Assembly: GCA_021372245.1 (NCBI GenBank) | Contig: JAJFUV010000279.1 | Coordinates: 1 to 64,000, forward strand | Length of the DNA: 64,000 bases | Direction: 5' to 3' | Origin: Terriglobales bacterium | Lineage (GTDB): Bacteria; Acidobacteriota; Terriglobia; Bryobacterales; Bryobacteraceae | In this document: in pieces, positions 1-64,000 of the stretch | Position numbering within the stretch: the stretch's first letter is position 1 | Layout: each line of letters opens with the position of its first letter | Notes under the pieces: model-generated | Databases searched by the model: none | Seen by the model: only the letters and a program-made list of their open reading frames with translations | Told to the model about the DNA's origin: nothing | Made by a program: the position numbers and the translations under genes

Positions 1-526
1 GCAATTCCGGATTGGATTCGAGGTTCAGATCCTGCACCAGCGCGTCGTTGATCCACACCTTGAGCGACGGCCAGTCCATCACGATCCGCATGGTGTTCCA
101 CTCGCCCTGGTTGCGCACATTCACCTTGAGCGGCGGAACCAACGGGAACACGGCGCCAATCGACTCCGGCAGCATCTTCTCGTCCTGCTTGTGGAAGATC
201 TTGATGCAAAACCCGGTTTCGGTGTTGCGGCCGTGCTCGGGAGCGTGCAGGAAGATGCCCGCATCAATCCAGCCCTTGACGAAAAACTCACAACGGAAGT
301 CGAAATTCTCGTACTGTTTGGCGGAACGAAGCCAGGTGGGGAAGCCCGAGCCTTCGTGAACTACGATCTCACCCCCGGAAACATAGAACGCCGACTCCGG
401 CCCTTCGCGAATGGACCAGCCGTCCAACGAACGGCCGTCGAATAGAGATACGAAACCACTCTCCGGCTGCCCCTTCAAAACCGCTGGAACCAAAGGGGCA
501 GCAGCAAGGAATTGTCTACGCCGCAT
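1..526 (-). CDS. DUF1080 (3-keto-disaccharide hydrolase-like) secreted protein, C-terminus cut by window edge
   Basis: Reading the minus strand from the ATG at 526 gives an N-terminus MRRRQFLAAAPLVPAVLKGQ, a twin-arginine-like signal, followed by SGFVSLFDGRSLDGW, the hallmark opening of DUF1080 beta-sandwich proteins. Later segments (WIDAGIFLHAP, GEWNTMRIVMDWPSLKVWIN) also fit the family. About 175 codons are present and the frame runs open to base 1, so the C-terminus lies outside the window. Its start overlaps the stop of the upstream oxidoreductase gene by one base (TGATG), so the two are probably translationally coupled. Members of this family hydrolyse 3-keto-glycosides made by Gfo/Idh/MocA oxidoreductases; that role is inferred here from the family and the neighbour. 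Confidence 0.85.
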   Translation of the reverse strand, partial: MRRRQFLAAAPLVPAVLKGQPESGFVSLFDGRSLDGWSIREGPESAFYVSGGEIVVHEGSGFPTWLRSAKQYENFDFRCEFFVKGWIDAGIFLHAPEHGRNTETGFCIKIFHKQDEKMLPESIGAVFPLVPPLKVNVRNQGEWNTMRIVMDWPSLKVWINDALVQDLNLESNPEL

Positions 527-1818
527 CAGAACTTCTCCGGAACCACGTAGGGCTTGCGGTAGACGCGCGTGAGCATCCTGTTGGCTTCCGGATCGCCCTT
601 GCACTGCATGGTGGCGCTGTCGAAATGCAGCGTGCGCCCCAGACGGTAGGACGTGTTGGCCAGGTGCATCAGTGTGCAGGACATGGCGCCTTCCTCGATG
701 GGGGCGTTCAAGTCGGACTGCTTGCGCGAACGCACGGCATCGATGAAGTTGCCCCAGTTGCTGCCACCCTCGCTGCGCACCGGACCCGGCACCTGCTCCT
801 TGCCGATGTAAGTCCAGTATTTGCCGTAGCCGTCGATCACCATGTAACCGTTGGAACCATAGAAGATGTTGCCGACGGTGTTGCCGGGTTTATCGCCGCC
901 GATGCCGGCTTCGTGGTTGGTAATCCAGTGGCGCACGTCGAAGACCATGACCTTCTTCTTGCCGCCTTCGTCGAATTCGTAAGAGGCCGTAAGGATATTG
1001 GGCGTCTCCTGATCGTCGTCGAACATTACCTTGGCGCCGATGCCGGAGATCTTGGTGGGGTACTTCACGCCCAGACCCCAGCGGCAGATGTCGATCTCGT
1101 GGATGCCCTGGTTGCCGAAGTCGCCATTGCCGGTGTCCCAGAACCAGTGCCAGGTGTAATGGAAGCGGTTTTCCGTAAAGGGACGCACGGGCGCGGGCCC
1201 CAGCCACATGTCGTAATGCACGCCCGGAGGCACCGCAGTCTCCGGCTTGCGGCCGATCGTATTGCGCCACTTGAAGCACAAGCCGCGAGCCATGTAAACC
1301 TCGCCGATCACGCCTTCGCGCAACTTCTGCATAGCCTCGCGCAGCGCCACGGTGGAGCGGCTGTTGGTGCCGTGCTGCACCAGGCGATTGTAATGGCGCG
1401 CCGCGGCGACGATCTGCTTGGACTCGAACACGTTGTGCGAACACGGTTTCTCGACATACACATCCTTGCCGGCCTGCAAGCTCCAGATGGTCTGCAGCGT
1501 GTGCGAATGGTTCGGCGTGGCGATGGAAATCGCGTCGATGGACTTATCTTCGAGCAGTTTGCGGATGTCGGTGAAGGCCGCGGGCCGCTTCTTGCCCAAC
1601 TTCTCCACCATCTGCAACCGCTCCTTCAGGACGTTCTCGTCGATGTCGCACAAGGCGGCGATTTCGACATTCGGCATCTTGGCGTAGGAGTTAATGTGGC
1701 TGCGGCCCTGGCCGCGCACGCCCACGCAAGCCACTCGAACGGTGTCATTCGGGCTGGCCAAAACGGTTCGCGCGGCTATGCCGGCCGTGGAACTCATCAA
1801 GAAATATCTTCGGTCCAT
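526..1818 (-). CDS. Gfo/Idh/MocA family NAD(P)-dependent oxidoreductase, Tat-exported
   Basis: A 430-residue protein. Residues 1-21 (DRRYFLMSSTAG core) resemble a twin-arginine signal, so a folded, cofactor-loaded enzyme may be exported. A Rossmann glycine motif GVRGQG lies at about 33-38 and the family EKP motif (VYVEKPCSH) at about 121-128. The downstream C-terminal alpha/beta domain has NQGIHEIDICRWGLG, which resembles the catalytic region of glucose-fructose-oxidoreductase-like enzymes. Such enzymes oxidise or reduce sugars or glycosides at C3. The ATG at 1818 has a good ribosome site (AAGAGGATTT just upstream). It is followed by the DUF1080 gene with a one-base overlap, consistent with a periplasmic 3-keto-glycoside route; the substrate cannot be read from sequence. 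Confidence 0.9.
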   Translation of the reverse strand: MDRRYFLMSSTAGIAARTVLASPNDTVRVACVGVRGQGRSHINSYAKMPNVEIAALCDIDENVLKERLQMVEKLGKKRPAAFTDIRKLLEDKSIDAISIATPNHSHTLQTIWSLQAGKDVYVEKPCSHNVFESKQIVAAARHYNRLVQHGTNSRSTVALREAMQKLREGVIGEVYMARGLCFKWRNTIGRKPETAVPPGVHYDMWLGPAPVRPFTENRFHYTWHWFWDTGNGDFGNQGIHEIDICRWGLGVKYPTKISGIGAKVMFDDDQETPNILTASYEFDEGGKKKVMVFDVRHWITNHEAGIGGDKPGNTVGNIFYGSNGYMVIDGYGKYWTYIGKEQVPGPVRSEGGSNWGNFIDAVRSRKQSDLNAPIEEGAMSCTLMHLANTSYRLGRTLHFDSATMQCKGDPEANRMLTRVYRKPYVVPEKF

Positions 1819-1887
1819 AAATCCTCTTGTCCGGATTGATCGCGCTCGCGCGCCTTAACTAATATACCGGAATCGACATTACACCGA

Positions 1888-2298
1888 TTACGGTACGACT
1901 TTGAGAACAAACGACTCGGAGACCAAGCTGCCGTCATTGCCCTCGGCCGTCAGCCGGTACCGCGTGGTCGCCTGGGGTGCGATTTCGAAGCAGCGGCTGA
2001 GCGAGGGCCAGATCGTTTCCACCGGCGGGTCGAGCCGCAGGGACTTCGCGTTGACTACGCTGTAGCAGATCTTCCCCTTCTCCCGTGGCCGCAACTGGGC
2101 CGGAACGGCATAGAACTGCAGGATCTTCAATTTGGTGCCGCTCAGGTCCGAGGGCAACACATGACCGGCCGCCTCGCGCTGGAGCCGGTCGCGTTCTTCG
2201 ATCCGCCGGTTCTCCATGTAGCGGCCGAGCATCACCCAGGCCACATATCCCACCGCGAGCGCCGTCACCACCAGCATGTAGCGCGCAATTCGTGTCAT
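1888..2298 (-). CDS. small membrane-anchored protein with Ig-like domain
   Basis: Starting at the ATG at 2298 gives 136 residues: an uncleaved-type membrane anchor (RYMLVVTALAVGYVAWVML), a charged coil (ENRRIEERDRLQRE), then a beta-rich domain containing NAKSLRLDPPVETIWP and IAPQATTRYRLTAEG. That pattern, TTxYxLTAxG after a conserved Pro, is common in acidobacterial Ig-like modules. A longer open frame reaches 2367 but its extra N-terminus is compositionally poor and runs towards the hydrogenase stop codon. It lies 76 bp after the hydrogenase large subunit on the same strand, so it could be co-transcribed. No enzymatic motif is visible and a hydrogenase-related role is only a positional guess. 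Confidence 0.7.
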   Translation of the reverse strand: MTRIARYMLVVTALAVGYVAWVMLGRYMENRRIEERDRLQREAAGHVLPSDLSGTKLKILQFYAVPAQLRPREKGKICYSVVNAKSLRLDPPVETIWPSLSRCFEIAPQATTRYRLTAEGNDGSLVSESFVLKVVP

Positions 2299-2374
2299 AT
2301 GATTCCACTTATATGGGACAACAGGACGGAGGGACAGAGCAATACAGAAACTCGTGCCGGCAGTCACCTGCCGC

Positions 2375-3678
<1,304 letters not shown>

Positions 3679-3682
<4 letters not shown>

Positions 3683-4467
3683 TTGCGTTCCCTCTCTTCA
3701 CTGACCTGGCGGAACTGCCAGCTCCAGGCGTTGAACAGCCGGAATGTCCGCACGATCTCCGCGTTGCTCTTGCCGGTCTGCTCGAACCAGTCCGCCAGCG
3801 AAGCCGCATTTGGACTCTCCATGGGGCCGTAGCAGCCATAACAGCCGCGCCCGAAAGCGGGGCAGATGGCGCCGCATCCCGCCTGCGTCAGCGGACCGAC
3901 GCACGCCGCCCCCTGCGCCACGGCGATGCACACGTTGCCGCGCCTCTTGCATTCCAGGCAGACGCTATAAGTGGGTATGTTGGGACGCCGCCCCGCGATG
4001 GTGGCCGAAATCAGCTCCACGAGCTGCAGTTTGTTGATCGGGCAGCCGCGCAGTTCGAAATCGACGGGCACGTGCTCGGCCACCGGCGTCGACATCTTCA
4101 GTGTGTGGATGTAATCGGGCGAGGCGTAAACATAGCGGACGAATTCGTTGACGTCCTTCCAGTTGCGCAGCGCCTGTATGCCGCCGGCGGTGGCGCAGGC
4201 ACCGATTGTGACCAGCATCCGGCACTGCCGGCGGATGTGCTGGATCCGCTCGGCGTCGTGGTGCGTGGTGATGGAGCCCTCCACCAGCCCGATGTCGTAT
4301 GGCCCTTTCCCCATGTTGCGCGAGGCTTCGGGGAAATACGCCAGGTCCACCGCGCCCACCACGTCGAGCAGTGCCTCCTCGGCGTCCAGCAGACTCAACT
4401 GGCACCCGTCGCAACTGGCCAGCTTGAAGACGGCGATCTTTGGTTTCTTCTTGGCGTCAGAGCTCAT
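3679..4467 (-). CDS. hydD: NiFe hydrogenase small (delta) subunit
   Basis: Starting at the ATG at 4467 ([10 protein letters not shown]) gives 262 residues without a Tat signal, as expected for a cytoplasmic hydrogenase. The proximal-cluster motif [11 protein letters not shown] is at about 18-28 (Cys19, Cys22). Further cysteines occur in [18 protein letters not shown] and a dense C-terminal set ([35 protein letters not shown]) that would hold the remaining FeS clusters. The gene overlaps the upstream FAD/NAD subunit by 11 bp and the downstream large subunit by 4 bp, so the subunits are probably translated in a coupled way. A longer in-frame start at 4569 lies inside the upstream coding sequence and looks spurious. 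Confidence 0.93.
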
Positions 4468-5320
4468 ACTTATCCAACCAGGGCCGCAGGCGGCTCCACG
4501 GGAAAATGGGGCCGTCCTTGCAGATAAAGTGGGGACCGAACTGGCAGTGGCCGCAGAAGCCCACCGCACATTTCATATTGCGCTCCATGGAAAGGTGTAT
4601 ATCGTTGGCTGCGAAGCCGCGGGTATCGAGTTCGCGGACCACGTAGCGCATCATGATCTCCGGACCGCAGACCAGCGCCACGGTGCGCTCCGGCTGCAGG
4701 CGCACATAGCGAAACAGGGTGGTGACCACACCGACGTATCCGCGCCAGCTCAGTCCGCCGTAGTCCACCGTCGTGAGCATCTGGGTGTCCGGAACGTAGC
4801 CCCAGGCCGTGAGCTGCTTCTTGTAGAGCAAATCGCGCGGGCTCCGCGCGCCGTAGAGCACCACCAGGCGGCGATAGTCGCCACGGTGGCGCAGGATGTG
4901 ATAGATGGCGGGACGCAGCGGCGCCAGCCCGATTCCCCCGGCCACCACCAGCACGTCCTTGCCGCGTGCTTCCGTGAGCGGCCAGCCGGTACCGAACGGA
5001 CCGCGGACGCCGATGGTCTCCCCGGCTTTGAGAGTTACCAGCCCGTGCGTGGCCTTGCCCACCGACCGGACGGTGTAAACCAGCCGCCCGGGCTCCTCGG
5101 GGTCGCCGCTAATCGAGATGGGCAGTTCACCAACTCCGAACACGTACAACATGCTGAACTGCCCAGGGTTGAACGGCGACAGGTCCGACCCGTTCGACGG
5201 CTCGATCGACAAAGTGAACGTGTCGTGGGTCTCCTTTTCTACTTTCGAGACCCTCGCCTCCACCGGCAACATCGTGTCGCCGGCGGGGGCCGCAGGAGGC
5301 TGCAGGGTAGCTGCACTCAT
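4457..5320 (-). CDS. hydG: hydrogenase FAD/NAD(P)-binding (gamma) subunit
   Basis: A 287-residue ferredoxin-reductase-like protein starting at the ATG at 5320 (MSAATLQPP), which overlaps the preceding stop as ATGA. It has an N-terminal flavin-binding beta-barrel ([17 protein letters not shown]), an NAD(P)-binding Rossmann segment ([13 protein letters not shown]), and a C-terminal PyrK-type 2Fe-2S motif with four Cys ([17 protein letters not shown]). In group 3b hydrogenases this subunit exchanges electrons with NAD(P)(H). The frame extends further upstream to 5638, but that part is out-of-frame shadow of the cyclic-nucleotide-fold gene. The neighbours and overlaps show one operon. Confidence 0.92.
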
Positions 5321-5793
5321 GCTTGTTTCGCTCCAGGGGGAGTATAGACGTCGATCAGTTGCAGCCTGAGAGCCTGCAAGCGATCCGCCACCACGCGCAG
5401 CAGGCGGTTCATGATGGCATAGCCGAGGCTGCAATCGCCCTCGCACGCCTCGCGCAAGCGGTTGCCGTCGAAGGCCAGCCCACGGACCGTGCCGAGCGCG
5501 CGCGCCTGGAATTGCTTGTCCCGCCCGCCAAGCACGCTCGACCATCCGAAGACTTCCCCTTCGCCGATGGTCTGGATGCGGAACGTGCGTCCCGGCGCGT
5601 TCACTTCGATCCCGATCTTGCCGGAAATCACCAGGCAAAACAGGTTCGAAACGTCCCCTTGCCGAAAGATGACCTGCTCGTCCTGGTAGCGGACTTCCGC
5701 CGCCAGTCCGGCCAGCTTTTCGATGTGATGTGGTGGAAGGCCCCGGACGAACGGGTGCGATCCAAGCGTCTCAACGAGCCGAAGCATCTCCAT
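5317..5793 (-). CDS. cyclic nucleotide-binding-fold (Crp/cNMP) protein inside the hydrogenase operon
   Basis: A 158-residue protein with a single cNMP-type beta-roll ([20 protein letters not shown], then [14 protein letters not shown]) and no recognisable helix-turn-helix, so it is not a Crp-type regulator as it stands. The phosphate-binding cassette is off consensus: FGW-SSVL stands where FGE-xAL is usual, and the PR-x-A pair is replaced by KQFQARA, so true cAMP or cGMP binding is doubtful. It overlaps the upstream FeS subunit by 23 bp and the downstream FAD subunit by 4 bp. A good ribosome site (AAGGAGCG) precedes the ATG at 5793. Its placement suggests a structural or allosteric partner of the hydrogenase; that is inference. 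Confidence 0.85.
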
Positions 5794-6955
5794 GGTTCGC
5801 TCCTTGCTGCGCCGCGGCGGGCGGTTCCTGCCCGCGAAGGGCGGCAGTTTCCTCGGTGATGTCGATGCCCACCGGACACCACGTGATGCAGCGGCCGCAG
5901 CCGACGCACCCCGGGGCGCCGAATTGATCGATCCAAGCCGCCAGCTTGTGGGTCAGCCACTGACGGTACCGGCTCTTGGCGGACAGGCGCACGCTGCCGC
6001 CATGTATGTAAGAGAACGTTTGGGAAAAGCAGGAATCCCACTTGCGGCGGCGGTCGGCGCGATGGCCGGACACGTCTCCGGAATCCTCCACCGTAATGCA
6101 GAAGCAGGTGGGACACACCATGGTGCAATTAGCGCAAGCCAGGCACCGGGCGGCAACCTTCTCCCATCGCGGGCTGTCGAAGGCATCGTAGAGCGCTTCG
6201 CGCAGGCCGGCCGTGTCGATGCGCCGGCTCTGCTTGGACGAGGCCTGGGCCACGGCCCGCTGCACCTTGGCGCGCGTCTCCGCGTTCGACCGCGTGTGCT
6301 CGACCTCGGCCAGCACTTCCCCGCCCCGCGCCGTGCCCGCCTCGGCTAAAAAGACGTGCCGGTCCGGTTCCACGATCTCCGCTAGCGCGATATCGAAACC
6401 GGATTCGGCCTTGGGTCCCGTCTCCATGGACGCGCAGAAGCACGTGGGTGCGGAATCGGTGCAGTGCACGGCGATCAGGAACGCATTTTCGCGCCGCTGG
6501 CGGTAGATGGAGTCGACGTAGCGGTCTTCGAGCAGGATCCGGTCTTGACGCGCGATGGCCGCCAGCTCGCAGGCCCGCACGCCCAGGAAGGCGCGCGGCG
6601 AGGCCGGCGGCGCGTCGCCGGGCAGAATGCGAAAGGCCCCGTCCTCGCGGCTGGCCGATGACAGCGCCACCTCCGGCGGGTGCAGAAACTGCTTCCAACT
6701 CCCCGGCCCGATGACGTAACCGAACAGCGCCTGGTCGTCGCGCTTGAGCAAGCGGTAGAGGCCGGCGCCGTGCTCGGCGGTCCAGCCGGCCGGCAGATCC
6801 TCCGTGCTTTCGATGGAATCGTAGACGACGGCGGAGTCGCGAATCGTGGGTCCGATAATCTGATAGCCGCGACGGTGAAGCGCGGCCAGCAGCTGCCCGA
6901 GCGCGCCGGCGTCCACCACGACCTGCGTCCCCAAGGGGATCTCGTTCGTGGGCAT
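5771..6955 (-). CDS. hydB: hydrogenase 4Fe-4S electron-transfer (beta) subunit
   Basis: A 394-residue protein that opens the operon. Two ferredoxin-type clusters are visible: [11 protein letters not shown] (Cys 271, 274, 277, 281, followed by PTCFC) and [11 protein letters not shown] (Cys 350, 353, 356, 360). The N-terminal about 250 residues match the beta-subunit type that accompanies group 3b sulfhydrogenases, with extra cysteines in [11 protein letters not shown]. It would pass electrons between the FAD subunit and the small subunit. It starts at the ATG at 6955. The 160 bp upstream (6956-7116) separates it from the AsmA gene on the same strand and should contain the operon promoter, but no confident promoter is visible there. 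Confidence 0.92.
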
Positions 6956-7116
6956 CCGGTCCTAGGCCCCCTTTCCGGCCGGCCCATGCACCCTGTCAGA
7001 CCGCACTCGCAATGATCGCGGCCCCCAGTCGGCTCACGTCACCAGCTCAGTACGTCCAAACGTCAAAGCTCTACATCATATACGAAATGGCGGCACCCGG
7101 CAATTCGCCGGATCCC

Positions 7117-9486
7117 CTAGTCTCGACGCTCGGAAGTCAACTCCAGCTTCAAGGGATTCGCTCCGCCGCGCACCTGATAACGTGTGTTTTCTCCGTTGAG
7201 GGTGAACTCCAATACCCCAGCCTTGGCGCTGCCGCCGCTTCCCTTGACGATCTCGCGCGGGAAATGCACCAGCAGGTCCGTGAAGCGGTATTCTGGAGTG
7301 CCGCTGCGCCAACTGACCTCCGCGCGCGCCTCGAGCGAGCGCACTTCCTTGTTGTCCAGCAAATCGAGCGATTCACCCCGCAGAGTGCCTTTCATGCGCA
7401 GGCTTTTTAGGAGCGCCTCGCCGGCGCCGGAGGCCTCGGCGACGCCTTCGATGGCCGCCTTGCCGCCGCGCCAGTGCAAGCCCTCCACCTTTCCGGAAAA
7501 CCTGTAGCGTGGCGCCGCTCCGCTCACGCTGATGGCGAGAGCACCGGTGAGAGCCCCGTTTTCAAATGCCGCCGACACGGGCCGCATCGCCATTTCGGGA
7601 CCGTCCCAGGTGAAGCCCGCACGCGCCTTCTTGAACTCCAACCCGTCCACGGTCAACGTGCCCGCTTCGACCACACCTTCGGCCCGCCAATCGTCAAGCC
7701 AGTGCGGGGGGGCAGGATGGCCGATATGTAAAGTCCGCTGCAGGAAACCGGGCTTAGGCTCCAACGCGGGAGCCAGCAATGCCTCCAGGGCGCCGGCATC
7801 GAGTTCCGGCGTCGACAGGTGCAAGCGGTACGGCCGCTGCGCGCCGGGGTGAAAGGAAATCTCGCCGCCGGCTGAGATCCCCTGGACGCGGGCGTCGATC
7901 CCGCTCACCGTGAATTTCTGCCCGGCCAGGGATACGTGCGCCGCGCCTACCCGGACAGGCTTGGAGAGCGCAGCGGGGGTGAACGTCGCGCCGCGGACAT
8001 CGGCTTCCGCGGACCATTCACTGGGCTTATCGCCGGTCTGCGACAACTGCAGCGAGCCCGAGCACATGCCTTCGCGAGTGGCTTCCACCAGCTTCGACAT
8101 CGGAGGGGGAACCGTGGCGCCCAGGGCGCTCTTCAACGCAGCCATCGGAAGAGCGCGGGCGCTGAAACGCACGTTGAGAGCGCGCTGCAGGCGATGGTAA
8201 CTCCATTCCACCGCCGCCGCCGAGCTGTCGAACCGGAGCGTCGAAGCGGGCATATCAAAAGATTCGCCCGTGGCAATCACGTGCGCTTGCTCCATTTGAG
8301 CGGCGGCCTTGCCCGGCAACTGCAGCTTCACGTCATCCAGTTTTAACTGGCCGCGAAAGCCCGATTCAGGCGAGTAGACCACGGCGCCCGTCATTTTCCC
8401 GCCCGTGACCAGTTCCTTCGAGACGGGAGACCCCAAGTGCTCGATGGTGTCCACCACAGGCCGCAGCGGCATGTCCTCGGCGGTAAGGCTGGCAGCCCAA
8501 CGCGGCGCCGTGAGGATGTCCGCTATACGAAGACGCAGTTCCATGCCCAGGCTTGGATTATCAAGCCGGTTGACATCCAGTTCGAGTCTTTGGTCCGTCG
8601 CACTGAACATCCCACGGAAACTCAGCGGCACGCCCGCGGTCTTTGCCGGCGCCAGATCCCAACGGTAGAGGCTTTCTATATTCAGTTGGCCGGCGATCTT
8701 CACCGCATCGGACGGTCCGGCCAACCTCATATTGCCGCTCACCGCGCCGTGTACCCCGATATCCTCGCCGTGCGCCAGCATCACCAACTCGCCGAGGCTG
8801 CTACGTTCAAGTTCCGCTTCTGCCTCCAGCCGCCCGTCGCCGGGTACCGGCAGCCAGCGCAAACGTCCGCGCATCGCGCCGAACGATTGCGACGCGCGAT
8901 CGGTCCGCGCCGGCACGCCCGTGAAGCGCAGCACGATGCTCCCATCGGACGCGGAGTTTACATACAGGTCCATATCCGCGTCCGAGAAGTAGTAAACCGA
9001 CTTCCACTCGCCGAACTTCCAGTTCACCCGGCCGCCGCGAATCTGGATGGTGGGCCATGGCGCACCTGCGCCGCTCCCACGCGTACCCCGGAACAGAAGT
9101 TGGGAATTCCATTGGCCGGTCTGGTTCCGGCACAGGGTAACGCTCGGCTCGACCATGCGCAGGTTCGAGAACGCCAGCCGTCCGGAGAGGAGGCTACCTA
9201 GATCGATGCGGGCGCTCAGGCTTCGCACGTAAGCCATAGGCTCGGGGCCGAAGGAAGGATCCTCGTGGATCACCACGTCCTTGACCGAAAAACCGGGGCC
9301 GCGCAGAAGGCTGAACCGCGGCTCGCGAAATTCCACCTCGCGCCCGAGTGAAGTTGCCAGCGCCGCGCGGATGCGAGGTGCAAAGCGCTCGGCGCTGAGA
9401 AAGGGCGCCGCGGCGGCCGCGACCACCAACACGAGCAGCGCGGCCCAGAAGAAGCGCCAAAGGAGTTTCTTGCGTTGCGCTGTCAT
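7117..9486 (-). CDS. AsmA-family inner-membrane-anchored protein
   Basis: A 789-residue protein with an N-terminal signal anchor (about residues 11-29, FFWAALLVLVVAAAAAPF), then the AsmA signature region (IRAALATSLGREVEFREPRFSLLRGPGFSVKDVVI). The long periplasmic part is beta-rich and repetitive, ending with an AsmA-type C-terminal segment. AsmA-like proteins span the periplasm and help lipid traffic or outer-membrane homeostasis. The start overlaps the MocA-like gene stop (ATGA), so it is translated with the XdhC-MocA pair, an odd association for an envelope protein. It is on the same strand as the hydrogenase operon but separated by 160 bp. Confidence 0.85.
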   Translation of the reverse strand: MTAQRKKLLWRFFWAALLVLVVAAAAAPFLSAERFAPRIRAALATSLGREVEFREPRFSLLRGPGFSVKDVVIHEDPSFGPEPMAYVRSLSARIDLGSLLSGRLAFSNLRMVEPSVTLCRNQTGQWNSQLLFRGTRGSGAGAPWPTIQIRGGRVNWKFGEWKSVYYFSDADMDLYVNSASDGSIVLRFTGVPARTDRASQSFGAMRGRLRWLPVPGDGRLEAEAELERSSLGELVMLAHGEDIGVHGAVSGNMRLAGPSDAVKIAGQLNIESLYRWDLAPAKTAGVPLSFRGMFSATDQRLELDVNRLDNPSLGMELRLRIADILTAPRWAASLTAEDMPLRPVVDTIEHLGSPVSKELVTGGKMTGAVVYSPESGFRGQLKLDDVKLQLPGKAAAQMEQAHVIATGESFDMPASTLRFDSSAAAVEWSYHRLQRALNVRFSARALPMAALKSALGATVPPPMSKLVEATREGMCSGSLQLSQTGDKPSEWSAEADVRGATFTPAALSKPVRVGAAHVSLAGQKFTVSGIDARVQGISAGGEISFHPGAQRPYRLHLSTPELDAGALEALLAPALEPKPGFLQRTLHIGHPAPPHWLDDWRAEGVVEAGTLTVDGLEFKKARAGFTWDGPEMAMRPVSAAFENGALTGALAISVSGAAPRYRFSGKVEGLHWRGGKAAIEGVAEASGAGEALLKSLRMKGTLRGESLDLLDNKEVRSLEARAEVSWRSGTPEYRFTDLLVHFPREIVKGSGGSAKAGVLEFTLNGENTRYQVRGGANPLKLELTSERRD

Positions 9487-10082
9487 GATGATACCGATCT
9501 CTCCAATCTTTGATAGTCGTCCAGCGTGTCCACGTCGTCGAGCACTCCGGCGTCCTCGACATCCACGATCCAGGTCCGGTCCGGGTGCCCATGGACCACG
9601 GCACGCGCGGACTCATTCGCCGCGAGCGACAGCAGGTCGTCGAAAAGCTCGCGCGAAAGGCCCACCGGATGCCCGCGCCGCGAGCCATGGCGCGGCATCA
9701 CCACCAGCGGCGGGGGCGAACCTTGGTTCATCGCGCCCACCAGCGCCGCGATCGTCGCCGGATTCACGCGCGGACAATCCACCGGGGTGAAGAAACAGCC
9801 GCCGGTCTCATCCCGGACCGATGCCACACCGCACTGCAGCGACGTCAACTGCCCCGACGGCCAGTGTTCATTCACCACGAACCGCGCTGGCGCGTCTCGA
9901 TGCAAACCGCCGCGCACGGTATCCGCTTCTGCGCCCAGCACCACCACGACCGGGGACAAGAACTCCGCGTACACCCGGATCAGCCGCTCCAGGAACGTCT
10001 CTCCGTCCAGCCGAAGCAACGCCTTCGGCGCGCCCATGCGCCGCGAGGCTCCCGCAGCCAGGATGATGCCTGCCAGATCCAC
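9483..10082 (-). CDS. MocA-like molybdopterin/NTP nucleotidyltransferase
   Basis: A 199-residue MobA-like NTP transferase. The signature LAAGASRRMGAPKALL is near the N-terminus (about 8-23); TPVDCPRVNPATIAALV is the metal-binding Asp segment; PRHGSRRGHPVGLSRELF is typical of the MocA/xanthine-dehydrogenase accessory branch. Members transfer CMP (MocA) or another nucleotide to molybdopterin to make the cofactor of xanthine-dehydrogenase-family enzymes. The start codon is GTG at 10082, directly abutting the TAA stop of the xdhC-like gene. The pair XdhC plus MocA supports a role in cytosine-dinucleotide molybdenum cofactor; no molybdoenzyme gene is present in the window. Confidence 0.85.
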   Translation of the reverse strand: MDLAGIILAAGASRRMGAPKALLRLDGETFLERLIRVYAEFLSPVVVVLGAEADTVRGGLHRDAPARFVVNEHWPSGQLTSLQCGVASVRDETGGCFFTPVDCPRVNPATIAALVGAMNQGSPPPLVVMPRHGSRRGHPVGLSRELFDDLLSLAANESARAVVHGHPDRTWIVDVEDAGVLDDVDTLDDYQRLERSVSS

Positions 10083-10916
10083 TTACTTCGCGCCTCGAAC
10101 GCCCGTCCCGCCGTGAAGGGACATCGAGACCGAGCGCCAACCGGAATCCGCTCCGCGCCGCACCGCGATCATCTCCGCCACCACGGAAACGGCGATTTCC
10201 TCCGGCGTCACGGCGCCGATATCGAGGCCCATGGGCGCAAACAACCGTTCCGGCTGTTCGACCGCGACGCCTTCTTTCGCCAGCTCCTTCACTACCGAGA
10301 TGACCTTGCGGCGACTGCCGATCATGGCGATGTAGCGGGCCGGGGTCCCCAGGGCCCATCGCAATACGCGCAGGTCGTCGCGGTGGCCCCTTGTAACGAT
10401 GATGATGAAACTCAAGCCGTTCACCGCCAGCTTCGGAAAGACTTCCTCATACTCGCCGGCGATCACTTCACCCGCTTCGGGAAAGCGCTCGCGGTTGGCG
10501 AACGCCTCGCGGTCGTCGACAACTACCGTGTCAAACCCGGCCAGCGCGGCGACCGAGGATAAGCTCTTCGAGATGTGTCCCGCCCCGAACACAAAGGCGC
10601 GGGGCTGCGGTTGAATCGGTTCGATGAACACCTCCAGTTCGCCGCCGCAGATCAGGCCGTTGTCGGTTGCGGCATCCTGATTAAGAGTGAAGTTCAGGCG
10701 CCTGGACTGTCCGGTGCGGATCGCCTCGCGGGCGGCGTTGTATACTTCGGCTTCCACGCAGCCGCCGCCGATAGTGCCGGTCATCGAACCGTCTGCGCGT
10801 ACGAGTAGCTTGGCCGTCTCATAGCTGGGAATGGAGCCGCGCACGTCGACAATTGTCGCCAGCGCACAAACCTCCCCTTCCCGGCGCAGACGCACCAGTT
10901 CCTCGTAAATGTCCAT
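10083..10916 (-). CDS. XdhC/CoxI-family molybdenum cofactor insertion protein
   Basis: From the ATG at 10916 the protein has 277 residues: an N-terminal XdhC/CoxI segment (GEVCALATIVDVRGSIPS, then TGTIGGGCVEAEV), and a C-terminal Rossmann-like XdhC_C domain (RAFVFGAGHISKSL, then IGSRRK and PMGLDIGAVTPEEIAVSVVAE). XdhC proteins carry sulfurated Mo cofactor to xanthine-dehydrogenase-like enzymes. An alternative start eight codons upstream (10940) would overlap the apparent -10 element. The gene heads a three-gene unit with the MocA-like and AsmA genes. Confidence 0.87.
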   Translation of the reverse strand: MDIYEELVRLRREGEVCALATIVDVRGSIPSYETAKLLVRADGSMTGTIGGGCVEAEVYNAAREAIRTGQSRRLNFTLNQDAATDNGLICGGELEVFIEPIQPQPRAFVFGAGHISKSLSSVAALAGFDTVVVDDREAFANRERFPEAGEVIAGEYEEVFPKLAVNGLSFIIIVTRGHRDDLRVLRWALGTPARYIAMIGSRRKVISVVKELAKEGVAVEQPERLFAPMGLDIGAVTPEEIAVSVVAEMIAVRRGADSGWRSVSMSLHGGTGVRGAK

Positions 10917-10925
10917 CCAGCGCAA

Positions 10926-10931
10926 ATTATA
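10926..10931 (-). promoter_or_regulatory. -10 element (TATAAT) of the xdhC-like gene
   Basis: A perfect TATAAT reads on the minus strand, ending 9 nt before the ATG at 10916. No convincing -35 and no Shine-Dalgarno sequence are visible, so a leaderless or near-leaderless mRNA is predicted. Confidence 0.5.
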
Positions 10932-10978
10932 GCGCGACAACGCGCGAAGCCGGTTCCGGGGACCGCGTGTGGGTGTGT

Positions 10979-10984
10979 TATCAT
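10979..10984 (+). promoter_or_regulatory. -10 element (TATCAT) of the HAD hydrolase gene
   Basis: TATCAT ends 9 nt before a GTG at 10994. Together with the opposite-facing TATAAT at 10926-10931 it makes a compact divergent promoter region between the xdhC-like gene and the HAD gene. Confidence 0.4.
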
Positions 10985-10993
10985 CCGTTCAAA

Positions 10994-11668
10994 GTGTCTT
11001 GTCCCTCGCACGTGGCGCCCGGATTGGCGCTCATTTTCGACCTCGACGGGGTCATTGTTAACTCGAACTCCGTCCACGCCCTCGCCTGGAGGAAATATTT
11101 GTCTCAATTTGGCATAGATTCGGGCGAAATTGAGCGTACAATGTTTGGGAAGCGGAACGACGACATCGTGCGCGAAGTATTCGGCGACGATCTCAGTGAA
11201 GAGGAGGTCGCCGCGCACGGAGCGGCAAAGGAGGCCATCTACCGCGAGATGATGCGGCCGCAACTCGAAGACAACCTGGTCCCCGGCGTGCGCGGATTTC
11301 TGGAGCGGCACGATGGAATGCCGATGGCCGTGGCGAGCAATGCCGAGCGGCCCAACGTTGACTTCGTGCTGGAGCAAAGCGGCCTGGCGCCTCATTTTTG
11401 CGTGACCTTCGATGGCGCGCAGGTCGAACATCCCAAACCCGCTCCCGATATCTACTTCATGGCGGCGGACTCGCTCCGGACAGCGCCCGGAAACTGCATC
11501 GTGTTCGAGGATTCCATGCCCGGAGTTGATGCCGCGCTGGCGGCAGGCATGCGAGTGGTGGGTTTGCAGACCACGCACCCTGAACTCCCAGGAGTCCGCC
11601 TGGGTATAAACGACTATCGCGACCCACGGCTGGAGCCGTGGCTGAGGGCTCAGAACATACTCTCATGA
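10994..11668 (+). CDS. HAD-superfamily phosphatase (beta-phosphoglucomutase-like)
   Basis: A subfamily I HAD protein of about 224 residues. Motif I is IFDLDGVIVNSN (nucleophile Asp and acid/base Asp two residues on), followed by a helical cap (YLSQFGIDSGEIERTMFGKRNDD), motif II VASNAE, motif III Lys in EHPKPAPDIYF and motif IV FEDSMPGVDAA. It probably dephosphorylates or mutates a small sugar phosphate in the cytoplasm; the substrate is unknown. No ATG is well placed: GTG at 10994 sits 9 nt after a TATCAT box, and GTG at 11012 is the alternative giving 218 residues. The stop overlaps the next gene by ATGA. Confidence 0.8.
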   Translation: MSCPSHVAPGLALIFDLDGVIVNSNSVHALAWRKYLSQFGIDSGEIERTMFGKRNDDIVREVFGDDLSEEEVAAHGAAKEAIYREMMRPQLEDNLVPGVRGFLERHDGMPMAVASNAERPNVDFVLEQSGLAPHFCVTFDGAQVEHPKPAPDIYFMAADSLRTAPGNCIVFEDSMPGVDAALAAGMRVVGLQTTHPELPGVRLGINDYRDPRLEPWLRAQNILS

Positions 11669-13311
11669 ACAGGCTGGCGTTCTGGCGCAGGGACCAAGGC
11701 AAAGAGGTCACTCGGCAACAGATGCGCGCGCTGTACGCGCTCAGCGAGGACATCCTGACGGCGGACTCTCCCACGGTGATTGCGCGGCGTCTTTCGGAAG
11801 TGCTCCAAAGGGCCCTGGAGATTTCGCACGTGCGGCTTTACGTTTATGACCGCCGGGCGCGAACGCTCGAGCAGATGGGCACCCAACGCAGCGACGCGCA
11901 ACCTTTTCCTGTGACCGAACCGCCCGGACCGCCGGCCTCGGTCGCGGCCATGTCGTTCCGCAACCGCACGGTGCTGGCTGTTCCGGATTCCACCGATAGT
12001 CCCTTCTTTCATGGCCAGAAAAGCGCGGACTGCCCGCGCGCGGCGTTGTTCGTGCCGATGCAGGGGCCGAACGAGCCGGCCGGCTTATTGGAGTTGGACC
12101 AGGATGATCGCCCTCGTCACTTCACTGCCGTGGAGATAGCCGCCGCGCAGCACCTGGCAAACCTGGCCGGCATCGCGTTGCGCGGCATCGCCTGGCGGGC
12201 CAGCCAGGAGCAACTCTTCCATGGGCAGCGTCTCGCTTCCGCCGGACAACTTATCTCTTCCATCGCCGGTCAGCTGAAGAACCCTCTCGAATCGATTGCC
12301 CAGACCGCGGAGCGCCTCGCAAAGTCCTCCGCCGGCCAAATGCAGGCAGACCTGGAGCAATTGAGCCGCGAAGCCCGCGGCGGCATCGACACGGTTTCCC
12401 GCATGCTCAACTTCGGCAACGGCGAGCAGACCGAACTCGTGGATGTCGACCTCAGCACCATACTTAGTGAACTGATCGAGACGTGCCGCGCCTCCTGGGG
12501 TCTGCAAGGGGTACAGGTCGAAACTGCTCTATCCCAGGGCCCGGTGCTGGTGCGCGGCTCAGCCGAACAACTGGAAGGCCTGTTCTCGAACGCGTTCGCC
12601 TTCATTCTGGAAGAGCTGGACACCAACGCGGGCAAACCGGTCTCGATCATCGTGCGGGAATTCGCCCAGGTCGTGCACGTTGAAGTGGCATACCCCGCCG
12701 CACACCGTGTTGAGCCCAGGACGGACCCGTTTTCGGAGGCTGCACTCACCTTCCGCGGCGGGCTGAGTCTGGGTGTCTGCCGAAGCTTGGCCCGCCATTA
12801 CGGCGGAGACATGCGCTGGAGCGAAGATGCTGCCCACATGGCCCGCCTGGAAGTGGAATTACCCGTCGCCGAAGCCGGTCCACGCCCCGTGGCAGAACAC
12901 AGGGTGGCCCCCCGGCCGGGTTCCCGGCTGTTGACCATTCTGCTGGTGGATCCGGAGGCTACGGCCGCGCGCGCTTCCCTGATGGCACTCTGCAACCGGG
13001 AACACCGCGTGGTTCCGGCCTTCTCCACCGAGGAAGCCAGCGACTTGATGCGCCGCTTCCGGTTCGACGCCGTCTTCTGCGCGCTGGATCCCTCCCGCGT
13101 GGACTGGCTGCGGATTTTCGAACAGGCGCGCCGCAAAGCGGGCGGTTTTGTCCTGCTTGCCGAACATTACGACGGCGAACTGGCGGCATCGGTTCAGAAC
13201 GGCGAAGGGTACGTCCTTCGCAAGCCCCTCGAAGGTCCGGAACTGGACCGGACGCTGAATTCCATCGAGAAAAGGGCCGAACGCCGGATGCACGGTAAGA
13301 TGGATGTATGA
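11665..13311 (+). CDS. degenerate hybrid sensor kinase (GAF - HisKA-like - HATPase-like - receiver-like)
   Basis: A 548-residue soluble protein starting at the ATG at 11665. Residues about 20-178 look like a GAF domain. Residues 183-250 form the dimerisation helix pair, but the H-box reads SSIAGQLKNPLESI, so the usual phospho-accepting His is Gly202. The ATPase-like region keeps SNA (308-310) and a G2-like GGLSLGV (365-371), but the Asp-Gly of the G1 box is not evident (VEVAYPAAH). A receiver-like domain (about 422-535) has a single acidic residue in LLVDPEA, and Ala473 where the phosphorylated Asp is expected (FDAVFCALD); Lys520-Pro521 is kept. It probably acts as a non-catalytic signalling scaffold. 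It is coupled to the HAD gene and to the next gene by ATGA overlaps. Confidence 0.75.
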   Translation: MNRLAFWRRDQGKEVTRQQMRALYALSEDILTADSPTVIARRLSEVLQRALEISHVRLYVYDRRARTLEQMGTQRSDAQPFPVTEPPGPPASVAAMSFRNRTVLAVPDSTDSPFFHGQKSADCPRAALFVPMQGPNEPAGLLELDQDDRPRHFTAVEIAAAQHLANLAGIALRGIAWRASQEQLFHGQRLASAGQLISSIAGQLKNPLESIAQTAERLAKSSAGQMQADLEQLSREARGGIDTVSRMLNFGNGEQTELVDVDLSTILSELIETCRASWGLQGVQVETALSQGPVLVRGSAEQLEGLFSNAFAFILEELDTNAGKPVSIIVREFAQVVHVEVAYPAAHRVEPRTDPFSEAALTFRGGLSLGVCRSLARHYGGDMRWSEDAAHMARLEVELPVAEAGPRPVAEHRVAPRPGSRLLTILLVDPEATAARASLMALCNREHRVVPAFSTEEASDLMRRFRFDAVFCALDPSRVDWLRIFEQARRKAGGFVLLAEHYDGELAASVQNGEGYVLRKPLEGPELDRTLNSIEKRAERRMHGKMDV

Positions 13312-13799
13312 AGAGCCTCCGCCCTGCGATTCTCGCCCTAGCCGTATTCGTCTTCCTGCAGGCTGGCTTGGCACAAAAGAAGTACAGCGGCCCGCGTCCT
13401 CCCAAGCCTGACGTCCCGTTCCTCCTGCACGCCGACAACTTGGTTCCAACCGAAGTCCTGGAAGCCAACGAGGAGAAGCGCAAGAACGAAACCATCGCGT
13501 CCATCCAGGGAGCCAGTTCACCCGCGAGGACCCCTCTGGCCGAACCGATCTTTCTTCTCGAAAGCGTTAAGGTCGACCCGGGCCAGTTGGAGTTGTGGAA
13601 GCTGGAGTCGAAGGATGGCAGGCGCCAACTGGTGCTTCCGGACAAACCCAAGAAGAGCGGCCCGCGTCCGCTGCGCTTGATGGTGACACGGCTGGATGGC
13701 TCGCTTTACCGCGTGGAAGTCAACGAGGAGCTAGAGAATGGCGAGTACTCGCTGAGCCCGCGCGGATCCAGCCAGGTGTTTTGTTTTCAGGTTTACTGA
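13308..13799 (+). CDS. secreted protein of unknown function
   Basis: A 163-residue protein with a clear signal peptide (residues 1-22, AILALAVFVFLQAGLAQ, cleavage near AQ-KK). The mature part is lysine- and proline-rich at first (KKYSGPRPPKPDVPFLLHADN), then has beta-strand-like segments (PIFLLESVKVDP, RPLRLMVTRLDGSLYRVEV, NGEYSLSPRGSSQVFCFQVY). I recognise no family. It overlaps the degenerate kinase gene by 4 bp (ATGA), so it is in the same operon and may be a periplasmic or surface component of that system. Confidence 0.65.
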   Translation: MKSLRPAILALAVFVFLQAGLAQKKYSGPRPPKPDVPFLLHADNLVPTEVLEANEEKRKNETIASIQGASSPARTPLAEPIFLLESVKVDPGQLELWKLESKDGRRQLVLPDKPKKSGPRPLRLMVTRLDGSLYRVEVNEELENGEYSLSPRGSSQVFCFQVY

Positions 13800-13835
13800 C
13801 GGGAGGCCGCGGGCGTCCCCGGCCAGGATCTGATC

Positions 13836-15041
13836 TTGCTTCGAAGAGTCTTCAGCGCGTTCGAATCCCGGGATTTTCGCGTCATGTGGTCCGGCGCTTG
13901 TACGTCGAGCGTCGGGACCTGGATGCAGAAGCTGACGCAGAGCTGGTTGGTACTCCAATTGTCGGGATCGCCGTTTTTGCTGGGGCTGGACGCATTCCTG
14001 GGCGAGATTCCCGTCTTTCTCTTTTCGCTGGTCGGCGGCGTCATTGCCGATCGCGTGGACCGGCGGCACGTCCTGCTTGCGTCGCAGTTCGTGCAGATGA
14101 GTTGCGCATTCCTGCTGACAGCTTTGATCGCTTTCAAGGTGGTTGCGGTCTGGCAGATTCTGACGCTGTCTTGCGTCGTGGGTTTCGCCCAGGCTTTCGG
14201 CGGCCCCGCCTACCAGGCCCTGATCCCGGCGTTGGTAAAGCCCGGCCACGTCTCGAACGCGATCGCCATGAACTCGATCCAGTTCAACATGGCGCGCGTG
14301 ATCGGCCCGGTCCTGGGCGGACTGGCGCTCACCCAACTTGGCGCGGCGTGGTGTTTCGGGCTGAACGGCCTCAGTTTCGTGGCCGTCATCATTTCGATCT
14401 TCAGCCTGCACACCCGGTTCGTGCCGAGCGGGGGCGACTCCTCCATGCTCGACAGTATGCGACAGGGATTCGGTTTCATACGCGGCAAACCGGGAATGGT
14501 CGCCCTGATCCTGTTGGCGTTCCTGGCCACCATGCTCGGCATTCCGTTGATGGTCTTTCTGCCCGTGTTCGCCAAGGATGTTTTCCGGCAGGGCCCCACG
14601 ATTTACACGCTGCTGCTGGCGTTCTCGGGTGCGGGTTCGATCGCGGGAGCGTTGTCGGTGGCGGCCATGGGCAACCATCCGCACAAAGGCCGCGTGATAG
14701 TGGTAACGATGGCCGTACTGGGTCTGTTCATGGTGGGTTTTTCGCTATCGCGGTGGCTACCCATGAGCTGTGTGCTTGTCTTCATGAGCGGCGCATTGAC
14801 GATCGTGGTCTTCGCCACCCTGAGTTCATTGGTACAACTGCTCACGCGCGATCAGATGCGCGGACGCGTGATGAGTGTCTACAACGTCGCATTCCGCGGC
14901 GGAATGCCCATGGGAAGTCTGCTGGCCGGCGCGCTGGCGCCAGCCCTCACCGCGCCGGTGGTTCTGGCCGGTTATGGTGTCCTGATGAGCTTGCTAGGGC
15001 TATACTTTCTGGTTGTGCAGCGTGAAGTGGCGGCTTTATAG
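13836..15041 (+). CDS. MFS transporter (EntS/MFS_3-like)
   Basis: A 401-residue polytopic protein with about 11-12 hydrophobic segments. The start MLRRVFSAFESRDFRVMWSG and GTWMQKLTQSWLVLQLSGSP are typical of the enterobactin-exporter-like MFS_3 branch. The MFS loop motif GGVIADRVDRRHVLL lies between the second and third membrane segments. It probably exports a small molecule; the substrate is unknown. The start codon is TTG at 13836 with AGGA about 9 nt upstream. Its stop overlaps the GTG of the following TPR gene by one base. Confidence 0.85.
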   Translation: MLRRVFSAFESRDFRVMWSGACTSSVGTWMQKLTQSWLVLQLSGSPFLLGLDAFLGEIPVFLFSLVGGVIADRVDRRHVLLASQFVQMSCAFLLTALIAFKVVAVWQILTLSCVVGFAQAFGGPAYQALIPALVKPGHVSNAIAMNSIQFNMARVIGPVLGGLALTQLGAAWCFGLNGLSFVAVIISIFSLHTRFVPSGGDSSMLDSMRQGFGFIRGKPGMVALILLAFLATMLGIPLMVFLPVFAKDVFRQGPTIYTLLLAFSGAGSIAGALSVAAMGNHPHKGRVIVVTMAVLGLFMVGFSLSRWLPMSCVLVFMSGALTIVVFATLSSLVQLLTRDQMRGRVMSVYNVAFRGGMPMGSLLAGALAPALTAPVVLAGYGVLMSLLGLYFLVVQREVAAL

Positions 15042-15745
15042 TGAGTAGACGCGACATGCGAACCCTGATCGCTTCCGGAGTGGTCCTCCTCATGCTCACC
15101 GCAACCGGCATGGCCGGCGAACTGGAAGATGCGCGCGACCGGCAGGACCGCGCCGCGCTCGAAAAGAAAATCGCCGAACTAGCCGTGACGGCCGCGCGCC
15201 GGCCTAACCAGGCCGATGCCCAGTATTCCCTGGCAGTCGCCCAATCTTACCTGGCCGAGATCGCACTGGAAATGCGAGACAAAGCCTTGGCCAAAAACGC
15301 CGCGGAGGCGGGCATCAGGTCCGCCGAGCGAGCGACAGCGCTGCGACCGGATGTATCCGACTACCAGCGCGTCCTCGGCACCCTCTGCGGGCAGGTCATC
15401 CCCGCGAACGTGCTATCGGGCCTGCGTTACGGCAAGTGCGCCCAGGATGCGGTGGCCAAAGCCATTAAGTTGGACCCCAGGTCTTCCATGGCGTACGTGA
15501 GCCGCGGCGTGGGCAACTACTATCTTCCGCCAGCCCTCGGCGGGGGCCCAGAACTGGCCATCAAGGACTTCCAACGAGCCATCCAGCTCAAGTCGACGAA
15601 CGCTGAAGCCTACCTCTGGTTGGGTATCGCCTTGCGCAAGCTAAATCGCAATGCGCAGGCCCGCGAGGCTTTCAACAAATCGCTCGAACTGAACCCACGC
15701 CGGGTCTGGGTGCGGCGTCAACTGGAGAAGACGCCGGCGCGATGA
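15041..15745 (+). CDS. secreted TPR-repeat protein
   Basis: A 234-residue protein with an N-terminal signal peptide (TLIASGVVLLMLTATGMAGE) and at least three tetratricopeptide-like units: DAQYSLAVAQSYLAEIALEM, SSMAYVSRGVGNYYLPPALGG and AEAYLWLGIALRKLNRNAQA. It is likely a periplasmic protein-interaction adaptor. The start is GTG at 15041, overlapping the MFS stop by one base; an ATG at 15056 would give an equally good signal peptide and cannot be excluded. It overlaps the next membrane protein gene by ATGA. Confidence 0.75.
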   Translation: MSRRDMRTLIASGVVLLMLTATGMAGELEDARDRQDRAALEKKIAELAVTAARRPNQADAQYSLAVAQSYLAEIALEMRDKALAKNAAEAGIRSAERATALRPDVSDYQRVLGTLCGQVIPANVLSGLRYGKCAQDAVAKAIKLDPRSSMAYVSRGVGNYYLPPALGGGPELAIKDFQRAIQLKSTNAEAYLWLGIALRKLNRNAQAREAFNKSLELNPRRVWVRRQLEKTPAR

Positions 15746-17403
15746 ACGGCGCGCGCTGGATCGTCGTCCTGGGCGTAATCGCGATCACCGCCCTGAGCTT
15801 TATGGCCTACCCAGGCTGCACATACCTGCAGTCGGACACGCAGGTCTATGTGCCGATCCTCGAGCGGCTTTACAATCCCGCCTTGTTCGCCAACGACCCG
15901 ATGGCCACCGATCCGCACGTTTCGTTCACCATCCTGGACGAAGTGTCCATTGCCGCGCGTAAGGCAACCGGATTGGGCTTCCGCGAGATCCTGTTCGGAC
16001 AGCAGGCGCTGGCGAGGGCCGCAGGCATCCTGGGCGTGTTCTTGATCGCTTCGGCGCTGGGACTTGCGCGTGTGCCGTCGCTCCTGATTGCCGCGGTCTT
16101 CGGTTTGGGCACCTGGATCTACGGTCCCACCGTGATGAGTGTGGAACTGGAAGCCGTCCCGCGCGGATTCGCCATACCCCTCGTCTTATTGGGGGTGGGC
16201 CTGGCGGCCAACGGCCGGGACCTCACCGCAGGACTCGCAGTGGGACTTGCCTTCCTGTATCAGCCCCCGGCCGTGTACCCGTTCTGGATCGTTTACTTCG
16301 TGCTCACGCTGTGGCCCGGCAAACCTGAAGTCATGCAGCGGCGGATCCTGGGCCTCATGCCGCTGCTGGGCGCCGTGGTACTGCTGTTCCTGATGTCCCG
16401 CTGGCAGGTCGGCGAGGCGGAGAAACAGGAATTCCTCAGCCGCATCGACCTGGTGCAGGAAAAGCTCCAGCGGTTCCGCGCCCCTTACAACTGGATCTCC
16501 ATCTGGGGCGGTACTCTCGTTTGGCACTACCTGATCTCGTGGCTGCTGGGCCTTGCCGCGTGCTTCCGGCTGCGGCGCTCGGCAAACCAGGACCTCAACT
16601 TCCTCTTCCTCGGCTTGCCGCTCGTCGGGCTCGCAAGCGTGCCGGTTTCTTACCTCCTGCTCGAGAAATGGAAGCTCGCCATCATCCCGCAGTTCCAGCC
16701 CATGCGCGCTCTGCTGTTCGTCACGGTCGTGTTGCTGGTCGCCGCCGGCGCGGCCGGCTTGAAAGCCGCCTCCGATAGACGGCTGATCGAAGGGATAGCC
16801 TGGCTGTGGGTAGCCCTCCTGGTTCCCATGCAGCTACGCTTCGAGCAACTCTGGACGCTGCCATGGTCCGCCGTGGTAGCCCGGCGCGTGCTCCTGGCCC
16901 TCGCGCTGGCGGTAGGCGCGGGCCTCGCGGCGTATTTGTCCGTCTGGTCCAAGCGCTGGTCCGCCGCCGCGCTGGCGTGCATGATGGTGCTGCCCTTCCC
17001 GATGATGCCGGCCTTCTCCGGGCTGCGGAAGGCCTCGCCCGCCGAACCCGTCGAAATGCGTCAGCTTGCCGATTGGGCTCGCGCCGAGACCCCGACCGGC
17101 GCTGTTTTCCTTTTCCCGGACGCCGGCAAGGGACTGGAACCGGGTGTCTTTCGCGCCTTGGCCCTGAGGGCGGTCTATGTGGACTGGAAGAGCGGCGGCC
17201 AAGTGAACTACCTGCGCCAGTTCAGCGAGAGGTGGTGGGAGCGGTGGCGGCAAAATGCGTCGACGAAGCCAAGTTCGCAGGCATTGTCCAAATATGCCGG
17301 TTGGAGAGTGGACTACATCGTGATCCGCCCCGAACACCGCCTTCCAAATCGTGTTGCGGCGTACGAGAACAGCCGGTTTCTGGTGTACAGAACTTCGCTT
17401 TAA
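15742..17403 (+). CDS. large polytopic membrane protein, GT-C-like
   Basis: A 553-residue protein with roughly ten or more hydrophobic helices. After the first helix comes a periplasmic-type loop with YLQSDTQVYVPILERLYNPALF, an acidic motif of the kind seen in GT-C glycosyltransferase-like proteins and related DUF membrane proteins. The soluble C-terminal part (about 440-553; EMRQLADWARAETPTGAVFLFPDA) resembles periplasmic tails of oligosaccharyl-transferase-like enzymes. A lipid-linked sugar transfer role is possible but unproven. The gene overlaps the TPR gene by 4 bp and ends the unit that starts with the HAD gene. Confidence 0.65.
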   Translation: MNGARWIVVLGVIAITALSFMAYPGCTYLQSDTQVYVPILERLYNPALFANDPMATDPHVSFTILDEVSIAARKATGLGFREILFGQQALARAAGILGVFLIASALGLARVPSLLIAAVFGLGTWIYGPTVMSVELEAVPRGFAIPLVLLGVGLAANGRDLTAGLAVGLAFLYQPPAVYPFWIVYFVLTLWPGKPEVMQRRILGLMPLLGAVVLLFLMSRWQVGEAEKQEFLSRIDLVQEKLQRFRAPYNWISIWGGTLVWHYLISWLLGLAACFRLRRSANQDLNFLFLGLPLVGLASVPVSYLLLEKWKLAIIPQFQPMRALLFVTVVLLVAAGAAGLKAASDRRLIEGIAWLWVALLVPMQLRFEQLWTLPWSAVVARRVLLALALAVGAGLAAYLSVWSKRWSAAALACMMVLPFPMMPAFSGLRKASPAEPVEMRQLADWARAETPTGAVFLFPDAGKGLEPGVFRALALRAVYVDWKSGGQVNYLRQFSERWWERWRQNASTKPSSQALSKYAGWRVDYIVIRPEHRLPNRVAAYENSRFLVYRTSL

Positions 17404-17421
17404 CCCCCTTGCGATCAGTGA

Positions 17422-17427
17422 TAGACT
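17422..17427 (+). promoter_or_regulatory. extended -10 (TGA-TAGACT) of the PEGA gene
   Basis: TAGACT preceded by TG, ending 6 nt before the ATG at 17434. GAGG occurs between the box and the ATG and could act as a weak ribosome site if transcription starts further upstream. Confidence 0.4.
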
Positions 17428-17433
17428 GAGGAC

Positions 17434-17991
17434 ATGAGAATCTGGACATTCGTAACCGCATTGACGCTTGCGTTCTCCCTGGGAATTGCCGCACAGGATA
17501 TGGGATACATCAAGGCCCGTGGCAAGCCGGGACGAGCAGGCGTTTTCGTGGATGGAAAGTACGTTGGACCGGCAGTGCGATTTTCGGTTCCAGAGAAGTA
17601 TGCGGTGACTCCGGGCGACCATGAGGTCACCTTCAAAGATCCCCGTTACGAAGATTTCACCACCAAGGTCACCGTTCAGCCCAAGAAGACCGCGCACCTT
17701 CACTTCAAGATGAAGATGCTGGAACCCGCGAAGCCGCCTTTCGGCAGGCTGCGGTTCGGTGGCGGTGAGGCGGAGTCCTTCATTTCGGTGGCGGCTGGCG
17801 ATGTGAGCCCGGTCTACATTAACGGCAAGTTCTTCGGTTACGTCGACGAATTGAACAACGCCGGCGGCGGGCTGCTTCTTCCTCCTGGCACGTACAAGGT
17901 TCAAGTATCCAGCCCAATTTACGGAGAGATCAACAAGGACGTGACCCTGGAGGCCAACAAGGTCACGATCATTCCGCTTCCCAAGAAGTAA
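17434..17991 (+). CDS. secreted PEGA-domain protein
   Basis: A 185-residue protein with a signal peptide (residues 1-20, FVTALTLAFSLGIAA). The mature part contains two PEGA-like beta modules: one with RAGVFVDGKYVGPA, SVPEKYAVTPGDHEVTF and KKTAHLHFKM, and a second with SPVYINGKFFGYVDEL, LLLPPGTYKVQV and EANKVTIIPLPKK. PEGA modules are surface or periplasmic sandwich domains found in many acidobacterial secreted proteins; their ligand is usually unknown. A hairpin downstream (18032-18071) suggests transcription ends soon after this gene. Confidence 0.82.
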   Translation: MRIWTFVTALTLAFSLGIAAQDMGYIKARGKPGRAGVFVDGKYVGPAVRFSVPEKYAVTPGDHEVTFKDPRYEDFTTKVTVQPKKTAHLHFKMKMLEPAKPPFGRLRFGGGEAESFISVAAGDVSPVYINGKFFGYVDELNNAGGGLLLPPGTYKVQVSSPIYGEINKDVTLEANKVTIIPLPKK

Positions 17992-18031
17992 GCGCCTCTG
18001 TGGGCGACGCACTATTGTTGAGGTTAAACCA

Positions 18032-18071
18032 AAGACCTCTTGTATCCGTCTGAATGGGTACGAGAGGTCTT
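18032..18071 (+). terminator. 16-bp hairpin, likely transcription terminator
   Basis: AAGACCTCT (18032-18040) pairs with AGAGGTCTT (18063-18071); the stem continues inward for about seven more pairs (two of them GU), leaving an 8-nt loop. It is followed by TGTGTTT, a weak T tract. It lies between the PEGA gene and the next secreted protein gene. Confidence 0.6.
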
Positions 18072-18183
18072 GTGTTTCCTGCGACCTACAGATCGGACCG
18101 AGCAACCCGCTGGCACTATGGTGGGCGCGTGCCGAGTTGGAGTTCGCAGGGAGCGGTATCCAGTATTTCAAGTGGTCTCCGGT

Positions 18184-19344
18184 ATGCGTAAGACCTGTGC
18201 CATCATTCCGATAATTGCGTTGATTGGGCTGTTTGGGGCTGTCCCGCCAGGTGCGGCGGCGACCGTGAACGAGATCGTGCGCGTGCTGGCCGGCAAGCCG
18301 GTAGAGCCGTCCAGTTCGCTCTCGAGTTTGACGGAATCGCCGTCCTGGAAAGCTCACGCGGAGGAATTTGACCGCGTCTGGAAGCGGGTGGAAACCGATC
18401 GTTTGCCTGCGATGCGGCGATTCGAGGCTTCGGAACTGAGCGACGTGCGCCTTGCCCGGCGCACGATGCTCTATCCTTTCGGCGGTCCCGATGCCTTGAA
18501 TGCCGTCACGCTATTTCCCGACAGCCCGGCCTACGTGCTGATTGGCCTGGAACCGATCGGCAGCCTGCCGGATGAAACCATGCTGCGTACGGACCTGGAC
18601 CGCCTGCTCGCTTCCGTGCGCGAGAGCCTGGACTCGCTGTTTCAACGCAGCTTCTTCATCACGCGTGAGATGGACAGGTCGCTGCGCGGGCAGAAGTTCA
18701 ACGGCGTACTGCCGGACATCCTGGTGCAACTCGTGCGCCTGGATGCCGAGATCCTGGCAGTAACGCCGGTGCAGGTGGCAGAAGGCGGCGTACTCGCGCC
18801 GTGGGACCGCGCGAAAGTCAGCGCACGGGCGGTGCGCAATCGCGGCGTCGAGATCGTTTTCCGCCGCGCCGGCCGGACCACGCCGCAGCGTCTGTATTTC
18901 TTTACGGTAAACCTCGGGCCTAGGCTCGCCCGCAACCAAGCTTTCCTCACCTATCTCGACCGCACCGCACCGTTCGTGACTTTCTTGAAGGCGACCAGCT
19001 ACATGCCCCATCACAAGGGGTTCCGCATGTTCTGTTGGAAGGTGCTGGAGACCAGCGCGACGATCCTGCAGGACGACTCCGGCATCCCGTTCTCCTACTA
19101 CAGGACGCCGGAGTGGCAGTTGCAGCTTTACGGCGAGTACGAGAAGCCGTACGGAAGCTTCGAGTACCTGGTGCAGCCCGACTTGCACCAGGCGTACATG
19201 GTGCCGGGAGCCGCCAAGAAACTGGATTTCCGGATTGGGTACGGATACAGCAAGGTGCCTTCGAACCTTCTGCTGGCGCGCCGCAAGGCCGCGCCCGGAA
19301 CTGCGCGTTTGGACCACGCGGCGCCTTCCACAATTGCACAGTAA
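18184..19344 (+). CDS. secreted protein of unknown function
   Basis: From the ATG at 18184 the protein has 386 residues with a signal peptide (MRKTCAIIPIIALIGLFGAV, cleavage near GAAA). The mature part has a conserved-looking core (RTMLYPFGGPDALNAVTLFP, SPAYVLIGLEPIGSLP, VEIVFRRAGRTTPQRLYFFT, LKATSYMPHHKGF, RTPEWQLQLYGEYEKPYGSF). I do not recognise the family. The frame is open upstream to 18040, but that part crosses the hairpin and lacks a signal. It may be transcribed with the BNR gene 59 bp downstream. Confidence 0.65.
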   Translation: MRKTCAIIPIIALIGLFGAVPPGAAATVNEIVRVLAGKPVEPSSSLSSLTESPSWKAHAEEFDRVWKRVETDRLPAMRRFEASELSDVRLARRTMLYPFGGPDALNAVTLFPDSPAYVLIGLEPIGSLPDETMLRTDLDRLLASVRESLDSLFQRSFFITREMDRSLRGQKFNGVLPDILVQLVRLDAEILAVTPVQVAEGGVLAPWDRAKVSARAVRNRGVEIVFRRAGRTTPQRLYFFTVNLGPRLARNQAFLTYLDRTAPFVTFLKATSYMPHHKGFRMFCWKVLETSATILQDDSGIPFSYYRTPEWQLQLYGEYEKPYGSFEYLVQPDLHQAYMVPGAAKKLDFRIGYGYSKVPSNLLLARRKAAPGTARLDHAAPSTIAQ

Positions 19345-19367
19345 ACCGCTGCATAGAACGCAAGAAG

Positions 19368-19396
19368 TTGCGGTGGGCCATCGCGAGTAGCACAAT
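19368..19396 (+). promoter_or_regulatory. promoter of the BNR gene at 19404 (TTGCGG-N17-CACAAT)
   Basis: -35 TTGCGG at 19368-19373 and -10 CACAAT at 19391-19396 with 17-bp spacing; the -10 ends 7 nt before the ATG at 19404 and 4 nt before a GTG at 19401. It lies partly over the end of the preceding gene region. Confidence 0.45.
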
Positions 19397-19403
19397 TCAT
19401 GTG

Positions 19404-20525
19404 ATGCTCACCGTTCGAGTGGCTGTCTGTCTCCTCTCCGCGGCGGTTCTGATCCTGCCCGCCGCGAGTCCTGAAAAGCCCGTATTCGAGACCGGTGTCG
19501 TGGCCGCGTCGAATCCAGCCACGGCGGTTTACAACGGGCTCCCCAACATCGTCGCGACGCCGTCCGGCAAGCTTATTGCGGCATGGAGCGCCTGGTCCGC
19601 CGGTCCCAATCCCAAGCTGCGCATCGTGACGGCGCAATCGATCGATGGCGGCAGAACATGGTCCGCGCCGGTCACGCGAATTGACAATCCCGGAAAGACC
19701 GATGCCGACGCCAACTTCGTCCTTGACGGCTCGCGCATCCTGCTGCTCAGCACTACCGTGCCGGAGCCGGGGCGCATCATTCGGACGGAGACCTGGCTCA
19801 CCGTAAGCGAAAACGACGGCGAAACCTGGAGCGCACCGGTGTTGGTGCGACAACCCCGCAAGTACACGGTCGGCAAGGTGCACGTGGGACACAAGCTGCC
19901 CGATGGGAGGCTGGCCGTGGGCTATAGCTGGGACATCTTCTGCGAGCAGGACATGGCACCGCACACGGAAGGCGAGATGGACCTGAAATCCGGCTTCATG
20001 TTCTCGAGCGACGGCGGGAAAAGCTGGCGGGCGGGAGGCGACATTTACGCACGTCCGCCGAAGATGACGCCCTATTCGACTAACGGGCTCGATGAACCCG
20101 CCAACGTCATCCTCGACGGCGGAGAGGTATACGCGTTGCTGCGAAGCGGCACCACGCGTCTCTGGGAGGCCCGAAGCAAAGATTGGGGTGAAACGTGGTC
20201 CGAGCCGCTGCCCAGCCCCCTCGTGGGCCATAATGCGCCGGCGGCCTTGTGGCGGCTACGCGGCACCAAGGACGTCGTCGTGGTTTGGGACAACTCTCCC
20301 CGCAACCGCTACCCGCTCGCCGCCGCGCTGTCCGGGGACGGCTGTTACAGTTGGTCGCGCGCGAAGGTGATCGCCGCCAGTCCCGGCAAACAGGCCTCCT
20401 ACCCGTCCGTTGCGGAAGGTGCCGGCGGGGTGGTGGTCGCGGTCTGGCAACAGGATCTCGCCGATCGCAAGGGGCGCGAAATCCGGTACGCGAGGTTCAA
20501 TAAGGCGTGGCTTCTGAGCGAGTGA
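19404..20525 (+). CDS. secreted BNR/sialidase-like protein
   Basis: A 373-residue protein from the ATG at 19404, with a signal peptide (LLSAAVLILPAAS). It carries about five Asp-box-type repeats (SIDGGRTWSAP, SENDGETWSAP, SSDGGKSWRAG, SKDWGETWSEP, SGDGCYSWSRA), so a six-bladed sialidase-like propeller is expected. Most acidobacterial members are annotated as exo-alpha-sialidase by fold only; hydrolase activity and substrate are not established. It is clearly paralogous to the protein at 60732-61820 (shared GHNxPxALWRL and NSPxxRYPL). Its end is 5 bp before the aminotransferase gene, starting a run of five probably co-transcribed genes. Confidence 0.85.
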   Translation: MLTVRVAVCLLSAAVLILPAASPEKPVFETGVVAASNPATAVYNGLPNIVATPSGKLIAAWSAWSAGPNPKLRIVTAQSIDGGRTWSAPVTRIDNPGKTDADANFVLDGSRILLLSTTVPEPGRIIRTETWLTVSENDGETWSAPVLVRQPRKYTVGKVHVGHKLPDGRLAVGYSWDIFCEQDMAPHTEGEMDLKSGFMFSSDGGKSWRAGGDIYARPPKMTPYSTNGLDEPANVILDGGEVYALLRSGTTRLWEARSKDWGETWSEPLPSPLVGHNAPAALWRLRGTKDVVVVWDNSPRNRYPLAAALSGDGCYSWSRAKVIAASPGKQASYPSVAEGAGGVVVAVWQQDLADRKGREIRYARFNKAWLLSE

Positions 20526-20530
20526 ACGAT

Positions 20531-21457
20531 ATGCAAGAAGAACCTGTGGTTTACATCGACGGGCGCTACACACCGGCCTCGCAGGCGCACATCAATATCT
20601 TCGATTTCGGCATTGTGCTGGGTGCAACGGTCACGGACCTGATGCGCACCTTTCACAAGCGGCCCTATCGGCTGGAAGATCATGTGCGCCGGTTCCACGA
20701 AAGCTGCAAGTACGCCCGGATTCCGGTTCCGCTCGGTCCGCGCGAAGACGCGCAGATCACCGCGGAACTTGTGCGCCGCAACGCCGAATTGCTGCCCGAA
20801 GGGGGCGAACTCTGCGTGGTGTGGTTCATCACGCCCGGCGAGAACATGGTCTATGCCGGCTTGGCGGCCGCCCCGGCGAACCTGGAACCCACTTTCTGCA
20901 TTCACAGCTTCCCTATCCCGTTCCGGTTGTTCGCCCACCTGTTCACCGAAGGCGCGCACCTGGTGATCCCGTCGACGCGCCACGTTCCACCCGAATGCGT
21001 CGATCCGAAGATCAAGAACCGCAGCCGGCTGCACTGGTGGCTGGCCGAACAGGAAGCGCACCTGGTGGACCCGAAGGCCATGCCCCTGCTGCTGGACCTG
21101 GCGGGCAACCTGACGGAAACCAGCGGGTCTAATGTGCTTATCGTGAAGGATGGGGTGGTACTCTCTCCAGCGCCGCGCAACATCCTGCTGGGCGTGAGCC
21201 GCAAGGTGGTGATGGAACTCTGTACCGCCTTGGGCATTCCGTTCGCCGAACGCGACTTGCAGTTGCACGACGCCCTCACCGCCGACGAGATCTTCCTTAC
21301 CACCACGCCCTATTGCATGGCCCCCGTGACGAAGGTGAACGGCCTGCCGGTCGGCAGCGGAGCGCCGGGCGGGCCGGTATTCGAGAGGATTCTGAAAGCC
21401 TGGAGTGAACAAGCGGGATTGGACATCAGAGCGCAGATGACGGGAACGGTTCGATGA
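20531..21457 (+). CDS. class IV PLP-dependent aminotransferase
   Basis: A 308-residue protein from the ATG at 20531. The N-terminal YIDGRYTPASQAHINIFDFG and RLEDHVRRFHES match the branched-chain/D-amino-acid aminotransferase fold. The likely PLP Lys is in VDPKIKNRSRLHWWLAEQ, the glutamate region is GNLTETSGSNVLIVKDG, and DEIFLTTTPYCMAPVTKVNG is the phosphate-binding region. It could be a branched-chain, D-alanine or (R)-amine type; sequence inspection cannot decide. An upstream in-frame GTG (20522) is possible. The following SDR gene overlaps by ATGA. Confidence 0.85.
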   Translation: MQEEPVVYIDGRYTPASQAHINIFDFGIVLGATVTDLMRTFHKRPYRLEDHVRRFHESCKYARIPVPLGPREDAQITAELVRRNAELLPEGGELCVVWFITPGENMVYAGLAAAPANLEPTFCIHSFPIPFRLFAHLFTEGAHLVIPSTRHVPPECVDPKIKNRSRLHWWLAEQEAHLVDPKAMPLLLDLAGNLTETSGSNVLIVKDGVVLSPAPRNILLGVSRKVVMELCTALGIPFAERDLQLHDALTADEIFLTTTPYCMAPVTKVNGLPVGSGAPGGPVFERILKAWSEQAGLDIRAQMTGTVR

Positions 21458-22239
21458 GCGACGGAAACACGATGTTCCGATTGGATGACAGGATCGCGTT
21501 GGTTACCGGCGGAGCGGGCATCGTCGGGCGGCATATTGTGGAAGCGCTGGCCGAGGCCGGCGCAACGGTGTGGGTAGCATCCCGCGACGAAGCTAGATGC
21601 GCCGGGATCGCCGCGCAACTGGCCGGCCGCGGGCTGAACGCCGCCAGCGCCGCGTGCGATTTCACCGATGAGGCGGCCATCAAGGCGCTGCGCGACAAAA
21701 TCCTGCGCCGCCACGGCCGGTTGGATATCCTGTTCAACAATGCCGTGGCCCGCGCCGGCGGCGACCTGCGCCATTCCACCCTGGACGAGTGGGAGCAGAC
21801 CATGAAGCTCAATTCGAGCGGCCTGTTTCTGGCCTCGCGCATACTCTCTGAACCGATGCAGGAAGCGCGCTCGGGCTCCATCGTGAACATCGCGTCCATT
21901 TACGGCGTTGTGGGGCCGGACTTCTCCATCTACGAAGGCACGGAGATGACCAACCCCGCGTATTACGCGTTCGCCAAGGGCGGGATGATCAACTTCACGC
22001 GCTATCTGGCCAGTTACCTGGGGCCATACAACGTCCGCGTGAATTGTCTTTCGCCAGGCGGGTTCATCAGCGAGGGGCAGGACGAGCGCTTCCGCAAGGC
22101 CTACGCACGGCGCACGCTGTTGGGCCGCATGGCCGTCGGCGAGGACATCAGGGGACCCGCCGTTTTCCTGGCGAGCGACGCTTCGCGCTACATCACCGGC
22201 CAGAACATTATGGTCGACGGCGGCTGGACAGCCATCTGA
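21454..22239 (+). CDS. short-chain dehydrogenase/reductase
   Basis: A 261-residue classical SDR. The NAD(P) motif VTGGAGIVGRHI is near residue 18, NNAVARAG follows at about 91, and the catalytic Ser (NIASIYG) and the YxxxK pair (YYAFAKGG) are present. The C-terminal MVDGGWTAI is standard. It should reduce or oxidise an alcohol or ketone with NAD(P)(H); an insert (EGTEMTNPAYYAF) before the catalytic Tyr resembles SDRs from sugar-acid or N-acylaminosugar pathways. It is coupled to the aminotransferase by a 4-bp overlap. Confidence 0.88.
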   Translation: MSDGNTMFRLDDRIALVTGGAGIVGRHIVEALAEAGATVWVASRDEARCAGIAAQLAGRGLNAASAACDFTDEAAIKALRDKILRRHGRLDILFNNAVARAGGDLRHSTLDEWEQTMKLNSSGLFLASRILSEPMQEARSGSIVNIASIYGVVGPDFSIYEGTEMTNPAYYAFAKGGMINFTRYLASYLGPYNVRVNCLSPGGFISEGQDERFRKAYARRTLLGRMAVGEDIRGPAVFLASDASRYITGQNIMVDGGWTAI

Positions 22240-22271
22240 AAACTGCATTCCCGCTACACTGAAAGGTTCTG

Positions 22272-23384
22272 ATGCGCATCGATTCGATATCTGTCTACCA
22301 TGTGGCCATGCCGTTGGTCTACCCGTTCCGCACGGCCTACGGCAATGACGACACCATTGAGAGTGTGCTCGTGCGGATGGACTCCGGAAGCGTAACCGGG
22401 TGGGGCGAGGGCGCACCGTGGCGTCTGCCGGGATACAGCCCGGAATGGGCCGCCGGCGCCTTTATGCTCGTGCGCGATTACCTGGCGCCGCAAGTGGTGG
22501 GCAAGGACATCGATACCCCGGACCAGTTGCAGGCCGCCATGTCCGGCATCAAGGGGAACTACTTTGCCAAAGGCGCGGTGGATACCGCCTGGTGGGATCT
22601 CCAATCGCGGCTCCGTGGAGAACCGCTGTGGCGGACGCTGGGCGGTAGTGAGCCCCAGGTCCGGGTGGGCGCGGATTTCGGCGTCATGGAAACCATCGAC
22701 GCACTGCTCGCCAAAATCGATGAAGCGGTCCGCCAAGGCTTTCCCAGGGTGAAGCTGAAGTTCCGCCCCGGTTGGGACATCGATATGGTGGCGGCTGTGC
22801 GCGGCGCCTTCCCGGAACAGACGTTCCACATCGACTGCAACAGCGCCTGGACGCTCGATGCGCTGCCTATGTTCAAGAAGCTCGACCGTTACAACCTGGC
22901 CATGATCGAGCAGCCTCTGGCCCACGACGATCTGATCGACCACGCCACACTGGCCCGGCAGATTGCCACGCCGGTTTGCCTGGACGAGAGCATCACGTCG
23001 CTCGACCGCGCGCGCAAAGCCATACAGACGAAGGCCTGCGGCTATGTGAACCTGAAGCCCGGCCGTGTCGGCGGGTTGACGGTGGCCGTAAAGATCCACG
23101 ATCTGTGCCGCGACAACGGCATTCCCTGCTGGGTGGGCGGCATGCTCGAATCCGCCGTCGGCGCACAGCACTGCCTGGCGTTGGCCACGCTGCCTAATTT
23201 CACTTACCCGTCCGACGTATTCCCAAGTTCGCGCTTCTATAGCCAAGACCTCGCGCAGCCGGAGCTGACGCTTTCCGGCCCCGGACGGATGACCGCACCG
23301 GACGCGATGGGGGTGGGCGCTGTTCCCGATGCGCAAGAGTTGGAGAGGCTCACGCTCGCAAGCGCCCGTGTCAGGCCGGAGTAA
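22272..23384 (+). CDS. enolase-superfamily racemase, N-acylamino-acid racemase/dipeptide epimerase/MenC-like
   Basis: A 370-residue enolase-superfamily enzyme of the MLE subgroup. The catalytic acid/base KxK is VKLKFRPG (Lys161, Lys163), metal ligands are Asp188 (HIDCNSAW), Glu213 (MIEQPL) and Asp238 (CLDESI), and the opposite-face Lys262 is in NLKPGRVGG. This set is shared by o-succinylbenzoate synthase, N-succinylamino-acid racemase and dipeptide epimerases; the CWVGGMLESAVG segment favours the OSBS/NSAR branch. With an alanine racemase and a class IV aminotransferase next door, racemisation of amino acid derivatives is more likely than menaquinone synthesis. A weak -10-like TACACT and AAAGG lie just upstream of the ATG. 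Confidence 0.85.
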   Translation: MRIDSISVYHVAMPLVYPFRTAYGNDDTIESVLVRMDSGSVTGWGEGAPWRLPGYSPEWAAGAFMLVRDYLAPQVVGKDIDTPDQLQAAMSGIKGNYFAKGAVDTAWWDLQSRLRGEPLWRTLGGSEPQVRVGADFGVMETIDALLAKIDEAVRQGFPRVKLKFRPGWDIDMVAAVRGAFPEQTFHIDCNSAWTLDALPMFKKLDRYNLAMIEQPLAHDDLIDHATLARQIATPVCLDESITSLDRARKAIQTKACGYVNLKPGRVGGLTVAVKIHDLCRDNGIPCWVGGMLESAVGAQHCLALATLPNFTYPSDVFPSSRFYSQDLAQPELTLSGPGRMTAPDAMGVGAVPDAQELERLTLASARVRPE

Positions 23385-23387
23385 CGT

Positions 23388-24506
23388 ATGAACGATCAAC
23401 TACGCTCATGGGCGGAAGTTTCGCTCGATCGGATTGCCGCCAACTACCGTAACATTCGCGCCGTGGTAGGGCCGCAGACCGCTGTGGCCTGCGTGGTCAA
23501 ATCGGAGGCTTACGGCCACGGAATGGTGGCAGTTGCCAAGCGCCTGGTTGCCGAGGGCGCGCCGTGGCTGACGGTGACATCCACGCAGGAAGGCATGGAA
23601 CTTCGCCAGGCCGGCATCCAGGACGCCCATGTGTTGGTGATGGCCGATGCACTGCGGGCCAACTTCGCCTCCATGCTCGACCACCGGCTCACGCCGGCAG
23701 TCCACGATCTTGCCGATCTGGCCGTGTTCAACGAACTGGCATTGGCCCGCGGCGAGCGGGTCCGGGTGCACCTGAAGATCGATAGCGGTATGGGGAGGCT
23801 CGGCGTGCCGGCCGACGCCCGCGCAATCGCCGAAGCCGCCGGGGCCTGTCCGAACGTCGAAATCGAGGGATTGATGTCGCACCTGGCCTCGTCCTCGGAC
23901 TTTCCCGCCACGCAAACCGGGCAGCAGGTTCAAACCTTTACGCGTGTGGCGAGCGAACTGGCCGGCGCCGGCATCCGGCCTCGATTGCGGCACATATCGG
24001 CCAGCGGCGGCGTCGTGTACGGCTGTCGAGATGCCTGGCTGGACATGGTGCGCATCGGCCTGAGTCTTTACGGCTACGTGCCGGCGACAACCGGACCAGC
24101 GCCCGCCAGCCTGGTCGACGTGAAGCCCGCCCTGGCCTGGAAGACTCGCGTGCTTTCCATCAAAGAACTCCCCGCAGGCGTCCCGGTGGGTTACGGCGCA
24201 AGGCACATTACGAAGCGCCCCACGCGGATCGCCGTGGTGGGGGCCGGCTACGCCGACGGCGTCTTCCGGCAGCTCTCCTGCCGGGGGCTTGTCCGCGCCG
24301 CGGGCGTGTGGGTGCCTATGCTGGGCGCAGTTTCCATGGATATGTCCACCATCGACGTGACGGACGTGGCCGGCGTGAAGCCGGGCGACGAGGTGGAATT
24401 GCTGGGCGAAGGCTTCGATGCCGACAACATCGCCGCTCTGGCAGACACAATCTCCTACGACGTGCTCTGCAAGATCCAGCCCCGCGCGGAACGCATCTAC
24501 GTATAA
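23388..24506 (+). CDS. alanine racemase family protein
   Basis: A 372-residue fold-type III PLP enzyme. The PLP Lys is in CVVKSEAYGHG (Lys38), HLKIDSGMGRLGV lies in the barrel, and the second catalytic Tyr is in VPVGYGARH. The barrel and the C-terminal domain (MLGAVSMDMSTIDVTDV, GDEVELLGEG) are complete, so it should be active. It interconverts L- and D-alanine for peptidoglycan, or serves a catabolic or broad-specificity role. It starts 3 bp after the enolase-type racemase gene, which suggests shared function. Whether this is the cell's main alr or a dedicated second copy cannot be told. Confidence 0.9.
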   Translation: MNDQLRSWAEVSLDRIAANYRNIRAVVGPQTAVACVVKSEAYGHGMVAVAKRLVAEGAPWLTVTSTQEGMELRQAGIQDAHVLVMADALRANFASMLDHRLTPAVHDLADLAVFNELALARGERVRVHLKIDSGMGRLGVPADARAIAEAAGACPNVEIEGLMSHLASSSDFPATQTGQQVQTFTRVASELAGAGIRPRLRHISASGGVVYGCRDAWLDMVRIGLSLYGYVPATTGPAPASLVDVKPALAWKTRVLSIKELPAGVPVGYGARHITKRPTRIAVVGAGYADGVFRQLSCRGLVRAAGVWVPMLGAVSMDMSTIDVTDVAGVKPGDEVELLGEGFDADNIAALADTISYDVLCKIQPRAERIYV

Positions 24507-24599
24507 AAATATCGTCCAATGAGACTGGCACCTAAGGGAGTGGCCGTCTTCGGCCGATATGCTGGAGAGAAACGTTCCTCATAGGGTATTAGCGTCGCA

Positions 24600-25535
24600 A
24601 TGAAAGTACTCGTCGCGGACGACAGCGTCATCGATCGGCACATACTGGAGAGTTCTCTGCGCAAGTGGTCCTACGAGACGGTGACCGCGTGCGACGGGAT
24701 CGAGGCCTGGGAACTGCTGCAGCGCCCCGACGCGCCCCGGCTGGCCGTGTTGGACTGGATGATGCCCGGGCTGACGGGGGTCGAAATCTGCCAGCGCCTC
24801 CGCCGCGAGATCCACAACGATTACACTTACGTCCTGCTGCTCACTTCACGGAGCGAGAGGGAGGACCTGGTGGAAGGCATGGACTCAGGCGCGGATGACT
24901 ATATCAGGAAGCCTTTCGACAACCACGAATTGGAGGTCCGCTTGCGCGCGGGCCGCCGCATCGTCGAATTGCAGGCCGAACTGGTTGCGGCGAGGGAAGC
25001 TCTGCGCGTGCAGGCGACCACCGATCCGCTCACCCGCATCTGGAATCGCGGCTCGATCACCGAGATCCTCGAAAAGGAGATCCATCGCGCCCGGCGTGAA
25101 CGCAGTTACCTGGGCGTGGTTCTCGTCGATCTCGACCATTTCAAGACCGTCAACGATACGCACGGCCACTTAGCCGGGGACGCTGTCCTGCACGAAGCCG
25201 TGCGCCGCATGCAGGCATGTATGCGGCCGTACGACTCCATCGGCCGCTACGGCGGAGAGGAGTTTCTGATCGTACTGCCTGGCTGCGACGCTGGCGCTAC
25301 CGTGGAACACGCCGAACGCCTGCGCATAGCCCTCTCGTCCGAGGCCATGAATCTGGCAGAAAGCGGCGTCATCCTGACGGCGAGCTTTGGTTGCACGGTA
25401 GTCGCTCCGGACGCGCAGCCCACTTTTGAACAGGTGGTTCACTGTGCCGACGAAGCTCTCTACAAAGCCAAAGACAGTGGCCGCAACGCAGTGGGCTTGG
25501 TCACCCCGCTGGTCGCTTTGGCCCAATCCCGCTAA
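24600..25535 (+). CDS. response regulator with diguanylate cyclase output (REC-GGDEF)
   Basis: A 311-residue protein. The receiver domain (1-115) has the acidic pair ADD, the phosphorylation site Asp52 (AVLDWMMPG), and Lys in YIRKPF. A coiled linker (about 120-138) leads to a GGDEF domain with the intact signature GGEEF (218-222), so c-di-GMP synthesis is expected. The inhibitory site RPYD (209-212) sits five residues before it, so product inhibition is likely. No kinase is adjacent. It is convergent with the Tad-like genes, with a strong hairpin between them. Confidence 0.93.
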   Translation: MKVLVADDSVIDRHILESSLRKWSYETVTACDGIEAWELLQRPDAPRLAVLDWMMPGLTGVEICQRLRREIHNDYTYVLLLTSRSEREDLVEGMDSGADDYIRKPFDNHELEVRLRAGRRIVELQAELVAAREALRVQATTDPLTRIWNRGSITEILEKEIHRARRERSYLGVVLVDLDHFKTVNDTHGHLAGDAVLHEAVRRMQACMRPYDSIGRYGGEEFLIVLPGCDAGATVEHAERLRIALSSEAMNLAESGVILTASFGCTVVAPDAQPTFEQVVHCADEALYKAKDSGRNAVGLVTPLVALAQSR

Positions 25536-25552
25536 GAATCTGTCCGGGAGTT

Positions 25553-25583
25553 CGCCCCAGGGCCACGTCCTACGGCCCGGGCG
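25553..25583. terminator. bidirectional terminator hairpin between convergent genes
   Basis: CGCCC (25553-25557) and GGGCC (25560-25564) pair with GGCCC (25574-25578) and GGGCG (25579-25583): ten GC-rich pairs with a 2-nt bulge and a 9-nt loop. It fills the gap between the diguanylate cyclase stop and the minus-strand TadE-like stop. Confidence 0.55.
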
Positions 25584-25584
25584 T

Positions 25585-26046
25585 TCAGTCTGTCGCGCCC
25601 AGGCTCTCCACCGCGACGGAAGCCCTGAAATCGCGACTGGTGAAAGTCCTTGCGATGTAAGGTGAGAAGAATGCCAGCGGGTAGTTGCTGATGGAAATCT
25701 CGATGCGATCGGAAGGGGTCCCGACATCGTAACGGCTCACCGATACCATGGCCGTAGTCAGGCCGAACAATCCGGTGGTCGCGCCGGTGGGAGCGGTGGG
25801 ATTGTTGTACACGACGTAGTTCTGGATGGCGGTTGGATTGTAAGAATGTACGGCGGCGTAACGCGCGCCGGTCCTCACGCGCTCACCGAGAAAGCTGATT
25901 CGGAACAGCATCAGGCCGATATCGAGAATGCCGACAAAGACCACCGTTACGGCCAGCATGATCAGTGCGCCTTCCAGCATCCAGTGGCCTCGCTCGCGAG
26001 GATTGCGCCCGTGGTTCTTAGTGATGGTTTCGCTCCTTTTCGTCAT
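25585..26046 (-). CDS. TadE-like pseudopilin
   Basis: A 153-residue protein with an N-terminal basic leader ending RERG, followed by HWMLE, so Gly at -1 and Glu at +5 fit the prepilin-peptidase motif of Tad/Flp pseudopilins. A hydrophobic helix follows (GALIMLAVTVVFVGILDIGLML) and then GERVRTGARYAAVHSYNP, the usual TadE continuation. It would be a minor component of a Tad-type pilus or secretion system. It starts at the ATG at 26046, overlapping the upstream TadE-like stop by ATGA. No tadA, tadB, tadC, rcpA or flp gene is within the window. Confidence 0.82.
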   Translation of the reverse strand: MTKRSETITKNHGRNPRERGHWMLEGALIMLAVTVVFVGILDIGLMLFRISFLGERVRTGARYAAVHSYNPTAIQNYVVYNNPTAPTGATTGLFGLTTAMVSVSRYDVGTPSDRIEISISNYPLAFFSPYIARTFTSRDFRASVAVESLGATD

Positions 26047-26486
26047 GACTTGTAAAGTCCTGTGTATTTCATCGTCACGCGCGGTTTGTTATTGAAGTTG
26101 AAGGTGGTGAAGATCACCGGGACGCTGAAGTTTTTCACACTGACGGTAATGGTTTTCGGCAGGCCGGCTGCGTCCGCCGTCCAGGTCACGTTTACGTTGG
26201 ACTTGTTCAGCAGCCACAGCAGCTTGTTTCCGGTGCCTTGCGGGTTTCCGTAGACGACCATGTTCTGCACCTGGCCGACGAACGTGTGGTTGGGTGAGTC
26301 GAAGTTCACTCGGGACGCATAGCGGGCGCCCTGATCCACGGCCGCCAACAAGCGGTTGTACACGAACATCGAATAGCCGAACTGAAACACACCCGTGAAG
26401 AGCGCCCACAGCAGGGAGAAACTGAGGGCGAACTCTATCATCGCGGTGCCGCGCCGGCCGTTTCTGCAAGGTGATTTGCGCTGCAT
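26043..26486 (-). CDS. TadE-like pseudopilin
   Basis: From the ATG at 26486 (MQRKSPCRNGRRG) the protein has 147 residues. The leader RRG is followed by TAMIE, again Gly -1 and Glu +5, and the helix FALSFSLLWALFTGVFQFGYSM. VDQGARYASRVNFD matches TadE proteins. A strong ribosome site GGAAGGG lies about 6 nt before the ATG, in the 11-bp gap after the TadG-like gene. A longer frame upstream overlaps the TadG-like gene and lacks pilin features. Confidence 0.84.
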   Translation of the reverse strand: MQRKSPCRNGRRGTAMIEFALSFSLLWALFTGVFQFGYSMFVYNRLLAAVDQGARYASRVNFDSPNHTFVGQVQNMVVYGNPQGTGNKLLWLLNKSNVNVTWTADAAGLPKTITVSVKNFSVPVIFTTFNFNNKPRVTMKYTGLYKS

Positions 26487-26497
26487 TTTTCCCTTCC

Positions 26498-27616
26498 TCA
26501 CCGGAACAGCTTCACTTTGTACAAGTCGCCTGGGGCCCCTGCCCCCGGTTTTGCGGCACCTTCGAGGGCGGGACCGATGTACTCGCCGCACACGGGATCA
26601 TTGTTGTTATTCCAGGAACCTGGGCGGAGGAAGAACTGGGCGAAGCCGACCACCAGGGCTGGAGAACCCGCGTTGTTCACCGGCACCACCAGCACGCGCC
26701 GTCCGTTGCCGCTGTAATGTGCGTAGTCGGCCGCGGTAGTGTCCGTATCCTGGTAGAAACGCTCTTCCAGGGCCGGACCCACGTGCTTGTTGCCTTGCAC
26801 ATGGTCGATTGCGGTTCCCTCGGACAACGGCTCAGCCAAGTGGTAGTCCATATTCACGATGGCGTCGCGGAGGGCGGAGTTCCCATTTCCCTGACCGATG
26901 TCAATGTACCCGCGGTTGCTCGATCCGCCTCCGGGTGTGAAGCCCACATCGCCCGTGCACACGCCGCCTGCCTTCTTGCGCTGCCCGGGTGGGGCCCACT
27001 TGAGATCGTACATTTGGCCGCGCGTAAAACCGAACTCCTGGGCTTTGTCGGCAATATGCGCGTCGGGTGAGAACGGCGCAACACCTTCCCCAATGCTCGT
27101 TTCCTTGCCCTGGCCCGCCGTGGCGCTCGACGAGATGCTCTTGGAGTTCGGTACGCCTGGAAATACACGCAGGAAATAGAGCGGAAGGTTCGCCGTCGTC
27201 GTCACACGAACGAATCGGTAGCCAGAGCCGGTTGCCGGGTTTGCCTGATAAGTTCCAGCCAGGGTCTGCGCGAAGCTAACCTCGGGAGCGGACACTAGCT
27301 GTGTTGAAAAATGCCAGCGGTTAGGCGAACTGGCTCCGTTTGGGCCAGATGTGGCTATCGAGCGGGCGGTGCTGATTCCTTGCGTGGTTCCATCCAGTTC
27401 GTAGGCTGCCACCAAGGCAGCGGCATCCACGAAGGTCTGTAACTCGTTCTTAACAATGTACATGCGGCTGAGGTCGGCCGTCAGGCCCAACATGCCGATG
27501 AAAACGGTCATTCCCGCGGCCGTGGCAAATAGAGTCACGCCGCGACGCGACGATGCGCGTACGTTGGACGCGGTGGCACCACACCCCAGGTTTGCGGAAT
27601 CTGTCTCTCGCCTCAT
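26498..27616 (-). CDS. TadG-like pilus assembly protein
   Basis: A 372-residue protein. The N-terminal RRG-VTLFATAAGMTVFIGMLGLTADLSRMYIVKNELQ followed by TFVDAAALVAAYELDG is the Tad-domain signature of TadG-like proteins, though the Glu at +5 is missing (here Ala). The rest is a large extracytoplasmic domain with Gly/Asn-rich loops, lacking an obvious complete vWA MIDAS motif. It is the first gene of a three-gene pseudopilin unit. The 154 bp upstream contain a possible TTCGGC-N16-CATAAT promoter; this is weak. Confidence 0.8.
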   Translation of the reverse strand: MRRETDSANLGCGATASNVRASSRRGVTLFATAAGMTVFIGMLGLTADLSRMYIVKNELQTFVDAAALVAAYELDGTTQGISTARSIATSGPNGASSPNRWHFSTQLVSAPEVSFAQTLAGTYQANPATGSGYRFVRVTTTANLPLYFLRVFPGVPNSKSISSSATAGQGKETSIGEGVAPFSPDAHIADKAQEFGFTRGQMYDLKWAPPGQRKKAGGVCTGDVGFTPGGGSSNRGYIDIGQGNGNSALRDAIVNMDYHLAEPLSEGTAIDHVQGNKHVGPALEERFYQDTDTTAADYAHYSGNGRRVLVVPVNNAGSPALVVGFAQFFLRPGSWNNNNDPVCGEYIGPALEGAAKPGAGAPGDLYKVKLFR

Positions 27617-27770
27617 GATGGAAAAAGAATCCTAACAGAACAGAACAAGATCCTTTTAGTATTATGCCCGCTTTGTGGGATCGCCGAACTGGGCCAGACA
27701 CCCTAGCCCCGTGCGCAAATTACCTTAACGTACTAAGGCAGAAGCCTACGCACAACGCCGCTCGTGGCGT

Positions 27771-29312
27771 CTATTCGCCCGTGCTGCGGTGCGCCACTTG
27801 AAAGTGGCTCAGCGTGGAGGCATAGGAAGAGAGTCCCTGGTAGAGCGCCTCGGCGATCTTCTGCCGCTGGTCGGCGCGCTTCAGCAGGGTCCCTTCACGC
27901 GGATTGGTGACGAAACCCACTTCTGTGAGGACCGAGGGCATCGCGGCCCCGATCAGCACCACGAACGGCGCTTTCTTCACCCCGCGGTTCTTCGTGGTGC
28001 CATTCTTCGAAGACAGCACGTAGAGGGAAGACTGCAACCGGGAAGCAAACTCCTTCGATTCCTCAACCTTGTCGAGTAGCGCAATCTTTTTGATAAGGTC
28101 CTGCAGCTCATGGATAGTCTTGCTCGACGTCGCATTCTCGCGGGCCGCCACGTCCAGCGCATCGCCCGAAGTAGTGAAGTTCAGGTAATAAGTTTCGGAT
28201 CCTGACGCCGCCCGATAGCGCGAGGAATTGACGTGGATGGAGAGGAACAGGTCGGCCTTCGCCTCATTAGCGATTAGGGTGCGGTCTTCCAGTGAGACGA
28301 AAGTGTCGTCCTTGCGCGTATAGACTACCGCGCTGCCCAATCCTTGTTCGATGAGCGGGCCCAGGCGCAGGGCTATGTCCAAAACCAGGTCCTTTTCCAG
28401 AACGCCGCCCGGACCGATAGTTCCTGTGTCGTGTCCGCCGTGGCCAGGGTCAAGCACCACCCGCCCGACCTTCAAGCCCAGTGCACGCGTGAGCGAGCGT
28501 CCACCGTCAAGATTCTGCTTGGCGGGGCTGGCTGGCGAAACGGCAGCCGGCGGAGGAAGAGGCTTCGGCTTGGCAGACGCCACCACCGGCTTAGGCGCTG
28601 CGTGAACTGGCGGCGCCGGGCGCGTGGAAAGCGCCTGAAAACCGGGATATGGCGCCGATTCGATGTTGTAAGCAATCGTCGGCGGGGGAGGCAGTGCAGT
28701 GTGCCGCTGAGTCGCCTTGCGCGGCGCCTCGGTCAACGTAAACGGCCTTGGCGTCAGCTTGGGCTTCAACTTGGGCGCCGGAATGAAGGCGGCAGGCGGC
28801 GGTGCTGGCGTTTCCGTCAAATGCTGGACGCCGGTCCTGCTTTGAGAAATGACAGGCACCGGCCCTGCGCCCCGGCGGCGCACCTCCACCACGAGGCGCT
28901 CCGGAGTGGTGAGATGGGAAGCCTTGTACTCGGCCGCCGCATCCAAATCCAGCACCACGCGCGTCTTGCCGGGTTCCGTCTCAGCGACGCGGATCTGCTT
29001 CAGAATACCGTCGCCAACCGGAATGATGTGTATCCTGTCGGTCCCCTGCGCCGGCTTCACCCCAATCAGGTCGAAGAAGAGGCGATCCGGATCCCGCAGC
29101 CTGTCATGCTTGTAACTGAATTCGCCATTGGTTTCTATGGCGACCCGCGTCGTATCGCCCAGCGACCAGAAACGCACGCTGGTGACCCTGAGCGGAGCCG
29201 TCCGTGCCTCCGCGGAAGACAGGACGCCCGCGGAGGCAACGAGAGACACCACCACCCAAACCCACATGGGCCTGGTTGATCGCGACACAGTTGGCGGTAT
29301 CAGAGAAAACAT
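27771..29312 (-). CDS. N-acetylmuramoyl-L-alanine amidase with AMIN domain
   Basis: A 513-residue secreted cell-wall hydrolase. A signal anchor (about 16-36) leads into an AMIN domain (about 38-147; VTSVRFWSLGDTTRVAIET, DPDRLFFDLIG), which binds peptidoglycan. A proline/alanine-rich linker covers about 150-285. The Amidase_3 catalytic domain (about 287-498) has zinc ligands in LDPGHGGHD, EKDLVLDIA and LSIHVNSS, and the catalytic Glu in LTEVGFVTNP. It cleaves the bond between MurNAc and L-Ala during cell separation or remodelling. It starts 6 bp after the lytic transglycosylase gene, so the two wall hydrolases form an operon. Confidence 0.92.
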   Translation of the reverse strand: MFSLIPPTVSRSTRPMWVWVVVSLVASAGVLSSAEARTAPLRVTSVRFWSLGDTTRVAIETNGEFSYKHDRLRDPDRLFFDLIGVKPAQGTDRIHIIPVGDGILKQIRVAETEPGKTRVVLDLDAAAEYKASHLTTPERLVVEVRRRGAGPVPVISQSRTGVQHLTETPAPPPAAFIPAPKLKPKLTPRPFTLTEAPRKATQRHTALPPPPTIAYNIESAPYPGFQALSTRPAPPVHAAPKPVVASAKPKPLPPPAAVSPASPAKQNLDGGRSLTRALGLKVGRVVLDPGHGGHDTGTIGPGGVLEKDLVLDIALRLGPLIEQGLGSAVVYTRKDDTFVSLEDRTLIANEAKADLFLSIHVNSSRYRAASGSETYYLNFTTSGDALDVAARENATSSKTIHELQDLIKKIALLDKVEESKEFASRLQSSLYVLSSKNGTTKNRGVKKAPFVVLIGAAMPSVLTEVGFVTNPREGTLLKRADQRQKIAEALYQGLSSYASTLSHFQVAHRSTGE

Positions 29313-29318
29313 CTGACC

Positions 29319-30008
29319 CTACCGTGTTCGAATATGCAGCCTTCCCTCCGCGTCGACGAATTGCTCGATCGAACGATATTGCGGTTGCTCCGGCGCGGCA
29401 GACGGCGGTTTGGATGCAGGCGGCGCCGCGGCCGAAACTTTTCTGGCTTCGCTGTATCGCTTACCCACCTTCTGGACGTAATCCCTGGTCTCCCGGTACG
29501 GGGGAATCCAACCGTACTTCACCACCGCGCCTTCGCCGGCATTGTAAGCAGCCAGCGCTAACCGTTCGTCTTTGAAAGCCTCTTTGAGGTACTTGAGATA
29601 TCGGACGCCGCCCTCGATGTTCTCGCGCGGGTCGAAGGTGTTCTTGACACCGAAGCGCCGCGCGGTGGCCGGAATCAACTGCATGAGACCTTCCGCGCCT
29701 TTGTTGGAAACGGCGAGTGCGTTGTAGCCGCTCTCTGCCTGGATGACGGAATCGACCAGCAGGGGATCCACGTCGTGGCGGCTGGCAGCGTCCTGAACGA
29801 TACTCCGGAGATCGTGGCGCGCGGAGTCGGCCTCGGTTGTATTGCCCGCATCCGCCGGGGGCGTCACCACCACGGTACGCACCAGCTTGCCAGTACGTTT
29901 ATTCGTGCGCACCACACTGGTGACCCTGCCGGTGGGCGAACCGGCTGTCGCCACCGCCACCCCGATCAGTGCCATCATCGGCACCAAAATCTTAGAACAA
30001 AACGACAT
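29319..30008 (-). CDS. lytic transglycosylase (SLT domain)
   Basis: A 229-residue protein with a signal peptide (LVPMMALIGVAVATAGS). The SLT domain (about 65-185) has the catalytic Glu in VIQAESGYN (Glu92-Ser93), GLMQLIPATARRFGV, NIEGGVRYLKYL and LALAAYNAGEGAV. It cleaves glycan strands to 1,6-anhydroMurNAc ends. The C-terminal tail after a Pro/Ala linker repeats a motif (RSIEQFVDAEGRLHIR) that looks like a short DUF4124-like or wall-anchoring tag. It is the promoter-proximal gene, followed after 6 bp by the amidase. Confidence 0.92.
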   Translation of the reverse strand: MSFCSKILVPMMALIGVAVATAGSPTGRVTSVVRTNKRTGKLVRTVVVTPPADAGNTTEADSARHDLRSIVQDAASRHDVDPLLVDSVIQAESGYNALAVSNKGAEGLMQLIPATARRFGVKNTFDPRENIEGGVRYLKYLKEAFKDERLALAAYNAGEGAVVKYGWIPPYRETRDYVQKVGKRYSEARKVSAAAPPASKPPSAAPEQPQYRSIEQFVDAEGRLHIRTR

Positions 30009-30024
30009 TGTCCTGTTTTATCCG

Positions 30025-30053
30025 ATTATACAGTCAATTCATTCTCGCGCCAA
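30025..30053 (-). promoter_or_regulatory. sigma-70-type promoter of the lytic transglycosylase-amidase operon
   Basis: On the minus strand -35 TTGGCG (30053-30048) and -10 TATAAT (30030-30025) are spaced by exactly 17 bp. Transcription would begin about 10 nt before the ATG at 30008, with AGGA as a short ribosome site. It is the clearest promoter in the window. Confidence 0.7.
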
Positions 30054-30079
30054 GCGCCAATCTGGAACCCCGCCGATGC

Positions 30080-30085
30080 TATCAT
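30080..30085 (+). promoter_or_regulatory. -10 element (TATCAT) of mobA
   Basis: TATCAT preceded by TGC ends 6 nt before the ATG at 30092; no Shine-Dalgarno sequence lies between, so a leaderless mRNA is predicted. Confidence 0.45.
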
Positions 30086-30091
30086 TTTCTC

Positions 30092-30646
30092 ATGCGGCGG
30101 TCGGGTTTTGTGCTGGTAGGCGGCTCCAGTTCCCGAATGGGACAAGACAAGAGCCTGTTGCCATTCCGCGGCGAAACGCTCTTGGACCACATTGCCCGCC
30201 AAGTACTTACGGCTACTGGCTCGGTCACCCTGGTAGGGGCGCCCGAGAGGTATACGGGACTCGGCTACAGGGCGATCCCCGACCACATTCCCGGCTGCGG
30301 CCCCTTGGGAGGCGTACACGCCGCCCTGTCGGAAACGCGCGCCGAGTGGAACCTCATCGTGGCTTGCGACATGCCGCAATTGGACGGCGCATTCCTGAAC
30401 ACCCTCCTCAGCCAGGCCGAACAGGAAAACTGCGAGTGCCTGGTCCCCGTTTCGGCCCCCGGCAAAACCGAGCCACTGTGCGCCGCCTGGCACCGTACGG
30501 CCCTGGCGGAGGTGGAGACGGCTCTCCGGAACGGCGTGCGCTGCATGAGAGACGCCTTGAAGCTCTTGAAAACAAAGCACTGGCCGGCCGATCCAGCCTG
30601 GTTTGCCAACGCGAATACTCCGCAGGAATGGGCTACGCATGCTTGA
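30092..30646 (+). CDS. mobA: molybdenum cofactor guanylyltransferase MobA
   Basis: From the ATG at 30092 the protein has 184 residues. The family signature FVLVGGSSSRMGQDKSLLPF binds the nucleotide, IPGCGPLGGVHAAL follows, and IVACDMPQLDGAFL holds the metal-binding Asp. MobA links GMP to molybdopterin to give the bis-MGD cofactor. A longer frame begins at 30008 but starts with non-family residues and overlaps the divergent gene. The stop lies 8 bp inside the following ABC ATPase gene. It is distinct from the MocA-like gene at 9483-10082. Confidence 0.9.
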   Translation: MRRSGFVLVGGSSSRMGQDKSLLPFRGETLLDHIARQVLTATGSVTLVGAPERYTGLGYRAIPDHIPGCGPLGGVHAALSETRAEWNLIVACDMPQLDGAFLNTLLSQAEQENCECLVPVSAPGKTEPLCAAWHRTALAEVETALRNGVRCMRDALKLLKTKHWPADPAWFANANTPQEWATHA

Positions 30647-31385
30647 GCAGTTCCCGCACTACATTGAATTCCGCCACGTTAATAAGACGTTCGACGAGCC
30701 CGTTTTGGACGACGTAAGTTTTCACGTCGATGCGGGCGAGACCGTAGCGATCATCGGCCGCAGTGGCGTGGGCAAGTCGGTAACGCTGGCCCACATCATG
30801 GGTTTTCTCAAGCCGGACTCCGGCCGCGTCATCGTCGCGTACGAGGACATAACGGACTTTTCCGAGTCCGCCTTGCGCCGCATCCGTAAGAAAGTGACCA
30901 TGGTCTTCCAATCCGGAGCCTTGTTCGATTCGCTGACCGTGGCCGAAAACATTCTGTTTTCACTAGAGTTGCGCGATGACTACGACGCTGCCAACAAGGA
31001 GGACGTGGTCCGCGGCTTGCTAGGCCTGGTGGATCTGGCCGACTACGCCGACGCGTACCCCACGGATCTCTCCACCGGCTACAAGCGCGCCGTGGCGATC
31101 GCGCGGGCCCTGGCGGCGCAACCTGAATGCATACTCTACGACGAGCCAACCACGATGGTCGACCCGATCATGTCCGACCACCTGGCGGACCTCATGCTGC
31201 GTCTCAAGGAGCATCTGCAGCTGACCTCCGTGGTGGTGACACACGATCTCGATCTGATGCGCCGCGTCGCCGACCGTGTGGTCGTTCTGCACGACGGGCG
31301 CGTCATTTACTTCGGGCCGGTATCGGAATTGGAGACGTGTAAACACCCGCACATTCGCGAGTTTCTCGAAATGGACCGCGTGTAA
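30639..31385 (+). CDS. ABC transporter ATPase, MlaF/Ttg2A-like
   Basis: A 248-residue ATPase starting at the ATG at 30639. Walker A is GRSGVGKS, the Q-loop MVFQSGALFDSLTV is typical of MlaF-like proteins, Walker B is CILYDEPTTMVDP, and the switch His is in VVTHDLD. The ABC signature is off consensus (LSTGYKRAVAIARA instead of LSGGQ-type). MlaF-type ATPases power phospholipid traffic with MlaE permease and MlaD. No such partners are adjacent here, so it is an orphan or pairs with distant genes. It overlaps mobA by 8 bp. Confidence 0.85.
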   Translation: MLEQFPHYIEFRHVNKTFDEPVLDDVSFHVDAGETVAIIGRSGVGKSVTLAHIMGFLKPDSGRVIVAYEDITDFSESALRRIRKKVTMVFQSGALFDSLTVAENILFSLELRDDYDAANKEDVVRGLLGLVDLADYADAYPTDLSTGYKRAVAIARALAAQPECILYDEPTTMVDPIMSDHLADLMLRLKEHLQLTSVVVTHDLDLMRRVADRVVVLHDGRVIYFGPVSELETCKHPHIREFLEMDRV

Positions 31386-31434
31386 CCGGACCCTGCTCTC
31401 GCGCGCAAGGCCATTATCATCAAGCATCTACGAT

Positions 31435-31463
31435 TCGACATTCTCACCCAGATTTGTTATTTT
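31435..31463 (+). promoter_or_regulatory. promoter upstream of the Tudor-like gene and purQLF
   Basis: -35 TCGACA (31435-31440), 17-bp spacer, -10 TATTTT (31458-31463) preceded by TGT, an extended -10. It would give a 5' leader of about 17 nt containing GAGG before the ATG at 31487. Confidence 0.5.
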
Positions 31464-31486
31464 AGATGTAGAGGCATATCAATCAC

Positions 31487-31720
31487 ATGGCAGGGAAACT
31501 AGCCTTTGCCAAAGGCGCGCAAATAGAACATAACAAGTTTGGACTTGGCAGCGTGCTCTCGTGCACCGAGGAGCACATCGTCATCAAGTTCGACGATTGC
31601 GGCGAGAAGAAATTCATTGCCTCCATCGTTTTGCCGAACTTGAAGAAGAGCGATCGCCAGCCACCAGCCGAGAAACGTGGTTCGCGCCGAAAGCCCAAGG
31701 TTGCGCCCGCGGTAGCCTAA
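31487..31720 (+). CDS. small stand-alone Tudor-like (PcrA/UvrD C-terminal-type) protein
   Basis: A 77-residue basic protein. The core [31 protein letters not shown] follows the pattern VxHxxFGxGxVxxxxxxxxxVxFxxxGxKxL seen in the C-terminal Tudor-like domain of UvrD/PcrA helicases. A Lys/Arg/Pro-rich tail ([17 protein letters not shown]) follows. In PcrA this domain contacts RNA polymerase and DNA; that activity in the stand-alone form is inference. It is separated from purQ by 4 bp and so is probably co-transcribed with the purine genes. Confidence 0.75.
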
Positions 31721-31724
31721 GGCG

Positions 31725-32399
31725 ATGCGTTTCGGAGTCGTAGTCTTCCCCGGAAGTAATTGCGACCACGATGCGTGGTACGCGACGTCGCGCAACCTGG
31801 GCCAGGAAGCCGAGTACATTTGGCACGATTCGAAGAACCTGGGCAGCTTCGACGCTGTAATCCTCCCCGGCGGCTTCTCTTACGGCGACTATCTGCGCTG
31901 CGGTGCCATTGCCAAGTTCAGTCCGGTAATGGCGGCGGTGCGCAAATTTGCGCAGGACGGTGGCTTGGTAATCGGGATCTGCAATGGCTTCCAGATCCTG
32001 GTGGAAACCGGACTGCTTCCCGGTGCGTTGATTCGCAATCGCGGCTTGAAGTTCATTTGCCGCGAGGAACCCCTGTCGGTCGAGACCGTGAATTCCCCCT
32101 TCACGTGCCGGCTCGCCAAAGGAGCGCACCTGCGCGTCCCGATCGCGCACGGCGAAGGCTGTTACGTCGCCGACGAGCGCACGTTGGACGAGCTGGAGGC
32201 GGAAGATCGAGTTGCCTTCCGCTACCTGGACAACCCCAACGGCTCGCTGCGCGACATTGCCGGCGTTTTGAGCGCCGGACGTAACGTCTTAGGCATGATG
32301 CCGCATCCGGAACGCGCCAGCGATCCGTTGATGGGCTCCACCGACGGGCTGGGTGTGTTTCAGTCCATGGCCGCTTCCTTCGCGGCCCAATCCAGATGA
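31725..32399 (+). CDS. purQ: phosphoribosylformylglycinamidine synthase subunit PurQ
   Basis: A 224-residue class I glutamine amidotransferase. The nucleophile Cys is in [13 protein letters not shown], with [14 protein letters not shown] and [18 protein letters not shown] earlier and the catalytic His-Glu in [11 protein letters not shown]. It supplies ammonia to PurL for FGAM synthesis in de novo purine synthesis. AAGGCG lies just before the ATG. The gene overlaps purL by 4 bp (ATGA). The third subunit gene, purS, which normally accompanies the small PurL, is not next to it. Confidence 0.96.
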
Positions 32400-34624
32400 G
32401 CGTCATCACTCCCGAAATGGTCGCCGCCCACCAGTTGTCGGCGGCGGAATACGACAAGATCGTCTCGCTGCTTGGCCGCGAGCCAACCTACACCGAGCTG
32501 GGCATTTTCAGCGTGATGTGGAGCGAGCACTGCTCCTATAAGAGCTCGCGCCTGCACCTGAAGAAGCTGCCCACGCGCAGCAAGCTGGTACTCTGCGGTC
32601 CCGGCGAGAACGCCGGGATTATCGATATCGGCGACGGTTACGCCATCGCCTTCAAGATCGAGTCCCACAACCACCCTAGCTTCATCGAGCCATTCCAGGG
32701 CGCCGCAACCGGTGTCGGCGGCATCCTGCGAGACATCTTCACCATGGGCGCGCGCCCCATCGCCGTCATGGATTCGCTGCGCTTCGGCCCCCCGGCAGAT
32801 CCATCGTGCGGCCCCCGTAACGCGCGCATCGTAGACGGCGTGGTGGCGGGCATCGCGCACTACGGCAACTGTTTCGGCGTGCCTACCGTCGGCGGCGAGT
32901 GCCTTTTTGAGCCCTCCTACAACGGCAATCCGCTTGTGAACGTTTTCGCGCTAGGCGTTTTCAAGACCGACGAAATCTTCTACGCCCGTGCTTCCGGCAT
33001 CGGCAACCCGGTGATTTACGTGGGCGCCAAGACGGGCCGCGACGGCATACACGGCGCTTCGATGGCGTCGGCCGAGTTCACCGAAGAGTCCAAGCAGAAG
33101 CGACCCAACGTGCAGGTGGGCGATCCGTTCATGGAAAAGCTCCTGCTCGAAGCCTGCCTGGAAGCCATGAAAACCGGCGCTATCGTCGGCATACAGGACA
33201 TGGGCGCGGCGGGGCTGACCTGCTCAACCTGCGAGATGGGCAGCCGCGGCGGCACGGGCATCGAAATCGAACTGGACCTGGTTCCGCAGCGCGCCACTGG
33301 CATGACGCCTTACGAGATCATGCTCTCGGAGTCGCAGGAACGCATGCTCCTGGTGGCCGAAAAGGGGCGTGAGGAAGAAGTCTTCCGCGTTTTCCGGAAA
33401 TGGGGATTGGACGCGGTCACGATTGGCCAGGTCACCGACGACGGCATCCTGCGCGTACGCCATCACGGCGAAGTGGTGGCCGCGATTCCCAGCCGCGAGC
33501 TCGCCGACGAAGCGCCGCTCTATGATCGTCCGTACACCACGCCCCTGCGCGTGGCGCCAATGGAAGGACCCGAGTTCCGGAGCGCCGACCTGGGCGACGA
33601 TCTCCTCAAGCTGGTTGCGAGCGGCGACATTTGCTCCAAACGCTGGATTTACGAGCAGTACGACTACATGGTCCGCACCAACACGATGGCCGGCCCGGGC
33701 GCCGATGCCGCCGTGGTACGCATCAAGGAAACCGGGACGTCCATCGCCATGGCGCTGGACGGCAACGGCCGTTACACCAGCCTGTCGCCTCGCGAAGGAG
33801 CCAAGCTGGCCGTGGCCGAATGCTGCCGCAACCTCTCCGTGGCGGGAGCGCTGCCGGTGGCCGCCACCAACTGCCTGAACTTCGGCAACCCCGAACGACC
33901 CGAGATCATGGGCCAGTTGGTGGAAGCCATCGAGGGCATGGGCGAGGCGTGCAGCTTCTTCGAAACGCCCATCACCGGCGGCAATGTCAGCCTGTACAAC
34001 GAAACGTTGGGCGAGCCCATCTTCCCCACCCCGGTGCTCGGCATCGTGGGCGTGATGAAGACTACAGCGCCAGTGACAGCGGATTTCAAGGGCCCCGACC
34101 GCACCATTCTGATCGTGGGCGGTTTGGGCGATTGCGACCTCACGCGCTTCGGCGGTACCCAGTACGCCAAAGTGATTCTCGACCGGATGTGGGGACTGCC
34201 GCCCGCGCTCGACATGGGCTACGAGAAGTGCATGCAAGCCACGGTGCGCGAAATGGTGTGCGCGGGCTTGGCCGATTCGATCCACGACATCTCCGACGGC
34301 GGACTGGCCGTGGCTCTGGCCGAGTGTTCGTTCGGTCCCACGGCCACCGGCGCCGTGATCGACCTGGATTCCGACATGCGGCCCGAATTCCTCCTGTTCC
34401 ACGAAGGTCCCTCGCGCGCGATCATTTCCACCAGCAAGCCGGAAGCCGTAGCGGCCATCGCCGCGCGCCACGGTGTCGCCGTAGTTCGCGCCGGCGTTAG
34501 CATGAAAGAGCGGTTGGTCATTCGCAATCGGGGCAACGTTCTGGTGGATTTGGGAACTCGCGAGCTGCGCAAGAACTGGGGCGGAGCGCTCGCCAAGTTG
34601 TTGAGCGGAGCAGTCGCACACTAG
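32396..34624 (+). CDS. purL: phosphoribosylformylglycinamidine synthase subunit PurL (small type)
   Basis: A 742-residue AIR-synthase-fold protein, the short form that needs PurQ and PurS. Features include [14 protein letters not shown] near the N-terminus, [22 protein letters not shown] (ATP and metal region), [27 protein letters not shown] and [16 protein letters not shown]. It converts FGAR to FGAM using ATP and ammonia from PurQ. It overlaps purQ by 4 bp and is followed 11 bp later by purF. Confidence 0.97.
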
Positions 34625-34635
34625 GGTCGAAGACA

Positions 34636-36051
34636 ATGCTGGATGGTTTTCACGAGGAGTGTGGTGTTGTCGCCATCTACGGGCATCCGGAAGCCGCCAA
34701 CCTGGCTTACCTCGCCCTGTATGCGTTGCAGCACCGCGGCCAGGAGAGCGCCGGCATCGCAGCCAGCGACGGAGCGCACCTGGAGTGCTTCCGGGGCATG
34801 GGCCACGTGGCCGACATCTTCACTCCCCGCGTGATCGCTTCTCTGCCCGGACGCTTCGCCATCGGCCATACGCGCTACTCGACTGCCGGCGATACGGTGC
34901 TGCTCAACGCCCAACCCTTCGCCGTCAACTGCAATAAGGGTCAGATCGCCGTCGCGCACAACGGCAACATCACGAACGCGGTGGAACTGCGCGCCAAACT
35001 GGAGCGCGAAGGTTCCATCTTCCAGGCCACCAGCGACACCGAGGTGATCCTGCACCTCATGGCGCGTTCGCGCGAACGTACGCTGGCAGCCGCGCTGCGC
35101 GAGGCGCTGCTGGAACTGGAAGGCGCGTTTTCGCTGGTACTGCTCACCGAGAATCGCATGATCGTGGCGCGCGATCCGCAGGGGTTCCGTCCGCTGGCCA
35201 TGGGCCAGATGGAACTCTCCGGGGGCCGCGTGTGCTATGCGTTCGCTTCGGAAACCTGCGCGTTCGATTTGATCGGTGCCACGTACATGGGCGAGGTCGA
35301 ACCGGGCGAAATGATTTCGATCGGGCCGGAGGGGTTTACGCGCGAGCGTTATGCCCCCGAAGCCCCGCGCGCCCAGTGCGTCTTCGAACACGTCTATTTC
35401 TCCCGCCCGGATTCCATCGTGTTCGGCCGCGCCGTGCAGGAATCCCGCGAACTGCTGGGCCGCTTGCTGGCGCGAGAGCATCCGGTGGAGGCCGACGTCG
35501 TAGTGCCCGTGCCGGACTCGGGCGTCACAGCAGCCATCGGCTACGCGGCCGAGAGCCACATTCCGTATCGCCAGGCTCTCATCCGCAATCACTACGTGGG
35601 CCGGACATTCATCGAACCTTCCCAGGCGATCCGGGATTTCGGCGTGAAGCTGAAGTTGAACCCGGTGCGGCACCTGCTGGAAGGCCGCCGCGTGGTATTG
35701 GTGGACGATTCGATTGTACGCGGCACGACGTCGCGAAAGATCGTGCGCATGGTCCGGAGCGCCGGAGCGCGGGAAGTACACCTGCGCATTTCCTGTCCGC
35801 CAACGGTTTCCCCGTGCTTCTATGGTGTGGACACGCCGACCAAGCGAGAACTGATCGGCGCGAATAACACCGTGGAAGAGATCCGGCGGTTCGTGGAGGC
35901 CGATACACTCGGTTACCTCTCGCTCGGCGGCCTGCGCGAAGCCGTCGCCGATCACGATTGCAACTACTGCTACGCCTGCTACACCGGCGACTACCCCACC
36001 GACCTGGTCAACTTAGAAGAGTTAATGGCCAAGCGTGGGGAGCGGCACTGA
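34636..36051 (+). CDS. purF: amidophosphoribosyltransferase PurF
   Basis: A 471-residue enzyme for the first committed step of purine synthesis (PRPP + Gln to phosphoribosylamine). The N-terminal nucleophile is Cys9 after an 8-residue propeptide (MLDGFHEE-CGVVAIYG), so self-processing is expected. The PRPP loop VVLVDDSIVRGTTSRKIV is intact. Cysteines near the C-terminus (DCNYCYACYTGDYP), with others upstream, match the Bacillus-type enzyme that carries a 4Fe-4S cluster. It is the last gene of the purQLF run. Confidence 0.97.
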   Translation: MLDGFHEECGVVAIYGHPEAANLAYLALYALQHRGQESAGIAASDGAHLECFRGMGHVADIFTPRVIASLPGRFAIGHTRYSTAGDTVLLNAQPFAVNCNKGQIAVAHNGNITNAVELRAKLEREGSIFQATSDTEVILHLMARSRERTLAAALREALLELEGAFSLVLLTENRMIVARDPQGFRPLAMGQMELSGGRVCYAFASETCAFDLIGATYMGEVEPGEMISIGPEGFTRERYAPEAPRAQCVFEHVYFSRPDSIVFGRAVQESRELLGRLLAREHPVEADVVVPVPDSGVTAAIGYAAESHIPYRQALIRNHYVGRTFIEPSQAIRDFGVKLKLNPVRHLLEGRRVVLVDDSIVRGTTSRKIVRMVRSAGAREVHLRISCPPTVSPCFYGVDTPTKRELIGANNTVEEIRRFVEADTLGYLSLGGLREAVADHDCNYCYACYTGDYPTDLVNLEELMAKRGERH

Positions 36052-36150
36052 AAGACCCGGCCTTCCGCCCCGCGGCAAAGCCCACGACAAGCTTCCTCTA
36101 CCCTTGCCTCTCCGCGAAGAACGAGACCGCCGCGACCGCCAGGTGCGCGC

Positions 36151-36156
36151 TAAAAT
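36151..36156 (+). promoter_or_regulatory. -10 element (TAAAAT) of the YtxH gene
   Basis: TAAAAT lies 22 nt before the ATG at 36179, leaving room for the strong ribosome site GAGGAGGG in a normal short leader. Confidence 0.45.
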
Positions 36157-36178
36157 ACAGGCACGAGGAGGGCCGGCT

Positions 36179-36439
36179 ATGAGAGTAAAGCAAGTGGTAA
36201 GTACTGCAGCTACGGTGCTGATTGCCGGCGCCGCCGGAGCCGGCATAGCGCTACTGCTGGCACCGCAGTCCGGAGCCAGAACCAGACGGCTGATACGGCG
36301 TAAGGCCGAAGATGTCGCCGGTGAGATCCGCGACATCTATGACTCGGTCAAGGAAGCTGGTGGGGACGCCCGCCGAACAGTGTACAGGTTGCGTACGCGC
36401 CTGACCGAGCTTAAGCCCGTGGGACGCGAGTCAAGTTGA
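36179..36439 (+). CDS. YtxH-domain membrane protein
   Basis: An 86-residue protein from the ATG at 36179, preceded by GAGGAGGG. One hydrophobic Gly/Ala-rich helix (TVLIAGAAGAGIALLLAP) is followed by the YtxH signature (PQSGARTRRLIRRKAEDVAGEIRD) and a charged coiled tail (YDSVKEAGGDARRTVYRLRTRLTEL). YtxH proteins are small stress-associated membrane proteins of unclear mechanism. It is transcribed separately from purF. Confidence 0.82.
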   Translation: MRVKQVVSTAATVLIAGAAGAGIALLLAPQSGARTRRLIRRKAEDVAGEIRDIYDSVKEAGGDARRTVYRLRTRLTELKPVGRESS

Positions 36440-36467
36440 GGAGAGGGCAGGCTCCGAAGAGTCTGCA

Positions 36468-36495
36468 TTGATTGTTCCGTCCCGCGTTCTACAAT
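36468..36495 (+). promoter_or_regulatory. promoter of the BNR gene at 36503 (TTGATT-N16-TACAAT)
   Basis: -35 TTGATT (36468-36473), -10 TACAAT (36490-36495); the -10 ends 7 nt before the ATG. The spacer contains TGTTCCGTCCC (36473-36483), which recurs in the promoter of the BNR gene at 60732. Confidence 0.55.
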
Positions 36496-36502
36496 CAGTT
36501 CG

Positions 36503-37666
36503 ATGAACCGGCGAGGCTTTGTGCTGGCGACGATGGGGACGGGATTTTGCGGCTCAGATCCCAGTGAGCGTTACCCTTACGCCACCGAGGCGCTGATAGC
36601 GGCGCTCGAGAAGCCAGACTTGCCGCGCATCGCGGCGCGTACGGTGGTAATCCACGATCCTGCACCGGGCGCATACCAATACTCGCACCACCCGCACATC
36701 ACCTACGCCTTCGGCGCTTTCCTGGCTATGTGGAGTTCAGGGATCGAGCGTGAGGATAGGCCGGGACAACGGATCCTGTGGTCGCGCAGTGCGGATGGAA
36801 TGGCATGGTCGAAGCCGGAGATTCTGCTGGAGTGTCCGGAACCACCATGGCGGTTGACCGCGGGCGGGTGGGCTACCGCGAACGGCCGCCTCTACGCTTT
36901 CATCAACCGCAACCGGCGTCCTGAGGCCGAGGCTCTGCACGCAGGCCTCGTGTGGTATCCACCGCTGTATCTGGACGTGATGGAAGCCGGAAGCGACCTT
37001 CACTGGACCGCACCGCGCACCATCGATTCCGACATTGTGGCTAACGAGAGTACCCGGCAAACCTCCGCCGGAACATGGCTGCTGGCCGGCTACACGGCGA
37101 GGCTGGAATCCGGCGTCTTGCGCAGTTGCGCGGGCCCTGCCGAGGAGTACGTTTTCCATCCCGCCCCTCGCGTGCTTATCCCGAGGGAGGAGTTGAAGAG
37201 CGTACGGCGCACACCCCCGCAACGTCCCTTGGGTGAGCCTTCCTGGTACGAGCGCCGCGACAAGACCCTGGTGTGCTTTTTCCGCGACGACCACGCCTCG
37301 TTCCGATTGTTCGCCAGCATCAGCGCCGACGATGGGATTACCTGGTTGCGTCCGCGCCAAACCAATATTCCGGATGCCAAGTCCAAATCCGCTGCCCGCA
37401 TGCTGAGTACGGGCGAAACCATCCTCGTCTCCAACCCGTGCGTGGCCCGCAAGCGCAACGTGCTGGCCGTCCTAGTGAGCAGGGACGGAACCAAGTTCGA
37501 CCACGGGGCCATCCTCTGCGACGCCGGCGAGCACCGCTATGCCTATCCGAGCGTTATTGAGCGGGAAGGCCGCGTGTGGGTGGTCTATTCCATCGATAAG
37601 CGCAGGATCGCCGTGACAGACTTCACCGTGGCGGAGCTGGATCGAACGGCGCAGAGCAGGCGCTAA
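36503..37666 (+). CDS. BNR/sialidase-like exported protein
   Basis: A 387-residue protein with a short Tat-like start (MNRRGFVLATMGTGFCGSDP), whose Cys16 could be lipidated (weak lipobox TGFC). It contains Asp-box-like repeats (SADGMAWSKP, SADDGITWLRP, SRDGTKFD), fewer and more degenerate than in the two other BNR proteins of the window. Propeller segments include HPHITYAFGAFLAMWSSG and GEHRYAYPSVIEREGRVWVV. No catalytic sialidase set can be assigned. It is a single-gene unit with its own promoter. Confidence 0.8.
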   Translation: MNRRGFVLATMGTGFCGSDPSERYPYATEALIAALEKPDLPRIAARTVVIHDPAPGAYQYSHHPHITYAFGAFLAMWSSGIEREDRPGQRILWSRSADGMAWSKPEILLECPEPPWRLTAGGWATANGRLYAFINRNRRPEAEALHAGLVWYPPLYLDVMEAGSDLHWTAPRTIDSDIVANESTRQTSAGTWLLAGYTARLESGVLRSCAGPAEEYVFHPAPRVLIPREELKSVRRTPPQRPLGEPSWYERRDKTLVCFFRDDHASFRLFASISADDGITWLRPRQTNIPDAKSKSAARMLSTGETILVSNPCVARKRNVLAVLVSRDGTKFDHGAILCDAGEHRYAYPSVIEREGRVWVVYSIDKRRIAVTDFTVAELDRTAQSRR

Positions 37667-37746
37667 CGAAAAACGGCTCCGGTGAAACCGGCTGGATGTA
37701 CAATCATCGGGATAGCAGAAGGGGATTTCAGATCTGGGAGGGCAAG

Positions 37747-38331
37747 ATGACGATCCCTTCGAAAGCCGTTTTGCCGCTAGGTTGTCTGACGGCCTGGCTC
37801 GTTTTCACGGCGGGCTGCGGTTCGTCACGCCGGACCGCTGCCATTGGAGAGACGATCCCCATGGGCGGCAGCGAACTCACGATTACGCGGTCGGAGGCGA
37901 GTTCGGCGGGCGGCCGTATGCAGGTCAGTGTTTTCTTTCGCTGGACCGGCTCAGCCGCCGACCTGATCCCCGGGTTCAGGGGCGCCAAGATGAAAATGAC
38001 CCTGGTGGACGGTGCCGGAGAAAAGTACAAACCCGCCCGCCCGAAGTGGAGTCCCATTCAGCCGCTGCCCGAAGAAATGTACAGCCTCATGCGCAACTTC
38101 GACTCCTACAGCAACTCCAGGGGCGCCGACGGGAGGTTCGAGGAAGACGCCATGAGAGATGTTGAGCGGTTCAAGAAGCTTGAGGCCGACATCAACGCGG
38201 GCCGCAACCCGGTCGCCTGGGTGCAGGTGTTCGAGTTGCCCTGGAATCGCGGCGATCTTGTATTGGTGGTCGTGAATCCGCGCCGCCGTCTGGGACAGCC
38301 CGGGACGGTCGAGGTACCTCTCAGTCGTTAG
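37747..38331 (+). CDS. lipoprotein of unknown function
   Basis: A 194-residue protein from the ATG at 37747, which has a good ribosome site (GGGAGGGCAAG). The signal ends in a lipobox VFTAGCGSS, so Cys is probably lipidated. The mature domain starts AIGETIPMGGSELTITRSEAS and has the beta-sandwich look of DUF4352-like proteins (MQVSVFFRWTG, MKMTLVDGAGEKYKP, VQVFELPWNRGDLVLVV). An upstream TACAAT (37699-37704) probably serves as the -10. No function can be assigned. Confidence 0.75.
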   Translation: MTIPSKAVLPLGCLTAWLVFTAGCGSSRRTAAIGETIPMGGSELTITRSEASSAGGRMQVSVFFRWTGSAADLIPGFRGAKMKMTLVDGAGEKYKPARPKWSPIQPLPEEMYSLMRNFDSYSNSRGADGRFEEDAMRDVERFKKLEADINAGRNPVAWVQVFELPWNRGDLVLVVVNPRRRLGQPGTVEVPLSR

Positions 38332-38381
38332 CCGTACTTCTTCCTGGAGTAGTTCGGCTGAACAGCCCCAGCGCCATCCGC

Positions 38382-38425
38382 TAAAAATTTAACATTCATC
38401 CCGTCGAAGGTGTGCTAAATTTTTA
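38382..38425 (+). promoter_or_regulatory. inverted-repeat operator upstream of blaI-like repressor
   Basis: TAAAAATTTA (38382-38391) and its inverse TAAATTTTTA (38416-38425) lie 34 bp apart centre to centre, about three helical turns; both are preceded by GC and followed by ACA or AAC. The second half-site ends 5 bp before the ATG at 38431 and overlaps a possible -10 (TAAATT). It differs from the TACA-NN-TGTA operator of classical BlaI/CopY. It is probably the autoregulatory site of the adjacent repressor. Confidence 0.6.
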
Positions 38426-38430
38426 ACAGT

Positions 38431-38814
38431 ATGGCACACACGCCAAGCACGGGATTGAGCCGGCGGGAACACCAGATCATGGAGGTCCTGCACCGGACCG
38501 GCAAGGCGACGGCGGCCGAAGTGCGCGCGGCAATGCAGGATGCCCCGAGCGACTCCGCCGTCCGCACGACGCTGCGGATTCTGGAGGAGAAGGGGCACAT
38601 CCGCCACCAGGAGGACGGCGCGCGCTACGTGTATTCGCCGGTGGTTTCGCGGCAGGCCGCGCGGCGCTCGGCGTTGCGGAGCATGCTCACGACCTTCTTC
38701 AACGGATCTCCGGCTGAAGCGATGGCGGCGCTGCTCGACGAGACATCCAGGCAACTTTCGGACGAAGAACTGAACCGGCTGGAGAAGTTGGTGCGGAAAG
38801 CGAGGGAATCGTGA
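38431..38814 (+). CDS. BlaI/MecI/CopY-family transcriptional repressor
   Basis: A 127-residue winged-helix repressor. The DNA-binding part has LSRREHQIMEVLHRTGKATAAEVRAA and SAVRTTLRILEEKGHIRHQEDG; the C-terminal dimerisation helix region contains LLDETSRQLSDEELNRLEKLV. In this family a paired M56 metallopeptidase senses a signal and leads to cleavage of the repressor. The gene overlaps such a peptidase gene by ATGA and has an inverted-repeat operator over its start. The target might be cell-wall stress or copper, since a copper-type ATPase is convergent. Confidence 0.9.
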   Translation: MAHTPSTGLSRREHQIMEVLHRTGKATAAEVRAAMQDAPSDSAVRTTLRILEEKGHIRHQEDGARYVYSPVVSRQAARRSALRSMLTTFFNGSPAEAMAALLDETSRQLSDEELNRLEKLVRKARES

Positions 38815-40013
38815 TGATGGGCGGATGGTGGGCGGTGTTCTGGACAGTTCTCTGGAAAGGCTCCATCGTGCTGGCCATGGCCGGCGCGGCCGCGGCGCTG
38901 TTGCGCAAAGTTTCAGCATCGTTACGGCATGCGATGTGGGTGACCGCGATGTGTGTGGTGTTGCTCCTGGCAGTGGTAGCGGCCTTACCCCAGTACTTCG
39001 CAGCGCCCGGCCTGACCACGGACGCGCTGGTGATTCGCATCGCGGCGGGACCGCGTATCGGACCGTCGCCTGCGGCGACCGGCACGGATCTCGGATGGAC
39101 GCTGTGGCTGGGCGTTTCGGCGATTCTCCTGGTCCGGCTGGCCGCGGCGCACCTGAAGGTGTATCGGATGACCAGGCCGGCACGTCGGATCGAAATCCTC
39201 CCCGGCGGCATAGAGGTCCTGGAGGGCGATCCGGCGGGCATGCCGGCCTGCTGGGGATTCTCGCGCCCCGTGATATTCCTGCCTCCGGAGGCAAGCCGGT
39301 GGGACGCCGGGTTGCGCCAGACGGTGCTGGAGCACGAAGCGGCACACATCGCGCGTGGCGATTGCTGGTGGCAATTGTTCGCGCACGCGGCGGCCAGTCT
39401 CCTGTGGTTCCAGCCGTTATTGTGGTGGGCCGTCTGGAGGATACGGGAAGAGAGCGAACACGCCGCCGACGACGCCGTCCTGCGCCACGGCGCGTGTGCG
39501 GCCGATTACGCCGGGCACCTGATCCGGCTCGCGCGATCGCTGAGAACCACTCCGGCAGCCGCAGTGGCCGTGATAACGGCGTCGAGACTGGAATCGCGCG
39601 TCAAAGCACTGCTCAACCGGGGAGCATCCCGCGCAGGATTGGGTCGCGCGTCGGCGCTGGCACTCGTCCTGGCCGCGTTCGTTGTGTTTCTGCCACTGGG
39701 CGCCGCGCGTAACGCCGACGAGAAGGTCTATCGCATCGGTGGGGGCGTGCAACCGCCCTCTGTCATCCACAAAGTCGAACCCAAGATGACACCGGAGGCG
39801 CGTGACGCGAAGTTCGAGGGTTCCGTACTGCTCTCGATTGAAGTGGACACCCAGGGTGTCCCACGGAACATAAAGGTCATCAGAGGCTCGAAATACGGTT
39901 TGACAGAGAGCGCCATTGAAGCAGTGAAGCAATGGCGCTTTAAGCCCGGCAGCAAGAATGGTAGGCCGGTACGAGTGAGGGCCCTTATAGAGGTTAACTT
40001 CCGCCTAGTGTGA
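38811..40013 (+). CDS. BlaR1/MecR1-like M56 metallopeptidase fused to a TonB C-terminal domain
   Basis: A 400-residue membrane protein. Hydrophobic helices occur at about 5-32, 41-61 and 97-113; the zinc site HEAAH is at 175-179 ([13 protein letters not shown]), with downstream [11 protein letters not shown] probably holding the third ligand. A further helix (about 275-297) leads to a TonB-type C-terminal domain (about 320-400; [34 protein letters not shown]). In classical BlaR1 a penicillin-binding sensor occupies the C-terminus; here it is replaced by the TonB domain. It is coupled to the BlaI-like gene and ends 9 bp inside the convergent P-ATPase gene. Confidence 0.87.
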
Positions 40014-42170
40014 CGACCGCAGGCGCAGGGAGTTGCCGACCACGCACACGCTTGAGAGAGCCATGGCGGCGCTGGCAAGCATGGGCGAAAGCTCCAGGCC
40101 GGTCCAGGGATAGAGCGCGCCGGCAGCTACAGGGATGCCCACTACATTGTAGAAGAAGGCCCAGAACAGGTTCTGCCGGATGATGCGCAACGCGGCGCGG
40201 GCCAGGCGGAAGGCGGAGGCGACGCGGTCCAGGCCTCCGGAGAGCAGGGTCACGTCGGAAGTTTCCCGGGCGATGTCCGTGCCGGTGCCCATGGCGATGC
40301 CCAGGTCGGCCTGCGCCAGGGCCGGAGCGTCGTTGATGCCGTCGCCCACCATGGCGACCTTGGCGCCGGTCGCCTGCAGGCGGGCCACTTCGGCGGCCTT
40401 TTCGTTCGGCAGCACGCCGGCCAGCACACGCTCGATTCCTAACTCGCCGGCCACGCGCCGGGCGGTAACCGGGTTGTCGCCGGTCAGCATGGCAACATCC
40501 AGCCCGCCGGCCCGAAGTTCCGCGACAGCCGGGCGCGCTTCGGCCCGCACGGTATCCTCCACGCGGATACGGCCGATGACCGCACCGTCGAGCAACACCG
40601 CAAGCGTGGGATCGCCGCTCGCCGATCTGACCTCCACCAGGCGCCCATCGACGCGGGCGCGCACACCCTTGCCGATCATGACTTCGAATCCGGAAGCTTC
40701 CGGTACGCTCAAAGATGCGGCGTGGGCCACGATGGCCTTGCCGTAAGGGTGCTCGCTGAAGCGCTCGACGGCGGCGGCCAGGCGAAGCACCTCCTCGGCG
40801 GAATATCCTTTTTCGGGCTGAATATCGACAACGCCCGGCGTGCCGGAGGTTAGCGTACCGGTCTTATCGAGTACGACGGTGGTGACCCGGCCTGCCGATT
40901 CCAGCGCGGCGCCGCTCTTGAACAGCATGCCCAACTGCGCCGCGCGCCCGGTGGCAACCACGATGGCGGTGGGAGTCGCCAGTCCCAGGGCGCATGGACA
41001 GGCGATAATGAGCACGCTCACGAAGTGCAGCAGGGCCTGCTCGCCCGTTCCAACCAGCCACCAGACAACCAACGTCGCCAGGGCCACCAGGATGACGGCG
41101 GGCGTGAACCACGCGGCCACCACATCGGCCAGCCGCGCGATGGGAGCCTTCGACCCCTGCGCCCTTTCGACCATGGCAACGATCTGAGCAAGCACCGTGT
41201 CGATGCCCACCTTGCGCGCCTCGAAACGGAACGCACCCGTTCCGTTGATAGTAGCGGCATAGACCGCCGCGCCCGCGGTCTTTTCGACCGGTGCGCTCTC
41301 GCCGGTGAGCGCAGACTCATCCACCGTGGAGGCGCCTTCGAGAACCGCACCGTCCACCGGGATGCGCTCGCCGGGCCGGATCACTACCACGTCGCCGCGC
41401 CGAACCTGCTCGATAGGGATGCTCGCTTCCCTGCCCTCCCGGATCACGTTCGCCGCCCTCGGGGCGAGATCCGAGAGCTTTCGGATGGCGTCTGAGGCGC
41501 GGCGGCGGGCGCGCGCTTCAAGCATCCGGCCCATGAGCACCAACGTGATGATGACCGCCGCGGATTCGAAGTACACCGGTAGCGAGCCGCCCAGGATGGT
41601 CGCCACAGCCGAGTAAAGGAATGCCGCGCCCGTACCGGTGGCCACCAGCGTGTTCATGTCCGCCGTGTGGCGCAGAAGCCCTTTCCAGGCGCTCGTGAAG
41701 AAGCCGGAACCGCAGTAGAAAAGCACCGGCACGGTGAGAATGAACTGGGCCCAGTGCGCGCCTTGAAAATGGATCAGCCCGTGCGACATCGCGATCACGA
41801 GGACAGGCGCGCTCAGGATCGCCGCGAGGACGAACTTCCGTGCGAGCGTGCGCGCTTCGGCGCGCTCGAGCGCGGCGGCGTCCTTCGGCATGGCCACGCC
41901 GTAACCCGCGGCGCGCACCGCTTCGGCCATACGCGCCGTATCCGTTGCGGAAGCACTGTAGCGGACACTCGCCCGGCGCGTGGCCAGGTTCACATGGGCC
42001 TCGGCCACACCTGGCACACCGCGCAGGGCGCGCTCGACGTTATGCGCGCACCCGGCGCAAGTCATGCCCGTGATGGCGAGGTCGGCTGAGACCAGAGTGC
42101 CGTCCGGCGGAAACGGCTTCGGCTTCGGAGGCACCGCCCCCAGTTGGACCAGTCCCGGAGTGTTACCCAT
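40005..42170 (-). CDS. copA: copper-type heavy-metal P1B ATPase
   Basis: A 721-residue ion pump. One N-terminal HMA domain has GMTCAGC (35-41). The transmembrane CPC ion-binding motif is in [13 protein letters not shown], phosphorylation occurs at DKTGTLTSG, and the ATP-binding and hinge motifs ([19 protein letters not shown]) are present. Together these mark a Cu(I)-type exporter (CopA/CtpA class), which protects against copper or metallates periplasmic enzymes. It is convergent with the M56 peptidase gene with a 9-bp overlap of the 3' ends, which could link their expression. Confidence 0.9.
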
Positions 42171-42211
42171 ACTATTCTGGATGCGGCAGCTCCCGCTGAC
42201 GTTGCCGGCGG

Positions 42212-43543
42212 TTACTTCGCCGGGTCGGCGGCGCGCATCAGGTTGTCTACCGTTTCCGCTACGATTTCTTCCACTGCCGGCCGGAACGCAGCGGGCTGGC
42301 CGTAAGCCACCATGGCGCCGCCGCCTTCATAACCGCCCTCCTTCAACACGCGCAGGGACGGAATGTAGGCGAAGACGTCGTTGGAGTAGCCGGCCACCCA
42401 GGTCGTATCCCAGCCATATTGCGCCTTGAAGCGCAGGGCGTAATCGACGACCACTTCACCGCCCATCACGATCAGATTGAGGTCCTTGCCGAACCGCCAG
42501 ACCTGAAGCGGGTAGGGATACTGATCCGGCAGCTTACCATCGCGGTCCATTTCCGCAAGTAACAGCTTGGATTGACGGACCGTGTAAACCGAAGGATCGG
42601 AAAGGCGGGCCTGAAGCTCGGCGCGAGTCGGTGTCGTCTGGAACGGCAGATTGACGTGTTCGAAGGCCGTGCGCAGCGGTCCCGAAACGGGCCGGGCCTT
42701 GGCAGCCAGTGCATTGCCGACGGCGATGGCCATCACGCGGCCGTAAGTCCGCGCAAGTTCCACCTTGCGCCGTGGCAAGGGGTTCGCGTCCGCGCCGGCC
42801 CCTGCCACAAACAGGAACTCCGCACCGGGATGTTCCTTTTCGAGTTCTGTTTGGGCGAAACCCGGCCAATCGCCGCTGATCTGATAGATGTCAAGCGTGG
42901 TGGCATGGCAGGCGTAACCGAACACCGCGGCGCGCAGCTTTCCGTCGGGCGTACGCACGGCCAGGACGGGAACATCCTGATCGACCGGCCCCGGCCACGA
43001 GCGATGGGCGGCATGCCGGCGATTGACGGCGAAGCCGGCCGTATCCTGCGAGAAGCTCAGCGTGGCGGGGGAAAGATTCTTCAGCGCGGCACCGATGACG
43101 TCCACGGTCTGGTCGATGAGCCGGGCGGTGAAACGATCGATGACCACGGTCTGTTCGGCGGTAACGTCATACGCCGGCCATAGCATGCGGCCGACCACCG
43201 GGGCGCTGTGCGTGTGCGAGGAGGTCAGCGCAATGCGATCGCGGGTGAGCGAGTATTTCGCGGCCGCGCGCGAAGCGATGGCGTCGCCCACATTCTTGGG
43301 GAAGCCCAGCAGTTCGCTGGTAACCAGCACGGCACGAGTGCCGGACTCATCTTCAAGCGCCAGCGCCTTCACATAAATGTCCGCCAGTACGCCTTCGGAT
43401 GGATGCGTGCGGCTCCCATAGCCAGCCATGAAAATGGTCTCGCGGGGGGTGATGTTAACCTTCGCCAAACCCGCTTTCCAAGCCGCGCCGAGCGGCTGCA
43501 ATAGAGTAGTGCAGAACAACGCTGCCACTAAAAAGGTCCGCAT
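42212..43543 (-). CDS. secreted neutral/alkaline ceramidase-like hydrolase
   Basis: A 443-residue protein from the ATG at 43543 with a signal peptide ([18 protein letters not shown]). The N-terminal region [23 protein letters not shown] is the hallmark of neutral ceramidase N-terminal domains, followed by [11 protein letters not shown] (zinc His residues) and [11 protein letters not shown]. It lacks the usual C-terminal ceramidase domain, as most acidobacterial members do, so the substrate is uncertain. A TATGAT box 7 nt before the ATG favours this start over the two earlier in-frame ATGs. Confidence 0.85.
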
Positions 43544-43550
43544 ACTGACC

Positions 43551-43556
43551 ATCATA
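43551..43556 (-). promoter_or_regulatory. -10 element (TATGAT) of the ceramidase-like gene
   Basis: TATGAT on the minus strand ends 7 nt before the ATG at 43543. No ribosome site is visible. Confidence 0.45.
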
Positions 43557-43601
43557 GCTTGGCGGAAGAATAGGTACGGGGCGCGGAACCGCGGGGACGC
43601 G

Positions 43602-43985
43602 TCAGGAGGCCAACGCGTCGGCCACCGCGGCAAGGACTTGTTCCACCTTCAGCGGTTTCTGCAGCGTACTAAGGGCGCCGAGCAGCTTAGCTATATGGAG
43701 GAACTCGCCGCCGAAAGCGCCGGACATGGCAATCACCTTGAGCGAGGGCCGTTCGCGCCGGATCGCTTGAATGGTCTCGAAGCCTTCCTGCTCCGGCATT
43801 ACCAAGTCCGTCATGACGACGTCGATGTTTTCACTGCGCACTTGCTCCAGGGCCTTGCGGCCGTCCGCCGCTTCCAGGACGCGATATCCGCCGCTTTCGA
43901 GCATCAAGCGAAGCACCTGGCGCACGCCGTCATCGTCGTCGACAACCAAAACTACCGCCCCCGCCGGGGCGTCTTGCTTCATCAT
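43602..43985 (-). CDS. single-domain response regulator
   Basis: A 127-residue receiver domain without output domain, from the ATG at 43985. The acidic pocket is VVDDDDG, the phosphorylation site is Asp60 (VVMTDLVMP), with Ser in VIAMSGA and Lys in LQKPLKV. It is complete and should be phosphorylatable, acting through protein contacts. Its position between the ceramidase-like and TonB-like genes gives no clear partner kinase. Confidence 0.9.
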   Translation of the reverse strand: MMKQDAPAGAVVLVVDDDDGVRQVLRLMLESGGYRVLEAADGRKALEQVRSENIDVVMTDLVMPEQEGFETIQAIRRERPSLKVIAMSGAFGGEFLHIAKLLGALSTLQKPLKVEQVLAAVADALAS

Positions 43986-43992
43986 CCAAACC

Positions 43993-43998
43993 ATCCTA
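43993..43998 (-). promoter_or_regulatory. -10 element (TAGGAT) of the response regulator gene
   Basis: TAGGAT on the minus strand ends 7 nt before the ATG at 43985; no Shine-Dalgarno sequence lies between. Confidence 0.4.
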
Positions 43999-44037
43999 GT
44001 ACACACGGTCCCCGGGTGAGAAGAACTCAAGCCGGAT

Positions 44038-44814
44038 TCAGTGCGTCAGGACAAACGTGACGTCGATCGGCGCAACTACTTCGACCGGAGATCCGTTCAG
44101 CATGGTGGGGCGATAGACCCACTTGCGGACGGCGCGCAAAGCTGCCTCGACCAGCAGCGGGTGGCCGCTCACAACGTCCAGCTTACGGATGACGCCGTCG
44201 GTGCCGACGATGCCTATCAGACGCACCGCGCCGGAAATACGCGCGGCCTTCGCCAGGGGCGGGTAGTCGGGGATCACCTTGTGTACCAGCTTGCCTTCTA
44301 GAACCACGCCTCCCAAGGTGATGCGCTGTACCGGCGCAGCCGCGGCGACTTCGCGCTTCACCGGTTCGGGGCGCACCACCGGTGGAGGCGGAATCACGCT
44401 CCGGCTGCCTTCGGAAAGGCCGCCGGCCACCCACGGCCCATCACCGCCCCTACCAGTGTTCTCACCGCCGCCACCCTCCCACAAAGAGGGAGGACCACCC
44501 GCTTCGTCGACAATGTGCGTCACACGATCTGGTACCGCGGACGGCGCAACCAGCTTCGACGGGTCGAGATTCACCGCCGGGCGCGTTGCGCGGCCGGAAG
44601 GCTTCGTTGCTGGCGCCGGTCCCGGCGGGTGCCCTACAGGGACCAGAAGCATGAACGAGGATGGCTGCCAGTGCGCATCAGGCAAGGCGTCGGGGCGAAC
44701 CATCGGAATCAGGATCGCTAAACTGACCAAGGACGCCTGGATCAACATACCTGCCATCGAGCTCCAAGCTCTCGCCGCCCTTCTTGTTTCCCACGTCATT
44801 GCACCCTCGAACAT
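44038..44814 (-). CDS. TonB-like energy transducer
   Basis: A 258-residue protein from the ATG at 44814, which has a strong ribosome site (AAAGGAGG). A single membrane helix (MLIQASLVSLAILIPMV) is followed by a long periplasmic Pro/Gly-rich linker (PPSLWEGGGGENTGRGGDG, IPPPPVVRPEPVKRE) and a C-terminal TonB domain (VIPDYPPLAKAARISGAVRL, AALRAVRKWVYRPTMLNG). It would contact outer-membrane transporters or act as a periplasmic partner. No ExbB or ExbD genes are adjacent. Confidence 0.88.
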   Translation of the reverse strand: MFEGAMTWETRRAARAWSSMAGMLIQASLVSLAILIPMVRPDALPDAHWQPSSFMLLVPVGHPPGPAPATKPSGRATRPAVNLDPSKLVAPSAVPDRVTHIVDEAGGPPSLWEGGGGENTGRGGDGPWVAGGLSEGSRSVIPPPPVVRPEPVKREVAAAAPVQRITLGGVVLEGKLVHKVIPDYPPLAKAARISGAVRLIGIVGTDGVIRKLDVVSGHPLLVEAALRAVRKWVYRPTMLNGSPVEVVAPIDVTFVLTH

Positions 44815-44908
44815 TGGCTTTGCCTCCTTTCCCGCTGATATGGACACCGGGAGAGGTGGAGTGGTTCCCGCCCGCCAGGCGCGTTGCGGGCTACAGGCGC
44901 GTCCGTGC

Positions 44909-44914
44909 TAAAAT
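44909..44914 (+). promoter_or_regulatory. -10 element (TGC-TAAAAT) of the zinc-ribbon gene
   Basis: An extended -10 ending 9 nt before the ATG at 44924. A possible -35 TTGCGG (44884-44889) is 19 bp upstream. AAGAG between the box and the ATG could be a weak ribosome site. Confidence 0.45.
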
Positions 44915-44923
44915 CTAAGAGTT

Positions 44924-45133
44924 ATGGGAATTCCGAACGTCAAGCGCTTCCGGCCTTTCTGCCCCGTTTGCAATGAGAGCTTCACCCTGATGGCCGTTGT
45001 GCCGAAAGAGGCCGACGTCGAGGCTTACCTGGCCGACGTGGTCGCGCGTCACGACCACAAGGCGTATCAGGAAGCCAAGCAGTTGCACTTCAAGATCCGC
45101 GTCGGCCAGCAGAAACAGCGCAAATCGAAGTAG
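44924..45133 (+). CDS. small CPVC zinc-ribbon-like protein
   Basis: A 69-residue protein. One CPVC motif (FRPFCPVCNESF, residues about 13-16) is visible but no second Cys pair, so a full zinc ribbon would need a partner or dimer. The middle has HDHK and a basic C-terminus (KIRVGQQKQRKSK) that could bind nucleic acid. I recognise no family. It has its own promoter-like sequence and its stop directly abuts the convergent HEAT-repeat gene. Confidence 0.65.
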   Translation: MGIPNVKRFRPFCPVCNESFTLMAVVPKEADVEAYLADVVARHDHKAYQEAKQLHFKIRVGQQKQRKSK

Positions 45134-46432
45134 TTACTGCAGGCGCGCCTTCAAGGCGCGCACTGCACGCAGCGCCTCCTGCGCCACGTTGGCATCCGCA
45201 TCTCTGCTAAGAGTATCCAGCGCGCTTAGTGTCTTCGCGTCTCCGCTGATCGAGAGGATTCGCGCTAGCTGAATCTTCTCCTCGCTTGTTCCCTTCGGCA
45301 GGAAGGATTCGAGGGTGGCACGGATGCGCACGTCGCGCGAGAGTTCGATCAGGAATGCCTTGGCTTCCCCTTGCCGGGCACTTGAGTTCAGCGTGTTCGC
45401 CAGATACTGCAGCGGGCTGAACTCGGTCATCTCAGTCCTGCCGAGCAGTACCAGCGCGAAAGCCTGCGACAGGCGCGGACTCTGTTTCCGCTCCTCGTTA
45501 AAGGCCTTCTCGATGATCGGCAAATCGCCCGCATTCCGCAAACGGCCATAGCCTTCGGCGGCGGCTGCGCGCAACCCGTCGTCTCTATCCTGGATGTAGG
45601 ACGCGAAGATCTTCCGGTTCTGCTCCTCGGGCATCATGGCAATGGCTGTGAGCGCAGCCCTGGCCACTTTCTTGTTGCGGGCGCGATCAAGCGCCGAGCG
45701 AAGATCCGAAAGCGCGCTCCGGTTCTGTAAGATGCCGGTGGTCTCTAGAGCGGCGATTTGGACGCGGTCGTCGGGATCCCGCAGCAGGAAGGTGATGTGA
45801 TCAGAGGCGCTCTTGTCGCGGATCTTCTGCATAGCGATGAGGCACTCGTACATCAGCGTGGTGTCTTTGGAGCGCAGCGCTTGAGCCAGATCGGGGATCG
45901 CCGCTTTCCCCCTCAGGACGCCGATCGCCCGCGCCGCGTTGGCCCGCGCGTCCATGCTGGAACCGCCGCTCGCCAGCTTGCCCAACGCAGCGATCACTTC
46001 GGGCCTTACCTGAATGTAGGGGTCGATCACGGCGTCATTGGTGTCCGTAAAACGCGACTTGATCGAAGAACCGAATCGTTTCAGTGAGGCCGTCAATCCG
46101 GTCTGCACATAGCCGGGCAGGTAGAAATTCACGAGACCGTCGGTGGCGCGAATCTGAACTTCCGGGTCGTTGTCTTTGGTGGCCTGAATCAGGGGGTCGA
46201 GACTGTATTGCGTGCCGATCTCGACGATGGACTTGACGGCTTCGATGCGCACGTCGGTCACCCGATCGGCGAGCATCTTCCGCAGTTCGGGAATGGCCTG
46301 GGAACCCTGCTTGCCGAGATCCCTGGCCTGCTTGACCCGCTCCTTGGGACTGGCAGTCTGGGGATCCTGCGCCAGCACCAGGCAAAGCGGCAGGAGGAAT
46401 AAGGACACGATGCGAACCAGATTGGATCTCAT
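45134..46432 (-). CDS. secreted HEAT-repeat protein
   Basis: A 432-residue protein from the ATG at 46432, with a signal peptide (LVRIVSLFLLPLCLVLAQ). At least eight HEAT/PBS-lyase-type helical repeats follow, for example IPELRKMLADRVTDVRIEAV, IPDLAQALRSKDTTLMYECL, ITFLLRDPDDRVQIAALETT and LSALDTLSRDADANVAQEAL. This gives a periplasmic solenoid likely to bind other proteins. A longer frame to 46531 starts with non-signal residues and is rejected because TATAAT lies 6 nt before the chosen ATG. Confidence 0.82.
   Translation of the reverse strand: MRSNLVRIVSLFLLPLCLVLAQDPQTASPKERVKQARDLGKQGSQAIPELRKMLADRVTDVRIEAVKSIVEIGTQYSLDPLIQATKDNDPEVQIRATDGLVNFYLPGYVQTGLTASLKRFGSSIKSRFTDTNDAVIDPYIQVRPEVIAALGKLASGGSSMDARANAARAIGVLRGKAAIPDLAQALRSKDTTLMYECLIAMQKIRDKSASDHITFLLRDPDDRVQIAALETTGILQNRSALSDLRSALDRARNKKVARAALTAIAMMPEEQNRKIFASYIQDRDDGLRAAAAEGYGRLRNAGDLPIIEKAFNEERKQSPRLSQAFALVLLGRTEMTEFSPLQYLANTLNSSARQGEAKAFLIELSRDVRIRATLESFLPKGTSEEKIQLARILSISGDAKTLSALDTLSRDADANVAQEALRAVRALKARLQ
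45143..45161. terminator. GC-rich hairpin at the convergent gene junction
   Basis: GCGCGCCTT and its complement AAGGCGCGC flank a single C (practical loop 5 nt). It begins 10 bp after the stop of the zinc-ribbon gene and lies in the last codons of the convergent HEAT-repeat gene. No T tract follows on the plus side, so termination is uncertain. Confidence 0.35.
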
Positions 46433-46438
46433 GCTTCC

Positions 46439-46444
46439 ATTATA
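46439..46444 (-). promoter_or_regulatory. -10 element (TATAAT) of the HEAT-repeat gene
   Basis: A perfect TATAAT on the minus strand ends 6 nt before the ATG at 46432, leaving no room for a leader. Confidence 0.5.
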
Positions 46445-46472
46445 GGAAAGGGGCGATCCCCAACGGCGTTTT

Positions 46473-47306
46473 CTATCGGGAGCATCCTTCGCCTTCCACC
46501 AGCCGGTAAACTTCGCGCTTGCCCAATCCACGCTCTCGCGCCACGGCTTTGATGGCCTCCATGCGTGGCATGCCGCCCGCCACCAGGCGAGCCACCTGCT
46601 CGACGGGGTCGCCCTCCTCCGCGGGCTGTGCCTCGCCGCGACCGATGAGCAGGGTAATCTCTCCCTTTACCGCGCTGCGCGATTCAAGCGCGGTGCGAAT
46701 CTCGCGCGCGGTACCGCGCAGGAACTCCTCGTGCAGCTTGGTCACTTCGCGTGCCACCACAACAGCCCGTTCCCCCATGATCGCGGCAACGTCGTCCAGC
46801 GATTCCAGGATCCGGTGCGGCGCTTCATAGAACACCAGCGTCACTTGTGCCGTCTTGAGAGATTCGAGCGTCTTTCGCCGTGCCGCCGTCTTCGAGGGCA
46901 GGAAGCCCGCGAAGTGGAACGCATCGGTGGGCAGGCCGGCGGCAGCGAGCGCGCTCAACAGCGCCGATGCGCCCGGAATAGGTTCCACGCGCACCCCGGC
47001 GGCGATGGCCGCCGTCACAATGCGATAACCCGGATCGGATAACAGCGGCGTGCCGGCGTCCGAGACCAGCGCGACGCTTGCACCGCCGAGTAACCGTTCG
47101 GCCAGTTCCGCCGCACGAGTCTGCTCGTTGTGCTCGTGGTAGCTCACCAAGGGGGTGCGAATGCCGTAGTGGTCCAGCAGCTTGCGTGTCTGGCGCGTGT
47201 CCTCACACGCGATCAGGCTCACCTCGCCCAGCACGCGCACGGCGCGATAGGTGATGTCCTCGAGGTTTCCGATGGGAGTCGCAACGACGTAAAGAACACC
47301 GGCCAT
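46473..47306 (-). CDS. rsmI: 16S rRNA 2'-O-ribose C1402 methyltransferase RsmI
   Basis: A 277-residue SAM methyltransferase of the tetrapyrrole-methylase fold. Diagnostic segments are LYVVATPIGNLEDITYRAV, ACEDTRQTRKLL, SYHEHNE, VSDAGTPLLSDPGYR and GFLPSKTAARRK. RsmI methylates C1402 in the ribosomal P site. The ATG at 47306 is chosen because the protein then begins exactly at the family start (MAGVLYVV) and a CATACT box ends 8 nt upstream. The C-terminal helical region (RMEAIKAVARERGLGKREVYRLV) is complete. Confidence 0.95.
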   Translation of the reverse strand: MAGVLYVVATPIGNLEDITYRAVRVLGEVSLIACEDTRQTRKLLDHYGIRTPLVSYHEHNEQTRAAELAERLLGGASVALVSDAGTPLLSDPGYRIVTAAIAAGVRVEPIPGASALLSALAAAGLPTDAFHFAGFLPSKTAARRKTLESLKTAQVTLVFYEAPHRILESLDDVAAIMGERAVVVAREVTKLHEEFLRGTAREIRTALESRSAVKGEITLLIGRGEAQPAEEGDPVEQVARLVAGGMPRMEAIKAVARERGLGKREVYRLVEGEGCSR

Positions 47307-47314
47307 TACTGGCC

Positions 47315-47320
47315 AGTATG
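47315..47320 (-). promoter_or_regulatory. -10-like element (CATACT) of rsmI
   Basis: CATACT on the minus strand ends 8 nt before the ATG at 47306; the gap to the upstream radical SAM stop is only 28 bp, so read-through transcription is also possible. Confidence 0.3.
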
Positions 47321-47334
47321 CAACAGCCGGCGGA

Positions 47335-48375
47335 TCATCGCTCGATCTGAACCAGATCCTTCGGGGCGCCGTCCGCCCGCGCGGGCGTGAAGAGGCGGCC
47401 TGCCATCCGCTCAACCAGGGGCAGCGCCCGGCGCACCCAGCGCCCGTGGACCGTCAGGCTACCCACCACCAACAGGGGATGCGGGATGGCGATGCAGCAG
47501 CGTGAGCAGATGTCGATCTCTCCGGCCCGCCCGGCGGCGTGCAAGCGCCTCATGCGCTGCATCTCCTTCGCGTTCCAGATGGCGTCCAGACTCTGCTCGC
47601 CGATGCGGCCCACTGGCTTGCCGCCCAGCATGTAGCTTTGGCAGCAGGCGTAGACGTCGCCGTTGTGCTTCACGTACATGGGCCCGCGCCAGAGATAGTG
47701 GCACGGCCGGTTGGCGGCCGAAGCCGGCCGCGCGGCCTCGGGGCGCAGCAGGTTGGTCTCGTCCTCTTTCACACGCACGGAATCGACACCGGGCACGGCG
47801 CGCCAAAACCGCAGGAAGTCTTCGACTTCGCCCGCGTTGCGTTCCATGCGAACCATCTGGACCACAATCTGCAGCTTGGCGCCGCGTTCGTGCTTCATGT
47901 GCGCCAGTCGCACGAAGTTCTCGCGCACTTTCTCAAAGTTCGCACCCTTGCGGTAGAACTCGAAGCTCTCTTTGGTGGACCCATCGAAACTGAGAGTGAT
48001 GTGTTCGAGCGGGGAGGCGAGAATGCGCTCCGCCACGTCCAAGGTCAGCAGCGTACCGTTCGTGGACAGCAGCGTCGCGATGCCGTAACGATGGCAGTAG
48101 TCGATACGGTCGAAGATTTTCGGATCGAGAAACGGTTCGCCCAACCCTATCAGCATCATGTGCTCGGCCGTCGCGGCACTCTCCCGCACCAGGCGCTCGA
48201 AGATGTGCTCGGGCATGTCCTCCTTCGGTTGAGGCAGCGATTCCCGGGGGCACATCGGGCAGTACAGGTTGCACTTGGCGGTGGTCTCGACGATATATTC
48301 GACTGGCAGCGCCTCCAGCACCGGCCGGCGCCGGAGATAGCCCCAGAGCAGCTTGGCGCGATTCAATGACCGCAT
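47335..48375 (-). CDS. radical SAM/SPASM-domain protein
   Basis: A 346-residue enzyme if started at the ATG at 48375 (an ATG at 48390 adds five residues). The radical SAM cluster motif CNLYCPMC (Cys35, Cys39, Cys42) follows YIVETTAK. The barrel has LIGLGEPFLDPKIF and LSTNGTLLT. The C-terminal SPASM-like region (CHYLWRGPMYVKHNGDVYACCQSY, then CSRCC) would bind auxiliary clusters. Such proteins modify peptides, sugars or cofactors; substrate unknown. A minus-strand TACAAT (48394-48389) overlaps the 48390 ATG, which favours 48375. The gene is divergent from the photolyase gene. Confidence 0.87.
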   Translation of the reverse strand: MRSLNRAKLLWGYLRRRPVLEALPVEYIVETTAKCNLYCPMCPRESLPQPKEDMPEHIFERLVRESAATAEHMMLIGLGEPFLDPKIFDRIDYCHRYGIATLLSTNGTLLTLDVAERILASPLEHITLSFDGSTKESFEFYRKGANFEKVRENFVRLAHMKHERGAKLQIVVQMVRMERNAGEVEDFLRFWRAVPGVDSVRVKEDETNLLRPEAARPASAANRPCHYLWRGPMYVKHNGDVYACCQSYMLGGKPVGRIGEQSLDAIWNAKEMQRMRRLHAAGRAGEIDICSRCCIAIPHPLLVVGSLTVHGRWVRRALPLVERMAGRLFTPARADGAPKDLVQIER

Positions 48376-48399
48376 GACGTATGCTTTCATTGTAACGGC

Positions 48400-49776
48400 A
48401 TGGAAGCTCGCGTCCGTGTGTTGAACGCCGCGCCGCCGCGCAAAGGCGCGCGCTACGTCCTTTACTGGTTGCAGGCGAACCGGCGCGTCGAGTCGAACCA
48501 CGCGCTCGCCGCCGCCGCGCACCTGGCCAATCATCTCGAACTGCCGCTGGTCTGCTATGAGATGCTCACGTACCGCTACCCGTACGCGAGCGACCGCTTT
48601 CACACTTTCATCCTCGAAGGAGTGGCGGAAACCGCCCGGCGTATGCGGGCCGTGGGCATCGGTTACTGTTTCTACCTGCGCCGGCGCGAGTCGAACCCTG
48701 ACGACATTCCCCGTGATCTCGCCTCACACGCCGCCGCTATCGTAACCGACGATTTCCCCACCTTCCTCGCCGCCGGGCACAATGCCGCGCTGCCGGCGAC
48801 GTTCGACATCCCGTACCACGCCGTGGACTCCAGTTGCGTAATTCCCATGAACTGCTTCGACAAGCGCGAGTACGCGGCTTACACCATTCGCCCCAAGATC
48901 AAGCGCCAGCTTGCACGGTACATGATCCCGGCAGGGCAGGTGCGCGTCGAGCGCCGCTTCAAGGAACCGTTGCCGGCCTGGCGCACCGAGGTGCGCGCGG
49001 AGGAGATCCCGGCGCTCGTGGCAAGCTGCGACATCGACCATTCCGTGCCCCCGTCGCTGGACATTCGCGGCGGCCGCGCGGCGGCGGAAAAGCGGCTCCG
49101 TCATTTCCTGGAACACAACCTGCGCCGCTACGCGCTCCTGCGCAACGAGCCTTCGGCCAAAGCCACCAGCGGCCTGAGTCCATACCTGCACTTCGGCTAC
49201 ATATCCTCGCTCGAAGCGGCGCTTGCAGCGCGCGACTATGCCGAACGCCACAAACTGGTGGCCGAGGAATTCCTCGAAGAGTTGATCGTGCGCCGCGAAC
49301 TCGCCTTCAACTTCGCCCGGCACATGCGCTGGCCCCCAACGCTCGACGATCTGCCGGAGTGGGCCCGCAAAACTCTCGCGAGACATTCCACCGACACACG
49401 CGCGTACGTCTATACGCGCGAGCAGTTCGAGCGCGCCTCCACCCATGACGCGCTGTGGAACGCCTGCCAGAAGGAACTACTAGTACGCGGTGTGATCCAC
49501 GGCTACTATCGAATGTACTGGGGCAAGAAGGTCATCGAATGGTCGCGGACACACGAAGAGGCCCTCGAAACGATGGTCTATCTGCACGACCGCTACGCGC
49601 TCGACGGCCGCGATCCCAACACATACACCAACATTTTGTGGTGTTTCGGGCTGCACGATCGTCCCTGGCAGGAACGCGACGTCTTCGGCACGGTCCGTTA
49701 CATGTCGCTGGAAGGGATGAAGCGTAAAACCGGCGTTAACTCTTACGTCGAGGCGATGAACCGGCTTGCGTCCTAG
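48400..49776 (+). CDS. phr: class II deoxyribodipyrimidine (CPD) photolyase
   Basis: A 458-residue FAD enzyme that splits cyclobutane pyrimidine dimers with light. Class II signatures are ARYVLYWLQANRRVESNHAL at the N-terminus, SGLSPYLHFGYIS, EELIVRRELAFNF, HGYYRMYWGKKVIEW and YALDGRDPNTYTNILWCFGL. Length is normal for the class. The ATG at 48400 lies only 9 bp from the start region of the divergent radical SAM gene, so the promoter must lie within that gene's first codons or the intergenic bases are part of both promoters. Confidence 0.95.
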   Translation: MEARVRVLNAAPPRKGARYVLYWLQANRRVESNHALAAAAHLANHLELPLVCYEMLTYRYPYASDRFHTFILEGVAETARRMRAVGIGYCFYLRRRESNPDDIPRDLASHAAAIVTDDFPTFLAAGHNAALPATFDIPYHAVDSSCVIPMNCFDKREYAAYTIRPKIKRQLARYMIPAGQVRVERRFKEPLPAWRTEVRAEEIPALVASCDIDHSVPPSLDIRGGRAAAEKRLRHFLEHNLRRYALLRNEPSAKATSGLSPYLHFGYISSLEAALAARDYAERHKLVAEEFLEELIVRRELAFNFARHMRWPPTLDDLPEWARKTLARHSTDTRAYVYTREQFERASTHDALWNACQKELLVRGVIHGYYRMYWGKKVIEWSRTHEEALETMVYLHDRYALDGRDPNTYTNILWCFGLHDRPWQERDVFGTVRYMSLEGMKRKTGVNSYVEAMNRLAS

Positions 49777-49793
49777 TGAAGTTCGTATAAAAT
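49766..49793 (+). promoter_or_regulatory. promoter of the TIGR01777 gene (TTGCGT-N16-TAAAAT)
   Basis: -35 TTGCGT at 49766-49771 and -10 TAAAAT at 49788-49793, spacer 16 bp; the -10 ends 12 nt before the GTG at 49806. It lies over the end of the photolyase gene. Confidence 0.5.
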
Positions 49794-49805
49794 AAGCAGT
49801 CACAA

Positions 49806-50705
49806 GTGAACATTACGATCACAGGAGCCACAGGCTTCGTGGGCAGGCGTGCCGTGAACCACCTGCTCGCAGCGGGCCACCAGGTGCATTGCCTGGGCCG
49901 CGCGCTCGGCAAAGGCATGCCATCCGCTGCACGGTTCTCGATCTGGCACGCCACCACAAGCGACCCACCGGAGGAAAGCCTCGAAGGAGCCGACGCCGTC
50001 ATTCACCTGGTTGGCGAACCCGTGGGACAGCGCTGGACGCCGGCGAATAAGAAGCGCATCCTGGAGACGCGCATCGAAGGCACGCGCCGGCTGGTGAATG
50101 CGCTCTCGCGGATGGAGCAGCGCCCCAAGGTGCTCGTCTCCGCTTCGGCCGTGGGCATTTACGGCTCTCGCGGCGAGGAAGTGCTTACCGAGCGCTCCGA
50201 ACCGGGCCAGGGCTTCCTGACCGACGTATGCCGGGCATGGGAGAAGGAGGCCGGCGCCGCCGAAGCCCTGGGCGTTCGCGTGGTTAAACTGCGCCTGGGC
50301 ATGGTGCTCGGTCCGGAAGGCGGCGCCCTGGCGCAAATGCTCCCGTTCTTCCGCATCTTCCTGGGCGGCACGATGGGCTTTGGCATGCAGTGGATGAGCT
50401 GGATTCACGTAGAGGATCTGATCGACCTGATGCTCTTCGCCATCGAAAAACCGGGGATCGCGGGCCCCATCAACGCCGTGTCGCCGAATCCCGTCTCCAA
50501 TGCGGAGTTCACGCAAACGTTGGCGCGCGTTCTCCACCGCCCAGCGGAGCTGACAGTGTCGGAGTCCGCGCTGCGGCTGCTTTTCGGCGAGGGCGCGGCA
50601 GTTGCCTTGTCGAGCCAGCGCGTGATGCCGGACGCCGCCACGAAGGCAGGATTCGAATTTCGGCATCCGAACCTCGAAGGCGCTCTCAAGGACCTTCTTG
50701 GATGA
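49806..50705 (+). CDS. TIGR01777-family NAD-dependent epimerase-like protein
   Basis: A 299-residue extended SDR starting at GTG 49806. The Rossmann motif TITGATGFVGRRAV opens the protein, DAVIHLVGEPVGQRWTPANK and ILETRIEGTRRLV are diagnostic of the SDR39U1/YfcH group, SASAVGIYGSRGEE holds the active-site region, and WISWxH-like WMSWIHVEDLIDL plus the C-terminal DUF1731 (LRLLFGEGAAVALSSQRVMP) are complete. The physiological substrate of this family is unknown. No good ribosome site precedes the GTG. Confidence 0.9.
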   Translation: MNITITGATGFVGRRAVNHLLAAGHQVHCLGRALGKGMPSAARFSIWHATTSDPPEESLEGADAVIHLVGEPVGQRWTPANKKRILETRIEGTRRLVNALSRMEQRPKVLVSASAVGIYGSRGEEVLTERSEPGQGFLTDVCRAWEKEAGAAEALGVRVVKLRLGMVLGPEGGALAQMLPFFRIFLGGTMGFGMQWMSWIHVEDLIDLMLFAIEKPGIAGPINAVSPNPVSNAEFTQTLARVLHRPAELTVSESALRLLFGEGAAVALSSQRVMPDAATKAGFEFRHPNLEGALKDLLG

Positions 50706-50725
50706 GCCGCCGATTTTGCTAGAAT
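50698..50725 (+). promoter_or_regulatory. promoter of the Dabb-domain gene (TTGGAT-N16-TAGAAT, extended -10)
   Basis: -35 TTGGAT (50698-50703), -10 TAGAAT (50720-50725) preceded by TGC. A leader of about 20 nt with GGAGGG precedes the ATG at 50752, so this gene has a conventional leader. Confidence 0.6.
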
Positions 50726-50751
50726 CGTACACAAGTTCAACTGGAGGGTCC

Positions 50752-51204
50752 ATGCGAAAACTGAATCGGCTTCTGATTTGCATCGCAGTGCTGGTGTGCG
50801 CGGTAGGCGTTTCCGCCGCCGCGGACGGAAAACTGATGCACTGCTTCTACTTCACCGCCGTCGAGGGCGCCACGGATGCGGACTGGCAAGCCTTCTACAA
50901 GGCCACCGATGCCTTGCCGGGGAAGATTCCCGGGCTTCTGAGCGTTTGGTACGGCAAAGTAAGCCGGCCCATGAGCGTGTTCATGCCGGCGCCGGAGACG
51001 CGCAAGCAGCTCAAACCCGACATGACGAAGATCACCGGCGAATTCAACCGCGTGGTGCGCCAGCACGGCGTCTGCATGGAGTTCAAGGACGAAGTGGCAC
51101 TCAAGGCGTACGCTCCTAACCCGGCCCACAAAGAATGGGAAGCCATCTATGGGAAAGTGCGCCAGTATGGCACTACGACCTTCGACATTCTGCCGGCGAA
51201 ATGA
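50752..51204 (+). CDS. secreted Dabb-domain (stress-responsive alpha/beta barrel) protein
   Basis: A 150-residue protein with a signal peptide (LLICIAVLVCAVGVSAAAD). The mature domain begins LMHCFYFTAVEGATDADWQAF and contains KIPGLLSVWYGK and MEFKDEVALKAYAPNPAHKE, which match the Dabb dimeric alpha/beta barrel. Intracellular homologues bind small molecules or act on polyketides; secreted acidobacterial versions have no known function. The ribosome site GGAGGG is strong. Confidence 0.82.
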   Translation: MRKLNRLLICIAVLVCAVGVSAAADGKLMHCFYFTAVEGATDADWQAFYKATDALPGKIPGLLSVWYGKVSRPMSVFMPAPETRKQLKPDMTKITGEFNRVVRQHGVCMEFKDEVALKAYAPNPAHKEWEAIYGKVRQYGTTTFDILPAK

Positions 51205-51218
51205 TTTTTGCGCGTCCG

Positions 51219-51227
51219 TGCTAGCAT
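51219..51227 (+). promoter_or_regulatory. extended -10 (TGC-TAGCAT) of the SRP RNA gene
   Basis: TG at 51219-51220 and TAGCAT at 51222-51227, ending about 8 nt before the predicted RNA 5' end. No matching -35 is visible, as allowed for extended -10 promoters. Confidence 0.55.
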
Positions 51228-51235
51228 AGATAATT

Positions 51236-51343
51236 GTCAGGCTCCGGGCCCTGTGCAACGTGCGGCCGCGAACCCCGCCAGGTCCGGAAGGAAGCAACGG
51301 TAGCGGAATCGTCCCGTGTGCCGCGGGTAGTCCGGAGCCTGGC
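51236..51343 (+). ncRNA. ffs: signal recognition particle RNA, bacterial small type (4.5S)
   Basis: The apical domain motif CCAGGTCCGGAAGGAAGCAA (51278-51297) carries the GGAA tetraloop and the Ffh-binding symmetric loop; the usual AGCAGC reads AGCAAC here. GTCAGGCTCCGG (51236-51247) pairs over 12 bp with CCGGAGCCTGGC (51332-51343) to close the rod. The length of about 108 nt is normal for the small type lacking an Alu domain. The gene sits directly before dnaX, an arrangement known in several bacteria. No terminator separates the RNA from dnaX, whose ATG begins 13 nt after the 3' end. Confidence 0.93.
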
Positions 51344-51356
51344 ATAGCGCCCCTTC

Positions 51357-52982
51357 ATGTACCAGGTCATCGCCCGCAAGTACCGTCCACAAGCGTTCTC
51401 CGAACTCGTCAGCCAGGAGCATGTCCGGGCCACGCTGGAGAACGCCATCGCGCAGGGCCGCATCGCGCACGGCTACATTTTTTCCGGACAGCGCGGAACC
51501 GGCAAGACCACGGTGGCGCGCATCGTCGCCCGCTGCCTCAACTGTGTCCAGGGCCCTACCACCACGCCCTGCGGGGTGTGTGCGAGTTGCAGAGAGATCG
51601 CCGAAGGCGGCGCCGTGGACGTGATCGAAATCGACGCGGCGTCCAATCGCGGCATCAACGAGATGCGCGAGTTGCGGGAAAACGTGCGCTACCGGCCGGC
51701 GCGCGACCGCTACAAAGTCTTCATCATCGACGAAGCGCACCAGATCACCAACGAAGCCTTCAACGCGCTTTTGAAAACCCTGGAAGAGCCGCCCGAATGG
51801 GCCGTGTTCATCCTCTGCACCACCGAATCGCACAAGATTCCGGCTACCATCGCCAGCCGGTGCCAGCACTTCAGCTTCCGCAGCGTGGATTTTGAGGACC
51901 TGGTGGCGCGCATGAAGTGGATCTGCGAGCAGGAAGGCGTGGAGGCCGACGCGGACGTCCTTGCCATTCTGGCCCAGGCCGGCGACGGCAGCGTGCGCGA
52001 TTCCCTCTCGGCGCTCGACCAGGCCATCGCCTGCTGTGGCAACAAACTCAATGCGGCGGAAGTGCGCGCCCTGTTGGGCCGATTCTCTGTCGATCTGCTC
52101 GAACAGGTGACGCAGGCGCTCGTGGCTTCGGATTCGCGGCGCATGCTCGATATCGTCGCCGAACTGGACCGCAACGGATTGAACCTACAGCATTTCTCGC
52201 GGGAGCTTTCGCGCTACTTGCGGAATCTGCTGGTGGCGAAAGTGGCGGGCGCGGAAACGCGGCTCATCGCGGCGTCTCCGGCCGAGCGTGAGAGGCTGGT
52301 CTCGATCGCCGGCGGTTTCTCCGAGGAAGACCTCACACGCTATCTGCAGCTTTCGCTCGACCTGTTCCGCGACTTGCAGTATTCGTTGCAGCCGCGCCTG
52401 CATCTCGAGTTGGGCCTGTTGCGGATGGTCCATGCGGGACGGCTGGTTTCGATAGAAGACGCGCTGGCCGGGCTAGGCCCCGCGCCGGCGGCACCGGCAG
52501 CCCCCGCGGCCCCGTCGCCATCTGCCGCGCCAAGGTCCGCTCCAGTCGCACCACCCGCGCGATCCGCTCCGGTCGCAACTCCAGCACAGTCCACGCCGGC
52601 GCCGGCTCAATCCCGCGCCTCCGACGGCTCGCTGAAAGAGAGGCTGTACCAAGCCCTGATCGGCATGGGCGCGCAGTTCACCGCCGACGCCATCGAGGTG
52701 TCCGAGGTAAGCGAGCAAGGTAATCTGATCGCCATCACGACACCCAGGGAATTCGCCCTGCCCATGCGCGGCAACGACGTGCAGAAGGCTCTGGAGCGCC
52801 TGTTCGAGCGGCCTCCCCACGTGAAAGTCACGCTCACCGACGAGGCACCCGCCACCGCGTCCATGGCCAAACCTACGGACGAAACCACGCAACGGACGCT
52901 CGAACACCCGGCCGTGAAGCGCTTCCAGGAGGTGTTCCCCGGCAGCCACGTGCGCACCGTGCGCGACTTGAGGGATACTTAG
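51357..52982 (+). CDS. dnaX: DNA polymerase III subunit gamma/tau
   Basis: A 541-residue clamp-loader ATPase. Walker A is GQRGTGKTT (44-52), zinc cysteines occur in CLNCVQGPTTTPCGVCASC, Walker B with sensor is FIIDEAHQITNEAFNALLKTLEE and the SRC motif is IASRCQHF. A Pro/Ala/Ser linker (about 375-420) leads to a C-terminal tau-like region. No A-rich slippery heptamer for making gamma is visible. No Shine-Dalgarno sequence is seen close to the ATG; the upstream bases belong to the SRP RNA stem. It is followed by ybaB and recR, the standard order. Confidence 0.96.
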   Translation: MYQVIARKYRPQAFSELVSQEHVRATLENAIAQGRIAHGYIFSGQRGTGKTTVARIVARCLNCVQGPTTTPCGVCASCREIAEGGAVDVIEIDAASNRGINEMRELRENVRYRPARDRYKVFIIDEAHQITNEAFNALLKTLEEPPEWAVFILCTTESHKIPATIASRCQHFSFRSVDFEDLVARMKWICEQEGVEADADVLAILAQAGDGSVRDSLSALDQAIACCGNKLNAAEVRALLGRFSVDLLEQVTQALVASDSRRMLDIVAELDRNGLNLQHFSRELSRYLRNLLVAKVAGAETRLIAASPAERERLVSIAGGFSEEDLTRYLQLSLDLFRDLQYSLQPRLHLELGLLRMVHAGRLVSIEDALAGLGPAPAAPAAPAAPSPSAAPRSAPVAPPARSAPVATPAQSTPAPAQSRASDGSLKERLYQALIGMGAQFTADAIEVSEVSEQGNLIAITTPREFALPMRGNDVQKALERLFERPPHVKVTLTDEAPATASMAKPTDETTQRTLEHPAVKRFQEVFPGSHVRTVRDLRDT

Positions 52983-53028
52983 GGCGCGACGCCGCCCCGG
53001 CCGAACATCATAGATGGAGAAAGGTCAT

Positions 53029-53337
53029 ATGAAAATGCCCGGCAACATGCAAGCCATGATGAAGCAGGCGCAGCAGATGCAGGAGCGCCTGCAACAGGAA
53101 ATCGCTCAGATCCGCGTGGAAGCCTCCGCCGGCGGCGGCATGGTCACCGTGAAGATGGATGGCCACCGCAACGTGCTGGGCGTCACCATTGATCCAGAGG
53201 CCGCCAGCGACGTCGAGATGCTGCAGGACATGGTGATGGCCGCGTTCAATGAGGCTTCGAAAAAGGTTGAAGCCGAATCTCAGCAGAAGATGAGCGGCAT
53301 GCTGGGCGGCATGGGCCTTCCCCCGGGCCTGTTCTAA
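53029..53337 (+). CDS. ybaB: YbaB/EbfC nucleoid-associated protein
   Basis: A 102-residue protein from the ATG at 53029, with ribosome site GGAGAAAGG. It has the family pattern of a Met/Gln-rich N-terminal helix ([20 protein letters not shown]), a central beta-sheet ([22 protein letters not shown]) and a Met/Gly-rich tail. YbaB dimers bind DNA and are commonly encoded between dnaX and recR, as here. The stop is 2 bp before recR. Confidence 0.94.
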
Positions 53338-53339
53338 CC

Positions 53340-53939
53340 ATGAGCGATTTCGCCGAACCACTCTCCCGGTTGATCCAGGAGTTCAAGCGCCTGCCCGGCA
53401 TCGGACAAAAGTCCGCGCAGCGAATCGCCTTCCACGTGCTGCGCGCCGAGCGTGGGGACTGCGAGCGGCTGGCGCAGGCCATTCTCGACGTCAAGGATAA
53501 GCTGGGCATCTGCCGGATTTGCAATAACGTCAGCGACGGCGAGTTGTGCCCGTACTGCCGCGACCCGCACCGCGACGCGAGCCAGATCTGCGTGGTCGAA
53601 GAGCCGCACAACATCCTGCCCATCGAAACCACGCGGACGTTTGAAGGCCTTTACCATGTGCTGCACGGCGCCATCAGCCCGTTGAAAGGCATCGGTCCAG
53701 AACAGCTCAAGATCAAGAATCTCATTTCCCGGCTGGAGGGCGCTCAGGTGCGGGAGATCATCCTGGCCACCAATCCCACGGTGGAAGGCGAAGCCACGGC
53801 CGCCTACCTGGCGCGCTTGCTCAAACCGCTGGGGGTGAAGGTTTCGCGTATCGCCATGGGCATCCCGGTCGGCAGCGACATCGAGTTCGCCGACGAGGTG
53901 ACCATGTCCAAGTCGCTCGAAAACCGCCGCGAAATGTGA
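53340..53939 (+). CDS. recR: recombination protein RecR
   Basis: A 199-residue protein. It has the helix-hairpin-helix [21 protein letters not shown], a C4 zinc finger [16 protein letters not shown], and a Toprim domain ([26 protein letters not shown]). RecR acts with RecO and RecF in loading RecA at gaps. Length and order after ybaB are standard. Confidence 0.96.
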
Positions 53940-53975
53940 GCGCCGGCCCAGAGGCCGCACTGCACGAGGTGTTCG

Positions 53976-56900
53976 ATGTTCGCCATTCTGTTCCTGCTTT
54001 TGTCCGTCCTGCCGCGTGCCGGCGCGCAACTTGAAGACTGCAAGGTCTTATCCACCCGAAACGGTTTCGTGAGCTTCGGATGCCGCGATGGCGCCCAAGT
54101 TAGACTACAAGCGGTGACTCCGGAGATGATCCGCGTGCGCGTCTCGCCGGACGGCCAGTTTCCCGAACCGCTCACCGTTCGCTGGGGTTTTGTACGCGAC
54201 AACTTCCCGCCCGTGCAGATGAAGACCAGCAGCACAGGCGGCATGGTGCTCATCGACACGGGAGCCTTGCTCGTCAAGGTCGAGTCGAATCCGTTCCGCT
54301 TCACACTGCTCGATCGCGCCGGAAAGACGATCCTCGAACAGACCAAACTGAGCCACGGCACGCCCAACACGCTCCAGGTACGGACGCGCCCGGATGAGCA
54401 CTTTTACGGCCTCGGCTTCCAGCGCATGGCGCTGGACGTCCGGGGACGCAAGCTTCAGTGGTTCCGCAGCTTCCGGTCGAATGAGGCCACCGTGCCGTTC
54501 TTCATGAGCACCGCGGGATACGGCTTCTACTCCAACAACACCTGGAAGCACGTCTTCGATTTCACCGGCGGGGACAGCTATCGCATCTCCAGCGACGGGG
54601 GCCAGTTGGACTATTACTTGATCCACGGTCCGGCTCTCAAGCAGATTCTCAAGCGCTACACGGACCTGACTGGCAAACCGATGCTCCCGCCCCGCTGGGC
54701 CTTGGGAATCGGGTACGAGGCGCGCTACATGGAGGAGCAGCCCGAGGTCATCAAAACCGCCCAGGGGTTCCGCCGGGAGGACATTCCCATCGACTGGATC
54801 GGGTTGGAGCCGGGCTGGGAAGACGTCCCCTACAACATGAAATGGAACTGGAGCCCGAAGCGCTTCCCCGATCCCGACGCCATGATCCGGACATTGGCCG
54901 GCATGGGCATCAAAATGGGCCTGTGGGAGTCCGGCGCCGCGCCCAAAACCGGCTACACGGATCCGGAAGTACGCAAGCAGTGGTACAGCCCCAGGATCCA
55001 GGCAGCCATCAAGAAAGGTATCAAGTTCTTCAAGCAGGACGATCCCTATCCGCGCATGATCAGCAGTCAGGAGTGGCTCCCGCCGGAGATGAACAAGGCC
55101 CTCGGCGGCGACGGCGTCTTCAGCGCCGCGGAGATGAACAACCTGACCAACTCGCTTTACAGCGAGACGGCTATGCAGGAGTATACGCGGGTCACCGGCG
55201 AGCGCGCCATGCTCATGTTCAACGGCTACGACTCGTCGATTGCCTCGCACCGCTGGCCGTTCACCTGGGAAGCGGACTTCCCGCTCGGCGTCGGCGCGCT
55301 GAGCGCCAGTTTTTCCGGCCACGGCCTGGTCAGCACGCGCGACCGCAACGAGTCCCCCGACGGCATCCACCTCGGCTATCTGGCGCCGTTCTCCTACCTG
55401 GAAGCCTGGGCCTATTACAAGGAACCGTGGCTCTACTCCGATGACCTGCTCGAGATGAACCGCTTCTATGTGAAGCTGCGCTACCGCTTGCTGCCGTACC
55501 TGTACTCTTCCCTGCACCAGGCCAACGCGAACGCGCTGCCCTTGATGCGCCCTATGGCGCTCGAATTCCAGGACGACGAAAACACGCACCTGCTGGCGAC
55601 GCAGTTCATGCTGGGAGACTCCCTGCTGGTGGCATCGGCAACCACTTCACTCACCAGCGGTTCGGAAGGTGTGACCAATAGCCGCGAATCTGTGACGCCG
55701 GGCAAAGCGCCGGTCTATCTGCCGCGCGGCACATGGTACGACTATTGGACCGGCCGCGCCATCAAGAGCCAGGGCCAGTGGCATACAAGCGCATGGCCGG
55801 AAAGCGCCGGCGGTCCGCTGTGGGTGAAAGGCGGCGCCATCATTCCCATGGGCCCGGTGATGTCCCACTCGGACGAGGAACCGCTCGAAGTGATCCGGCT
55901 GGATGTCTATCCGGCGAGCACGTCGCACTGTACCATCTACGAGGACGACGGCACCACGTACGCGTACGAGAAAGGCGGGTTCGCCACTACAGAGGTCCGC
56001 GCTGTCGAGCAGGCCCGGTCCGTCACGCTCTCCATCGGTGCGCGGCAGGGCTCCTACAAGACGATGCCCACGCGCCGGGGCTATCTGGTTAGCTTGCACA
56101 CAGGGCTCACGCCGGCACGCGTGGTCCTTGGCAGCGCGAAGCTGCCCAAAGTCGCAAGCAAGGAGCAGTTGCTCTATTCGTGGGCCAGCCGCGGTTGGTA
56201 TCACGACGCCAAAGCCGGAATCTTGTGGATCAAGCCGGAAGCCGGCTGGCGTTACGAATACGACGCGCGCGGCGCCGCGAAGGATCCTGACCGCGACACC
56301 GCCTATTGGGACCAGGGTTCACACTCGCCGCGAGCCCTCACCATTCAGGTCAGCCTCACCGAATCCGCGCCTGAGCCGAAGCCTGTGTACGGAACCGCCG
56401 CCGCGCTCGCTGTCGAATCGCAGTTCGACAAGCTGATCGCGGATGGGACCAGCACGTCGGCCGTCACCATCACCGTGCTCGACGCTCAAAAGCGCCGCGC
56501 GTACGATTCGAACGTTCCCGTCCGAATAGAAGCGCTGGGAGAAGGCGTGCTCGGATGCGGAGCACGCGTCTGCACGGTGAACGCCAGCGAGGGCGTCGCT
56601 AACACCACGCTGACATCCGGCCTCACCCCGGGCCGTGTGCAGATTCTGGCCTCCGCCCAAGGCATCAGCGGCGCCGGGACACAAGTGGAGACTGTGCGAG
56701 GCACTATCGTGCTGAAGGCCAGCCCGCCGGAGCGCGTCAAGCTGAACTCGGACGGAAGCTGGCTGCCACTGCGCTTAAATCTTTACGCGACCATCCACTC
56801 CGGCGGCGTGAGGATGCGCTCAGCCTCGACGCGCCTGCGCATGCACGTCACGGGCGGTTCGGGCAAGCTCCCGGCCGATCTCGAAGCGCGCGCCGAGAAG

Positions 56901-57002
56901 GGCATCGCCGTTTTCAGAGACGTGGTACTCGAAAAACCGCCGAAGTACGTCGTAGTGGTAAGTGGCGACGGCTTGGAGCCGGCGCGAATCCCGATCTACT
57001 GA
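53976..57002 (+). CDS. secreted GH31 alpha-glycosidase with C-terminal Ig-like domains
   Basis: A 1008-residue protein with a signal peptide (AILFLLLSVLPRAGAQ). The N-terminal beta-sandwich (about 20-230; DEHFYGLGFQRMALDVRG) and the barrel (about 235-570; PPRWALGIGYEARYMEE, VPYNMKWNWSPKRFPDPDAM) match GH31. The likely nucleophile Asp is in KFFKQDDPYP (355/356) and the acid Asp in RWPFTWEADFP. The segment after about 800 (SQFDKLIADGTSTSAVTITVLD, SGLTPGRVQILASAQG) is an Ig-like, invasin-type module, unusual on GH31 enzymes. The substrate may be an alpha-glucoside or alpha-xyloside. GAGG precedes the ATG. It is convergent with the MFS gene, stop to stop. Confidence 0.88.
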   Translation: MFAILFLLLSVLPRAGAQLEDCKVLSTRNGFVSFGCRDGAQVRLQAVTPEMIRVRVSPDGQFPEPLTVRWGFVRDNFPPVQMKTSSTGGMVLIDTGALLVKVESNPFRFTLLDRAGKTILEQTKLSHGTPNTLQVRTRPDEHFYGLGFQRMALDVRGRKLQWFRSFRSNEATVPFFMSTAGYGFYSNNTWKHVFDFTGGDSYRISSDGGQLDYYLIHGPALKQILKRYTDLTGKPMLPPRWALGIGYEARYMEEQPEVIKTAQGFRREDIPIDWIGLEPGWEDVPYNMKWNWSPKRFPDPDAMIRTLAGMGIKMGLWESGAAPKTGYTDPEVRKQWYSPRIQAAIKKGIKFFKQDDPYPRMISSQEWLPPEMNKALGGDGVFSAAEMNNLTNSLYSETAMQEYTRVTGERAMLMFNGYDSSIASHRWPFTWEADFPLGVGALSASFSGHGLVSTRDRNESPDGIHLGYLAPFSYLEAWAYYKEPWLYSDDLLEMNRFYVKLRYRLLPYLYSSLHQANANALPLMRPMALEFQDDENTHLLATQFMLGDSLLVASATTSLTSGSEGVTNSRESVTPGKAPVYLPRGTWYDYWTGRAIKSQGQWHTSAWPESAGGPLWVKGGAIIPMGPVMSHSDEEPLEVIRLDVYPASTSHCTIYEDDGTTYAYEKGGFATTEVRAVEQARSVTLSIGARQGSYKTMPTRRGYLVSLHTGLTPARVVLGSAKLPKVASKEQLLYSWASRGWYHDAKAGILWIKPEAGWRYEYDARGAAKDPDRDTAYWDQGSHSPRALTIQVSLTESAPEPKPVYGTAAALAVESQFDKLIADGTSTSAVTITVLDAQKRRAYDSNVPVRIEALGEGVLGCGARVCTVNASEGVANTTLTSGLTPGRVQILASAQGISGAGTQVETVRGTIVLKASPPERVKLNSDGSWLPLRLNLYATIHSGGVRMRSASTRLRMHVTGGSGKLPADLEARAEKGIAVFRDVVLEKPPKYVVVVSGDGLEPARIPIY

Positions 57003-58280
57003 TCAGGCCTGCGCTTCCGCGGCCAACTGCGCTTCCATGCGCGCGGCGTCTCTTTTTACCGTGAAGAAGACGCTGCAGAACAGCAGCGCGGCTGCGATCA
57101 CGTAGACCACCGCGGTGATCGAAATGGCGTAGCTCAAGCTCGAGCCTTGCGCGATATACCCGATGGCCACCGGCGCGAGGCCGCCGCCGATCCACCCGAT
57201 CGAGTTCATGAACCCGGCAGCGGTTCCGCGCGCTTCGGGGCGTATCACGTCGTACACCGAGGCGAAGATGTTGGCGTCGTAAAAGCCCTTAAACAGCCCC
57301 CATGCGATCAGCGACACGATGAGCCAGCCGAACGTCTCCGTCTCGCCGCACAGCAGCACGAAGGGCGCGCCGAGCAGGACTCCGAAACCTTGGATCGCAA
57401 TGCGCCCGCCGGGGGTGCGCTTGCGGAAAATATCGGCCAGGTAGCCGCCCAACGGGCAGCCCACCATACTGGCGAGCTGAATGTACAAGGTCGCGGCCAA
57501 CCCTGCGCCGGCCAGGCTCAGGTGGAACTTGTCATAAAGGAACATCGGCATCCAGCTCAGCACCACCAGGGCCACGAAGTTCGCGCACATAAAAGCGCTC
57601 ATCAGCAGCAGCACGGTCGGCGTGCCCCAGATCACCTTCATGAACTCCTTTACCGGCATGCTCTTGGCGAGATGGGCGTCTGGTTTGGCGCCGAGGTCGG
57701 CCAAGTCCGCCGCGCCACGTTCGGGTTCGATAAGGGCCTTCATCATGAACAGGCCGAGCAGAATACCGAGTCCGCCGAAGACCACGAACGACAGCCGCCA
57801 GCCGTAGTACTGCCCGATCAGTCCGGCAAAGAAACTACCGGCGATCGTGCCAATGTACACGCCCGTCTGATGAATGCCCATCACGCGCGACCGCGTCCCT
57901 CTGCCGTGATAATCGCTCAGCAGGGACATCGCCGCCGGGTAGTAGATGGACTCGCCCAGTCCGATGATGGCGCGGAACGAAATCAGCTGCACGAAGTTGG
58001 CCGCCGCCGCTGTCAGGGCGCATACCACGCTCCAGATCTGCAGGCCGCCCAAAATCGCAGTCCGGCGCTTGATGCGATCCGCGATGTTTCCTGTGAAAGG
58101 AGCGGATAACCCATACACCCAGGCAAACGCCGCCGTGAGCCAACCGAGTTGCACCGGCGTGAGGTGCATCTCTTTCTCGAGCAGCGGCAAAAGCGCCGAC
58201 AGGGCCTGCCGATCCGCGTAGTTGAAGAAGCAGATCAGCCACAGCATTCCAACCACGAACCACTTATAGTTCTTGCTCAT
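57003..58280 (-). CDS. MFS transporter, anion:cation symporter (hexuronate-type)
   Basis: A 425-residue protein with about 12 membrane helices. The N-terminal WFVVGMLWLICFFNYADRQALS and the loop GNIADRIKRRTAILGGLQ are typical of the ACS family of sugar-acid symporters (ExuT/GudP class). ESIYYPAAMSLLSDYHGRGTRSRVMG is also diagnostic. It probably takes up uronates or aldonates with protons. The gene starts 9 bp after the stop of the glucuronidase-like gene on the same strand, so enzyme and transporter form an operon. Confidence 0.88.
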   Translation of the reverse strand: MSKNYKWFVVGMLWLICFFNYADRQALSALLPLLEKEMHLTPVQLGWLTAAFAWVYGLSAPFTGNIADRIKRRTAILGGLQIWSVVCALTAAAANFVQLISFRAIIGLGESIYYPAAMSLLSDYHGRGTRSRVMGIHQTGVYIGTIAGSFFAGLIGQYYGWRLSFVVFGGLGILLGLFMMKALIEPERGAADLADLGAKPDAHLAKSMPVKEFMKVIWGTPTVLLLMSAFMCANFVALVVLSWMPMFLYDKFHLSLAGAGLAATLYIQLASMVGCPLGGYLADIFRKRTPGGRIAIQGFGVLLGAPFVLLCGETETFGWLIVSLIAWGLFKGFYDANIFASVYDVIRPEARGTAAGFMNSIGWIGGGLAPVAIGYIAQGSSLSYAISITAVVYVIAAALLFCSVFFTVKRDAARMEAQLAAEAQA

Positions 58281-58289
58281 TGATAATTC

Positions 58290-60605
58290 CTATTTCTTGA
58301 TCAACCACAACTCCGCGACCTGCGCGCCGCGGCCGTTCCCGCCAAGGCCCGGCCGCCTGTACCACCGAAGCGTCAACTCGCCGTCCGCCGTCGCCTGCAC
58401 CGGAACGTCGAACTCCAGCGGCCGCATCGGAAGCGGTTTCTTTATCAGTGGGTGAACTTCAATTGTATCGGCCTCCATCCTCACTTCGCGCGCCATGTCG
58501 CCCGCGTAGACGACGCGCACCTTGTAGTGCGCCTTCGGATCGAGGTTCCTGTAATGCATTTCGAGCGGTTGTTCGTGCAACGCCTCGGCGTAATCCATCC
58601 AGGAGATGCGCCCACCGGGAACGTAGGCGAAGCCGAGTAGCGAAGAGCGCCAGAACTGCGGATCTTTCTCAAAACCTGCGCCGCGCTCGAGATGCGGCTG
58701 CGCGTTCACCTTGCCCAGGTCGTCATAGAAGCCTCCGGGGCCGGGGTCAGTCCAGTTCAGGATCTCGTTGATGCCGGCGAGTCTCTCGGCTTCCTGGCCG
58801 CGAGCGCGGATTTCGGCAAACCGGGCTTCCAGCCATGTGCGATTGTTCAGGGGGAATTCCACTGTGTCGAGATTGGCGCCGCGACCCACGTCGATGGCTT
58901 TGTATCGCGCGACGCTTAGCTGCATCCGTATGCTCTGGTAGAGCGCCTCGGCCAGTTCGTAGACGCGCGCGCGCAGATCCACGGCCACGCGCTTTGTGAC
59001 GCCCTTATCCAGCGCCGCCTCGGCCTGTGCCAGCGCTACGAGCGCGCCGGTTTCGCGCGCCCCGCGGAGCCTGTCCGTCGCCTCACGTTCCAGGCCAGTT
59101 TCGTAGAGCAGCCTCTCGTGCGTGTAGGCGTCGTAATAGGCCCGGTAGAGCCCCTGCTGGAAGCGCCAGTTCAACAGGTCCTGCGGCCTTGCCGCCAGTT
59201 CCATGGCGCGGAACTGCGCCCAGGTCGTTTCGATGCCGTTGTTGTCGATGAGCGGCGCGTGCCAGTCGCGTTCCAGCGCCACAAGGCCCTGCGCGTACGA
59301 GTCGGCAAAGCGCGGGTTGATGTAGTAGCGCGCGTAGTCGCGCAGGATGTCCACCACGTCCGCGTCGGGATTCCAGCCCAAGCCGCTCCACAACGCCTTG
59401 TTCACATCGTCGTTGCAGCCTTCCGAGTAAGTGATGAAACCGATCGTCGGCGGCTGCGAATAGCGGAAGATCGCAGCCATGTCGTGCGGCCGCGGGTTCA
59501 CGCCCTCGCGCGCGATGGTCATGGCGTGCGCTACGTCCCAGTCCGGCACGGGGAACTGGCACTGGCGGCTGTGCGTAATGTCGGGATAGTTGCGGATGGG
59601 GTACTGCTTCGGAATCCGATCCCGCAACGCGTAAATGTCGATGGGCACCTGCGGGCCGTGGACGATGCCGGAGAGCCAGGCAGGCCGGCGGTCCATGATC
59701 TCGAAGAACTCGTCCATCCATTCCTTGGTGAAGCCCTGGGGCGACATCCACATCTGCGCCTTTGGGTGATACTTGCGAAGGTTGGCGGTCTGCTTTTCAA
59801 GCAGCGCCATCATGTACTTGGGCTGCGTGTGGCCGGGATCGCCGCCGGGTACGAACACCGCATCGACACGCGGCAATTGGCGGAAAACCTCGCCCCACTC
59901 GGCCAACGCGGCCTGGACCGTCGCGGGATCCGAGTAATCCTTGTCCAGCGCGGGATACCAGATCCACACATCCATGCCGTATTCGTCGGCAATGCGCGAC
60001 ATTTCCACCATCATCTGCATCTGCGGCAGAGGAAAATGCGGGCTGTCGGCGTCATCGTCGGTGCGCGGAGGCATCAGTTCGATGGCGTTGACTCCGAAGA
60101 TGGCCAGGTCGCGGATGTACTGGTCCCACATGGCCACGTTCCAGGCATCATAGGAATTGGTTTTGGGACGGTAGCCAAGCTGGTGGCCGCGCAACCTGTA
60201 ACGCGGCGCGGTCGTAACATTCAGCGGCTCGGGGAGCACCACTTGGCCGCGTGTCATCTCCAGCTTCCGCAGCAGGTGTCCCACGCCGAACAGCACGCCG
60301 CGCGCGTCGTTGCCGGAGATGGTCACCCGGGCAGGCGCGCCCGCGCTCATCGAGATGGTGTAGCCTTCCGCGGGTCCGCTTCCGCGCCGCAGTTCGATCA
60401 CCGCCGGCCCGCTTTCGCCAAAGGACCAGCGGATCTGGCTGCGTTTCTCGACTTCTTCCACCAGTACCTGGACGGCCTTCTTCTCCACGCCGGTGAACGT
60501 TTTCGGCACCGCCACCACAGCCTTGCTCAAGTCCAGGCCAGCTCCTAAACAACTCAATGCAAAGAGCGGCCACAACATCATTCCGCGAAGGTATCTCTTG
60601 GCCAT
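58290..60605 (-). CDS. secreted glycoside hydrolase, alpha-glucuronidase/hexosaminidase-like
   Basis: A 771-residue protein from the ATG at 60605 with a signal peptide (MMLWPLFALSCLGAGLDL). Residues about 25-150 form a GH20b/GH67N-type alpha/beta domain (IRWSFGESGPAVIELRRGSG, ISGNDARGVLFGVGHLLRKLE). A TIM-barrel region follows (YRLRGHQLGYRPKTNSYDAW, IRDLAIFGVNAIELMPPR, GMDVWIWYPALDKDY, VDAVFVPGGDPGHTQP), then a helical region and a C-terminal beta domain. The fold resembles GH67, GH84 and GH20 enzymes; catalytic residues cannot be assigned with confidence. The downstream hexuronate-type transporter supports action on glucuronosides. Confidence 0.78.
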   Translation of the reverse strand: MAKRYLRGMMLWPLFALSCLGAGLDLSKAVVAVPKTFTGVEKKAVQVLVEEVEKRSQIRWSFGESGPAVIELRRGSGPAEGYTISMSAGAPARVTISGNDARGVLFGVGHLLRKLEMTRGQVVLPEPLNVTTAPRYRLRGHQLGYRPKTNSYDAWNVAMWDQYIRDLAIFGVNAIELMPPRTDDDADSPHFPLPQMQMMVEMSRIADEYGMDVWIWYPALDKDYSDPATVQAALAEWGEVFRQLPRVDAVFVPGGDPGHTQPKYMMALLEKQTANLRKYHPKAQMWMSPQGFTKEWMDEFFEIMDRRPAWLSGIVHGPQVPIDIYALRDRIPKQYPIRNYPDITHSRQCQFPVPDWDVAHAMTIAREGVNPRPHDMAAIFRYSQPPTIGFITYSEGCNDDVNKALWSGLGWNPDADVVDILRDYARYYINPRFADSYAQGLVALERDWHAPLIDNNGIETTWAQFRAMELAARPQDLLNWRFQQGLYRAYYDAYTHERLLYETGLEREATDRLRGARETGALVALAQAEAALDKGVTKRVAVDLRARVYELAEALYQSIRMQLSVARYKAIDVGRGANLDTVEFPLNNRTWLEARFAEIRARGQEAERLAGINEILNWTDPGPGGFYDDLGKVNAQPHLERGAGFEKDPQFWRSSLLGFAYVPGGRISWMDYAEALHEQPLEMHYRNLDPKAHYKVRVVYAGDMAREVRMEADTIEVHPLIKKPLPMRPLEFDVPVQATADGELTLRWYRRPGLGGNGRGAQVAELWLIKK

Positions 60606-60624
60606 AGCGTTAACCCCAAAGCAA

Positions 60625-60633
60625 ACTATAGCA
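60625..60633 (-). promoter_or_regulatory. extended -10 (TGC-TATAGT) of the glycosidase-transporter operon
   Basis: TATAGT with upstream TGC on the minus strand; its end is 19 nt before the ATG at 60605, giving a leader of about 13 nt. Confidence 0.5.
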
Positions 60634-60692
60634 TCACGATTCGGAATGGCATTCCGCCATGGTGAACGGAAGCCTGACGCGAAACCAAGGGC

Positions 60693-60722
60693 TTGCACAA
60701 TGTTCCGTCCCCGAAATACAAT
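60693..60722 (+). promoter_or_regulatory. promoter of the BNR gene at 60732 (TTGCAC-N18-TACAAT)
   Basis: -35 TTGCAC (60693-60698), -10 TACAAT (60717-60722), ending 9 nt before the ATG. The spacer holds TGTTCCGTCCC (60701-60711), identical to that in the promoter at 36468-36495. Confidence 0.55.
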
Positions 60723-60731
60723 CAACACCTC

Positions 60732-61820
60732 ATGAAACCCCTGCCTCTCGTTCTACTGATAGTTGCGGTTTGCACCGCAGCCGACTTCGAAACCGGCGCA
60801 GTGGTTCGTTCCGATGGCGGCCAGTTCAATCAAAACACCATCCCCCAGGTTGCGCGCCTGGGCAACGGGCAGTTGCTGGCGGTCTGGGGAGTGAGAGCGA
60901 AGGACGCCAAACCCGAAAAAGTCTATGGCGCATTCTCGTCCGACGACGCGCGCACGTGGTCTGCACCCAAGCTGCTGTTTTCCGATGCCGAGAAGACCTA
61001 CGGCGACCCGAACATCCTGGTGGACGGGCAGCGGGTGTTCGTCTTCGCCACGCTGGTGAACACGCCGAACAAAATCGACAAGGCATGGACCATGATGATC
61101 CGTAGCGAAGACAACGGGGCGACGTGGTCGAAGGTCTCCGAGTTGGTGATCCCGCGGCAGTACACGCCGGGCAAGCAGCACAACGGGATCGTCCTGCGCG
61201 ACGGCACCTATATGCTGGGCATCTCGTGGGACAAGTGGCCTGAAATGGGCATGGCAGCACGCACGGAAGGGGAGATGAACCTGGTGAGCGGCGTGCTACT
61301 CTCGAAGGATGGCCGTAGGTGGACGCTGCACGGCGCGATTCACACGTATGTCGAGAAACTAACGCCGGGCGGCACCAATGGGCTTTGCGAGCCGTCGATC
61401 GTAGAACTTGCGGACGGCGAAGTGCTCATGATTCTGCGCTCGGGCGATTCGTTCCACTACGAGAGCCGGAGCCGTGACGGCGGGATCGCCTGGTCCCCGC
61501 CGGTGCGGAGTCCGCTGCCGGGACACAACACGCCGACGGCGCTGTGGCGGCTGCAGCAGAATCCCAAAGAAATTGTCGCCGTGTGGAACAATTCACCGCT
61601 CACGCGCTATCCGCTGAGCACGGCCCTTTCGGCCGACGGCGGCAAGACTTGGAGCAAGCCAAAGATCATCGCCCGCACGGAAGGATTGCAGGTCTCCTAT
61701 CCGGGACTCACGCAGGCCACCGATGGGACGATTGTCGCGGTCTGGCAGCAGGGACTGCCGGGCGGAGGACGGGACATCCGTTGGGCACGTTACACGCGCG
61801 AATGGATTCTTGGCAAGTGA
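60732..61820 (+). CDS. secreted BNR/sialidase-like protein
   Basis: A 362-residue protein with a signal peptide (PLPLVLLIVAVCTAADFE). Asp-box-like repeats are SSDDARTWSAP, SEDNGATWSKV, SKDGRRWTLH, SRDGGIAWSPP and SADGGKTWSKP. It shares long identical stretches with the protein at 19404-20525 (GEMxLxSG, TNGLxEP, GHNxPxALWRL), so the two are paralogues. A sugar-lyase or sialidase activity is not proven. It lies next to the divergent glucuronidase operon and upstream of the interrupted secreted-protein gene, all suggesting a polysaccharide-related locus. Confidence 0.85.
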   Translation: MKPLPLVLLIVAVCTAADFETGAVVRSDGGQFNQNTIPQVARLGNGQLLAVWGVRAKDAKPEKVYGAFSSDDARTWSAPKLLFSDAEKTYGDPNILVDGQRVFVFATLVNTPNKIDKAWTMMIRSEDNGATWSKVSELVIPRQYTPGKQHNGIVLRDGTYMLGISWDKWPEMGMAARTEGEMNLVSGVLLSKDGRRWTLHGAIHTYVEKLTPGGTNGLCEPSIVELADGEVLMILRSGDSFHYESRSRDGGIAWSPPVRSPLPGHNTPTALWRLQQNPKEIVAVWNNSPLTRYPLSTALSADGGKTWSKPKIIARTEGLQVSYPGLTQATDGTIVAVWQQGLPGGGRDIRWARYTREWILGK

Positions 61821-61856
61821 ACGGCAGCGCCGGGTGTCTTCCTGAACCGTCTTCGA

Positions 61857-61862
61857 TAGACT
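61857..61862 (+). promoter_or_regulatory. -10 element (TAGACT) of the interrupted gene
   Basis: TAGACT ends 7 nt before the GTG at 61870. Confidence 0.35.
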
Positions 61863-61959
61863 TAAGACCGTGCTCACCAGGAAAGCTTTCCTTGAAACGG
61901 CTTCGGTCGCATTGAGCGCTGCGCTGCGGCTTGGGGCGGATGGGCCCAATCCCGCCGAA

Positions 61960-61963
61960 CTAA
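61960..61963. repeat. target-site duplication CTAA, left copy
   Basis: CTAA directly flanks the left inverted repeat; the matching copy is at 63940-63943. The sequence fits a YTAR-type 4-bp duplication. Confidence 0.75.
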
Positions 61964-61979
61964 CCCGACTTCCGCAGTT
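61964..61979 (+). repeat. left terminal inverted repeat
   Basis: CCCGACTTCCGCAGTT, immediately after CTAA. Confidence 0.8.
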
Positions 61980-62019
61980 GAGCGAATAAAGTCTGTGTTT
62001 TCAGTGTAGGCATAGTCGA

Positions 62020-62033
62020 GTCTTCACTACACG
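62020..62033 (+). repeat. subterminal direct repeat, left copy
   Basis: GTCTTCACTACACG, identical to 63791-63804. It covers the transposase stop codon (62027-62029). Confidence 0.8.
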
Positions 62034-63748
62034 GCCGCAGTTTTCAGCGCTGAGGGCAAGGCCAGTCCGAGGTGCTGCAGCAGGATCGCCTGATGTTCGG
62101 TCGGCTTGCTGACGCACCGCTTGCGGATGGTGATCCCGTTGCGGGTGGGCATGACCACATCGACCAGAGCGATCTCGGCCAGAGCCTCGAAGACTTGCCG
62201 AGGCTCATCCCCCAGCCCGACCTGCCTACAGGTGGCCGCCAGCGTCTTCCATAACACGTACGCCAGGAAACACACCAGAATGTGCGCCTCCACCCTGTCC
62301 TGCCGCTGATGCCAGACTGGCCGCAACTGCAGGTCCGTCTTGTGAATGCGAAAGGCCGCCTCCGCCTCGGTCAGCTGAATGTAGGCGCGCCAGAGTTCCT
62401 CCGGCGTCCAGTCGGTAACGTTGCTGCGCAGCACATAGCAGCCCTCGCTCAGCCGCGCCCACTCGCGCCAGACCTCCGAGCGGCCCCAGCACAGTTGCGC
62501 GAACCCCGCCGCGTTCTCTTCCACGCGCACTTCAAACAAACTGGCCGCCCGGGTGTTCCGGTCCAGCAACCGGCCCACCCGCCGCTCAATCACGCCGGAC
62601 TTCTGCCGCCGCTTCTGGCAACAGACAGCGATCTTCTCAAGTCCCTGCACAACCCGGTTCTCGAACCGTTCGTGCATGGCCTGCTCTTTGGCCTGCCGCT
62701 CCGCGCTGCGGCATAAGATAAAAACCTCCTGACCACCGGGCGCCGGCGCCAGCCGCACTTCCAGCCCGGCGTGCACCCGCTTCCAGTCCGCAGCTCGCAA
62801 CTCGCCCTCAAACTTGCGCAACGAGTTCTTGGCCGTGCCGATGACATAGCGCCGCTGGCCCTCACGCAGGAACTCCACGTTGTCCTGGCTCACCATGCCG
62901 CGGTCCATCACCCAGATGCGGCGGGCGCGCCCGTACAGCCCCTCGACGTGCTCGACCATCTCTTCCAGCGTGGTCGCGTCGTTGCGGTTGCCAGCAAACA
63001 CCTCGTAGCCCAGCGGCATCCCGCAGCGGCTTACCACCAACGCGAGGTTCACTTGCTTGCAGTCCGGCCGGTGATCGCGCGAGTAGCCCCGCACCGCCAG
63101 CGGATTCTTCTCCGCTTCCCCCTCGAAGTACGTGCTGGTCACGTCGTACAACAGCAGGTCGTAATCCAGTTCGAACAATTCGCCCAGCTTCTCTTTGAGG
63201 TGTTTCTCCAGCGCCTTCTTATGAGGCAACAACGCATCCAGCGCCCGATACAATCGGTCCTCGTTCACCTTCTCGGCGGGTACGCCCAGCAGGTCGGCGA
63301 GCGCACTCGAGGTATAGAAACGCTCCGCCAACTGCAGTTCGCTCGACGGCTCGCACAACCGGCCCAGCACCAGGACCATCGCCATCGCCGCCCAGGGAAT
63401 CTCTTCCCGCCCGTTGGGGAGAGCCTCTTCGAAGAAACGATCCAGTTCCAACCGGCGTAACAGCTCCCGCCCCAGCCACACCCCGCCGAACTTGCGACTG
63501 CGCTCGACGCGCACTCGTTTCAGATCGACTTCGACCCACTCCGGCTCGGGCGACGGGAACAGACTCGCCTGCGGCTCGCTACGCTCCTCCGCACAGCGCC
63601 GAACGCCCAGGCGGCCCCGCTCGTCCAACTCGCCCAGGTAGGCCACCACCCGCTGCCGAGGCCCGCACGCTGTCCGGTAGCTTTCCACCAACGCCCAATA
63701 GGCGTGTCGCTTGCCATCCTTCCGGCGATAGCAGCGCCGCAAGTACAT
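62027..63748 (-). CDS. IS1634-like (IS4 superfamily) DDE transposase
   Basis: A 573-residue transposase. The N-terminus (YLRRCYRRKDGKRHAYWALV, RQRVVAYLGELDERG) is typical of the IS1634 group. DDE-type landmarks are LLYDVTSTYFEGE (first Asp), WVMDRGMVSQDNVEFL (second Asp) and, near the C-terminus, LTEAEAAFRIHKTDLQLRPVWH (Glu with following Lys). The gene looks intact, so the element may be active. The ATG at 63748 is followed by basic residues; no strong ribosome site is seen. Confidence 0.88.
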   Translation of the reverse strand: MYLRRCYRRKDGKRHAYWALVESYRTACGPRQRVVAYLGELDERGRLGVRRCAEERSEPQASLFPSPEPEWVEVDLKRVRVERSRKFGGVWLGRELLRRLELDRFFEEALPNGREEIPWAAMAMVLVLGRLCEPSSELQLAERFYTSSALADLLGVPAEKVNEDRLYRALDALLPHKKALEKHLKEKLGELFELDYDLLLYDVTSTYFEGEAEKNPLAVRGYSRDHRPDCKQVNLALVVSRCGMPLGYEVFAGNRNDATTLEEMVEHVEGLYGRARRIWVMDRGMVSQDNVEFLREGQRRYVIGTAKNSLRKFEGELRAADWKRVHAGLEVRLAPAPGGQEVFILCRSAERQAKEQAMHERFENRVVQGLEKIAVCCQKRRQKSGVIERRVGRLLDRNTRAASLFEVRVEENAAGFAQLCWGRSEVWREWARLSEGCYVLRSNVTDWTPEELWRAYIQLTEAEAAFRIHKTDLQLRPVWHQRQDRVEAHILVCFLAYVLWKTLAATCRQVGLGDEPRQVFEALAEIALVDVVMPTRNGITIRKRCVSKPTEHQAILLQHLGLALPSALKTAAV

Positions 63749-63790
63749 AGCCTCATCCTACGCATCTGCGGCCTGGATTCAAGGGGGTAG

Positions 63791-63804
63791 GTCTTCACTA
63801 CACG
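63791..63804 (+). repeat. subterminal direct repeat, right copy
   Basis: GTCTTCACTACACG, same orientation as 62020-62033, located upstream of the transposase gene (43 bp before its ATG). Confidence 0.8.
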
Positions 63805-63923
63805 CGCGTTTCACCACCCGAAAACCGAGCCGAAAACAGACGACGGTGAAAACAAAAGGCGGTGGTCATGTTCACTTGGTCGGGCACCCTCAGAATACCC
63901 GAAAGAAGTTCTCAGCATCCTCG

Positions 63924-63939
63924 AACTGCGGAAGTTGGG
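63924..63939 (-). repeat. right terminal inverted repeat
   Basis: AACTGCGGAAGTTGGG on the plus strand, complementary to the left repeat with one mismatch. Confidence 0.8.
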
Positions 63940-63943
63940 CTAA
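63940..63943. repeat. target-site duplication CTAA, right copy
   Basis: CTAA immediately after the right inverted repeat; the interrupted reading frame resumes here. Confidence 0.75.
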
Positions 63944-64000
63944 GCAACGAGACCTTCCGCCTGCACCTGCACGCCGGACCCGATGGTGTCTGGATCGAAC

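Follow-up and report, generated by a model that had tools for sequence, protein, structure and literature searches.

Within the 64,000-nucleotide stretch of Terriglobales DNA analyzed here (the window), three consecutive genes encode a class IV PLP aminotransferase (AT4), an SDR protein, and an enolase-superfamily protein (ENO). At about even chances, we read them as a small metabolic unit acting on an N-substituted amino acid, for which the deacylase would be encoded elsewhere, and the gene that follows (ALR) as encoding a separate wall alanine racemase. From its sequence relationships, ENO is proposed to be an N-acylamino acid racemase-type enzyme of a distinct clade near the N-succinyl- and N-acylamino acid racemases (NSAR/NAAAR).

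Layout and conservation of the gene run

The run occupies positions 19404-24506. It opens with a BNR repeat (sialidase-like) protein (19404..20525; PF13088 BNR_2, 101.4 bits), which by eye has a signal-peptide-like start, followed by AT4 (ATG 20531, or GTG 20507, to 21457; PF01063 Aminotran_4, 132.6 bits), SDR (21454..22239; PF13561 adh_short_C2, 168.4 bits), ENO (22272..23384; Pfam MR_MLE_N and MR_MLE_C), and ALR (23388..24506; Pfam Ala_racemase_N and C), all on the + strand and all exceeding the Pfam cut-offs for their domains. As the sequence-only reading had stated, the last four genes are intact, consecutive, and joined by overlaps or gaps of ≤32 bp: AT4 and SDR overlap by 4 bp (ATGA), and the spacing is 32 bp between SDR and ENO and 3 bp between ENO and ALR. 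The BNR gene is codirectional and ends 5 bp before AT4, counted from the ATG. No homologue of it above 70 bits was present in 46 AT4, ENO, ALR, and SDR loci of relatives, and it is at most a candidate member of a functional unit with AT4-SDR-ENO. The gene caller used misses or mis-starts some genes, the BNR gene of the window included, and neighbors were verified by tblastn where possible. A promoter and terminator scan was uninformative, with no sigma-70-like promoter in 17300-24700 (shuffles, 1.5) and terminator-like sites at chance level.

The sequence-only reading had joined the four genes in a single amino acid stereochemistry pathway, and conservation of the cluster was set beforehand as the refuting test. 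In relatives, none of which is of the same genus, the genes are unlinked. Fourteen alr loci from relatives have no ENO or AT4 homologue above 70 bits nearby, and AT4-SDR occurs without ENO or ALR in three genomes of another family (G072, G073, and G074; 60-66% identity for AT4 and 63-64% for SDR), and on both counts we rejected a conserved four-gene operon. AT4-SDR itself is a real bicistron, with SDR a conserved partner. AT4 and ENO are adjacent only in the window; a close AT4 is found in 4/4 same-phylum genomes with a close ENO and in 11/491 genomes overall, a co-occurrence drawn from two genera, and the three ENO genomes outside the phylum have no close AT4 (best, 40%). AT4, ENO, ALR, and SDR also lie together on one 161-kb contig of G094, a grouping that we set aside because alr there adjoins proteins which, named from their first residues, we take to be like DnaB, RplI, and RpsR.

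The neighborhood could instead be fortuitous, with AT4-SDR, ENO, and ALR as three unrelated units brought together in one lineage. The solitary bicistrons and the alr loci without ENO fit such an origin, as does the abundance of MR_MLE_C matches in the genome (17 places, 16 over the cut-off). Set against it are the single strand, the gaps of just 3 and 32 bp, the joint presence of AT4 and ENO in all four same-phylum genomes with a close ENO, and the AstE-type neighbors that each of these two genes has elsewhere. On balance we regard chance assembly as rather unlikely.

ALR passes TIGR00492 (307.2 bits; cut-off, 168) and keeps K38 (in KSEAYGHG) and Y269 (in VGYGAR), presumably the catalytic Lys/Tyr pair. 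A genome search returned it as the sole match of its kind, so it is best read as the housekeeping cell-wall Alr, the source of D-Ala; an extra catabolic copy was rejected on the single match and on its placement in the alr group of its family (support, 99/99). In one relative (G054), alr and a gene homologous to window 26498-27616 (29%, 97 bits) are convergent, about 100 bp apart. The downstream side may therefore be ancestral, which weakens the claim that ALR was relocated.

ENO and its clade

ENO passes the NCBIfam model TIGR01928 (279.6 bits; cut-off, 200.65), which is named for OSBS and which we take to cover NSARs as well. By the name of that model, ENO would be an o-succinylbenzoate synthase (MenC). 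The host genome, however, rated 100% complete, has no menD over cut-off (best, 37.4 bits; cut-off, 244.2) and one mqnC over cut-off (493.8 bits; cut-off, 428.1), and ENO is therefore very unlikely to be MenC; we set this assignment aside on these two genes, the only ones from which the classical menaquinone route was judged. The same result bears out the earlier view that the run is not a menaquinone cluster. Gene content suggests an acidobacterial host; if so, a table on Acidobacteria in PMC3914697, its columns as read giving MenC in 4/5, MenF and MenB in 0/5, and MqnA/C/D in 5/5, fits a non-MenC reading.

Among solved proteins, N-acylamino acid racemases come closest to ENO in both sequence and fold, which places it on the NSAR/NAAAR side as had been suggested: they score 312 bits, against 115 bits for dipeptide epimerases, and the best fold match of the ENO model (pLDDT 93.8) is 2zc8 (Z, 56.0; ≤47.6 for dipeptide epimerases). 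Residues K161, K163, D189, N191, E214, D239, K263, and R266 (Amycolatopsis numbering) are intact, with R266 presumed to act as in known racemases, and K163, K263, and R266 are kept in 22/22 members of the ENO clade. Both racemases of the run thus have intact active sites, as previously noted from the sequence.

ENO differs at positions 133-137, which read GADFG where solved racemases have GVSxG, and has S at the G315 position. Ser135, located where barrel strand 1 ends, is present in all five solved racemase sequences compared (2zc8, 1sja, 2ggj, 1wue, and 1wuf) and in 29/29 correctly translated common relatives (L048, read on the wrong strand, excluded; L093/L026 and L100/L051 each one gene counted twice). 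It occurs in 0/22 clade members, 12 of which have Asp; position 50 is aromatic in most of these Asp135 rows (Trp in 8/12, Tyr in 1/12). We infer that Ser135 may be a family-defining residue of N-succinyl/N-acylamino acid racemases.

The ENO clade is one group at 100/100 both without an outgroup (22 rows) and with one (21 rows). In the outgroup tree, where the outgroup branches are long and only three solved racemases are included, the solved racemases and common homologues do not form one group; the ENO clade may therefore be nested among them, and we dropped the description "sister clade to NSAR." A literature search over titles and abstract openings, with subscription journals thinly covered, returned no description of the clade or of the gene set, and among enzymes of the N-acylamino acid racemase kind this branch is apparently unstudied.

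Neighboring genes and candidate substrates

In Verrucomicrobiota, an M20 peptidase/amidohydrolase gene directly adjoins ENO in 10/16 places of the clade, and an AstE/AspA gene lies beside it in 1/16. A deacylase neighbor was seen for only 2/11 Asp135 relatives in the tree (L191 and L195); others adjoin EutA-like, sugar-kinase/isomerase-like, or Gfo/Idh/MocA genes. Homologues of the M20, AstE/AspA, EutA-like, and GNAT queries are absent from the 64-kb window. Of the earlier interpretation, an NSAR/NAAAR-like rather than MenC identity of ENO is supported, its clade relatives often adjoining deacylase genes; a single pathway of all four genes is not.

Two other substrates were weighed. For members with Asp135, the substrate could be a sugar acid or a hydroxy acid, which would suit one close relative (L192) flanked by a PfkB kinase gene and a sugar-isomerase-like gene and another (L193) beside three Gfo/Idh/MocA genes; but the invariance of K163, K263, and R266 across the clade and the deacylase neighbors of other members make a role outside amino acids improbable. 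Alternatively, ENO might epimerize a cell-wall-derived dipeptide, Asp135 holding its ammonium, while AT4 and ALR use D-amino acids. Asp135 in 12/22 clade members is compatible with this, and the Actibacterium ENO is near genes that we take to look like a dipeptide-type ABC transporter and near a candidate RpiR-type regulator, for which the best model score, 42 bits, falls well short of the cut-off. ENO nevertheless scores far below the cut-offs of the dipeptide epimerase models (NF011708, 90.6 vs 343; NF041118, 75.2 vs 500), N-acylamino acid racemases come first by sequence and fold, and the wall hydrolases of the window (27771-30008) are on the opposite strand, past four other genes. We consider dipeptide epimerization quite improbable, and with the models missed and the hydrolases distant, the earlier muropeptide idea finds little support.

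AT4 attained no NCBIfam cut-off, and its subgroup is without assignment. It is not recognized as a D-amino-acid transaminase (TIGR01121, 87.0 bits; cut-off, 277.45) and fails the branched-chain aminotransferase (BCAT) model (TIGR01122, 120.5 bits; cut-off, 245.55). In 12/12 aligned members, the PLP lysine in K[NH]RSR[LM]H is kept and both positions of Y95/R97, which we take to be the BCAT Tyr/Arg pair with its roles, are changed. The folds matched by its predicted structure (pLDDT 85.4) are those of archaeal BCATs and (R)-transaminases. An AstE/AspA gene, DoeB/EutE-like yet below the cut-off of that model, is near AT4 in 5/11 other genomes (G072, G073, G074, G086, and G094). With the window counted as an AT4 locus (AT4 present, no AstE), the proportions are 5/12 vs 1/50, the window otherwise falling among 51 other sources; the link was noticed first and counted later, with queries taken from loci where the AstE gene had already been seen.

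A possible route and its relation to known systems

On the reading that we favor, AT4, SDR, and ENO would be cotranscribed as a small metabolic unit handling one N-substituted amino acid. ENO, using two lysines and a metal for a 1,1-proton transfer, would interconvert the two alpha-carbon configurations of an N-acyl or otherwise N-substituted amino acid. The free amino acid would be set free by a stereospecific deacylase (AstE/AspA or M20 type) whose gene would lie elsewhere in the genome; AT4 would then transfer its amino group, and SDR would reduce or oxidize the product. ALR, at the end of the run, would be the cell's only alanine racemase and supply D-Ala for the wall. With low confidence, we further suggest that Asp135 marks a new racemase/epimerase function, in which this residue and the aromatic residue 50 line a pocket that accepts a positively charged ring or N-substituent (for example, the ammonium of a dipeptide or an amidinium like that of ectoine), so that the enzyme would invert a substrate not taken by known N-acylamino acid racemases; AT4, SDR, and the AstE- and EutA-like partners would then belong to an undescribed catabolic route spanning the phylum of the window, Verrucomicrobiota, and Alphaproteobacteria.

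The name MenC, which the NCBIfam model would give ENO, is very likely wrong here because menaquinone in this genome seems to come from a different route. A distinct clade with an altered active-site residue, and with deacylase genes alongside in another phylum, offers a clear set of enzymes and substrates for assay. PMC7431475 describes the combination of a racemase with a stereospecific amidohydrolase as an established biocatalytic tandem; to this NSAR/acylase pairing the clade could add a natural counterpart made up of racemase and deacylase.

Among known systems, the Alr family shares with ALR the full equivalog match and single copy, and the window differs in upstream neighbors only. Ectoine/hydroxyectoine catabolism, for which PMC5924519 names EutA and DoeB/EutE, is similar in having an EutA-like gene, here beside ENO in G148/G395, and a DoeB-like deacylase, here in the vicinity of AT4 in two genera, but the scores are far under the cut-offs (131.2 vs 318 and 105.4-129.4 vs 402.7, respectively), and a full ectoine pathway, judged from EutA and DoeB/EutE, was set aside on these scores. 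The MazG-GNAT-enolase neighborhood common in the phylum has an enolase of the same superfamily subgroup as ENO (mostly 37-44% identity), which keeps Ser135 and is tied to a GNAT-like gene that the window lacks; no second ENO of this GNAT-linked kind was among the matches listed for the genome. Dipeptide epimerases (1jpm, 3jva, and 3q45) share the superfamily fold and, presumably, the two-lysine chemistry, but are only 25-26% identical to ENO, and their models are not passed. The NSAR/NAAAR enzymes of Thermus (2zc8), Deinococcus (1r0m), and Amycolatopsis (1sja) share the fold (Z, 52-56; 38-40% identity), the catalytic and metal residues, and Arg266; ENO differs from them in its clade, in GADFG and the S at G315, and in its gene neighbors.

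The gene set and its alanine racemase

Five + strand genes are packed together in the window: a BNR repeat protein (BNR, 19404-20525), a class IV PLP aminotransferase (AT4, 20531-21457), its overlapping partner SDR (21454-22239), an enolase-superfamily protein (ENO, 22272-23384), and an alanine racemase (Alr, 23388-24506), spaced in that order by 5, -4, 32, and 3 bp; each has a clear Pfam-level family assignment. Gene content points to an acidobacterial genome. The compact gene set described in the sequence-only reading is real. The four-part amino acid stereochemistry pathway of AT4, SDR, ENO, and Alr that it proposed is not conserved. For all functions in the set but Alr's, the evidence behind our inference is weak to moderate.

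Alr exceeded the TIGR00492 threshold (307.2 bits). A profile search with Ala_racemase_N found five places over the cut-off in the window genome, with Alr at 206.6 bits and the runner-up at 74.2, and Alr as a query gave a single match there at E 1e-15 or better. The same query gave one match each in 17 of 22 genomes, the window genome among them, and none in the other five, G010 and the four f30 genomes. The window Alr and nine same-family Alr proteins form one group in a tree (99/99). At seven of nine same-family loci, alr adjoins, or lies ~0.7 kb or less from, the gene for a protein starting like RIALLGTRGIPA..GGFETFAEE; no such gene is near alr at the other two, L152 and L158, or in the window. 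In the genome G054, a homologue of 26498-27616 is convergent with alr, so part of the window's alr surroundings may be old. We conclude that Alr is an ordinary, housekeeping alanine racemase, and its nearness to ENO says little about function.

Three - strand ORFs (25585-27616) look TadE/TadG-like by eye. Beyond them lie wall-hydrolase genes (AMIN plus Amidase_3, and SLT transglycosylase; - strand, 27771-30008), which are not linked to the AT4-SDR-ENO-Alr cluster.

AT4, SDR, and nearby deacylase genes

AT4 retains the PLP lysine and lacks the BCAT Tyr/Arg pair; its predicted model closely matches archaeal BCATs and (R)-transaminases, and no NCBIfam model reached its cut-off. Close homologues (55 to 66% identity) occur in 7 of 100 relatives and, in a phylum draw of 396 genomes, in the window genome and four others, a total of 11 of 491 other genomes if the two phylum draws are taken as the same genomes. 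The AT4-SDR pair recurs in G072, G073, and G074 (SDR identity, 63 to 64%), with a 4-bp overlap in the latter two, where both genes were called.

In these three genomes an AstE/AspA-type deacylase gene is convergent with SDR, at ~1.3 kb, ~7 bp, and ~3.5 kb, respectively; G086 and G094 each have a same-strand row that includes an AstE/AspA homologue, an SDR unlike that of the pair, and AT4. The G094 row (L088:12223-17205) reads PALP (threonine-synthase-like), Gfo/Idh/MocA, AstE/DoeB-like, SDR, and AT4. For three of these deacylases the best model was DoeB/EutE, with scores far under its cut-off. By tblastn, AstE homologues were found at 5 of 11 AT4 loci versus 1 of 51 other sources (the window included; the sole positive is L191, an ENO locus), giving a Fisher value of 0.0004 that counts related genomes separately and follows a link spotted before counting; per genus, the figure is 2 of 5.

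ENO and its relatives

The top solved relatives of ENO are N-acylamino acid racemases, both by sequence (2zc8, 312 bits) and by fold (Z 56.0, with an rmsd of 1.2 across 368 residues). With these as nearest relatives, and with a single mqnC but no menD passing the cut-off in the window genome, ENO is hardly a MenC. The genome holds a large enolase-superfamily set, with 17 MR_MLE_C places, 16 over cut-off.

ENO-like matches (E 1.5e-66 or better) occur in 91 of 100 relatives, nearly all at 37 to 44% identity; only G086 and G094 have an ENO 60 to 61% identical. No second match was listed in the window genome down to ~100 bits, so it seems to be without this common kind. Beside 10 common-kind loci, a GNAT-like gene adjoins eight (tblastn; Pfam scores marginal) and a MazG-like gene is a neighbor at seven (blastp group; Pfam on one). 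The MazG-GNAT-enolase neighborhood is widespread in relatives (L093-L102, e.g., L098:7925-10565), where EamA, MFS-like, SDR, or amidohydrolase genes also occur; it is reminiscent of the known succinyltransferase and NSAR pathway, and the model-based name for its enolase would be MenC.

A 35-protein tree separated ten common-kind proteins and three solved racemases from the window ENO and 21 others (100/100). When eight other enolase-superfamily proteins of the window genome served as outgroup, the window's clade stayed intact (21 rows, 100/100); the solved racemases and common kind were no longer united, which leaves room for an origin of the clade from within them, although the branches to the outgroup are long.

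A close AT4 is present in each of the four genomes of the same phylum that carry a close ENO, against the background of 11 of 491 (1.4e-7 if genomes are independent; 4.5e-4 with two genera of at least 211), and the two genes are non-adjacent there. Three genomes from outside the phylum, when tested, did not show this co-occurrence: the Actibacterium and Verrucomicrobia genomes had no close AT4, and the Pirellulales homologue is 40% identical. In the alignment, the Pirellulales enolase (L021:10001-11110) is missing K161, N191, and most of the residues of the 289-294 motif, and it probably has a different activity.

In Verrucomicrobiota, to which G494 belongs, the clade occurs in 14 of 387 genomes, at 16 places (15 fetched plus L022). 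An M20 gene directly adjoins ENO at ten (L195-L204), seven of which (L197, L199-L204) also have FumA-like and AtuA-like genes. At L199:4863-9370 the cluster comprises ENO, M20, FumA-like, AtuA, and DUF4387 genes, and the other six are similar, often with a divergent LysR-like gene; L203 shows a FumB-like gene. AstE/AspA is found at one place, L191 (7353-12942), where it lies with an MFS transporter between two different enolases of the clade on one 16.7-kb contig. Other neighbors are a PfkB kinase and a sugar-isomerase-like gene (L192) and three Gfo/Idh/MocA genes (L193). In two further genomes, G148 and G395, an EutA/arylmalonate-decarboxylase-like gene lies ~80 bp upstream of ENO (e.g., L109:8840-10772).

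Residue 135

At the M20 places, Asp135 (Amycolatopsis numbering) is absent in eight, present in L195, and unscored in L204; among 11 Asp135 relatives, therefore, a deacylase gene is a neighbor in just two, L195 and L191. Taken over the clade at large the deacylase link is strong, but for the nearest kin of the window ENO it is thin. Asp135 rows do not form a single group in the tree, the M20-linked rows being nested among them.

In the predicted ENO model, residue 135 lies within a strand (134-136) directly preceding the K161/K163 strand; in the enolase superfamily, the barrel end bearing it faces the active site. K163, K263, and R266 are retained in all 22 members of the clade. ENO most likely works on an N-substituted amino acid, with AT4 and SDR acting downstream, and represents an apparently unstudied form of N-acylamino acid racemase-type enzyme. 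Serine occupies position 135 in the five solved NSAR-type racemases read (2zc8, 1sja, 2ggj, 1wue, and 1wuf) as it does in 29 of 29 common-kind rows that were read correctly, whereas the 22 sequences of the window's clade have Asp (12), Cys (5), Thr (3), or Ala (2) there.
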